Part shown: positions 1-25,313 of the stretch, piece by piece | Layout: the number at the start of each line of letters is the position of its first letter | How positions within the stretch are numbered: position 1 is the first letter of the stretch | Virus record (IMG/VR): IMGVR_UViG_3300006749_000112 | Span: 1 to 25,313 of that record | DNA from: a virus | Length of the DNA stretch: 25,313 nucleotides | Reading direction: 5' to 3' (one strand) | Translations under genes and position numbers: made by a program | The notes under the pieces: generated by a model | Told to the model about the DNA's origin: nothing | Database searches by the model: none | The model's input: the letters and a program-made list of their open reading frames with translations, nothing else

Positions 1-11
1 ATGTTGTCCAT
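1..11 (-). CDS. start of a further left-arm gene, cut by window edge
   Basis: An ATG reads leftward from position 11 and only Met-Asp-Asn is visible before the window ends. The start is supported by context: the leader 11-mer shared by all left-arm transcription/processing units lies at 22-32, and a structured element (38-93) precedes it, exactly as for the genes starting at 748, 2189 and 3086. No product can be named. Confidence 0.45.
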
Positions 12-37
12 TGGTGTTGGATTGAAGTTTGAGATTT

Positions 38-93
38 AGAGTGTTCGTGTGTTACACTCTTCACTACGTTCAGAGTTGTAACACACTCACTCT
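38..93 (-). ncRNA. structured leader element H1 (hairpin family, unknown class)
   Basis: This is a long imperfect hairpin in the minus-strand transcript. Pairings are 38-43 with 88-93 (6 bp), an asymmetric internal loop (44-46 opposite 87, RNA GAA opposite A), 47-55 with 78-86 (9 bp), a one-base bulge at 77, 56-60 with 72-76 (5 bp), and an 11-base apical loop (61-71). It starts a few bases after the stop codon of the gene ending at 97 and is followed by the shared leader 11-mer. No U-run follows the stem, so it does not look like a Rho-independent terminator. The same architecture with different sequence recurs at 770-830, 2213-2268 and 3126-3178. Function is unknown. Confidence 0.7.
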
Positions 94-96
94 CTA

Positions 97-246
97 TTAG
101 GGGTTGAGGTCGAACTGAGTGTTCTTGAATGCCTCTTCGAGGCGCTTCTTGTTACCTGCATCCGCAGCATACCATGTATCAATGAGGCGGTATTCAAAGC
201 TACCGCAGTTCTGCTGTCGCAGTTCAAGCGTTTCGTGTTGTGTCAT
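97..246 (-). CDS. small hypothetical protein, 49 aa
   Basis: The reading frame is open further upstream, but I choose the ATG at 246 because it overlaps the TGA of the preceding gene as ATGA (246-243), the arrangement seen at two other junctions in this arm. That gives a 49-residue, fairly polar protein beginning MTQHETLELR with a central aromatic patch (FEYRLIDTWYAA). I do not recognise it. It is the third gene of a translationally coupled trio (748 to 97), so it is probably made together with its two upstream partners. The hairpin element H1 follows its stop. Confidence 0.6.
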   Translation of the reverse strand: MTQHETLELRQQNCGSFEYRLIDTWYAADAGNKKRLEEAFKNTQFDLNP

Positions 247-437
247 TTGTCTGTTGTTTCTACTCCCCACCACGCAATCTCTTCGTCGTGGATGCGGAAC
301 TCGTGGCATTCTTGCAGTTCGTTTTCCCATACCCCGACCCACACGCCGTGGTCGTCAGGTGCGCCCTGTATATGGGCGGCTTGGAATCCTTTTTTTTGCA
401 GTGCCTTGACTGCTGATTCGCATTGTTCTTGTGTCAT
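243..437 (-). CDS. small acidic hypothetical protein, 64 aa
   Basis: The start overlaps the stop of the gene at 434-748 as ATGA (437-434), and its own stop overlaps the start of the next gene the same way, so translation is probably coupled on both sides. The 64-residue product begins MTQEQCESAVKALQKKGF, a likely amphipathic helix, and continues into a Trp-rich acidic half (VWVGVWENEL, EEIAWWGVE). The N-terminal MTQ start is shared with the downstream 49-aa protein but the rest differs. Not recognised; probably an early or accessory phage protein. Confidence 0.7.
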   Translation of the reverse strand: MTQEQCESAVKALQKKGFQAAHIQGAPDDHGVWVGVWENELQECHEFRIHDEEIAWWGVETTDK

Positions 438-748
438 AGGTCAATGATTACGCCCTTGGATTCAAGAGCATCGGTGATAAATTCAGGGAGTTCGAAGCAT
501 CCATCGTACCCCGTGAGGCGTACATCTCCGTTGTCATCCCAATACACTTCGAGGATTCCGCCTGCATAGAAGCGGTCACCTCCCGTGTCAAGGTCGTAGG
601 TTTCGTACCACCCACCTGTTCCGTGGTTGGGGTCAATCTCTACGGTGGTGTCCATCTCTACGCCCGTGGCTCGGTCTATGTCAATGTCGTATGCCGTGGT
701 CATAGCTACGTGTGGTAGCGTGGTCTTGAAGTCTAGTTTGAATTTCAT
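434..748 (-). CDS. hypothetical protein, 104 aa
   Basis: The frame is open to about 826, but the upstream part only translates the leader. The ATG at 748 lies directly after the leader 11-mer (753-763), as in the other left-arm genes, so I take it as the start. The 104-residue product begins MKFKLDFKTT and is acidic and Asp/Gly/Tyr-rich (GTGGWYETYDLDTGG, LEVYWDDNGDVRL), suggesting a small beta-rich fold; the C-terminus is LPEFITDALESKG. There are no recognisable catalytic motifs. It is preceded by structured element H2 and overlaps the next gene by ATGA. Confidence 0.75.
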   Translation of the reverse strand: MKFKLDFKTTLPHVAMTTAYDIDIDRATGVEMDTTVEIDPNHGTGGWYETYDLDTGGDRFYAGGILEVYWDDNGDVRLTGYDGCFELPEFITDALESKGVIIDL

Positions 749-769
749 GGGGTTGAAGTTTGAGTGGTT

Positions 770-830
770 TAGTGTGTTCGTGTGTATCACTTCTACACTT
801 CGTTTAAGAAGGTGATACACACTCACACTA
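770..830 (-). ncRNA. structured leader element H2 (hairpin family, unknown class)
   Basis: Second member of the family. Pairings are 770-776 with 824-830 (7 bp), an internal loop 777-779 opposite 823 (RNA GAA opposite A, identical to H1), 780-790 with 812-822 (11 bp), a bulge at 811, 791-794 with 807-810 (4 bp), and a 12-base apical loop (795-806). It lies two bases after the TAA of the lipoprotein gene and just before the leader 11-mer of the gene starting at 748. Stem bases differ from H1 at many positions while pairing is kept, which argues for selection on structure. There is no U-tract. Confidence 0.72.
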
Positions 831-832
831 CA

Positions 833-985
833 TTAGTTGTAAGCGGCACATTCGGTGTTGCCAACAGGTTTGATGTACTGCGTATGTGCATCATATGTCG
901 TACAGCCTTGCAAAACGACTACGACCATCAGTGCCGCCATCCATGCGAGGAAGGCAAGGAACGCATAGTTAACTCGATTCTTCAT
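833..985 (-). CDS. small lipoprotein, 50 aa
   Basis: This 50-residue gene begins MKNRVNYAFL, followed by a hydrophobic stretch (residues 8-25, AFLAWMAALMVVVVL) and a lipobox LQGC at 25-28, so Cys28 is the expected lipidation site. The mature part is only about 23 residues and contains one more Cys. A tiny phage lipoprotein could be an outer-membrane spanin or a superinfection-exclusion factor, but no i-spanin partner is evident next to it, so neither role is claimed. It starts 25 bases after the stop of the 1011-1163 gene, without a leader 11-mer, so it probably shares that transcript. Element H2 follows. Confidence 0.72.
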   Translation of the reverse strand: MKNRVNYAFLAFLAWMAALMVVVVLQGCTTYDAHTQYIKPVGNTECAAYN

Positions 986-1010
986 GTAATATGTATTATG
1001 TGTTTGTGTT

Positions 1011-1163
1011 TCAGTTAGTTACGTTCCACACCTCATCAAAGATGAAGCGGTTTTCTCTACGCATATATGATACGTAGTTGTCGTAGTGGTTTTTGTCTTT
1101 GAATGTTTTAACAACAACAAACTTTCTTCCGTTAGGGATGATGAATTGTATTTTCTTTGTCAT
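1011..1163 (-). CDS. small basic hypothetical protein, 50 aa
   Basis: The ATG at 1163 overlaps the TGA of the upstream gene as ATGA (1163-1160), giving a 50-residue basic protein that begins MTKKIQFIIPNGRKFVVVKT. A beta-strand-like N-terminus is followed by an aromatic/basic segment (KNHYDNYVSYMRRENRF) and ends DEVWNVTN. Coding is supported by the start/stop overlap, the absence of a leader element at this junction, and the tight packing with neighbours. Not recognised. Confidence 0.65.
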   Translation of the reverse strand: MTKKIQFIIPNGRKFVVVKTFKDKNHYDNYVSYMRRENRFIFDEVWNVTN

Positions 1164-1762
1164 GTCCATAGTTCTCTGATGACCAACCATACCACAGCTT
1201 GCAAATGTGCAGGGGCATACCCCATGTCATATGAGATGCGTTGGAACTTGCGTTCCAATAGGTCGTATTGCTTCGGTGTAATCTGGTTGTCCAAGTTCTT
1301 CCGAGTCTTCGACTTGGTCTGAAAGCTGTACACCATCCATGTATCAATCGTGACAGCATTCATATCAAATGCACCCACATTCAAAGCGAATCGGTGAGTC
1401 TTTCGGCTTGCTTCGTGGACTTGAATCAGTCCCTTTGCAATGTTGAATGCCTTGACCTTGTTGGAATTGAAGGTGCTGACCTTCACACGATCGTGTGATA
1501 CGTCATCATGTACAGCTTGAAAGACGTTCCAAGCATCAATCTTGTTTCGTTCCCATCTGTTTCTCGGAGAGAGAGCCGAGATGACTCCCCCTGCACGGAG
1601 TGGTGATATGTCGAATTCATTGGACAGCATCAGAGCAAAGCCCTTGGCTTCGTCGTACCATGCCACACCATCTTGTATGACATCATCCGTTGCCATGTCA
1701 TGCCAATGTGATACGTTGCTACGCATCTTTGACATCATCTTGTCAAATGTTTTTGGATTCAT
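1160..1762 (-). CDS. conserved phage protein, 200 aa (DUF7178-like)
   Basis: The start is placed at 1762, after the leader 11-mer (1773-1783) and 25 bases downstream of the predicted cleavage site of hammerhead 1. The 200-aa product carries GVISALSPRNRWERNKIDAW around residues 58-77, VTIDTWMVYSF near 138-148, and a C-terminal YAPAHLQAVVWLVIRE. From memory this pattern (ISALSP...W..N, a basic KVKAFNIAKG segment, VTIDTW, QAVVW) resembles a phage family annotated DUF7178, sometimes likened to helix-hairpin-helix DNA glycosylase folds. The family link is moderate and no activity is claimed. It overlaps the next gene by ATGA. Confidence 0.8.
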   Translation of the reverse strand: MNPKTFDKMMSKMRSNVSHWHDMATDDVIQDGVAWYDEAKGFALMLSNEFDISPLRAGGVISALSPRNRWERNKIDAWNVFQAVHDDVSHDRVKVSTFNSNKVKAFNIAKGLIQVHEASRKTHRFALNVGAFDMNAVTIDTWMVYSFQTKSKTRKNLDNQITPKQYDLLERKFQRISYDMGYAPAHLQAVVWLVIRELWT

Positions 1763-1781
1763 CGTAGATGATTTGAAGTTT

Positions 1782-1833
1782 GATACAGACACCCCGAAGG
1801 GTGTTTCGTCCACTCAGGACTCGTCAGTGTACC
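1782..1833 (-). ncRNA. hammerhead ribozyme 1 (type I)
   Basis: All core elements of a type I hammerhead are present in the minus-strand RNA. Stem I is 1833-1828 with 1787-1782 (6 bp, one G-U). The core CUGACGA is 1827-1821. Stem II is 1820-1817 with 1811-1808 (GUCC/GGAC, loop UGAGU), then GAA at 1807-1805. Stem III is 1804-1799 with 1794-1789 (ACACCC/GGGUGU, loop UUCG). The cleavage triplet GUC ends at C 1788, so cleavage is expected between 1788 and 1787, leaving a 25-base leader with the shared 11-mer before the AUG at 1762. The UGA stop of the upstream gene (1826-1824) is part of the catalytic CUGA. Confidence 0.92.
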
Positions 1834-2189
1834 TCGATTGAGCTTGCGTTGTTGAAGTCGTAGATGGCTTTTTCGTTTCTTGCCTTAGCAAGTTCCATTG
1901 CCACATAGTGTGACCTGACTACGTCAGAAAGTTCGAGATAGAAGAACCCTTGGTCATCGACCCATCCACCTATCACTTGGAACGGGTCACCATGTGATGA
2001 CGCTTGGATTTTTTTGAACTCTTGTTCAAATGCAATGAATGACAGCGATTCATTGGCACATTTGAACAGCTTGCAGTCAGCGGCTCCGCCGACAGCGTAG
2101 CCAAGTCCGTTATATGTCATTCCGTCTGTCTTGACGCTGAACCCCTCACCGCTTTGGATGAGGTGATACAATGATTGTGTTGAGGCCAT
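1824..2189 (-). CDS. hypothetical protein, 121 aa
   Basis: It starts at the ATG at 2189, just after the leader 11-mer (2194-2204), and stops inside hammerhead 1. The 121-residue product begins MASTQSLYHLIQSGEGFSVK and shows mixed alpha/beta character: a Gly/Ala-rich turn (YNGLGYAVGGAADCK), a segment FIAFEQEFKKIQ, a strand-rich FQVIGGWVDDQGFFYLEL, and a helical C-terminus. Not recognised. The coding sequence holds several short hairpins (1879-1892, 1915-1927, 2013-2030, 2033-2055), fewer per length than the promoter-proximal genes. Structured element H3 precedes it. Confidence 0.75.
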   Translation of the reverse strand: MASTQSLYHLIQSGEGFSVKTDGMTYNGLGYAVGGAADCKLFKCANESLSFIAFEQEFKKIQASSHGDPFQVIGGWVDDQGFFYLELSDVVRSHYVAMELAKARNEKAIYDFNNASSIEVH

Positions 2190-2212
2190 GGTGTTGAAGT
2201 TTGAAGGTTTAT

Positions 2213-2268
2213 GGGTGGTTCGTATATCACTCTATTCGTAAGAACTCATAGAGTGTATATACTCACCC
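2213..2268 (-). ncRNA. structured leader element H3 (hairpin family, unknown class)
   Basis: Third member: 2213-2217 with 2264-2268 (5 bp), an internal loop 2218-2221 opposite 2263, 2222-2227 with 2257-2262 (6 bp), a bulge at 2256, 2228-2235 with 2248-2255 (8 bp), and a 12-base apical loop TCGTAAGAACTC on the plus strand (2236-2247), almost identical to the H4 loop. The outer stem overlaps the TGA of the upstream 34-aa gene (2265-2263). The leader 11-mer and the start at 2189 follow. There is no U-tract. Confidence 0.7.
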
Positions 2269-2367
2269 CCCAATGTTGTCGTTTTGGTTGTGGTTGGCAT
2301 CGACCCATATCATGATGAGTATGATACCTGCGATTGGCATGAGCATGCCGTAGAGAATAATGTCCAT
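2263..2367 (-). CDS. small membrane peptide, 34 aa
   Basis: The ATG at 2367 follows the leader 11-mer (2380-2390) and sits 27 bases after the predicted cut site of hammerhead 2. The 34-residue product begins MDIILYGMLMPIAGIILIMI, one likely transmembrane helix (about residues 2-22), and ends with a short polar tail (DANHNQNDNIGG). Single-pass mini-proteins of this kind occur in phage early and lysis regions, but nothing here identifies a specific role. The frame is open upstream through the ribozyme, but that translation would read the ribozyme and leader and is not preferred. Confidence 0.6.
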   Translation of the reverse strand: MDIILYGMLMPIAGIILIMIWVDANHNQNDNIGG

Positions 2368-2388
2368 CGTAGATGAAGTTTGAAGTTT

Positions 2389-2444
2389 GACACAGACACC
2401 CCCCGAAGGGGGTGTTTCGGCTATTGAAGCCTCGTCAGTGTGCC
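2389..2444 (-). ncRNA. hammerhead ribozyme 2 (type I)
   Basis: A second complete hammerhead in minus-strand RNA. Stem I is 2444-2439 with 2394-2389 (GGCACA/UGUGUC, 6 bp with one G-U). The core CUGACGA is 2438-2432. Stem II is 2431-2428 with 2422-2419 (GGCU/AGCC, loop UCAAU), then GAA 2418-2416. Stem III is 2415-2408 with 2403-2396 (8 bp, loop UUCG), and the GUC triplet ends at C 2395. Stems I, II and III differ from ribozyme 1 by compensating changes, and stem III is two pairs longer. It begins 12 bases after the stop of the 209-aa gene. Cleavage between 2395 and 2394 would leave a 27-base leader before the AUG at 2367. Confidence 0.93.
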
Positions 2445-2456
2445 TGTCATATGATA

Positions 2457-3086
2457 TCACATCATGTCACGGAGTTCACGGAGTGACAAGTCAGAGAATG
2501 AAACCTCATTGGATGTTCCATCCAAGGGGAACTCTGCATCAAGCTTCGCTTGGAAAGCTTTGAGGACTTCAGCCTTACGAGCTAAAGCTCGTTGACGGAT
2601 TCTCTCATCACTGCCGTTGGCTTCGCCAAGCTGTTGAACTGACTGCCGAGCAGCTTCTACCGAAGCTGTCTTAGCCTTGGAACAAGGCTTGACTGGGCTG
2701 TCAGCCTTTCCATGAAAGGCTTTCTCTTGTCTGTCAGCAACTCGTTGCTGTGGAGTAGCTTTCTTGATGGTCGTCTTACGACGACGCTTCGGCTTGGCCT
2801 TAGCCTTCGGCTTGGTCTTGGTCACCTTCGGTGCATCGGGCATCATACCCTGTGACATGAGGAACTGCTTGAACAACTCCATCATCTCATCAGTCCCTTG
2901 GGACTGCTTGTCAGATGTCTTTGACTTGGTTGCCTTCGGCAACTCGATGGCTTCAACGAACTCAGAGAGTTCTTTGATGGCTTGTCTTGCTTGACCCTTT
3001 CTCACCGTTGACGGTGAGAAGTAGAACTCATTGACTGAAACTGAAACTGCTTTCAGCAGTTCGACTCTGTTGGTTGACTTTTTCAT
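2457..3086 (-). CDS. Lys/Arg-rich hypothetical protein, 209 aa
   Basis: It starts at the ATG at 3086, after the leader 11-mer (3106-3116); longer frames only translate the leader. The N-terminal 50 or so residues are predicted helical and contain PSTVRK, similar in spacing and content to PSMVRK in the neighbouring 178-aa protein, suggesting a shared N-terminal domain. Next come a Met-rich stretch (MMELFKQFLMSQGMM), a highly basic linker (about residues 105-130, KAKAKPKRRRK), and a helical C-terminal half ending DLSLRELRDMM. The basic linker suggests nucleic-acid contact, which is inference. The coding sequence is itself dense in perfect short hairpins. Confidence 0.75.
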   Translation of the reverse strand: MKKSTNRVELLKAVSVSVNEFYFSPSTVRKGQARQAIKELSEFVEAIELPKATKSKTSDKQSQGTDEMMELFKQFLMSQGMMPDAPKVTKTKPKAKAKPKRRRKTTIKKATPQQRVADRQEKAFHGKADSPVKPCSKAKTASVEAARQSVQQLGEANGSDERIRQRALARKAEVLKAFQAKLDAEFPLDGTSNEVSFSDLSLRELRDMM

Positions 3087-3097
3087 TGGAAATGAAA
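2509..3097 (-). repeat. array of perfect short hairpins within a coding sequence
   Basis: At least 15 perfect inverted repeats with stems of 5-9 bp and loops of 3-4 bases lie in 589 bases of one gene: 2509-2525, 2540-2552, 2577-2592, 2617-2629, 2651-2668, 2673-2689, 2703-2721, 2735-2750, 2770-2785, 2891-2906, 2929-2943, 2958-2972, 2999-3020, 3045-3061 and 3081-3097. The last encloses the start codon. Sequences differ from hairpin to hairpin, so this is not one repeated unit. The commonest loop is TTC on the plus strand (GAA in RNA). Confidence 0.85.
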
Positions 3098-3125
3098 TTT
3101 GAAAATTGAAGTTTGAATGGTTTGG

Positions 3126-3178
3126 GAGGGTCCTCTCTGACACTCTTCGTAAGACTCAGAGTGTCTGAGAGTCCCCTC
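3126..3178 (-). ncRNA. structured leader element H4 (hairpin family, unknown class)
   Basis: Fourth member: 3126-3130 with 3174-3178 (5 bp), a 2x2 internal loop (3131-3132 opposite 3172-3173; RNA GA opposite GA), 3133-3137 with 3167-3171 (5 bp), a mismatch (3138/3166), 3139-3146 with 3158-3165 (8 bp), and an 11-base apical loop TCGTAAGACTC on the plus strand. It lies between the genes ending at 3202 and starting at 3086, followed by the leader 11-mer. It differs from H1-H3 in having a symmetric internal loop. There is no U-tract. Confidence 0.68.
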
Positions 3179-3201
3179 AGTTGGTCGGCAATCTCTCTGC
3201 T

Positions 3202-3738
3202 TTAGCAGAGTTCGAATCGTCGGAGTTTCTCTTCCAAGGGAAGAGCATTGGCTTTCTCATATTCCTCTTCGAGGAATGTGCATTGGAATTTCATTCCAAA
3301 GGGCTCAAGCAAAGCTTGAATCTTACTGATGTAAACATCAGTATTGGAGGCTTCATCACAATCTACGAAGTAGATAGTGCCATCTTCGTCGGTTTCGAAA
3401 TCTGCAAGATTTTCGAAGTCAAGTAGAAGTTCAAGCCATTCATCGACTTCGTCGAATACTGCCTTCGGCAGTTCAATCTTGTCCTTCGGACAAGTCAAAG
3501 ACATCGTTTCACCTTCGGTGAACATGAAGTCCCATTCAGTCATAAGATGACTGATGTTCAGTACCTCTGGAAGAGGTTCTGATGGATAGTCCCAAGATTC
3601 CATTGGAACCTCTTCGAGGTTCTCAATGACCTTCAGAGCTTCTTTCAGAAGCTTGATGGCATGGTTCTTACGAACCATGGATGGATGGTTGATGGCTTGG
3701 TTTGCAGCTTTAGCTGCAGCTGTTGCTGAGTACTTCAT
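3202..3738 (-). CDS. acidic hypothetical protein, 178 aa
   Basis: I place the start at 3738, ten bases after the upstream TAA, where the bases before the ATG resemble those before the ATG at 3940; an in-frame ATG at 3768 inside the upstream gene is the alternative (188 aa). The N-terminus is Ala-rich and helical (YSATAAAKAANQAINHPSMV) and shares PS-x-VRK with the 209-aa protein. The rest is acidic, with strand-like DGTIYFVDCDE near residue 125, IQALLEPFG (a motif repeated in the 63-aa upstream protein) and a Glu-rich helical C-terminus. Not recognised. Its sequence is saturated with short hairpins, and element H4 follows. Confidence 0.75.
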   Translation of the reverse strand: MKYSATAAAKAANQAINHPSMVRKNHAIKLLKEALKVIENLEEVPMESWDYPSEPLPEVLNISHLMTEWDFMFTEGETMSLTCPKDKIELPKAVFDEVDEWLELLLDFENLADFETDEDGTIYFVDCDEASNTDVYISKIQALLEPFGMKFQCTFLEEEYEKANALPLEEKLRRFELC

Positions 3739-3748
3739 CTTCGATGAA

Positions 3749-3940
3749 TTAGTGGTTTTCGATTTCATCTACGATGACAGCTTGCTCTTCGGTACTGAGT
3801 TCACAGAACTCAAGACAGAGCCAAAGGCTCTCTATGTCAGCAGTCCAAAACAGCTCAAGCAAAGCTTGAATACGGGCTTCAGTCAGTGTAACTGACTGCT
3901 TGTAAGACTCTTTCAGAGTCTGAGTGTTGATTGATTTCAT
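3749..3940 (-). CDS. small acidic hypothetical protein, 63 aa
   Basis: This is the first gene behind the leftward promoter. Its ATG at 3940 lies after the leader 11-mer (3951-3961), and a short hairpin (3965-3976) stands near the expected 5' end. The 63-residue product is predicted helical, begins MKSINTQTLKESYKQSVTLT, contains RIQALLELFW (shared IQALLE with the next protein, encoded by the same 15-base hairpin) and ends in an acidic helix EEQAVIVDEIENH. Not recognised. Six perfect hairpins lie in its 192 bases. Confidence 0.72.
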   Translation of the reverse strand: MKSINTQTLKESYKQSVTLTEARIQALLELFWTADIESLWLCLEFCELSTEEQAVIVDEIENH

Positions 3941-3980
3941 CGGAGATGAATTGAAGTTTGAGTTGGCAAGATTGCCGCTG

Positions 3981-4012
3981 CAAAGGTATGGTCAACTTTC
4001 GGCAAAATCCAA
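3981..4012 (-). promoter_or_regulatory. Bacteroidota-type promoter for the left arm
   Basis: On the minus strand, TACCTTTG (3988-3981) matches the -7 consensus TAnnTTTG, with TTG (4012-4010) 21 bases upstream as the -33 element. The transcript would start near 3975 with a hairpin (3965-3976) and then the leader 11-mer. I saw no equally good leftward box between later genes in this arm, so it may drive the whole cluster. Confidence 0.75.
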
Positions 4013-4172
4013 GCCCCTTCTTCCTGCGCGATTTCTCCCGCCTGAAGACTACGTAGTAGTCCGCGTGGAAACAGGTAAAGAAGCGGCCTCATGTGCAGGC
4101 ATGACGTGGGCATCATGCGAGGCGAGGTGAGATTTTTGTGTTGGTATTTGAATTGTCAACAGCAAACCCTGT

Positions 4173-4213
4173 GCGTTACCATGCGTGGTCCTTCGGACTG
4201 CGTGCTGTAACGT
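4173..4213. other. long imperfect hairpin in the divergent region
   Basis: Pairing runs from the outer stem 4174-4179 with 4207-4212, through a 2x2 internal loop (4180-4181 with 4205-4206), to 4182-4191 with 4195-4204 (including G-U pairs) and a TTC loop. A second small hairpin (4216-4229) follows. There is no clear T-tract, so a terminator is not supported; it may be part of a small RNA or a protein-binding cruciform. Confidence 0.5.
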
Positions 4214-4512
4214 GTGGGGTTTTGTCCCCCTGCTTGGAATTGCTATAGAATCCTGACGATTTTTGAAACCGATGGTTACCGAAGGTAAAAAGTCAGAAAG
4301 TTTTGCAGTAACATCGAAGATGTTAAGGGGGGTGGGGTCAAGGGTCGCGTTCGGGCAGACGTGACGGACGTGTACAAATGTATATAATCCCCAAACCACG
4401 TGTTTCTGATCAGATTTTGCCAGTACCGTTCGCGCATAGTTTCCGCACGCAAGCGTTTAACAACAGCCTAATCAATAACTTACAGCCTGTTGCCTCAAGA
4501 GTTACTTCAATC

Positions 4513-4543
4513 TTGACTTTTGAAAAAAAAATTTATACCTTCG
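4513..4543 (+). promoter_or_regulatory. possible rightward promoter
   Basis: TTG (4513-4515), a 20-base spacer containing an A9 run, and TACCTTCG (4536-4543), one mismatch from TAnnTTTG, match the Bacteroidota layout. It would give a leader or small RNA of about 110 bases before the gene at 4666, which also has its own closer -7 box. Confidence 0.45.
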
Positions 4544-4652
4544 CATAGCTGATAAGGTGGTAGCAAACGCTCATAAGCATATACAGCTGTTCAGAGTGTT
4601 TTTTGTTGGTACGTGGAATCAGTTATTGATTTAGACGCAAGGCTTGCTGTGC

Positions 4653-4660
4653 TATATTTG
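4653..4660 (+). promoter_or_regulatory. -7 box TATATTTG before first right-arm gene
   Basis: A perfect TAnnTTTG box ends five bases before the ATG at 4666. The expected transcription start is at or within a few bases of the AUG, implying a leaderless or nearly leaderless mRNA. A TTG lies 24 bases upstream (4626-4628), slightly far for a -33 element. Confidence 0.65.
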
Positions 4661-4665
4661 TACCT

Positions 4666-5370
4666 ATGCAGGCAGTCCGATCACTACCCCCAGAACTACA
4701 GGCTCTGATTGACCAATACAACCAGCTCTTAGAAGAGTCTGGTTACAATCAACAGTACTATGACATGGATACGCGCAAGCAGTTTATGGCGGACTACCAT
4801 GAAGCTGGGTCCGACATTGACAAAATGCAGGGTCCTAAGATCTTTCGACAAAGTGGTCTTACAAGAGAAGAGTTTGATGCTCGGAACAATAAGATTCGAA
4901 ACCTCTATGATGAGATCATAGGTGTTTCAGAAGACCTACAGCGTCAAGGGAAGATCAAAATCAACAAAGCGGCAGACCCGCTATATAACAAAGAGGGCGA
5001 TGCGTCTGATACGTTTGCATTTCAGCTTGTACAAGTCCCAGGTGTTGCTCAAGGGTCAAGTTATTTTGCACCTGCTGTGGGTCATTCTCCAGCCCTACCG
5101 CTATTCGCTGCTTCAGGCCCCGAACCACTAAAGCCCATGAAGCCATTGAAGGCTGGTCGTCAGGAGTTGCCTGCCAGAGAGCTTCAGGAGTCTGTTCCAA
5201 TGGACATACCTCAAGTTCAGAAGGAACTCATAATGTCGGCCAACCCACGCATGCGGACTGGACAAGAGCCAAACTATTACCTTATTAAAGATGGGAATAG
5301 AAAGAGAGTGCGACCTGTAGAAGAAGAAGAGCTTCAGTACTACAGAACCCAAAACAGAATTGGAAGATGA
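4666..5370 (+). CDS. hypothetical phage protein, 234 aa
   Basis: First gene of the right arm. The N-terminal half is predicted helical and Gln/Glu/Asp-rich (PPELQALIDQYNQLLEESGY), with a second helical region around residues 60-100 (REEFDARNNKIRNLYDEIIG). A Pro/Ala-rich linker with a PLKPMKPLKAG repeat near residues 150-160 follows, then a basic/acidic tail (GNRKRVRPVEEEELQYYR). No catalytic motif is seen. Its stop overlaps the start of the metalloprotease-like gene (ATGA at 5367), so the two are probably co-translated; a virion-associated or internal protein is a guess from position only. Confidence 0.8.
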   Translation: MQAVRSLPPELQALIDQYNQLLEESGYNQQYYDMDTRKQFMADYHEAGSDIDKMQGPKIFRQSGLTREEFDARNNKIRNLYDEIIGVSEDLQRQGKIKINKAADPLYNKEGDASDTFAFQLVQVPGVAQGSSYFAPAVGHSPALPLFAASGPEPLKPMKPLKAGRQELPARELQESVPMDIPQVQKELIMSANPRMRTGQEPNYYLIKDGNRKRVRPVEEEELQYYRTQNRIGR

Positions 5371-6299
5371 ACCCCAGACGAAAAAAACCTGCTGGCAGAA
5401 GACTCATCAAGAGCTACGAGCACGGTGGACCGCATGGTGACCCTAAGAAAAAATCAAACGAAGATTTGATTACGGACCTTGATCGCAGAATGATTGGAAA
5501 TAAAAGCAATTATGCTATGGACTTCTTAGGTGACTTCTATGCTCAACCTGAAGTAAGATCTAAGATTGCTCAGAATCTTGCCTTTACACAGGGTGATGGA
5601 CCTCCTGAACCTGCTACAAGAACAGAGGCATATAATATTCTTTCTAGAATGTACCCCAACAGAACTGATGAAATGGTTACGTATGAGGGTCTTGCAAATG
5701 TCTTGTCCGACCACTACGGTGACTTTATGGGTTCTATGGGGAATATGAATTTTGAAGATAAAGATCCATTTACAGGAGGGAGGGTAACAAGAAGTGCTGG
5801 CCCTGTAAGATCTGGCAAGGGGTCTCAGCGAAATCCATTTACTATGGGTATGCGACCACAACAAGAAAGAATGAATGTGGAGGTTCAAATAGACCCCATG
5901 AGACCTATGTCTACGTACGTACATGAAATGACTCATGCTACTGACGTACATAACAATCCTGGAAATGTGGCGATAATGGACAAGTACCGAAAACGGTTGA
6001 GTATGAATCAAGGCTCAGAGGATTTTACCAAAAACTATGAAGCGCTTTCTGAAGCAGGAAATAGACTTGGGATGGATGCTGCAGACTTCTTAGCATATGT
6101 GGGGCAACCAACGGAAACCCTTGCTCGTCTTAATGAGATTCGATATGACATGAACGCTTATTCGGGCAATCCTATGAACTACGAATATGCATATGATGAC
6201 ATTCCATCTTTGATAGAGAATGATACCAAAGCCTTTAGAGAACTTGCTGCAGTGTACGGGGCTGAGAATGTTGTAGAAATGCTCAACGAGATTTTCTGA
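5367..6299 (+). CDS. putative zinc metalloprotease (HExxH), 310 aa
   Basis: The central motif HEMTH (residues 186-190, preceded by STYV and followed by ATDVHNN) is the HExxH zinc site of zincin-type peptidases. The stretch PTETLARLNEIRYDM, some 60 residues later, offers a Glu that could be the third ligand. Upstream DPMRPMSTYV is a plausible active-site-edge strand. The N-terminus has SYEHGGPHGDPKKK (residues 16-29), similar to KYKHGGKHGG in the basic protein at 6775, which may be a shared virion-targeting or processing tag. A head or tail maturation protease or a virion-borne peptidase is possible; the substrate is unknown. ATGA-coupled to the upstream gene. Confidence 0.72.
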   Translation: MNPRRKKPAGRRLIKSYEHGGPHGDPKKKSNEDLITDLDRRMIGNKSNYAMDFLGDFYAQPEVRSKIAQNLAFTQGDGPPEPATRTEAYNILSRMYPNRTDEMVTYEGLANVLSDHYGDFMGSMGNMNFEDKDPFTGGRVTRSAGPVRSGKGSQRNPFTMGMRPQQERMNVEVQIDPMRPMSTYVHEMTHATDVHNNPGNVAIMDKYRKRLSMNQGSEDFTKNYEALSEAGNRLGMDAADFLAYVGQPTETLARLNEIRYDMNAYSGNPMNYEYAYDDIPSLIENDTKAFRELAAVYGAENVVEMLNEIF

Positions 6300-6313
6300 T
6301 ACAGTAAATTCAT

Positions 6314-6321
6314 TATCTTTG
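6314..6321 (+). promoter_or_regulatory. -7 box TATCTTTG
   Basis: Perfect TAnnTTTG ending four bases before the ATG at 6326, so the mRNA is expected to be leaderless or nearly so. No good -33 TTG is seen at the usual spacing. Confidence 0.6.
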
Positions 6322-6325
6322 ACGC

Positions 6326-6775
6326 ATGGCTACAATGACCGTTACCATTCAAGAGGAGTTGACGATCAACGGCAAGGACCGTGGAAACAAAAACCAGCTT
6401 AGCATTAGTAGTGTAAGCGAAGTGTTCACCAGGGTCCTCACTGTTACAAACACCGAGCAAAACATTCTTGAGTTTCAGGCTACCAACCCATCGGGTGGGG
6501 CAATTGCAGACACCACTCTGCAGTATTTGAGAATTACAAACTTGGCTGCGTCGAATACTGTTGACCTTCGGATTCAGGATACAGCAAATACCAAGGAATA
6601 CTTTGTTCAGCTCGGCGGGTCTGAGTCGTACATTATCTTTAATGACAAGATGGATTGCGACTCCGCCGCCGTAAACACAACCATTTCTCTTTCACAGATC
6701 GACTTTATCAGTGCCGACGCGACAGGAACGGGTGGAGAAACTGCTGATGTAGAAATCTTTGCAGTAGCAACATAA
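6326..6775 (+). CDS. beta-rich virion-type protein, 149 aa
   Basis: Ser/Thr/Asn-rich with alternating hydrophobic residues typical of a beta-sandwich: TVTIQEELTING, FTRVLTVTNTEQNILEFQAT, then YLRITNLAASNTVDLRIQ and KEYFVQLGGSESYIIFND. The last two segments resemble segments of the proteins at 17243 (VYIKNTSTSN ... GGDFMFIPYDG) and 17644 (LYIQNLDPEKE ... GGGEFAFIPVA), so the three are probably paralogues. A small fibre, decoration or tail-associated subunit is likely. It overlaps the next start by one base (TAATG). Confidence 0.7.
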   Translation: MATMTVTIQEELTINGKDRGNKNQLSISSVSEVFTRVLTVTNTEQNILEFQATNPSGGAIADTTLQYLRITNLAASNTVDLRIQDTANTKEYFVQLGGSESYIIFNDKMDCDSAAVNTTISLSQIDFISADATGTGGETADVEIFAVAT

Positions 6776-7164
6776 TGGAAGTAAAGAAGTATAAGCACGG
6801 CGGAAAACACGGTGGTCCCGAAGGCAACCCTTTTGCCATGACCAAGGAAGAGCAAGACAAGTCTAAAGCTGCTGTTCTTAGGGGTGACAAAAAGTTCACG
6901 AAAGAACTTAAAAAAGAAGAGAGAAAGGTTGACAGAACGATTCGAAGAACTGGTGGAGGCGCCGAGGGTATTAAGAAGCTGCAAGAGCAACTGCGAAGAA
7001 AGGCAAAGCGAAAGAGAAGAAGAGAAAATCGCAGAAAGAGGCGAGCAAATCGAACCCTAAATCCCATCAAGGCCATTAAAAGCAGAGGCAGAAAAAAGGA
7101 TTTTAGTGGGGGTCAGGGAAAAAGCGCTGGATGTCAGGGCGCTGGCTGCGGGGCTTACGAATAA
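6775..7164 (+). CDS. very basic protein with HGG N-terminus, 129 aa
   Basis: Starts MEVKKYKHGGKHGGPEGNPF, resembling the YEHGGPHGDP region of the 5367 product. The rest is dominated by Lys and Arg (for example LRRKAKRKRRRENRRKRRAN around residues 75-95) and ends with a Gly/Cys-rich tail (SAGCQGAGCGAYE). A charge pattern this extreme suggests binding to nucleic acid, such as an internal head protein condensing DNA; this is inference. No folded-domain motif is seen. The start overlaps the previous stop (TAATG). Confidence 0.72.
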   Translation: MEVKKYKHGGKHGGPEGNPFAMTKEEQDKSKAAVLRGDKKFTKELKKEERKVDRTIRRTGGGAEGIKKLQEQLRRKAKRKRRRENRRKRRANRTLNPIKAIKSRGRKKDFSGGQGKSAGCQGAGCGAYE

Positions 7165-7171
7165 ACAATAA

Positions 7172-7651
7172 ATGAAGCTGTCAAAGAATCTTACTCTTGC
7201 TGAATGCACCAAGAGCACAACAGCATCCCGCCTTGGGATCAATAATACACCTGATGATGAGTGGGTTATCGAAAATCTTAAGTCGATTGCAGAACACGTA
7301 TTTCAACCTCTTAGGGACGCTTTCGGGTGCCCTATATACGTGTCGTCAGGCTATCGTGGGCCTGAGCTCAACCGTGCGATCGGTGGCTCAAATCGCAGCC
7401 AACATATGGAGGGACGAGCACTTGACCTTGATGCAGACGTGTTCGGAGGCTGTACAAACGCTGAAATCTTCGAATGGCTACGAGAGAATGTTACGTTTGA
7501 TCAGATGGTGTGGGAATTTGGTGATGACAACAATCCTGATTGGGTTCACATCAGTTATGTTCATGATGGCGTTAATCGTAAAAGGTGCCTCAAGGCTTGT
7601 CGCGACGATGAAGGCAAGACGTACTACGAAGTGATGTTTAAGTCGCTCTGA
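7172..7651 (+). CDS. endolysin, M15-family peptidase, 159 aa
   Basis: Matches the phage L,D-/D,D-peptidase M15 (M15_3-like) pattern. VSSGYRGPELNRAIGG (about residues 57-72) leads into SQHMEGRALDLD with His78 and Asp85 as zinc ligands, then WEFGDDNNPDWVHISYV with His126 as the third ligand. About 160 residues fits a single catalytic domain. It would cut peptide bonds in the host peptidoglycan stem or cross-link at lysis. There is no signal peptide, so a holin or other export route is needed; none is certain here. It converges on the minus-strand gene at 7653 with one base between stop codons. Confidence 0.92.
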   Translation: MKLSKNLTLAECTKSTTASRLGINNTPDDEWVIENLKSIAEHVFQPLRDAFGCPIYVSSGYRGPELNRAIGGSNRSQHMEGRALDLDADVFGGCTNAEIFEWLRENVTFDQMVWEFGDDNNPDWVHISYVHDGVNRKRCLKACRDDEGKTYYEVMFKSL

Positions 7652-7655
7652 CTTA
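7639..7655. other. inverted repeat spanning two convergent stop codons
   Basis: TAAGTC (7639-7644), a loop of five, then GACTTA (7650-7655). The endolysin TGA (7649-7651) and the complement of the opposing TAA (7653-7655) both lie in it. Without T-tracts, strong bidirectional termination is doubtful; it may be a weak terminator or an mRNA 3'-end protecting hairpin. Confidence 0.5.
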
Positions 7656-8072
7656 GTCTTCGAACTCTCTGTAAAATCTCTGTACTAGCAGGCGGCCTTT
7701 CTGCGACAGAGAGTACCTAACCCTGTAGTTGTACTTGAGCTCGTCTCTAAACAAGTGATCTTCTCTTGTATTGGAGGGCGTTAGCTTATCAAAGTACTTG
7801 TATACGTACCCCTCTTTCATGAGCGGGTATACATATCTACCACCCACATGTTTGGTTGATACCTTAAAGTCTTGTGCTGCATATTTCAGTGTCCAGAACT
7901 CTAGATCATAGCACCACAGCATAAACATCAGCTCTTTTTCAAAGACCTCATGCTGTTCGCAAAACTCGTCCATGGTAGTTCTCAGGTTCTTGAGGTAGTT
8001 TCTTTTTACGTACCTTTGATTGAGGCGTGAGAACTCACGGAACATCTTATTGTTGGACCTCTTATGTGGCAT
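7653..8072 (-). CDS. winged-helix (MarR-like) DNA-binding protein, 139 aa
   Basis: The only minus-strand gene in the right arm. I prefer the ATG at 8072 (MPHKRSNNKMFREF) over an upstream TTG at 8096 because a TACCTTTG promoter box lies at 8101-8094. The middle is helical (FCEQHEVFEKELMFMLWCYD, LKYAAQDFKVS). It is followed by a recognition-helix-like STKHVGGRYVYPLMKEGYVYK and a wing-like strand pair ending YRVRYSLSQKGRLLVQRFYR, the usual end of MarR/PadR-type domains. Probably a transcriptional regulator of the divergent late genes or of lysis; the family assignment is by pattern only. Confidence 0.7.
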   Translation of the reverse strand: MPHKRSNNKMFREFSRLNQRYVKRNYLKNLRTTMDEFCEQHEVFEKELMFMLWCYDLEFWTLKYAAQDFKVSTKHVGGRYVYPLMKEGYVYKYFDKLTPSNTREDHLFRDELKYNYRVRYSLSQKGRLLVQRFYREFED

Positions 8073-8093
8073 TGAAATAAACTTGGATAAGCA

Positions 8094-8101
8094 CAAAGGT
8101 A
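8094..8101 (-). promoter_or_regulatory. leftward -7 box TACCTTTG
   Basis: Minus-strand TACCTTTG 22 bases before the ATG at 8072. Its first base coincides with the first base of the divergent gene's ATG (8101), so transcription of one gene and translation start of the other share the same bases. The -33 element is weak. Confidence 0.55.
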
Positions 8102-8394
8102 TGGAGAAGGACGGTTTTCTTTTTGAAATTCAGAGACTTGCAGTAGAGATGGACAGCCTGATTGACGAGTACGGGGTGCGGGATGAGGTGATGTCTTTGT
8201 TTGTCGTCGGGGTGGTTGAACCATCAGAAGGTCCAGACCCAGACACGAGTCAGCTCAGAGCCATCTATGGTTACAATCTCAACAACAGAGAAGAACTCGA
8301 AGAGTTGCTTAACTTTGCAAGCGACACATATAAAGATCCTGAAGGCCCAGACATCAATGACTTGCTAGACGGGCTGGGCATAAGTTTAAATTAA
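8101..8394 (+). CDS. small acidic hypothetical protein, 97 aa
   Basis: The frame is open upstream within the opposing gene, but ATG 8101 is preferred because it clears that gene and gives a natural N-terminus MEKDGFLFEIQRLAVEMDSL. The 97-residue product is strongly acidic and helical, with a turn-rich centre (PSEGPDPDTSQLRAIYGYNL) and an acidic C-terminus (PDINDLLDGLGISLN). Not recognised. The next gene starts immediately after its TAA. Confidence 0.7.
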   Translation: MEKDGFLFEIQRLAVEMDSLIDEYGVRDEVMSLFVVGVVEPSEGPDPDTSQLRAIYGYNLNNREELEELLNFASDTYKDPEGPDINDLLDGLGISLN

Positions 8395-8634
8395 ATGGAA
8401 GGAGTTATTCGTAAGATCATTATTGGTCGAGACCCTAAAGATGCCATGGCGTACTACGTCGGCATGCGGGCTGGTAGCAGCAAGGTTAGTGCGATTGTTA
8501 ATGACGAGGCGTTCTTGTACAGACATGGCAAGAACAGATATCTGGTGTACCTCGAAGAAGAAGATGGGGCAAATGTGCTGTGGAAGTCTGTCGATGATAT
8601 GCCATGCATTATTGAATTTGACTTAAATTTTTAA
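8395..8634 (+). CDS. small hypothetical protein, 79 aa
   Basis: ATG directly abuts the preceding TAA. The 79-residue product is beta-rich (VIRKIIIGRDPKDAMAYYVG, KVSAIVNDEAFLYRHGKNRY, LVYLEEEDG, NVLWKSVDDMPCIIEF). The alternation of strands and short turns suggests a small barrel or sandwich. Not recognised. It belongs to a tight run of small genes (8101-9641) leading to the packaging genes. Confidence 0.7.
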   Translation: MEGVIRKIIIGRDPKDAMAYYVGMRAGSSKVSAIVNDEAFLYRHGKNRYLVYLEEEDGANVLWKSVDDMPCIIEFDLNF

Positions 8635-8636
8635 TT

Positions 8637-8786
8637 ATGAGCCACAAATCAAAAGGCCTTGGCGATACTGTCGAGAAGTTTACCAAGGCAACTGGACTTA
8701 AAAGACTGGTAGAGCGTGTGTCCAAAGACTGTGGATGCGAGCAGCGGAAAGAGTATCTGAACGATAAGTTTCCGTACAAACAATGA
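8637..8786 (+). CDS. small CGC-motif protein, 49 aa
   Basis: A 49-residue protein: MSHKSKGLGDTVEKFTKATG, then LKRLVERVSKDCGCEQRKEYLNDKFPYKQ. The pattern GLGDT...KFTKATG followed by DCGCxxRKxxLN is one I recall from short proteins near packaging genes of flavobacterial and other phages; function unknown. The paired Cys residues could bind metal or form a disulphide. The stop overlaps the next start (ATGA at 8783), supporting both calls. Confidence 0.72.
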   Translation: MSHKSKGLGDTVEKFTKATGLKRLVERVSKDCGCEQRKEYLNDKFPYKQ

Positions 8787-9379
8787 GGTCGCTAAATATG
8801 TTTATCGTTGAGCTGGACAAACCCATCAACGATACAATCACCACGAAAGGTGGTGTTGAACTGTTTATTGACACCCGATTTGAAATGGGTGAGTTTAATA
8901 ATCGGGTAACCGACGGTCCCGTCATCGCTACGCCAGCCAAGTATAAGACACCTGTAAAGGTTGGAGATACGCTGTACTTTCATCACCTTGTTGTTATGCA
9001 GGGCGGACAAAAGCTTACGGGCATAGATGACAGTTACTTTGTAAAGTTTGATCCAGAGCACGCAGTAAACAATCAGGCGATTGCCTATAAGAATAAGAAG
9101 GGTAAGATTACCCCACTTGATGGCTGGAGTCTGTTGCTTCCTGTTGAAGAAGAAAAGGAAGAGACAGAAGTCCAAATCGTATCGCTCAAAGAAAAGCTTC
9201 CAACAAAGGGCAAGGTTGCCTTTGACTCGAAACATTTGAAGGCTATTGGCGTAAAGAAAGGCGACGTCGTTTGTTTCAAGGAAAACAGAGACTATCGTAT
9301 CAAGATTGACGGAACGGAATACTACCGCACCCGTGTCGAAGACCTAATGTATGTCGAAGAAGAAGTTCACAACGATTGA
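8783..9379 (+). CDS. GroES-like co-chaperonin, apparently two-domain, 198 aa
   Basis: The C-terminal part reads VGDTL/VKKGDVVCF-type strands ending YRIKIDGTEYYRTRVEDLMYV, closely matching the end of the GroES/Cpn10 barrel (motif of the type KIDGEEY...R.EDILAV). The N-terminal half (about residues 6-90) also shows Cpn10-like features: FIVELDKPIND, GPVIATPAKYKTPVKVGDTLYFHH. At 198 aa it is about twice a single GroES, suggesting a tandem or an insertion (acidic linker EEEKEETEV). Phage co-chaperonins redirect host GroEL to fold capsid protein; that role here is inferred. It overlaps the next gene by 29 bases. Confidence 0.65.
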   Translation: MRSLNMFIVELDKPINDTITTKGGVELFIDTRFEMGEFNNRVTDGPVIATPAKYKTPVKVGDTLYFHHLVVMQGGQKLTGIDDSYFVKFDPEHAVNNQAIAYKNKKGKITPLDGWSLLLPVEEEKEETEVQIVSLKEKLPTKGKVAFDSKHLKAIGVKKGDVVCFKENRDYRIKIDGTEYYRTRVEDLMYVEEEVHND

Positions 9380-9641
9380 GGCTGCTGGAAGGCTAATGTC
9401 GTCCATGGAGGCTGCTATCAACAACATGATCGACGAAATCAAAAAGCCTGTTGATCCAGACATCAATGGTAGCGCACGAAAGGCTGAACTACAGTCTATC
9501 AAGCAAACGGCCACTGATTGCAAAGAGCTGCTTGTGGAGCGCCAGCGCCTTGAGCAAATGATCAACGATCTAAAGAGCAATGGAGAGTTAGAAGAAGCCA
9601 AAGACTATTCAGGCGGATTTGCCGAAAGATTCTCGAAGTAA
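9351..9641 (+). CDS. coiled-coil hypothetical protein, 96 aa
   Basis: Starts at ATG 9351, 29 bases inside the preceding gene, MSKKKFTTIEAAGRLMSSME. Mostly helical with heptad-like spacing (AINNMIDEIKKP, ELLVERQRLEQMINDLKSNG) and a short C-terminal GGFAERFSK. Position directly upstream of an HNH nuclease and the large terminase would suit a small terminase-like or packaging accessory protein, but no helix-turn-helix is evident, so this stays a guess. The stop overlaps the HNH start by one base. Confidence 0.7.
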   Translation: MSKKKFTTIEAAGRLMSSMEAAINNMIDEIKKPVDPDINGSARKAELQSIKQTATDCKELLVERQRLEQMINDLKSNGELEEAKDYSGGFAERFSK

Positions 9642-9985
9642 TGCCCTACAAAGACCGCGAAGATCAAAGAAAAGCTTCTGCTGCTCATTACGAAAAGTAC
9701 AAAGAGCAGTATAAGGTCAGGGCTAAAAGAAGAAACAGGAACCAAAGAAAGTGGGCCCGAGAGTTTATCCAAAGAATTAAAAGCAAACTTTCTTGTGTCG
9801 ATTGCGGAGAATCAGATCCAATTGTCTTGGAGTTTGATCATGTGTGCGGTGAGAAAGTTCACAACATTGCAGATATGGTAAACCAGTCTTATGGTATGGA
9901 CACAATAAAGAAAGAGATTCGAAAGTGCCAAGTGCGTTGCGCCAACTGCCACAGAAAACAAACTCACAATCGTCGCAACTCATAA
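9641..9985 (+). CDS. HNH endonuclease, 114 aa
   Basis: Lys/Arg-rich N-terminal helix (DREDQRKASAAHYEKYKEQY) followed by a compact HNH domain: CVDC (Cys52, Cys55), LEFDHVCGEK with Asp66-His67 as the catalytic pair, and CQVRCANCHRKQTH with Cys100, Cys103, His104 and His109. The four Cys would bind a structural zinc. HNH proteins next to terminase genes often aid genome-end cutting or cos processing; a free-standing homing nuclease is the alternative. It lies directly before the tRNA-like element and terminase. Confidence 0.88.
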   Translation: MPYKDREDQRKASAAHYEKYKEQYKVRAKRRNRNQRKWAREFIQRIKSKLSCVDCGESDPIVLEFDHVCGEKVHNIADMVNQSYGMDTIKKEIRKCQVRCANCHRKQTHNRRNS

Positions 9986-10062
9986 CCGCGAGTATCCCCT
10001 CAAGCTTATACCTTGTAGAAAGGGTAGTTGGTTACACGCGGGTTCAAGCCCCGCCTCGCGGA
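9986..10062 (+). tRNA. tRNA-like element with abnormal D/anticodon region
   Basis: Acceptor strands CCGCGAG (9986-9992) and CTCGCGG (10055-10061) pair perfectly. A classical T arm GCGGG-TTCAAGC-CCCGC (10038-10054) and discriminator A (10062) are present. The 45 bases between do not fold into a normal D plus anticodon arm. One possible anticodon arm is CAAG-CTTATAC-CTTG (10001-10015; U33 then UAU), with no D arm before it and a long 3' stretch containing AGTTGGTTA, which looks like a D loop in the wrong place. It may be a rearranged or decayed tRNA, or an unusual functional one. Confidence 0.45.
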
Positions 10063-10068
10063 CTTTGT

Positions 10069-10076
10069 TATCTTTG
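10069..10076 (+). promoter_or_regulatory. -7 box TATCTTTG before tRNA-Arg and terminase
   Basis: Perfect TAnnTTTG ten bases before the 5' end of tRNA-Arg (10087). The transcript would carry the tRNA and then the large terminase, with tRNA processing setting the terminase mRNA 5' end near 10161. Confidence 0.6.
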
Positions 10077-10086
10077 TTTTTAATAC

Positions 10087-10160
10087 GCGCCTGTAGCTCA
10101 ACAGGATAGAGCAGCGCACTTCTAATGCGCAGGTTTCAGGTTCGAGTCCTGACAGGCGCA
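10087..10160 (+). tRNA. tRNA-Arg (anticodon UCU)
   Basis: A full cloverleaf can be drawn: acceptor GCGCCTG (10087-10093) with CAGGCGC (10153-10159); D arm GCTC/GAGC (10096-10112) with loop AACAGGATA; anticodon arm GCGCA/TGCGC with loop CTTCTAA, anticodon TCT at 10121-10123; T arm CAGG-TTCGAGT-CCTG; discriminator A. CCA is not encoded. It reads AGA/AGG, and AGA is frequent in the phage genes here, so it may offset host codon bias. It sits 11 bases before the terminase ATG. Confidence 0.95.
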
Positions 10161-10171
10161 CAATTTAATTC

Positions 10172-12292
10172 ATGGCTGGACTCCTAAACATACAAGAATA
10201 CGATGAGGCTGTTATCTCAATTTGCCCCGAGGGTACAACGGGAGACATTATTTCGGTCGGTGATATACTCATTGCACTTCCCGCTCAGCCTCCCAAAGAG
10301 GAGATTGAAGGATATGGACGTCCAAACGACATGCAGCTGTGGCAGAGGGTTTCTATGCCAGAGGAGCTGTCTAGGGTTAAGAGTATGGACGAATGGTCTG
10401 AAACGCCGAGAGAGTTCAGACAAAAGTTTTCTCCGTATATCGAGAAGGAATTTAGCCGTAGGCGTAACGGCTTTTGGTTTTACAATGACGGTAAGCCTAC
10501 ATATATTACGGGCAGGCACTACATGATGCTTCAGTGGACTCGGATGGACATAGGTTATCCGAACTTCTTGAGTTTCCAAAGAGATATTTTCTTACATTTA
10601 GCTGCGTGTGAGGCGGACCCCCGCTGTATCGGACAGCTGTACACTAAGTGTAGGCGGAGTGGGTACACCAATATCTGCTCCGCTGTGCTTCTTGATGAAG
10701 CCACGCAGGTCAAAGATAAGCTCCTAGGTATCCAGTCAAAGACTGGTAAGGACGCACAAGAAAATATATTCATGAAGAAGGTGGTCTACATGTTCCGCCA
10801 CTACCCCTTTTTCTTCAAGCCCATTCAAGATGGTACCACTAACCCACGCATGGAGTTGGCTTTTCGCGAGCCAAGTAAGAGAATCACGAAGAAGAATAAG
10901 ACTGCGCAAACGGGCGAAGCTCTTAATACGATAGTCAACTGGAAGAACACCACAAACAATGCTTACGATGGAGAGAAGCTCCATATCTTGTACCTCGATG
11001 AGGCTGGAAAATGGGAAAGACCTACAGACATAAGAGATGCCTGGAGGATTCAACGGACGTGTTTGATCGTCGGGCGAAAAATAATCGGAAAGGCCCTGGT
11101 CGGAAGCACGGTAAATCCAATGGACAAGGGCGGAAAAGAGTACAAAGAATTATGGAGGGACTCGAATCCTATAGAGAGGAATGCGAATGGAAGAACGAAG
11201 ACGGGTCTGTATAGATTGTTTATTCCTGCGTTTGAGTCTCTAGAAGGTTTTTTTGATAGGCATGGCAATCCGATTGTGAATGATCCAATCAAAACTGCAG
11301 AAGGTCTTGATGGCGAAGACATATACATGGGGGCTAGGACGTACCTCAAGAACGAGCGTCAAGCCCTGACGGACAACGCTACTGAATTAAATGAGGTTAT
11401 CCGACAGTTCCCATTTACAGAAGATGAAGCGTTCAGAGACAGCGTTCAGGGCAGTACCTTTAATATTGCAAAGATCTATGAGCAGATCCAAAGCAACGAT
11501 GAGCTGTATCCAAATCCAGTTGTTGTAGGAAACTTTGTATGGCAAAACGGCCAGAAAGATACCAAGGTTGTATTTAAGCCTGACCCTAACGGTAGGTTTA
11601 GGGTCGCTTGGATGCCGCCAGACGAACTAAGAAGCAAAGAAAAGTTGGAGCGGGGAAAGAGGGTCCCACCGCATCCATGGCTAGGTGTCGGTGGTATTGA
11701 CTCCTATGATCTTGATGCCACAGTTGATGGAAGAGGTTCCAAGGGTGCCATGCATTTGTACAATAAATTCAACATGCACCATCCGTGCAACATATTTGTT
11801 GTTGAGTATGCGTCTCGCCCACCACTTGCTAGTATCTTCTATGAGGATTGTTTGATGGCTGCTGTGTTTTACGGATACCCCCTCCTAATTGAGAACAACA
11901 AGTATGGGATAGCCAGATATTTTGAACAAAGGGGCTACGATGGCTACCTGCTAGGAAGACCGTCCCACCTAAAATCTTCATCAGGCGTTTCTAAGGTAAA
12001 AACAAAGGGTATACCGTCTAATTCACAAGACGTTATCCAAGCTCATGCTCAAGCTATTGAAGCTTTTATTCACGAGCACGTTGGGTTTAACGCAGACACT
12101 GGTGAGTTTGGCGCTATGTACTTCAACAGAACGCTAGAAGACTGGATTGGTTTTAGGATTGACAACAGAACTAAGTTTGACCTTACAATTAGTTCTGGGT
12201 TATGCCTTCTTGCTGCGCAAAAACAAAAACAAAAACCAAAGAAAGACTTTGCAGAGAGCAAGTTTTTCAGGCGATATAAGGTAATCGGTTGA
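10172..12292 (+). CDS. terL: terminase large subunit, 706 aa
   Basis: ATPase-nuclease motor that packages DNA into proheads. The Walker A-like stretch YTKCRRSGYTN (residues 157-167, KxRRSGxT type) and Walker B LYLDEAGKWE (about 273-282) are separated by the expected spacing; a coupling-type motif VGSTVNPMDKGG follows (about 310-322). The C-terminal half contains GVGGIDSYDLDATV, the first acidic strand of the RNase H-like nuclease, and later IENNKYGIARYFEQRGYDGY. The long N-terminal extension (about 110 residues) with WFYNDGKPTYITGRHYMML is typical of large terminases in Bacteroidota phages. It follows tRNA-Arg and precedes portal. Confidence 0.9.
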   Translation: MAGLLNIQEYDEAVISICPEGTTGDIISVGDILIALPAQPPKEEIEGYGRPNDMQLWQRVSMPEELSRVKSMDEWSETPREFRQKFSPYIEKEFSRRRNGFWFYNDGKPTYITGRHYMMLQWTRMDIGYPNFLSFQRDIFLHLAACEADPRCIGQLYTKCRRSGYTNICSAVLLDEATQVKDKLLGIQSKTGKDAQENIFMKKVVYMFRHYPFFFKPIQDGTTNPRMELAFREPSKRITKKNKTAQTGEALNTIVNWKNTTNNAYDGEKLHILYLDEAGKWERPTDIRDAWRIQRTCLIVGRKIIGKALVGSTVNPMDKGGKEYKELWRDSNPIERNANGRTKTGLYRLFIPAFESLEGFFDRHGNPIVNDPIKTAEGLDGEDIYMGARTYLKNERQALTDNATELNEVIRQFPFTEDEAFRDSVQGSTFNIAKIYEQIQSNDELYPNPVVVGNFVWQNGQKDTKVVFKPDPNGRFRVAWMPPDELRSKEKLERGKRVPPHPWLGVGGIDSYDLDATVDGRGSKGAMHLYNKFNMHHPCNIFVVEYASRPPLASIFYEDCLMAAVFYGYPLLIENNKYGIARYFEQRGYDGYLLGRPSHLKSSSGVSKVKTKGIPSNSQDVIQAHAQAIEAFIHEHVGFNADTGEFGAMYFNRTLEDWIGFRIDNRTKFDLTISSGLCLLAAQKQKQKPKKDFAESKFFRRYKVIG

Positions 12293-12297
12293 TTCCC

Positions 12298-12305
12298 TAT
12301 ATTTG
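12298..12305 (+). promoter_or_regulatory. -7 box TATATTTG before portal gene
   Basis: Perfect TAnnTTTG starting six bases after the terminase stop; the transcript would have a leader of about 25 bases before the ATG at 12335. No well-spaced TTG is seen. Confidence 0.6.
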
Positions 12306-12334
12306 CAATACTATACGCGAGTAATTTCTGCGAA

Positions 12335-14770
12335 ATGCAAGACAACCAAGGAACAATTAAGGGGTTTCCAGATCCGCTTGCTTCGCCAGAAGAGAAGTCA
12401 AGCAAAAACTATGGCATCCAGTATGCCAAAGCTATTGATTCTCAGTGGGGGAGAATGACGGACACAGGGTCTCTTCTCGGCAAACGAAATAGACTTTTTG
12501 AAAGAAGCCGAAGGTATGCCACTGGAACACAAGATACAAATATCTACAAACAACTTCTGAGCAGCCTTGACCCTAACAATGGGGACGGCAGCCTGATGAA
12601 CATTGACTACACCCCAGTTCCTGTTTTGCCTAAGTTTGTTCGTGTCGTAGTAAACAAAATTCTTGGGACCAACCTGTACCCCAATCTTGAGGCTGTTGAT
12701 CCGCTGTCTTCTTCCGAGAAGAATAGACAGAAGAAGTTTGTACAGGCTCAAGTCAAGAACAAGGACTTGCTTGTTGATTTTAAGCAGCGAACTGGTCTCG
12801 ACCTTGGACAGGACCCCAACACACTTCCCGACAGTAAAGAAGAAGTTGATATTCTGTTTGGTGATAACGTCAAAACTGGCGCAGAGATTTCTGCGCAAAT
12901 GGCAACTCACCTGACTCTTACTTGGAATGATTTTTCTGAGAAGATATTTAGACGCTGTGTGAGCGATTTGGTAGGCCTTGGAATGAGCGTTGTCAAAAGA
13001 ACTAACGATCCAAACTATGGCATTACGACGGAGTACGTAGACCCCGTAATGTTTATTCACAACTACACGGAAGATCCTGGCTTTAACGACTTGACCTATG
13101 CGGGTCACATCAAAAAAGTCACTATTGCAGAACTCAGGCGTTTGGCTGGCGATGAGCTTGACGAAAATGATCTTCAAAAGATTGCAGACAAGGTTAAAGG
13201 TAGAGATGGAAACAACCACTCAAAGTACAATAAGAAGCACTATGACACAGATACAAACTCTATGTACTATGGCTATGACGAGTACACTGTGTCTGTTCTT
13301 GACTTTGAGTTTCTGACTGTAGAGACAATGCATTTTGAAGAAAAAGAGAATCGCCATGGCGGGTCTAACTTCTTCTACAAGGGCTTTAATTACAAAAAGC
13401 CCAAAGGCAGCGTCTTTAAGAGAGAGTCTACCTGCATGGATATTGAAGTTGTCTATGAAGGCAGCTATGTTCTTGAGTGCCCCTATATGTTTGGATACGG
13501 CAAGAAAAAGAACATTCCAAAGAATATGCATGACTTGACTAGAGCCAGGTTGTCTTATTCGGTAACATCAACCAACATTCAGGATATGATCCCGAAGTCA
13601 ATGGTTGATAGCTGCACTGGATTTGCGGACATGTTGCAACTCACCCACTTGAAGATTCAGCAAGCTATTGCTAAGGCTAAGCCTGACGGATTGATTATTG
13701 ATATTGAGGGGCTGGAAAACGTTCAGCTTGGAAAGGGTGGTGAGCTTCAGCCATTGGATCTTCATGATATCTACGAACAAACAGGTGTCTTCTACTACAG
13801 AAGCAAGAATCCAGAGGGTGGATTCCAAAATCCTCCAGTAAGAGAGATTGGAAACAGCATTCGAAACATCAATGAGCTGATTGGTTTGTACAACCACTAC
13901 CTTAGAATGATTCGAGACACTACGGGAATCAATGAAGCTGTGGATGCGTCTACTCCAAAGGGTGATGCTCTTGTTGGTGTTCAGCAACAAGCAATTGCTG
14001 CAAGCAATAATGCCACATACGACATCACAAATGCTGCACTCAACCTTTACAAAAAGGTTTGTGAAGACATTGTCAAGTGCGTTCAGATTATTCCAAAGGA
14101 GTCTGTTCTTCATCAGGCCTACGTAAGAGCTCTTGGTGATGAAAACATGGATGCTCTAACATCGTTTGATGATCTGCCCATGTACAATTTTGGAGTGGTA
14201 ATCTCCAAAGACATGGAGGAAAAAGACAAAGCATATTTAGAGCAAAACATTCAGATGGCGATTCAGCAAAAAGAAATTGATCTTGAAGACGCCATTGCAA
14301 TTCGGCAGCTCAAAGATGTAAACCAAGCTGAACGACTGCTTATCGTCAGAAGAAAAAAACGCATGCAGCGCATGCAAGCTCAGGCAAAACAAAACTCTGA
14401 CGTGCAAAAGCAAGAGGCTATGCAAGCGGCTCAGGCCAGCTCACAGCTCAAAATGAAAGAGGCTGAGATGGAAGCCAAGCTTGACATTGAAAAGATGAAG
14501 GTCAAAAACGAAATGGAGACTAAGCTCGAAACAATGCGTCACGAGTTTAGAAAAGAAATCGAGATGATTAAGGCCAAGGCTACGCTTGGATTCAGAGAAG
14601 AAGACCAGGAGTTTAGAGAAAAGCTTGAGGTTCTGAAAGAAGACAGAAAAGATGACAGACTCTCCACTCAAACGTCAGATCAGAGCAAGCTCATTTCTCA
14701 ACGCCAGGGCAAAAGAGAAGAGGTTCAGAAAGGGCCTACAAAACTAATAGACAAACTATTCGCTGAATAA
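12335..14770 (+). CDS. portal protein, 811 aa
   Basis: Directly follows the large terminase and has portal-like features: a helical N-terminus with YATGTQDTNIYKQLL, then VPVLPKFVRVVVNKILGTNL (about residues 92-111) as the region around the clip/stem start. A central beta-rich section and RDTTGINEAVDASTPKGDALVG precede a helical wing (IAASNNATYDITNAALNLYK). The last 170 or so residues form a long charged coiled coil (EAEMEAKLDIEKMKVK, LETMRHEFRKEIEMIK), longer than in most portals and probably reaching into the capsid as a barrel. The dodecameric portal ring is the DNA entry channel and tail attachment site. It overlaps the next start (TAATG). Confidence 0.82.
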   Translation: MQDNQGTIKGFPDPLASPEEKSSKNYGIQYAKAIDSQWGRMTDTGSLLGKRNRLFERSRRYATGTQDTNIYKQLLSSLDPNNGDGSLMNIDYTPVPVLPKFVRVVVNKILGTNLYPNLEAVDPLSSSEKNRQKKFVQAQVKNKDLLVDFKQRTGLDLGQDPNTLPDSKEEVDILFGDNVKTGAEISAQMATHLTLTWNDFSEKIFRRCVSDLVGLGMSVVKRTNDPNYGITTEYVDPVMFIHNYTEDPGFNDLTYAGHIKKVTIAELRRLAGDELDENDLQKIADKVKGRDGNNHSKYNKKHYDTDTNSMYYGYDEYTVSVLDFEFLTVETMHFEEKENRHGGSNFFYKGFNYKKPKGSVFKRESTCMDIEVVYEGSYVLECPYMFGYGKKKNIPKNMHDLTRARLSYSVTSTNIQDMIPKSMVDSCTGFADMLQLTHLKIQQAIAKAKPDGLIIDIEGLENVQLGKGGELQPLDLHDIYEQTGVFYYRSKNPEGGFQNPPVREIGNSIRNINELIGLYNHYLRMIRDTTGINEAVDASTPKGDALVGVQQQAIAASNNATYDITNAALNLYKKVCEDIVKCVQIIPKESVLHQAYVRALGDENMDALTSFDDLPMYNFGVVISKDMEEKDKAYLEQNIQMAIQQKEIDLEDAIAIRQLKDVNQAERLLIVRRKKRMQRMQAQAKQNSDVQKQEAMQAAQASSQLKMKEAEMEAKLDIEKMKVKNEMETKLETMRHEFRKEIEMIKAKATLGFREEDQEFREKLEVLKEDRKDDRLSTQTSDQSKLISQRQGKREEVQKGPTKLIDKLFAE

Positions 14771-15228
14771 TGGCACAGTCGGTAAATTTTGACGTCACGG
14801 AGGTATTGAATATCACCTGCAAAAAAGGTGACACGTTTTCTATGACGCTAACTCTAAAAGACTCCGCTGGAACAGCTCTAACTCTGGCAACGGACAATTA
14901 CGTCTTTGTTATGCAGGTAAAGAACAGAGTGCCATTTGGCGACAAGAGATCTGGCAAGACAAGAGATGAAATCATTTTGGCCACCCCAGCAGCAGCTAAA
15001 GCAAAGTCAGGACAAAAGACAACCAACTTTTTGTTTGAAGAGCCTGTAGCCAATGACAGCGGTCAGGTAACTATTGAAGCTTCTGCAGAAGTTATGAGCA
15101 AGATCAAAGCAGGCTCTTACACGTATGACTTTCAACACATAAAGCCTAGCTCCAGCGGGTTGGACGCCCACACAACAGTTCTTAAAGGATCGTTTGTTGT
15201 AAACCCCGATGTATCTGAGTTCTTCTGA
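14770..15228 (+). CDS. beta-rich tail/fibre-associated protein, 152 aa
   Basis: Contains [20 protein letters not shown], a strand-rich centre ([12 protein letters not shown]) and [17 protein letters not shown] ... [16 protein letters not shown]. The layout (GDTF-x-L-x-L-x-D, then YxYDFQ and G-x-F-x-V) resembles N-terminal beta domains of baseplate-upper (BppU-like) and fibre-anchoring proteins. It is one-base overlapped with the portal before and the collagen fibre after, so it may be the adaptor attaching the fibre; this is inference. Confidence 0.65.
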
Positions 15229-16550
15229 TGTCTGTAAGCGTTACTACAACAGCTGGTAATTCAGTTTCTGTATCTGTAAACGGAGGGACTTCTGTTTCTT
15301 TTACATCGACATCAACCTCTGTATCTGTATCTGAAAAAGAAGCGAGTCAGATTATAGTTACTAACAAGGGTCCAAAAGGAGATACTGGTGCTACGGGTGC
15401 TACAGGAGCTACGGGCGCAACAGGAGCCACAGGACCGCAAGGTCCAACAGGTTCTACGGGGCCTCAAGGCTCCACGGGTCCTCAGGGCGCTACAGGGCCT
15501 CAAGGTCCAGCTGGATCTGATGGTACCTCACCCAATGCCTTTACCACACTGGCTGTATCTGGTCAGGACAATGTGGTTGCTGATGGAGTGGATGACACCC
15601 TCACTCTTGCCGCTGGGTCTAACGTAACTATTACAACAAACGCATCAAGCGACACAGTTACGATAGCTTCTGCTGATACAAACACTCAGCTAAGCACCGA
15701 GCAGGTTCAGGATATTGTAGGCGGTATGTTTTCTGGCAACACGGAGACACGAATCTCTGCCACGTATCAAGATGATGACGGAACGATTGACCTTGAAGTT
15801 GATGCCATACCCGTAGACCTTACATCTGATGGTGCTGGCACAATACATGCAAACAATGTTCCCACCCTTAACCAAAGCACTACTGGCAATGCTGCAACAG
15901 CTACAGCACTTGCAACAGCAAGAGCAATCAACGGAGTAGACTTTGACGGCACGGCACCTATTACAATTACTGCTGCTGGGAATACGCTTTCTAATACTGT
16001 CCCCGTATCTAAAGGTGGCACAGGGGCAACTAGTTTATCGGCTAACTCTTTGCTTACGGGAGATGGCACAAACGCCATATCTGCTGAAAGCAACTTGACC
16101 TTTGACGGTAATAATCTTGTTGTTACTGGAGTTGAAGTATTTTCTTTCCCAGATACTGCGGACCAATATCACGGAGAGGCTGTTACCTTTGGAAGCGGTC
16201 CCAGTGGGATTGATGGTAACATTGAGCAGGGTAAGCTGTATTACTTGGACTCTAGTCAGCAGTGGGAAGAGACAGACGCTAATGCAGCTTCAACGTCTAG
16301 CGGAATGATAGGAATAGCTGTAGCTGATGATACTACTAGATTCCTTGTCCGTGGATTTGCTAGGCACACTAGCTTTTCTGGGTTAACAACGGGTCAGATT
16401 GTTTATGTGAGCACTACGACTGGAGAGATAACAAATACTGCCCCTTCAGGAAATGGCGACATTGTTAGGGTGATTGGGTATTGTGTAAATGCTACTACTA
16501 GAGTGATATACTTTGATCCAGACAAAACCTTTGTAGAGGTCACTGCATAA
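15228..16550 (+). CDS. tail fibre with collagen-like repeat, 440 aa
   Basis: A Ser/Val/Thr-rich N-terminus (residues 1-45) is followed by about 17 Gly-X-Y triplets (residues 48-99; [23 protein letters not shown]), which would form a collagen triple helix. Next come beta-helical fibre segments including [20 protein letters not shown], a repeat widely seen in phage tail fibres. The C-terminal domain (about residues 310-440, [14 protein letters not shown] ... [11 protein letters not shown] ... RVIYFDPDK) is beta-rich and may be the receptor-binding or trimer-capping part. Homotrimer expected. Confidence 0.85.
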
Positions 16551-17212
16551 TGCCTACGATAAACGCAAACAGAGTAGGCCGTATTGTGGGTGTTACAAAC
16601 TCAAACTTTAGTACAGCCAGAACTTCTGATTCAGGCACTGCTACTGATGGGCCAACTGGAGATCTCTCTGTGCAGTTTTTTGTTGGTAGGGGCGCTCATA
16701 GATTCACTAGAGCTTTCATTCATTTTGATACAAGCAGCATCACAGGGACTGTAACAGCAGCCCATATTGACATACAGGGGGGAAGTTCTAATCAGCCAGA
16801 TCCAAACGACACGATTCTCGTGAAAAGCACAGCCTTTGGTGGGGATGGAGGTACAGCCATTTCTACTTCAGACATGTTTAGCTCTTTGGACTACAGCACC
16901 GCCTACTCTACAGAGCTCACTACGTGGTCCACATCAAACAACGAGTATACCCTAACATCAGCGGCTCTGTCTGATATTCAGAATAACAATGACTTTACAG
17001 TAGCTGTGATTATGCATGATTCTGATTTTCAGAATACAGACACAAATGCTACTGAGGACATTTCGATAGATTTCAGCACTACGATAACTCTAGACTACAC
17101 TTTGGCCGCTACTGGATACGGTCACAAGGTTAACGGTGTAGCCTCTGGAAGCATTGCAAAAGTCAATACGGTTGCTACAGCAAGCATCGGCAAAATAAAT
17201 ACTGTTGATTGA
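16550..17212 (+). CDS. fibre/adhesin-like beta protein, 220 aa
   Basis: A single beta-sandwich-like domain: RFTRAFIHFDTSSITGTVTA (residues 46-65), AHIDIQGGSS, FTVAVIMHDSDFQ and ISIDFSTTITLDYT. The pattern of one stabilised domain with F-x-R-x-x-I-x-F-D followed by I-x-I-x resembles DNRLRE/carbohydrate-binding modules. The C-terminal 33 residues hold a degenerate repeat (HKVNGVASGSIAKVNTVATA then SIGKINTVD), a V/I-N-x-V-x-x-x-x-I-x-K tail seen in other Bacteroidota phage proteins as I recall. Likely a secondary adhesin or fibre tip. It overlaps the fibre gene by one base. Confidence 0.65.
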   Translation: MPTINANRVGRIVGVTNSNFSTARTSDSGTATDGPTGDLSVQFFVGRGAHRFTRAFIHFDTSSITGTVTAAHIDIQGGSSNQPDPNDTILVKSTAFGGDGGTAISTSDMFSSLDYSTAYSTELTTWSTSNNEYTLTSAALSDIQNNNDFTVAVIMHDSDFQNTDTNATEDISIDFSTTITLDYTLAATGYGHKVNGVASGSIAKVNTVATASIGKINTVD

Positions 17213-17213
17213 T

Positions 17214-17221
17214 TATATTTG
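17214..17221 (+). promoter_or_regulatory. -7 box TATATTTG before small beta-protein genes
   Basis: Perfect TAnnTTTG two bases after the preceding stop and 21 bases before the ATG at 17243; the leader would be about 15 bases. Confidence 0.6.
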
Positions 17222-17242
17222 CAAAAACAACACTAACTCAAA

Positions 17243-17644
17243 ATGGCTACTACTACTGCAACAATTACCATTTCCAGCTCTGATTTGACTGGAGATGCTT
17301 TGTCACTTAGCACGACGGCAACGTTGACTAAGGCTAATTCTGCTTCTGGTTTGGATCAAACCACAGGCGTCGCTCGTAAGTTCTTCGCTAGCGCTCAGGC
17401 TAATACAACTCTGATCGCTGCTGCAGATTACACTGCAGGAAAGGCTCACAAGGTTTACATCAAAAACACCTCAACCAGCAACTCTGAGTTTGTTAAGGTT
17501 GAACTTGGAGCGTCTAACCTTTCTCTTGGCTTCCTTTATGGCGGTGACTTTATGTTCATTCCTTACGACGGTGAAAATGACATTGATATTGACACGTCTG
17601 ATGTCAATATGACTGTTGAGTTCCTCGTTATTTACGAAGCATAA
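17243..17644 (+). CDS. small beta-rich virion protein, 133 aa
   Basis: Begins MATTTATITISSSDLTGDAL and contains KVYIKNTSTSNSEFVKVELG and GGDFMFIPYDG near its C-terminus. The order (strand with Y-x-I-x-N, polar turn, strand, GG-x-x-FIP) is repeated in the next gene product and in the 6326 product, indicating a paralogous set. Own promoter and a capsid-gene-like codon choice suggest good expression. A tail tube, decoration or fibre subunit is possible; not proven. Confidence 0.7.
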   Translation: MATTTATITISSSDLTGDALSLSTTATLTKANSASGLDQTTGVARKFFASAQANTTLIAAADYTAGKAHKVYIKNTSTSNSEFVKVELGASNLSLGFLYGGDFMFIPYDGENDIDIDTSDVNMTVEFLVIYEA

Positions 17645-18051
17645 TGGCAACGGTAAGAGTCACATTGGGGCTCTCAAGTGCTGATGTCATGTCAACTGCA
17701 GTCAGCCTTAATGTGGCTGCTAATTTGTTGGCTGACTCTGGCAGTATTGTACGCGCCAAAGTAAAGGGTACGGCTGCTGATACAGACGACCTTGTTATTT
17801 ACAAGGCTAACGACAAGCTTGAAAGCGCCTATCTCTACATCCAGAATCTGGACCCAGAGAAAGAGAATTACATCACGGTGAGAAACGAAACCGAATCCAA
17901 TACAGCGCTTGTTGCTAAGATTGGCGGTGGCGAGTTTGCATTTATTCCTGTTGCAGTAGACAAGACATATCAATGCATTGCCACCAAGGTCAACACCATG
18001 ATTGAATACGGAGTGTTCGGTTTGGACAACTCAGCAGTCACACTTGCATAA
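17644..18051 (+). CDS. small beta-rich virion protein, 135 aa (paralogue)
   Basis: ATG overlaps the previous TAA. Begins MATVRVTLGLSSADVMSTAV, parallel to the preceding protein, with AYLYIQNLDPEKENYITVRN and IGGGEFAFIPVAVDKTYQC as the counterparts of its two conserved segments. Tandem duplication followed by divergence is the simplest reading. Probable structural protein. Confidence 0.7.
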   Translation: MATVRVTLGLSSADVMSTAVSLNVAANLLADSGSIVRAKVKGTAADTDDLVIYKANDKLESAYLYIQNLDPEKENYITVRNETESNTALVAKIGGGEFAFIPVAVDKTYQCIATKVNTMIEYGVFGLDNSAVTLA

Positions 18052-18062
18052 TACTTAGAGCA

Positions 18063-18434
18063 ATGCTAGAAAGAAATCTAAAGCCAGTTCTTATTACAGG
18101 GGCTACTACGGTATCGGCTCCAGAAAATCAATTTTTCAGGGCGATTACCGTTTTGTCGCTCGACACTGCCACCGATACAATTAGTGTAAAGGGTGGTATT
18201 TCACAGGGACTTGATCAAAACGACGCATCTGATGGGTCTACGTACTTGGCGAATCAAGAGACTCCTGCCGACGAAAAAACAGGTGTCAACCTTAATGGCA
18301 CTCACAGTGCTGGTATATACGAGTTTATCCCAACCGTCGCAGTCGCAATCAATGTTCCTGCTGGAACTACCATCTATGGCAGATTTACAGAGGTTGCTAC
18401 GGGCGCGAACGATACAGTAATCGCCTATATGTAA
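18063..18434 (+). CDS. small beta-rich protein, 123 aa
   Basis: Begins MLERNLKPVLITGATTVSAP, then FRAITVLSLDTATDTISVKG, a Gly/Asp/Asn-rich middle (GLDQNDASDGSTYLANQE), and strands GIYEFIPTVAVAINVPAGTT and IYGRFTEVATG. The FIP segment recalls the two proteins before it, but alignment over the rest is not clear, so it may be a more distant member of the set. Likely structural. Confidence 0.65.
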   Translation: MLERNLKPVLITGATTVSAPENQFFRAITVLSLDTATDTISVKGGISQGLDQNDASDGSTYLANQETPADEKTGVNLNGTHSAGIYEFIPTVAVAINVPAGTTIYGRFTEVATGANDTVIAYM

Positions 18435-18454
18435 TAAAACAATAATTCAATACA

Positions 18455-19588
18455 ATGGAAAACACAATTCACCTCCAAGAAGAATCGTTCGAGAAAGCAG
18501 AGATCTTTGACACGCCAGAGCAGCTTGCTGCCAGCATGCAACAAGACTCTGCACCACAAGTAGAAGCTCAGCCAGAACAGCCTGCGGAAACCCCATACGT
18601 GGACCCAGAGCCAGCCCCTGCAGAGGAGCCATCTACGCTCGAACAAATTACAGAAGCACAGCCCCAAGCAGAACAGCCAGTTCAAGAGGCGGTGCAACAA
18701 CAAGAAGAAGATTATAGCGACGAGGAAATCGAAGCTGCGGTTCTAACGTTCATGAGCGAAAGGCTCGGAAAAGACATTGAATCGTTTGACTATTTCACTC
18801 AAGCACAACAACCTGCAATCGACGATCGCGTGCAGGCTATTGCTGACTTTGTTGCCGAAACAGGCCGCAAGCCAGAGGATTGGTTTACGTATCAGTCTAT
18901 GAACACGACCGAAATGGACGATGTGACAGCGATGCGAGTTCAATACTCACAGCAGTATCCAAACTTGTCATACGACGAGGTTAACACGCTTTTTGAAAGC
19001 AGATACAAGCTCGACTCTAACGTCCATGATGACGCAACAGTTCGAGCATCCATGATTCAGCTGAAGGTTGATGCAACCGACGCTCGGAGAGAAATCGAAA
19101 CTATCCGAGACAAGTTCAAAACACCAGAGGCTGTTCAAACCCCCTCTACCCAACAAGCATCGCGCTTTGATGATGGCTTCTACCAATCTATGGCAACCGA
19201 AACGGACGCCCTGCAAGGTTTGGAGTTTGATTTAGGGAACGATAAGACCTTTATGTTCGGCATCAATGACGAATACAGAGGTCAGCTCAAGGGTAGAACC
19301 AACAACATTGAGAACTTCTTTGACTCGTATGTCGATGGCCAGGGCAACTGGGACTACGATAAGCTGAACTCTCACCTCGCTGTCATTGATAACATTGACA
19401 CAATCGTTTCCTCGGCATACCGCCAAGGCTTGGGTGATGGGCAGAAGACTATCGTTAGCAATGCTGCTAATGTGTCAACGAACACGACTCCATCAAGTGC
19501 TCAAAACATGAATGAGGAAAACCCTCTCGCACAGCAAGTAAGATCGCTGTTGCGTGGAGGTAAATCCAAAACAGTTTTTAACATCTAA
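18455..19588 (+). CDS. scaffold-like acidic protein, 377 aa
   Basis: Lies immediately before the major capsid gene. The first 95 residues are Glu/Gln/Pro/Ala-rich and disordered-looking (QDSAPQVEAQPEQPAETPYV). A helical region (EEIEAAVLTFMSERLGKDIE), a long helical mid-part with DDATVRASMIQLKVDATDAR (about 190-210), and a C-terminus ENPLAQQVRSLLRGGKSKTV, a basic helix of the kind scaffolds use to bind capsid protein, follow. Role: internal scaffold for prohead assembly, inferred from position and composition. Confidence 0.7.
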   Translation: MENTIHLQEESFEKAEIFDTPEQLAASMQQDSAPQVEAQPEQPAETPYVDPEPAPAEEPSTLEQITEAQPQAEQPVQEAVQQQEEDYSDEEIEAAVLTFMSERLGKDIESFDYFTQAQQPAIDDRVQAIADFVAETGRKPEDWFTYQSMNTTEMDDVTAMRVQYSQQYPNLSYDEVNTLFESRYKLDSNVHDDATVRASMIQLKVDATDARREIETIRDKFKTPEAVQTPSTQQASRFDDGFYQSMATETDALQGLEFDLGNDKTFMFGINDEYRGQLKGRTNNIENFFDSYVDGQGNWDYDKLNSHLAVIDNIDTIVSSAYRQGLGDGQKTIVSNAANVSTNTTPSSAQNMNEENPLAQQVRSLLRGGKSKTVFNI

Positions 19589-19600
19589 GAATAAAAAATT

Positions 19601-21052
19601 ATGGCTAATATTCTTTCAGGTCAGCCAGCAGTGGATGCTACTAGCGTAGCAGCAAACGCAGCTGGACTCAGACCATCGTTTCGGATTACACCCGAGACAT
19701 ACACAACTATTGATTCTTTGATCAAGACCACGAAGGACCACGTCCTTCCTGACTTGGTTGAGACTTACGGCGACCAGGGTATCACTGGTTTCTTGAAGCT
19801 CACTGGAGCTATCAACGCAGGCGGCACCTCTGACCAGTTCGACTGGTGGGAATTGGGTCGTCGTCACGCTAAGTTGACCTACGCAGCTGCTGACACCACT
19901 ATTGCTGGTTCTGGCGTAAGCGTAAGCATCGACGCTACTGCCAACTCTGACGTTGCCTCTAATGTTCAGGCTAACGACGTTTTGATGGACGCAGCAACTG
20001 GTGCTCGCTTCATCGTTAAGTCTGGCGGTTCAGGCAGCGGCGATGCAACGCAAGTTGTTATGGTTAAGCTCGACGACTCAGCTGCTGTTGAAGATACTGA
20101 TATCGACGCTTCTGCTGGCGGTACTTTGATCAAGCTCGGTAACATGTACGCACAAGGCACCAACCAGCCAACTGCATACGATGACATCGGGGTTCGCAAG
20201 TACAGCAACTCTTACATGATCGTTAAGGGTCGTTACGAAGTCAACGGATCGCAGGCGACTAACATCGGCTGGGTGAACATTGGTGGTGGCGAATACCGCT
20301 GGTTCATGAAGGGTGAGCAAGAAGCTCGCGCTAAGTTTGAAGATCAGAGAGAGCTGATGTTGCTCTTCGGACAGAAGAGAAACGAGCCTTCTGATTCATC
20401 AACAGCTGGAACCAACCTCGACGACGAGATGGCTGGTTCTGAAGGTTACTTCTCAGCTATCGAAGACAGAGGTATCGTTGTTCAAAACGCCAATGCTAAC
20501 CCAATGGATAGCTTTGCTGAGTTTGACGACTTGATCTTGGAGCTCGACAAGCAGGGCGCACCTTCTGAGTACGCTATGTACTTGAACAGAAAGCAGTCTT
20601 TGGCTATTGACGACATGCTCGCAGCTGGTATCGCAACTGGAGTGACTGCTGGTTTGCCAGCTCAGTTCGGTGCATTCCAGAACGACGCTGACATGGCAGT
20701 GAAGCTCGGCTTTAAGTCATTCACTCGTGGAGGTTACTCTTTCCACAAGCATGACTGGAAGCTGTTGAACGATCCAACCTTGTTGGGTGCTGGTAACTTC
20801 TTGCAGGGCGCTATGGTGCCTTTGATGAACGTTACTGACGCTCGTTCAGGTATCAACGTTCCTGCTCTCTCCATGTTCTACAAGGAAGCAAATGGATACT
20901 CTCGTGAAATGGAGCACTGGGTGACTGGTGGCGGCGTGTTGGGTCACACCAACAACGGCGATGCTGGTACTGACCAGGCTGCGTTCCACTACCGTTCTGA
21001 AATTGGCCTCTGCGTTCGCGCTGCAAACCAGCACGTAATGATCAAGGGTTAA
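19601..21052 (+). CDS. major capsid protein, 483 aa
   Basis: Assigned from place (scaffold-like gene just upstream, small head proteins just downstream), length and strong biased codon use (GCT, AAG, GAC, CAG), as in very highly expressed genes. N-terminus: LRPSFRITPETYTTIDSLIK, then DQGITGFLKLTGAINAGGTS, TSDQFDWWELGRRHAKLTYA and an Asp/Ala/Gly-rich beta insertion (residues 95-170). A spine-helix-like FMKGEQEARAKFEDQRELML and a C-terminal domain ending IGLCVRAANQHVMIKG follow. An HK97-type fold is expected but cannot be seen from sequence alone. Confidence 0.75.
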   Translation: MANILSGQPAVDATSVAANAAGLRPSFRITPETYTTIDSLIKTTKDHVLPDLVETYGDQGITGFLKLTGAINAGGTSDQFDWWELGRRHAKLTYAAADTTIAGSGVSVSIDATANSDVASNVQANDVLMDAATGARFIVKSGGSGSGDATQVVMVKLDDSAAVEDTDIDASAGGTLIKLGNMYAQGTNQPTAYDDIGVRKYSNSYMIVKGRYEVNGSQATNIGWVNIGGGEYRWFMKGEQEARAKFEDQRELMLLFGQKRNEPSDSSTAGTNLDDEMAGSEGYFSAIEDRGIVVQNANANPMDSFAEFDDLILELDKQGAPSEYAMYLNRKQSLAIDDMLAAGIATGVTAGLPAQFGAFQNDADMAVKLGFKSFTRGGYSFHKHDWKLLNDPTLLGAGNFLQGAMVPLMNVTDARSGINVPALSMFYKEANGYSREMEHWVTGGGVLGHTNNGDAGTDQAAFHYRSEIGLCVRAANQHVMIKG

Positions 21053-21074
21053 TAGTCTTATTGTTTAACTATTA
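21050..21074 (+). other. hairpin after major capsid stop
   Basis: TAATAGT (21050-21056) pairs with ACTATTA (21068-21074), loop of 11, including the capsid stop codon. AT-rich and without a T-tract, so a weak attenuator or 3'-end stabiliser rather than a strong terminator. Confidence 0.4.
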
Positions 21075-21088
21075 AAACCTAAATCATT

Positions 21089-21556
21089 ATGGCTAGAGTA
21101 AGACACCAAGTACCTGGATCTATTACTGTTTCAAGACAGGTGCGTATTGCAGATGCTTTTTCTAATGGCGCAACTACGAAGTTCGCCCTGGAACAGCCTG
21201 CTAACAGCATCATCGAGTCTGTGTTGATTAGAACTGTGGGCGACGTTACCGTAGGTAGTGCCGTCAACATTGCTTTCAACCTTGGAACAGGTAATGATCA
21301 CACGGGTCAACAAGTTGTTGCAAACGTCAACTACCTTAGCGGAGGCGATAACACTACAGTGAATGCTGGAGTTGTTAAAGTCTGCGACATTGTTGATGGC
21401 GTAAACTCTGATGCTGTTGCTTCTTATGGCAACGCAGCTGCAGTTACAACTGATGACAGAACATTGTTTGGAAGATTCGTTACTGGCGCTGCAAACGTTA
21501 CGACTGGAGCTGGCAAAAACGAAGTGGAAGTTCACGTTACTTTCAGACAATTTTGA
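21089..21556 (+). CDS. beta-rich head protein, 155 aa
   Basis: Starts MARVRHQVPGSITVSRQVRI; strand-rich (KFALEQPANSIIESVLIRTV, AVNIAFNLGTGNDHTG) with Asn/Asp/Gly turns and a final strand EVEVHVTFRQF. Placed between the capsid gene and a terminator, and sharing the capsid-type codon use, so probably an abundant head decoration or stabilisation protein. Not recognised by motif. Confidence 0.7.
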   Translation: MARVRHQVPGSITVSRQVRIADAFSNGATTKFALEQPANSIIESVLIRTVGDVTVGSAVNIAFNLGTGNDHTGQQVVANVNYLSGGDNTTVNAGVVKVCDIVDGVNSDAVASYGNAAAVTTDDRTLFGRFVTGAANVTTGAGKNEVEVHVTFRQF

Positions 21557-21564
21557 TGACTAAT

Positions 21565-21601
21565 GCGAATGGGGCTTCGGCCCCCTTTGCTTTTCTCTTT
21601 T
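21565..21601 (+). terminator. Rho-independent terminator after capsid block
   Basis: GGGGC-TTCG-GCCCC (21571-21584) with AAT/TTT-type flanking pairs, followed by a T-rich run (21591-21601). It ends the capsid transcription unit just after the 21089 gene. Confidence 0.85.
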
Positions 21602-21627
21602 AACAAACACGAAAAAAACCTATAATT

Positions 21628-22128
21628 ATGGGACACTTTGATAAGCTGCAAGCGAAAAACGTTGTAGCTAACAACATTAAGGGGGCATACCAGGGTGCTG
21701 TCGTTTTGAACGGCGGAACTGATGTAACGCTCACTGCCAATCAATCTGGTGCTGTATGCGTCTTTGATGCAGCTGGCGCTTCTTCATTTACTCTTCCAAC
21801 TCCTCAAAAGGGCCTTCACTTCACGTTTATTACGGCTGTGACTGCTACTGCAGATCACGTCGTTAAAACGGCAACGGATGCTGCTGGTTTCTTGGGTGGT
21901 GGTATTGTTGTAAATACTACTGCTGATCAGCTGGATGATGTTTCTGCAGCTACTGATGGAGAGAATGACCACATCACCATGAATGGAACTACTACTGGTG
22001 GACACGTTGGTTCTACTATCAATGTTTGGGGCATTTCTGACTCAAATGCCGCTAAGTGCTGGGTTGCACAAGTGGCACTGGTTGGATCAGGAAACACCGT
22101 TACACCATTTGGTGACGATCAGCTCTAA
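21628..22128 (+). CDS. beta-rich virion protein, 166 aa
   Basis: Begins MGHFDKLQAKNVVANNIKGA, followed by strand-rich VVLNGGTDVTLTANQSGAVC, TLPTPQKGLHFTFITAVTAT and a C-terminal SDSNAAKCWVAQVALVGSGN. The phrase pattern (strand with T-L-T-x-x-x-S-G-x-x, then F-T-L-P-x-P...G-x-x-F-x-F) is common in phage-encoded single-domain virion or fibre decoration proteins. Sits between two terminators, so it may be transcribed alone or by read-through. Confidence 0.7.
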   Translation: MGHFDKLQAKNVVANNIKGAYQGAVVLNGGTDVTLTANQSGAVCVFDAAGASSFTLPTPQKGLHFTFITAVTATADHVVKTATDAAGFLGGGIVVNTTADQLDDVSAATDGENDHITMNGTTTGGHVGSTINVWGISDSNAAKCWVAQVALVGSGNTVTPFGDDQL

Positions 22129-22148
22129 TCTGAGATACACGCTACGAG

Positions 22149-22176
22149 AAAGGCCCTACGGGGCCTTTTTCTTTTT
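22149..22176 (+). terminator. Rho-independent terminator
   Basis: AAAGGCCC (22149-22156), loop TACG, GGGCCTTT (22161-22168) and a T/C-rich tail to 22176. Four bases later lies the next -7 box (22180). Confidence 0.9.
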
Positions 22177-22179
22177 CAC

Positions 22180-22187
22180 TATATTTG
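22180..22187 (+). promoter_or_regulatory. -7 box TATATTTG
   Basis: Perfect TAnnTTTG right after the terminator, 16 bases before the ATG at 22204. The compact terminator-promoter junction supports independent control of the next unit. Confidence 0.65.
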
Positions 22188-22203
22188 CAATACCTTTAAT
22201 GCA

Positions 22204-23439
22204 ATGAAAAAGTTTTTCCTGTTCAAGCGCCGAGAGCTCAATGCTTCCAGCACCCTGACGTCTGATAGTGGCGAGGGTCTTGACTTATTTGCTGTACCCG
22301 CTGACAGAATAGGCTTTATCTCTGCATCAGTTGGAAAGGTGGGCATCGTATTCAACGACGCCACGATCTACGAAGAGAGCAACCTCCTAGACGGAGAATC
22401 GTTTAGAAAAACATCTGTAACAGTATCGTGCGAAGAGGGCAAGGAAGAAGCTTTGATTGGCGACATCATGTCTTTTGTTTACTCTTCAGGCTCCAAGCAG
22501 AGCGTCATGAAGTTTGATGCTGTTGGTAGCAGCAATGTCAAGAATGTCAAGCTTGAGTCTTTTTCTGATGTGACCTCAGAGGTTAGAGAGCTTCCTGTTG
22601 TAAGATCTACGGGGGACGCAAGCAGAAACACATTCATTGGCGGAACCGCAGGAACAGCCTTCGGAACTGGCAACGTCATTGCAGGAATCGACTTTGGAGC
22701 TGACAACAAGCCAGTAATTGACCTTAACGAAACAGGTCTGGGTGAGTCAGGCGGCAACGTAAACGCATGGACAAATAGTGGCTCTGGAGGCAGCACATAC
22801 AACGTGTCCGCTATTAGCGGCACGCTGAACTTTGATGATTCAACAGGCAGAGCTAACAACGGATTGGCCACTGCTGCAGCTGATTTTGCTGGAGTAAATA
22901 ACGTTCAACTTGCAAACAACTACGTGAGGTCTGGTGACTTTACAATGTTTGCTGTTATCGGAAAAAGCACCTCAGACATCGACGACTTACCTAAGCTTGG
23001 CCCCTTGGTTCAGGGAAGCGCCACTTCTGGTCAGGGTTTGACTCTTGCATTTGCGGATGCGTTCAACAATGGTGCTTACGTTCTGAAATTTGCTAACGAG
23101 AGAGGTGAATCAGTGGTTGCAGGGACACCAAATCCAATTATAGACTCTCATCTTCCGTCAGAAATTAGAAGAACAGCATATGTGTTTGTTATCAGAAGAG
23201 ATACTTCGAACAATTTGTTTTTCCATACAAACGATGGGGATCTTGATGCCTTCGTAAACGCAAACACTGAAGGGGCCAACGCAAGAACTGACGGGAACTT
23301 ATTGATCAAATACCTAGGCAACGGCCTCGGCGATAAGTTCGTTGGTAACGTTGCTCGATTTGGGGTTATTGAAAGAGACATTGGGGCTTCGTCAGCCGCC
23401 TCTCTTGCCAGAGCCCTCGCAAATAAATATACACCATAA
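22204..23439 (+). CDS. tail/fibre-type protein with LamG-like domain, 411 aa
   Basis: N-terminal region (residues 1-130) begins MKKFFLFKRRELNASSTLTS and is strand-rich. Residues about 155-410 look like a concanavalin/LamG-type beta-sandwich: VIAGIDFGADNKPVIDLNET, NVQLANNYVRSGDFTMFAVI, AYVFVIRRDTSNNLFFHTND and a closing GNVARFGVIERDIGASSAAS followed by LARALANKYTP, the usual last strand plus helix of such domains. LamG folds often bind glycans, so adsorption to host surface polysaccharide is plausible. Family call is by pattern. Confidence 0.65.
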   Translation: MKKFFLFKRRELNASSTLTSDSGEGLDLFAVPADRIGFISASVGKVGIVFNDATIYEESNLLDGESFRKTSVTVSCEEGKEEALIGDIMSFVYSSGSKQSVMKFDAVGSSNVKNVKLESFSDVTSEVRELPVVRSTGDASRNTFIGGTAGTAFGTGNVIAGIDFGADNKPVIDLNETGLGESGGNVNAWTNSGSGGSTYNVSAISGTLNFDDSTGRANNGLATAAADFAGVNNVQLANNYVRSGDFTMFAVIGKSTSDIDDLPKLGPLVQGSATSGQGLTLAFADAFNNGAYVLKFANERGESVVAGTPNPIIDSHLPSEIRRTAYVFVIRRDTSNNLFFHTNDGDLDAFVNANTEGANARTDGNLLIKYLGNGLGDKFVGNVARFGVIERDIGASSAASLARALANKYTP

Positions 23440-23453
23440 CTCAATTCAATATC

Positions 23454-24287
23454 ATGGAACAAACCAAAAAGCGCCCTGGGCGGCCTAAAGCCCAACAAAA
23501 GCCAAAGGAAGAGCATGTTGCACAAGCTCCAGTGGCTAAGAAGTCTTTGCCTATTAAGCGCAAGGAATTTGTAAACCCTAACGCAGAGTACGAGTTGATT
23601 CGTAATTCTGGGGTGGTCTTTATGTTGCCACAAAAAGGCGTCACTGTATTTGATGCAGAAAAAGACACTGTACGCGAGCTTCGCTACTGCCCGAACGAGC
23701 CTTCTGTGTGGCGCGATGAGCAATCAGAAAACGCTACTCGACAGTCTGTTATCTTCCGCGATGGTAGGCTGTTTGTCCCCAAGGCGGCTCCGAACTTGCG
23801 TGTATTTATGGAGAAGCACCCGTTCAATCAAGCGAATGGCGGCAGCATCTTTAGACTTGTTGACAAGAAAAGAGATGCAGAGCAAGAGCTCCAAAAGGAG
23901 TTTGCTCTTACAGATGCAATCTCCATGGTAAGAGACAAAGACATTCAAGAGTTGTTGCCTGTTGCCATGTACTTTGGCATCAATATCAACTCTTCTGTAT
24001 CTGACATTAGATTCAATTTGCTGCGCGTTGCCAAAACCAAAACGCAAGAGTTTATGGAGTCATTTGACTCTCCTCAGGTAAAGTGTCGTTCTGTTATTCA
24101 GCAGGCCGCTGACTACCAGATTATCAAGCTTGGCTCTAAGTCTGTCAACTGGTTTGACAGCAATTCAATGATTGTCTCTGTCCCTGTGGGTCAGGACCCA
24201 TTGGACGTAATGTCCCGATTCTGCCTGACAGAAAAAGGGGCCTCGGTGCTAAGCACACTAGAGGAAAGACTTGAACGTCTAGCATAA
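23454..24287 (+). CDS. hypothetical protein with AT-hook-like N-terminus, 277 aa
   Basis: N-terminus MEQTKKRPGRPKAQQKPKEE contains RPGRPK, a close match to the AT-hook core (RGRP type), followed by a Lys/Pro/Ala-rich linker to about residue 40. The middle holds strands (AEYELIRNSGVVFMLPQKGV, SVIFRDGRLFVPKAAPNLRV) and the C-terminal half is helical (ELQKEFALTDAISMVRDKDI, IRFNLLRVAKTKTQEFMESF). Binding AT-rich DNA in the head or at packaging is possible but inferred. A terminator follows its TAA directly. Confidence 0.7.
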   Translation: MEQTKKRPGRPKAQQKPKEEHVAQAPVAKKSLPIKRKEFVNPNAEYELIRNSGVVFMLPQKGVTVFDAEKDTVRELRYCPNEPSVWRDEQSENATRQSVIFRDGRLFVPKAAPNLRVFMEKHPFNQANGGSIFRLVDKKRDAEQELQKEFALTDAISMVRDKDIQELLPVAMYFGININSSVSDIRFNLLRVAKTKTQEFMESFDSPQVKCRSVIQQAADYQIIKLGSKSVNWFDSNSMIVSVPVGQDPLDVMSRFCLTEKGASVLSTLEERLERLA

Positions 24288-24318
24288 AAGGAGGCCCTTC
24301 GGGGCCTCTTTTGTTTTT
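24286..24318 (+). terminator. Rho-independent terminator
   Basis: GAGGCCC (24291-24297), loop TTCG, GGGCCTC (24302-24308), with A-run 5' and TTTTGTTTTT 3' (24309-24318). It begins inside the preceding stop codon. Confidence 0.9.
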
Positions 24319-24319
24319 G

Positions 24320-24327
24320 TATATTTG
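24320..24327 (+). promoter_or_regulatory. -7 box TATATTTG
   Basis: Perfect TAnnTTTG two bases after the terminator and four bases before the ATG at 24332, giving an expected leaderless transcript. Confidence 0.65.
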
Positions 24328-24331
24328 TGGT

Positions 24332-25081
24332 ATGGCTAGTGTACAGACGGTATACAGGACTCTGAAGGACCTGACAAACAAAGAACAGAAGGGGTTTATC
24401 ACTCCAGCCGTGTTCAATCGGTTCGCATACATTGCTCAGCTGAGCATCTACAACGAATTGTTTTCAGAGCTTCTTGAGGCCAAGAAAGCACAGGTTCAAA
24501 GGCTGGACCCAGGACGTGACAAGTCTATGCGAAAGCGCACACTAGAAGACCTCTCTGTGTTTGTAACAAGAGAGCATAACTACACCGTGACCGACTCAAA
24601 TCAAGGGAATGTGTTTTTGAAGCCATCAAACTTCTCAAGACTCATTTCAATTAGCAAAGGTGCTGGGGAGGAGTCTGGTGTTTTTGAGCTTGATAGAACC
24701 AACATTGAGTTGGTGTACGACGTAGAGAAGATGGGTAAGATCTTGGGTAGCAATCTGTCTACCCCTACTGACGATTTTCCTGTAGCCTTGATTACCGATG
24801 AAATCGAGGTATTTCCATCAAGCATTGAATCCATAGACATCACATACTACCGACGCCCAGGCGGTATTGACTTCAACTCCAACTACGTTGACGACAAGCC
24901 GTTCTACGCGACAGAAGAGTTTGACGGCTTAGAGGTTTTTTCTCCTGAACAATCAATCGACTTCATGCTGCCAGAGCATTACAGCTATGAGCTTGTTATG
25001 GAAATCGCTAAGTTGGTGGGCATCAGGCTCAGAGATGGGGTTGTTAGTCAAGCCGCAGTACAAGAATCAGCTAGATTATGA
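24332..25081 (+). CDS. probable head-tail connector or tail protein, 249 aa
   Basis: A longer frame from 24311 would start inside the terminator/promoter, so I take ATG 24332. Begins MASVQTVYRTLKDLTNKEQK, helical to about residue 75 (AYIAQLSIYNELFSELLEAK), then strands and turns (NYTVTDSNQGNVFLKPSNFS, ELVYDVEKMGKILGSNLSTP) and a segment IDITYYRRPGGIDFNSNY. It ends in a helix (HYSYELVMEIAKLVGIRLRD). Order after the capsid genes, own promoter and coupling to a second small gene fit a connector or adaptor pair; not proven. Confidence 0.65.
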   Translation: MASVQTVYRTLKDLTNKEQKGFITPAVFNRFAYIAQLSIYNELFSELLEAKKAQVQRLDPGRDKSMRKRTLEDLSVFVTREHNYTVTDSNQGNVFLKPSNFSRLISISKGAGEESGVFELDRTNIELVYDVEKMGKILGSNLSTPTDDFPVALITDEIEVFPSSIESIDITYYRRPGGIDFNSNYVDDKPFYATEEFDGLEVFSPEQSIDFMLPEHYSYELVMEIAKLVGIRLRDGVVSQAAVQESARL

Positions 25082-25313
25082 GTCATAACAAAGTAAAACT
25101 TAGCCAGCTTGTAAAGGACTTCATTCTGACATCTGACTCTGATGACTTTGCAAACAATGTATCAGACTCTGCAATCAGAAACTTTGCACTTCGTGGCATT
25201 CGAGAAATTGGATTTGACCTTGGTAAGAAGGTAAAATCTCTTAAGCTGAGCATCAACTCTACAAACAACACTGTCTCACTTCCTGACGACTTTGTTGACC
25301 TGTCTAAGGTTGG
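25078..25313 (+). CDS. probable connector/adaptor protein, partial (first 78 aa)
   Basis: ATG overlaps the preceding TGA (ATGA at 25078) and the frame runs off the window. Begins MSHNKVKLSQLVKDFILTSD; helical segment NNVSDSAIRNFALRGIREIG, then strand-turn-strand KSLKLSINSTNNTVSLPDDF. The helical start followed by I-x-x-x-N-x-V-x-L-P-x-D-F is the pattern of phage head-tail connector/adaptor proteins as I recall it. Confidence 0.65.
   Translation, partial: MSHNKVKLSQLVKDFILTSDSDDFANNVSDSAIRNFALRGIREIGFDLGKKVKSLKLSINSTNNTVSLPDDFVDLSKV

Follow-up and report, generated by a model that had tools for sequence, protein, structure and literature searches.

The window analysed here is the whole 25,313-nucleotide stretch of a viral record (IMG/VR IMGVR_UViG_3300006749_000112), a contig of a marine phage, which carries minus-strand genes at positions 1-3960 and structural genes that begin at about 4666 on the plus strand. 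Its large terminase is closest to that of an uncultured podovirus (47% identity) and shares 35-39% identity with those of Flavobacterium, Maribacter and Cellulophaga phages. A promoter of the flavobacterial type, TTG-N21-TACCTTTG, lies upstream of the whole minus-strand cluster (3981-4012, minus strand), and counterparts of this box are present at the equivalent place in phages L004, L006 and L047. Together, the terminase relatives and the promoter type make a flavobacterial host likely. No promoter-like box was found at those internal boundaries of the cluster that bear the RNA elements described below; one extra match, at 227, falls within a coding region. The single promoter-like box ahead of the cluster thus predicts one long transcript, and transcription of the cluster is probably polycistronic.

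An exact 11-mer leader, TCAAACTTCAA, recurs on the minus strand of the cluster. That of the first gene (3951-3961) lies behind the promoter without any processing element, and the others each follow a structured RNA. Two of these RNAs are type I hammerheads. The first (1783-1832, minus strand; leader at 1773-1783) precedes a DUF7178 gene and consists of a CUGACGAG..CGAAAC core and a stem III with a UUCG loop; its Rfam score of 21.2 bits is below the gathering score and the core was read directly. The second (2390-2445, minus strand; leader at 2380-2390) precedes an open reading frame for a small membrane protein and matches the RAGATH-1-hammerhead model at 28.2 bits, also below gathering. Both have the full consensus core. 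Within coding sequence, the genes at 2457-3940 (minus strand) are dense in short hairpins with perfect stems of at least 6 bp and loops of 3-5, three window genes having 17, 24 and 8 of them versus 0.8, 1.8 and 0.7 in synonymous-codon shuffles. The L004 homologues (1617-2042 and 2357-2986) have 17 versus 1.8 and 7 versus 0.8 in shuffles, and the count in the terminase gene is near expectation.

An earlier reading of the DNA from its letters alone (the sequence-only reading) had placed four further hairpins, H1-H4, at gene boundaries of this cluster, in the same slot as the hammerheads. All four were found there, between small early genes and on the minus strand, with a stop codon on one side and the exact leader on the other. 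H1 (38-93; leader at 22-32) is composed of a 6-bp stem, an A/GAA internal loop, 10 bp, an A bulge, 4 bp and an 11-nt loop. H2 (770-830; leader at 753-763) has 7 bp, A/GAA, 11 bp, a C bulge, 4 bp and a 12-nt loop. H3 (2213-2268; leader at 2194-2204), which overlaps the upstream stop codon UGA, has 5 bp, A/GAAC (or UGA/GAA), 6 bp, an A bulge, 8 bp and a 12-nt loop, and H4 (3126-3178; leader at 3106-3116) has 5 bp, GA/GA, 5 bp, an A.A mismatch, 8 bp and an 11-nt loop. The helices comprise approximately 20-23 bp and are interrupted by the internal loop. The folding energies of H1, H2, H3 and H4 are -26.5, -27.0, -23.5 and -33.6 kcal/mol, with z-scores of -5.3, -6.1, -6.1 and -5.0 against dinucleotide shuffles; for each hairpin none of 500 shuffles was as stable, and 200 more shuffles were also run. 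In all four, the sense strand folds slightly more stably than the antisense strand.

The plan that the sequence-only reading saw in these elements stands as regards the stems, the purine internal loop and the bulge or mismatch. The proposed apical loop of 11-12 bases is instead a structured cap. In H1 (GA-AC-GUA-GU-GA), H3 (GA-GU-UCUU-AC-GA) and H4 (GA-GU-CUU-AC-GA) it consists of tandem G.A pairs, then two base pairs, and a loop of 3-4 nt. The H2 version, UAAACGAAGUGU, is degenerate; the related copies in L030, L042 and L043 carry the standard cap GAACGAAGUGA. The general forms, atop the helix, are GA-[AC-RNA-GU]-GA and GA-[GU-YCUU-AC]-GA. The basal loop can likewise be read as tandem GA, UGA/GAA in H1-H3 and GA/GA in H4, and from their sequence the tandem GA positions are expected to form sheared G.A pairs. 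A kink-turn was rejected as an explanation for the tandem GA by reasoning, the extra bases being 3' of the GA. When run on the window, a family model scored H1-H4, all of which belonged to its training set, at 42-66 bits on the minus strand; plus-strand scores did not exceed 24 bits.

That stem sequences differ between copies while pairing is kept is borne out by double-sided changes in homologues. A scan for the neighbouring DUF7178 protein, which is independent of the hairpins, brought in phages at 70-73% protein identity, and these carry counterparts of H4 and of H1/H2 in which many pairs differ on both sides, for example CUCUC/GAGAG versus GUUAC/GUAAC. In MAFFT alignments, pairs changed on both sides with pairing kept number 8 of 25 in the H1/H2 set (11 sequences), 8 of 20 in the H4 set (4 distinct sequences) and 4 of 21 in the H3 set (3 sequences), the cap and nearby pairs being biased in the H1/H2 and H3 sets because some of their members, L004-L006 excepted, were fetched by hairpin pattern. 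The observed covariation score was reached by 0 of 500 shuffles for H1/H2, 0 of 500 for H4 and 12 of 500 for H3, and in slid control structures the paired cells drop to approximately 23-62%. The H1/H2 set also retains G-U pairs, and the basal UGA/GAA loop is invariant in 11/11 H1/H2-type copies.

As the sequence-only reading held, H1-H4 lie outside known ribozyme patterns. No Rfam ribozyme matches them at the gathering score or up to an E-value of 5, including the covariance models for twister, pistol, hatchet, hairpin and twister-sister; no Rfam family of any kind reaches gathering on H1-H4, and the lone weak match under permissive settings is a chance hit of a miRNA model to H2. Unlike the hammerheads (types I, II and RAGATH-1), which occupy the same kind of gene-boundary slot before the same leader in this phage and related ones, H1-H4 have neither the CUGANGA...GAAA core nor the three-way junction. 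The wider family described below also has no matching Rfam family at the gathering score. BLAST with the short hairpins against isolate phages returned chance matches, those in Pectobacterium adjoining a tRNA and being unrelated. Our literature search covered open-licence papers and found no described equivalent of the capped hairpins in them, and an earlier description may exist elsewhere; as far as that literature shows, what is new here is that the cap is conserved, that the family is widespread and that its members swap with ribozymes.

The four window copies are real, and they are members of what is actually a widespread family with a specific cap. A scan of viral contigs for exact CTNTGAACNNAGTGAANAG found at least 119 stretches, several with 2-6 copies. 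Among the matches listed, 80 of 98 distinct contexts have a Watson-Crick pair at the unconstrained N.N position, and in 46 of the 98 the helix continues for at least 3 pairs beyond the pattern's four (approximately 1.5 expected); in all 46 of these well-paired contexts the first base of the triloop is a purine. Capped hairpins of at least 12 pairs are held by 52 IMG/VR loci, in which cap conservation is overstated since loci were partly fetched by cap. Orientation is biased to the sense strand. A stop codon before and a start codon after the element were found for 51/77 sense versus 12/77 antisense placements of cap type 1 and for 9/10 versus 0/10 of cap type 2; the same test on hammerheads gave 15/24 versus 2/24. 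Capped hairpins occur too in phages with Shine-Dalgarno leaders, for example L149, and in such phages an A bulge or a U.U mismatch takes the place of the internal loop, or there is none (17-bp perfect stems). A CUUCAUUUAUGA-type cap, like GA-GU-YCUU-AC-GA, occupies the same slot though its sequence is quite different. In six cultured relatives, covariance model R1 for the cap hairpin gave chance level, and a scan of a genome collection for a strict form of the cap hairpin identified one Verrucomicrobiia MAG.

Several of these phages also encode tRNA-like RNAs. Sequences with a T-arm that ARAGORN does not call (L004:6490-6560, L030:9600-9690, L172:160-260 on the minus strand and L101:12330-12400) directly precede a capped hairpin, another hairpin or the possible pseudoknot element described below. 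Very short tmRNA-like RNAs of approximately 83-106 nt, comprising the ends of the tRNA-like domain without the usual middle, match the Rfam tmRNA model at 61-72 bits (L149:4151-4233; L142:12123-12205, minus strand; L156:761-866; L132:1380-1461, minus strand); ARAGORN made no tmRNA-like call in L142 or L149. Another small motif with which phages make RNA ends is the theta (HDV-like) ribozyme, found at the 3' ends of their tRNAs (PMC10879173), and some capped hairpins likewise follow tRNA-like RNAs; theta ribozymes differ in being double pseudoknots that act on tRNAs rather than mRNA boundaries.

The slot shared by H1-H4 and the hammerheads in the window is confirmed by swaps before orthologous genes in related phages. 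With downstream proteins grouped by blastp, genes of the YAVGGA family (in the window, gene 1824-2189, after H3) have a hammerhead in front of them in 14 phages and a capped hairpin in 3. The DUF7178 gene has a hammerhead in 2 cases, the window copy among them, and a capped hairpin in 2, and a third downstream-gene family has 1 hammerhead and 3 hairpins. L030 and L070 (81% protein identity) differ in the element, a hairpin in one and a hammerhead in the other, while their leader, untranslated region and coding start are identical letter for letter (TCAAACTTCAATTCATCTACGATGACAAAACTTCAAGAACTATACTTCACCA); L042 and L091 (77% protein identity) show the same kind of swap, again with leader and start kept. 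The elements thus behave as interchangeable modules. Other ribozyme classes also lie among capped hairpins: L149 has a hammerhead II (45.8 bits) and its relative L142 a pistol ribozyme (RF02679; 57.4 bits), both above gathering. The pistol fold differs from that of the H elements it adjoins, which its model does not match.

Other elements were seen in front of the leader. A conserved intergenic GACAATCAAGTCTAAGATTATGAGGGGCGACCTCA, possibly an H-type pseudoknot plus a hairpin and with no credible Rfam match, precedes the same leader in L002/L015 (9594, minus strand), L004 (3031 and 6567) and L006 (4187 and 7267); in L004 it stands where the window has its 2390-2445 hammerhead. At L047:7565, L004:2050 and L006:3193 the pre-leader slot is occupied by a terminator-like hairpin, CAGACCCCC-loop-GGGGGTCTG, with a T-rich stretch behind it. 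Among cultured phages, Flavobacterium phage elemo (NC_055853) has hammerhead-like cores between small genes at 16072-16096 and 17870-17894 (minus strand), one of them overlaid by the spurious plus-strand CDS gp66 and followed by a TCAAACTT leader, and Cellulophaga phage phi18:3 (NC_021794) has such a core between small genes at 21929-21952 (minus strand).

What hammerhead and related ribozymes do in phages and bacteria is largely unsettled. Their exchange with capped hairpins before orthologous genes whose leader and coding start stay unchanged argues for a function common to the two, the cutting of messages at gene boundaries, and because hairpins are swapped for self-cutting RNAs before the same gene they probably mark points at which the message is cut. 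We therefore favour, at a probability of roughly 0.55, the reading that H1-H4 are sites of intercistronic mRNA processing, with host RNase III as the probable nuclease, and would do the work of the hammerheads. Three functions had been offered by the sequence-only reading, a self-cleaving motif, an RNase III-type site and a 5'-end protector, and the second fits best, since the elements are sense-only, sit at gene boundaries, exchange with ribozymes and have a long helix with an asymmetric loop as in T7 R1.1; a 5'-end protector alone leaves the hammerhead exchange unexplained. T7 R1.1 is a 60-nt RNA between T7 genes 1.0 and 1.1 with an asymmetric internal loop, and is cut by RNase III (PMC6121014). 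Like the T7 sites R0.3-R1.3, H1-H4 are intercistronic hairpins of about 60 nt with a long irregular helix (approximately two turns) and an asymmetric internal loop (PMC6121014), and they lie in the sense strand of what is predicted to be a polycistronic early transcript; in the wider family the long irregular helix with internal loop is not always present. The H elements differ from T7 R sites in that they conserve both a tandem-GA cap and a basal loop of UGA/GAA or GA/GA, in swapping with ribozymes and in a host group without Shine-Dalgarno sequences. They resemble R sites in working principle, and may or may not belong with them.

Under the processing-site reading, the single promoter would give rise to a long polycistronic early transcript, each element-bearing internal boundary of which would carry either a self-cutting hammerhead or a capped helix, about 20 bp long, as the substrate of a double-strand-specific nuclease. 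The likeliest nuclease would be the host's RNase III, because a search of nine phage contigs for an RNase III-like gene yielded none, and the cut would probably fall at the GAA that makes up the 3' strand of the asymmetric basal loop. The upstream message would then end in a stable 3' hairpin, and the downstream one would begin with a short 5' stretch free of structure that bears the CAAACUUCAA leader, suited to non-Shine-Dalgarno translation. Read from its sequence, the hammerhead at 1783-1832 would on cutting put the stem III hairpin on the upstream 3' end and give the downstream message a 25-nt unstructured leader. If H1-H3 were cut in their GAA strand, or H4 in its GA strand, the upstream RNA would similarly end in a 3' hairpin, and 28-44 nt would precede the downstream gene. 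Flavobacterium starts translation without Shine-Dalgarno sequences, and local mRNA structure tunes it (PMC6847099), so a leader released from structure could be of consequence, and the products may be better translated or longer-lived. Several points tell against this reading: a host enzyme would be needed, the cap is more conserved than generic RNase III recognition would require, which suggests a partner that reads it, the internal loop varies or is absent in phages not of the flavobacterial type, and in six cultured relatives the cap hairpin stayed at chance level. In a search for a T7-type RNA polymerase, the control gave no match.

A rather less likely explanation is that the hairpins are uncut stabilisers of 3' or 5' ends, another endonuclease cutting the A-rich spacer while the hairpin blocks exonucleases or separates ribosomal regions. 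Their high stability and position right behind the stop codon accord with this, and a hammerhead stem III would likewise leave a hairpin on the 3' end of the upstream message. The precise swap with a self-cutting RNA nevertheless points to a cut within the element, and a plain exonuclease block needs neither a specific cap nor an asymmetric internal loop. We think it improbable that a phage or host protein binds the cap (GA-AC-RNA-GU-GA) to regulate translation or decay of the downstream gene, with cutting optional. The cap is kept though the helix sequence varies, its first loop base is a purine in all the well-paired contexts listed, and it is found again in phages with different translation signals; very different caps (GA-GU-YCUU-AC-GA and CUUCAUUUAUGA) share the slot, however, and the partial fetching of loci by cap inflates its conservation.

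Intrinsic terminators or attenuators, or an inverted repeat acting at the DNA level, have only a slight probability. The stems are strong and GC-capped, and at L047:7565 a true terminator-like hairpin with a U-run fills one slot. Against this, the absence of a U-tract downstream of H1-H4, reported earlier and upheld here, leaves them without the GC-rich hairpin plus U-tract of an intrinsic terminator; the element-bearing internal boundaries lack a promoter-like box, cap and orientation are strand-specific, and G-U pairs are kept. A new self-cleaving class is quite unlikely: the slot common to hammerheads, the hammerhead II and pistol ribozymes in related clusters and the unchanged basal loop of the 11 H1/H2-type copies speak for it, but the internal loop is variable or missing in the wider family and so cannot be a catalytic core, no conserved unpaired core is present, and the tandem G.A pairs and RNA triloops are structural.

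This analysis defines a recurrent structured RNA family that is missing from Rfam, and whether its hairpins and the hammerheads do the same job can be tested with one cultured phage. Beyond the processing-site reading of H1-H4, we raise tentatively, as a possibility that is itself not likely, that hammerheads, pistol and a cap-recognised hairpin with a dedicated nuclease form one exchangeable set of gene-boundary scissors across unrelated phage groups. If so, the set would be a previously undescribed processing system, and the job of small ribozymes in phages would be to make monocistronic messages.

Follow-up and report, generated by a model that had tools for sequence, protein, structure and literature searches.

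The window analysed here, the full length of an IMG/VR virus record (25,313 bases) in which the genes of positions 1-4000 lie on the minus strand, carries on that strand, from 1833 to 1782, what its sequence identifies as a canonical type I hammerhead (ribozyme 1). The codon that ends the 121-aa gene upstream is at the same time the UGA of the CUGACGA core of this ribozyme, just as a sequence-only reading of the same DNA had placed it, with correct coordinates (1826-1824, minus strand). In a phage transcript, ribozyme 1 probably serves as a site of mRNA processing between cistrons; its core would have come to hold the stop codon through loss of a spacer. The in-core stop is recurrent; it is neither unique to the window nor conserved within homologous groups, and it has the look of a genome packed economically around a site of RNA cutting, not that of a conserved translation switch.

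Ribozyme 1 and its phage relatives

In ribozyme 1 (Table 1), three helices are arranged around CUGANGA, GAA and A-U, with NUH at the cleavage site. Stem I has 6 bp, stem II 4 bp and stem III 6 bp and, as in type I hammerheads, helix I is open-ended, with strands at both ends, and helices II and III are closed. The last two sense codons of the upstream gene, GUA CAC, had been taken as one strand of stem I; five of these six bases (GUACA) do belong to that stem, and the sixth is C3 of the core. In silico folding in longer context reduces the modelled probability of stem I to ~0.25-0.5, and it is still the minimum-energy fold. The element resembles Hammerhead_1 of Rfam (RF00163) in its open stem I, closed stems II and III, CUGANGA...GAA and cleavage after UC, with model positions 1-45 of 45 aligned, and differs from it in a 6-bp stem I without evident internal-loop partner, in the gene's stop inside the core and in the fixed phage leader downstream. 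Its score against this model (21.2 bits) is below the gathering score of 34, which we judge to be a limit of the model, as all core features are present.

Across 31 distinct copies aligned from phage relatives, 98.6% of the cells are paired, and double changes of the compensatory kind are found at 11 of the 16 ribozyme pairs; slid controls, in which partners were shifted by one to three columns, gave pairing of 24% to at most 51.8% and no more than four pairs with double changes. These data also bear on the proposal that the structure is a non-cleaving relic or a protein-binding hairpin and its overlap with the gene of no consequence, a proposal to which the failure of both ribozymes in the window to attain their Rfam gathering scores would lend weight. 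We regard it as extremely improbable, because a relic would lose the unpaired core, which is kept here: every catalytic position (CUGANGA, GAA, the A-U before the cut and the cleavage-site C) is intact and invariant in the relatives, and the stems covary. In alignment A1, loop II UGUAU co-occurs with the stem I variant GGUACU/AGUAUC (last stem I pair), a pairing-up that hints at a tertiary contact between loop II and stem I.

A first scan used a sequence pattern of the core plus leader, followed by a structure check. Fifty of its 60 matches in viral sequences hold a hammerhead that passes this check, compared with none of the 80 that it returned for bacterial and archaeal contigs in GTDB (257 Gb). 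A chance hammerhead was rejected on the covariation and on this genome-contig control, and a host or prophage origin was rejected on the absence of true hammerheads among the genome-contig matches returned. A covariance model of the element, R1, finds one to four copies per record in 47 of 50 related phage records, and a second scan, run without the leader requirement, added phages with other leaders, for a total of 111 distinct hammerheads at 78 loci. Direct tandems of two hammerhead-like motifs ~50 nt apart, the second weak by the model, were also encountered (L009 / G005:C1:21596-21695, G036:C1:10458-10557).

The terminase of the window is nearest to that of a Manatee Spring podovirus (47%), then to those of Flavobacterium elemoviruses (39%), relatives that make a Bacteroidota host likely. 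Positions 1160-4000 have no DNA match in named phages, and the first 50 kb of that podovirus hold no hammerhead and the sequence CAAACUUC only twice, never as AAACUUCAA. A tRNA-Arg gene (anticodon TCT) lies at 10087-10161 on the plus strand, just before the terminase gene.

Table 1. Positions of the ribozymes, neighbouring genes, leader and hairpins in the window
Feature	Position	Strand	Description or basis
Hammerhead ribozyme 1, type I	1782..1833	minus	sequence features, covariation, model R1
Ribozyme 1, stem I 5' strand	1833-1828	minus	GGUACA
Ribozyme 1, core	1827-1821	minus	CUGACGA; UGA at 1826-1824
UGA shared by 121-aa gene (stop) and core (invariant UGA of CUGANGA)	1824..1826	minus	ORF and ribozyme sequence
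Ribozyme 1, stem II	1820-1817 / 1811-1808	minus	GUCC / GGAC; loop UGAGU
Ribozyme 1, GAA	1807-1805	minus
Ribozyme 1, stem III	1804-1799 / 1794-1789	minus	ACACCC / GGGUGU; loop UUCG
Ribozyme 1, cleavage-site C	1788	minus	predicted cut 1788^1787
Ribozyme 1, stem I 3' strand	1787-1782	minus	UGUAUC
Leader motif CAAACUUCAA	1773..1782	minus	exact copies; right after stem I, first C is last stem I base
Downstream gene, DUF7178	1160..1762	minus	PF23802, E 2.5e-32; ATG at 1762, 25 nt after cleavage site
Upstream 121-aa gene	1824..2189	minus	ORF ending ...GAG GUA CAC UGA; full-length homologues
Hammerhead ribozyme 2	2389..2444	minus	cleavage 2395^2394
228-aa ORF upstream of ribozyme 2	2457..3143	minus	ORF
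Small gene downstream of ribozyme 2	2263..2367	minus	34 aa from ATG
Hairpin just 5' of ribozyme 2	2451..2465	minus	AUGAUG-UGA-UAUCAU; loop is stop of 228-aa gene; layout like RF03152 match
Long conserved hairpin in the hammerhead's place	2212..2272	minus	before leader of 121-aa gene
Long conserved hairpin	3126..3178	minus	before leader of 228-aa gene
Long conserved hairpin	771..830	minus	before leader
Long conserved hairpin	38..95	minus	before leader

Where the upstream genes stop

Full-length homologues of its product at loci L015 (50% identical) and L054 (54%) mark the 121-aa ORF as a real gene. The protein matched no family in Pfam and, among named phages, gave a single match that is weak and partial. 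The C-termini of the three proteins align to the last residues (SIEVH, SIDVK and SIYVKF), and both homologous genes also end at a hammerhead, with a UAA at -12 in L015 and a UGA at -9 in L054 when the core C3 is numbered 0. The L015 locus reads GAC GUC AAG UAA UCA GGUACU CUGAUGA against GAG GUA CAC UGA CGA in the window. That the homologues share the C-terminus and yet terminate 12 or 9 nt ahead of the core is consistent with a short spacer having been lost in the lineage of the window.

To call upstream genes, long ORFs from the hammerhead loci were used to train a codon model, which gave a callable gene at 96 junctions representing 48 upstream-protein clusters. Their stops fall at -41 to -18 (31 junctions), -17 to -15 (11), -12 to -3 (31), +1 (20) and +11, in loop II (3), and all 96 called genes terminate before the predicted cut. 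The commonest single position is +1, the core UGA, which is used in 12 of the 48 clusters. Homologous groups combine +1 with -9, -11, -19 or -23; four of the six multi-member clusters with an in-core stop are mixed, and two upstream clusters of 3-4 members retain it throughout.

A gene cut before its stop would give a non-stop message. CUGANGA always has a UGA in one frame and therefore a gene entering the ribozyme in that frame is safe; because of the non-stop message, it is the only safe frame unless loop II holds a stop. Counted from stem I onwards, a stop ahead of the cut is present in the core frame of 111/111 hammerheads and in the other two frames of 60/111 and 67/111. One could suppose pure coincidence of frame, with hammerheads located where genes end and a third of frames meeting the core UGA with zero preference: any ORF that enters the core frame must end there, and stop positions are spread as widely as -41 to +11. 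This explanation is decidedly unlikely and already disfavoured by the counts. Among genes reaching the core or beyond, 20 end at the core UGA and 3 in loop II, which gives p 1.6e-7 if one third is expected; clusters show the same bias, with 12 of 15 in the core frame (p 3e-4) and, even after weighting by stop availability, the preference stands at p 7e-5 for the 20 of 23 genes and at p 0.009 for the 12 of 15 clusters. Stop availability by frame thus explains much of the 20-to-3 bias and leaves a residual preference, and some factor beyond availability may favour the core frame.

Terminating ribosomes at the ribozyme

The 3' edge of an E. coli-like ribosome lies ~15 nt past the first P-site base. 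By this footprint arithmetic, a ribosome terminating with the core UGA in its A site would cover the core together with the 5' strands of stems I and II, an occupancy that the sequence-only reading had anticipated. That reading had further proposed that cleavage is coupled to upstream translation, such that ribosomes ending at the core UGA keep stem I and the core open and thereby postpone the cut, and with it the freeing of the DUF7178 mRNA, for as long as the 121-aa gene is translated; it had named the persistence of the overlap in homologues as a check, and a stop outside the core at homologous loci as one of two outcomes that would refute it. The comparison gives the proposal no support and shows the latter outcome, the two homologues stopping at -12 and -9. 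We consider such coupling unlikely, even though, beyond the footprint itself, the in-core stop is recurrent, over-represented among overlapping genes and kept throughout the two clusters mentioned above. Most of the clusters that could display conservation are mixed, and ribozyme 2, also in the window, has its upstream stop (2459-2457) outside the core, at a distance of 21 nt upstream of C3. As a conserved function, translational coupling was rejected on the ground that homologues shift the stop; a stop inside the ribozyme and kept in homologues, as expected of a translation-coupled switch, was not what the homologues displayed.

When the same arithmetic is applied to all 96 junctions, the terminating ribosome lies over stem I, core and stem II at 25 of them, over stem I plus some of the core at 29, touches the outer part of stem I at 12 and clears the ribozyme altogether at 30; masking therefore cannot be a requirement of the family. 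A ribosome stopping at -9 to -12 would sit over stem I and the core edge, and one stopping at -19 or further would be clear. On these estimates, transient masking by ribosomes is possible in about half of the junctions and, as a terminating ribosome at -9 and -12 would still occupy stem I, so is weak coupling. We think it hardly likely that, in phages with a stop in the core or within ~12 nt of it, terminating ribosomes act as a brake on self-cleavage, the mRNAs separating only as upstream translation slackens; were this true, a stop codon and a ribozyme core would together make a timing switch that is protein-free and ligand-free.

Ribozyme 2 aligns end to end with the RAGATH-1 model (RF03152), including the hairpin upstream of stem I, at a score of 28.2 bits that falls under the gathering score of 56.3 and hence short of membership in RAGATH-1; ribozyme 1 differs from RAGATH-1 in being without a clear upstream hairpin. 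About 20 hammerheads in related loci are likewise preceded, directly 5' of stem I, by a perfect hairpin whose loop holds the stop of the upstream gene; examples are GATTGATAT-GTA-ATATCAATT, ACTGCT-GAA-AGCAGT and ACAGC-TAA-GCTGT, the stem sequences differing between phages.

A probable processing site between phage genes

As an intercistronic processing site, ribozyme 1 would cut the polycistronic RNA between 1788 and 1787 in the cell. The upstream mRNA would retain its stop codon, with the hairpins of stems II and III closing its new 3' end, and the downstream DUF7178 mRNA would receive a defined 25-nt leader with CAAACUUCAA. The spacer between the 121-aa gene and the ribozyme would have been lost, putatively by deletion, placing the stop in the catalytic core, and the core UGA, as the sole stop present before the cut in every hammerhead, would have been reused on compaction. 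Hammerheads would in this way give each gene or small gene group its own mRNA with a set leader.

The leader motif CAAACUUCAA occurs as seven exact copies in the window, all on the minus strand between 22 and 3960, with an ATG within ~30 nt after each. Of 100 junctions, 62 have 25-27 nt between cut and ATG; for those with the CAAACUUC leader, the figure is 42 of 50. In three other phages, the genes of DUF7178 homologues (71-74% identical) are not preceded by a hammerhead, and therefore ribozyme and downstream gene do not travel together. Gene junctions of other phages (L181-L228) with other leaders, e.g., CAAAUAUUAA and CAAACUAAAA, also carry hammerheads of this layout, so that the arrangement extends beyond the CAAACUUCAA clade. 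The genes served by these junctions are presumably early genes, judging by how small they are and where they lie.

At other junctions, covarying long hairpins usually appear to substitute for the hammerhead before the same CAAACUUCAA leader. These hairpins, four of which lie in the window, have ~20 bp, an asymmetric internal loop that is conserved (GAGU / ACGAA) and apical loops that recur (CUGAACGUAGUGA, CUGAGUUUACGAAG), and an alignment of 15 of them has kept double changes at 15 of 18 pairs. In related phages, leader sites followed by an ORF were counted with a simple energy cut-off: 97 have a strong predicted hairpin in front of them and 45 a hammerhead. The long hairpins found no match in Rfam; they are possibly RNase III-type sites or an undescribed RNA motif. 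In phage T7, RNase III processing sites are located between the early genes as structured intercistronic elements. The junctions described here resemble them as structured intercistronic elements predicted to cut a polycistronic early mRNA into units; unlike the T7 sites, a hammerhead needs no protein, and the cutting of the long hairpins by RNase III is putative.

According to earlier accounts, bacterial and phage hammerheads are found in phage intergenic regions, where they often lie near each other on either side of small ORFs (Perreault et al., 2011; PMC3088659), a link to phages also noted in a 2017 review (PMC6155905). Some lie upstream of early genes, as in haloviruses HF1/HF2, 13 nt before the helicase start, and the purpose of phage and prophage hammerheads is described as open (PMC3088659; PMC6155905). 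In these passages, a stop codon in the core is not described for their hammerheads, and the words "stop codon" are absent from PMC3088659; a search of the open-access literature found no paper describing a stop codon in a hammerhead core. We rate ribozyme 1 itself as ordinary and its genomic setting as well-defined, recurrent and partly new.

For the question of what bacterial and phage hammerheads are for, the setting here is unusually clear: in dozens of phages, the ribozyme occupies one point of the junction, with a fixed leader and start distance, and is interchangeable with a covarying hairpin. This fixed setting makes "mRNA processing element" a directly testable function. Where the core UGA serves as the stop, a catalytic sequence and a reading frame share bases, and the natural homologues with the stop inside and outside the core offer material for testing the effect of ribosomes on ribozyme cleavage.

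Follow-up and report, generated by a model that had tools for sequence, protein, structure and literature searches.

Hundreds of bacterial hammerhead ribozymes were reported in 2011, including clusters flanking single phage genes, and they were proposed to cut transcripts into operon- or gene-length mRNAs (Perreault 2011, PMC3088659). Several of the clustered hammerheads cleave in vitro, and one set does so in E. coli (PMC3088659). A 2017 review noted the tie to phages and treated the biological role of these ribozymes in bacteria and phages as an open question (PMC6155905), while a 2023 paper recalls the enrichment of hammerheads near Mu-like phage genes and suggests that any self-cleaving ribozyme could occupy such places.

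Here, we describe a viral DNA stretch of 25,313 nucleotides (IMG/VR record IMGVR_UViG_3300006749_000112, hereafter the window), in which two hammerheads, HH1 and HH2, and four long hairpins, HP1-HP4, lie at gene boundaries of a minus-strand operon. Like the 2011 clusters, neighboring hammerheads flank single phage genes. In the 2011 set, however, type II and pseudoknotted hammerheads feature prominently and the identity of the genes varies, whereas the hammerheads of the window and its relatives form a uniform type I subclass with a 6-bp open stem I, a 4-bp stem II and a U-N-A-N-U-like loop, set at a fixed spacing to stop and start codons and exchanged with hairpins at orthologous genes. The initial annotation had singled out the punctuation of one operon by two hammerheads as the notable part, but this is not the new element, since both the clusters and the idea of single-gene mRNAs were published in 2011 (PMC3088659). 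A literature search that reached few subscription papers returned none on the stop/start placement or the hairpin exchange.

The operon belongs to a tailed marine phage akin to those of Flavobacterium and Cellulophaga. Its terminase is closest overall to that of an unclassified spring-water phage (47%) and, among named phages, to those of the Flavobacterium elemo phages (39%) and of Maribacter and Cellulophaga phages (33-38%), which makes a marine Bacteroidota host likely. BLASTN of window positions 1-4650 against phage records returned no match. The terminase gene starts 11 nt downstream of a tRNA-Arg(TCT) gene (10087-10160, plus strand), and several relatives also carry tRNA-Arg(TCT) upstream of terL.

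Structure of the two hammerheads

Read on the minus strand, HH2 is GGCACA-CUGACGA-GGCU(ucaau)AGCC-GAA-ACACCCCC(uucg)GGGGGUGU-C^UGUGUC and HH1 is GGUACA-CUGACGA-GUCC(ugagu)GGAC-GAA-ACACCC(uucg)GGGUGU-C^UGUAUC, where ^ marks the predicted cut (Table 1). Both contain the CUGANGA core and the GAA, which are invariant across 36 aligned relatives, as well as an A15.1-U16.1 pair closing stem III next to a GUC triplet (A...GUC), in keeping with the N-U-H rule. In both folds, stem I is open-ended while stems II and III are closed by loops, corresponding to a type I topology. Folded in isolation or together with some 20 nt of flanking sequence, each RNA has the hammerhead as its minimum free energy (MFE) structure. 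Once 85 nt of upstream sequence are included, competing pairings arise with the end of the preceding gene, which concerns HH1 most; in a 96-nt context, the fold z of HH1 is only -0.57. Among the hammerheads, loop II is conserved, as are the A flanks of stem I, a pattern compatible with a putative tertiary contact between the stem II loop and the stem I region.

Table 1 Features of the minus-strand operon, in window coordinates
Feature	Position	Strand	Details
HH2 hammerhead, type I	2444-2389	minus	sequence, MFE fold, trained covariance model
HH2 stem I	2444-2439 with 2394-2389	minus
HH2 core	2438-2432	minus	CUGACGA
HH2 stem II	2431-2428 with 2422-2419	minus	loop UCAAU
HH2 GAA	2418-2416	minus
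HH2 stem III	2415-2408 with 2403-2396	minus	loop UUCG
HH2 H17 and predicted cleavage	C2395; 2395/2394	minus
Leader left by HH2 cleavage	2368-2394	minus	27 nt; ATG at 2367
HH1 hammerhead, type I	1833-1782	minus	sequence, MFE fold, trained covariance model
HH1 stem I	1833-1828 with 1787-1782	minus
HH1 core	1827-1821	minus
HH1 stem II	1820-1817 with 1811-1808	minus	loop UGAGU
HH1 GAA	1807-1805	minus
HH1 stem III	1804-1799 with 1794-1789	minus
HH1 H17 and predicted cleavage	C1788; 1788/1787	minus
Leader left by HH1 cleavage	1763-1787	minus	25 nt; ATG at 1762
HP1	38-93	minus	A/GAA basal internal loop; apical GA-AC-GUA-GU-GA; fold z -5.7
HP2	770-830	minus	A/GAA basal internal loop; variant apical loop UAAACGAAGUGU; fold z -5.1
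HP3	2212-2272	minus	basal GA/GA; bulged A; apical GA-GU-UCUU-AC-GA; fold z -6.6
HP4	3126-3178	minus	basal GA/GA; A.A mismatch; apical GA-GU-CUU-AC-GA; fold z -4.8
CAAACTTCAA of the operon's first gene	3951-3960	minus	no such hammerhead or hairpin upstream
CAAACTTCAA after HP4	3106-3115	minus
CAAACTTCAA after HH2	2389-2380	minus	overlaps last base of stem I
CAAACTTCAA after HP3	2194-2203	minus
CAAACTTCAA after HH1	1782-1773	minus	overlaps last base of stem I
CAAACTTCAA after HP2	753-762	minus
CAAACTTCAA after HP1	22-31	minus
209-aa gene upstream of HH2	2457-3086	minus	ATG at 3086
34-aa gene after HH2	2263-2367	minus	MDIILYGMLMPIAGIILIMIWVDANHNQNDNIGG
121-aa gene between HP3 and HH1	1824-2189	minus	'GFSV...YAVGGA' family
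200-aa gene after HH1	1160-1762	minus	PHROG 3842 / Pfam DUF7178

The initial annotation had reported two complete type I hammerheads on this strand, and we found the core, GAA, GUC and all three stems intact in each, with the positions, predicted cleavage sites and distances to the next ATGs as it gave them. The stem II difference it pointed out (GGCU/AGCC in HH2, GUCC/GGAC in HH1) is indeed compensating, and stem I shows the same, with C-G exchanged for U-A. Its description of the ribozymes as 5' leaders holds for the last 25-27 nt, which lead the next gene; the ribozyme itself would remain as the 3' end of the upstream message. We consider it nearly certain that HH1 and HH2 are real type I hammerheads.

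Conservation of the subclass and its detection

Rfam 15 at gathering thresholds lists neither HH1 nor HH2, a tRNA being its sole match in the window. The match above threshold that the initial annotation had put forward as a check was thus not obtained. Against RF00163 (Hammerhead_1), HH1 scored 21.2 bits (gathering 34) and HH2 was not listed; against RF03152 (RAGATH-1; gathering 56.3), HH2 reached 28.2 bits and HH1 19.8 bits. The resemblance to both families is nevertheless extensive. Type I topology and core are shared with Hammerhead_1, across the whole model of which HH1 aligns, and a type I-like order is shared with RAGATH-1, to which HH2 aligns end to end, even though the upstream hairpin of that model is poorly matched. 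Furthermore, Rfam at gathering called no related hammerhead in the five loci checked, L160, L207, L096 and L193 among them. Because these are missed too, we attribute the low scores of HH1 and HH2 to a limit of the Rfam models, and an abundant group of hammerheads in these phages probably goes largely unannotated.

To search the window independently of Rfam, we used a covariance model, R1, built from 36 hammerheads of other phages with the window excluded. It matched HH1 at 68.2 bits (E 7.5e-16) and HH2 at 61.5 bits (E 4.3e-14), with no third match in the window up to E 10. A pairing-aware descriptor also recovered hammerheads from the window as well as from five contigs retrieved for their similar terminases (L011, L018, L024, L025 and L076), and it gave 0 matches in 2.9 Mb of Markov sequence. 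Similarly, the true core gave 43 matches and each of 30 scrambled cores gave 0 in the same 1.28 Mb, which comprised loci fetched by protein similarity, some of them repeat fetches of one contig. Among GTDB genomes, the core pattern matched 23 times, with both stems closed in only 8 under the limits used; some of the other matches probably have long stem III inserts.

The pairing was then assessed in relatives. Viral contigs were scanned with a pattern for the core and stem II only, leaving stems I and III unconditioned, which yielded at least 138 matches. Among the matches listed that lay away from contig ends, stems I and III were closed in 138 of 138, as opposed to 1 of 138 random places. 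In the gap-free alignment of the 36 relatives, again without the window, all cells (100%) are paired and 14 of the 16 pairs show two-sided changes; the covariation score is 0.833, compared with 0.161 +/- 0.018 after shuffling and at most 0.098 after sliding. Since these 36 were chosen with stem conditions, the unconditioned 138-match test is the cleaner of the two. The proposal of the initial annotation that both elements are maintained as structures is borne out by this pairing. Of 203 distinct hammerheads, 186 have a stem I of exactly 6 bp, and in 191 a C precedes the cut. Multi-copy contigs carry 5, 6 or 9 hammerheads, the maximum of 9 being found in a contig of 5.8 kb.

These data bear on two alternatives. 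Scores below the Rfam thresholds could signify that HH1 and HH2 are decayed or inactive remnants, but the core is invariant, all pairs are kept through extensive covariation in the 36 relatives, and both window copies are intact, so that we give this explanation very little credence. Intrinsic terminators, or hairpins arisen by chance, are an even less probable explanation: the stem III hairpins are strong and GC-rich, as such a reading would have it, but an intrinsic-terminator scan reported none at HH1, HH2 or HP1-HP4, and scrambled cores and Markov sequence yielded no matches.

Finally, R1 also matches isolated phages, namely Flavobacterium phage elemoB (NC_062741, positions 17272-17211; 51.8 bits) and Cellulophaga phages phi19:3 (42.8 bits) and phi18:3 (33.9 bits), as well as three pelagiphages, with Pelagibacter phage HTVC019P scoring 48.9 bits in a looser context.

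Placement between stop and start codons

The predicted cut lies a median of 26 nt before the next start codon (IQR 23-32.5; 203 distinct hammerheads), and this start is ATG in 191 of the 203. On the other side, 194 of 201 hammerheads have an upstream ORF, 40 codons or longer, that ends between 150 nt upstream and the cut. The stop codon of this ORF is the core TGA (of CUGA) in 33 of the 201, including HH1, where positions 1826-1824 terminate the upstream 121-aa gene; it falls in stem I, at offset -4 from the core TGA, in 19, and in the conserved NA|G flank, at offsets -9 and -10, in 52. A stop at the 5' edge combined with an ATG 15-34 nt past the cleavage site was found for 130 of 197 distinct hammerheads (66%), while random positions on the same strand showed this placement in 1.7% of cases, and positions on the opposite strand in 0.5%. 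This arrangement fits intercistronic cleavage. In elemoB, gp69 is annotated as starting within the ribozyme (L381 2535), and an ATG follows roughly 25 nt past the cut; the true start is likely the ATG at about locus position 2578.

The sequence CAAACTTCAA occurs in 7 copies in the window, all on the minus strand, where 0.21 are expected: one at the operon start, two after the hammerheads and four after HP1-HP4. Genes without a preceding element overlap or nearly abut the previous gene, with a largest gap of about 25 nt (1011 to 985). Inverted repeats of the form TTCATYnnnRATGA also occur in the window (9 matches counting both strands, 0.10 expected); at 3950-3937, 3748-3735 and 3096-3083 on the minus strand, start codons sit in the 3' arm of the resulting small hairpin, as they do in relatives.

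The position of the stops raises the possibility of regulation instead of simple punctuation, with upstream translation that ends in or near the core controlling folding, and cleavage being coupled to ribosome traffic. The use of the core TGA as the upstream stop in HH1 and the other hammerheads noted above speaks for it, as does the location of most remaining stops in the 5' flank or stem I. However, if the element merely fills the smallest possible gap, stop and start should lie equally close to it, and hairpins take the same slots; we therefore regard regulation as unlikely, though it is the alternative to be taken most seriously. Much less probable still is the release by the paired hammerheads of segment 2394-1788, to be circularized or used as a separate RNA. 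Two type I hammerheads do bracket the 34-aa and 121-aa genes, and type I products are in principle able to religate (PMC3088659), but the bracket is not conserved, orthologues having a hairpin or nothing at one end. In addition, 83 of 131 hammerhead-bearing loci contain a single hammerhead (many of these loci are fragments), no RtcB ligase was found in 18 related records, several of them fragments, and no circles were found in the 2011 study (PMC3088659).

Hairpins in the hammerhead slots

HP1-HP4 occupy the position of the hammerheads relative to the CAAACTTCAA leader and matched no Rfam family. Each folds into a long, imperfect double-stranded stem of about 20-23 pairs with interruptions. 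The hairpins have an interrupted upper stem in common, and most carry an apical tandem GA enclosing two pairs, which alternate between AC/GU and GU/AC. The apical GA served as the starting point for counting pairs, a whole-hairpin MAFFT alignment having misaligned the lower stem; counted in this way, the stem pairs closest to the loop differ among 25 hairpins (20 loci) while remaining Watson-Crick. The stem ends a median of 36.5 nt before the ATG. The apical motif TCTGAACGNAGTGAAGA was considered as a specific marker and rejected as too generic, being present in many unrelated phages, often in short hairpins; for this reason, hairpins were counted only if the leader follows.

In phage T7, RNase III sites between genes are long imperfect hairpins that separate cistrons. 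By analogy of shape alone, HP1-HP4 are probably RNase III-type sites, although tandem GA motifs and the alternation with ribozymes set the window hairpins apart from those of T7. One could also imagine that the GA-hairpins are self-cleaving RNAs of an undescribed class, so that such operons would be punctuated wholly by ribozymes. Both the basal internal loop (A/GAA, GA/GA, single bulge or mismatch) and the apical loop differ from hairpin to hairpin, so that an invariant unpaired core like that of the hammerhead is absent, and we therefore consider self-cleavage of the hairpins very doubtful.

Other hairpins were seen in related and more distant phages. One of the form GAGAGAG-GA-GTCTAY-GA-CTCTCTC, followed by a conserved stretch like CTAAGGGGCTTTGAGAGTCGGCCC, precedes orthologues of the 209-aa gene or of a 188-aa gene (L075 956-922, minus; L096 9541-9575, plus; L250 5710-5743, plus; L131; L302). 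Long hairpins with a GA-AC-GNA-GU-GA apical loop lie shortly before starts in other phage groups (L269, L279, L283, L321, L280, L360, L293 and L324), some of them repeated within one contig.

Hammerheads in some phages are replaced by hairpins in others in four orthologous gene groups. Orthologues of the 121-aa gene are mostly preceded by a hammerhead (L011, L096, L137, L162, L176, L242, L247, L252, L254, L255 and others), but by a hairpin in the window (HP3) and in L243. Conversely, the 200-aa gene, which follows HH1 in the window, follows a hairpin in L243 and L247. Both states were likewise found for a 'PVGxAVLxLND' gene and for one small gene. In the relatives L228-L230 (about 70% identical), the gene corresponding to that after HH1 has no element, with coding-like sequence directly upstream, so the element in the HH1 slot is dispensable. 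The initial annotation had missed both the four hairpin-bearing gaps of this operon and the exchange.

Some slots hold composite arrangements. In L250 (6880-7055, plus), a hammerhead with the core CTGAAGA in an exchange slot has a stem III insert of about 130 nt, with the base ACACCCGTAACG/CGTTACGTGGTGT still paired. In L193 (7736-7527, minus), one slot contains a hairpin, then a hammerhead and then a tRNA (Rfam 38.8 bits), and in L131 (about 11100-11287) tRNA-like sequence separates a hammerhead-like 3' end from the leader, which it directly precedes.

Because orthologous genes carry either one, hammerhead and hairpin look interchangeable, and we lean towards the hairpins being functional equivalents of the hammerheads. 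On the simplest view, what both have in common is that the transcript is cut just before the standard leader. As the initial annotation proposed, intercistronic punctuation is the best reading of the two hammerheads: the relatives back structure and placement, and cleavage is predicted. Extended to HP1-HP4, intercistronic processing of the phage operon transcript is the explanation we favor with good, though not full, confidence.

In such processing, a long transcript of the minus-strand operon would probably be severed where one gene gives way to the next. At two of these boundaries, a hammerhead would fold once made, and the 2'-OH of C17 would attack at 2395/2394 and 1788/1787. The upstream mRNA would retain its whole ORF plus a compact ribozyme ending in a 2',3'-cyclic phosphate, and the downstream mRNA would begin with a 5'-OH and a leader of 25-27 nt. 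At four other boundaries, the long hairpin in the equivalent place would most likely be a substrate of host RNase III or of a comparable enzyme specific for double strands, with hammerhead and hairpin as alternative routes to the same result. The likely gain for the phage would be that the stability and translation of each cistron become independent, that the leader is released from upstream sequence, and that 5'-OH ends evade 5'-phosphate-dependent decay.

What is new is a hammerhead subclass missed by Rfam, its placement between stop and start, the exchange of its slot with a hairpin, and its presence in the cultured phages elemoB, phi18:3 and phi19:3. With the predicted cut between stop and start and a short leader before unrelated genes in many phages, the placement is tight enough to test the role of the hammerheads. 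A second RNA structure in the same slot, together with isolated and sequenced phages, makes this old question testable.
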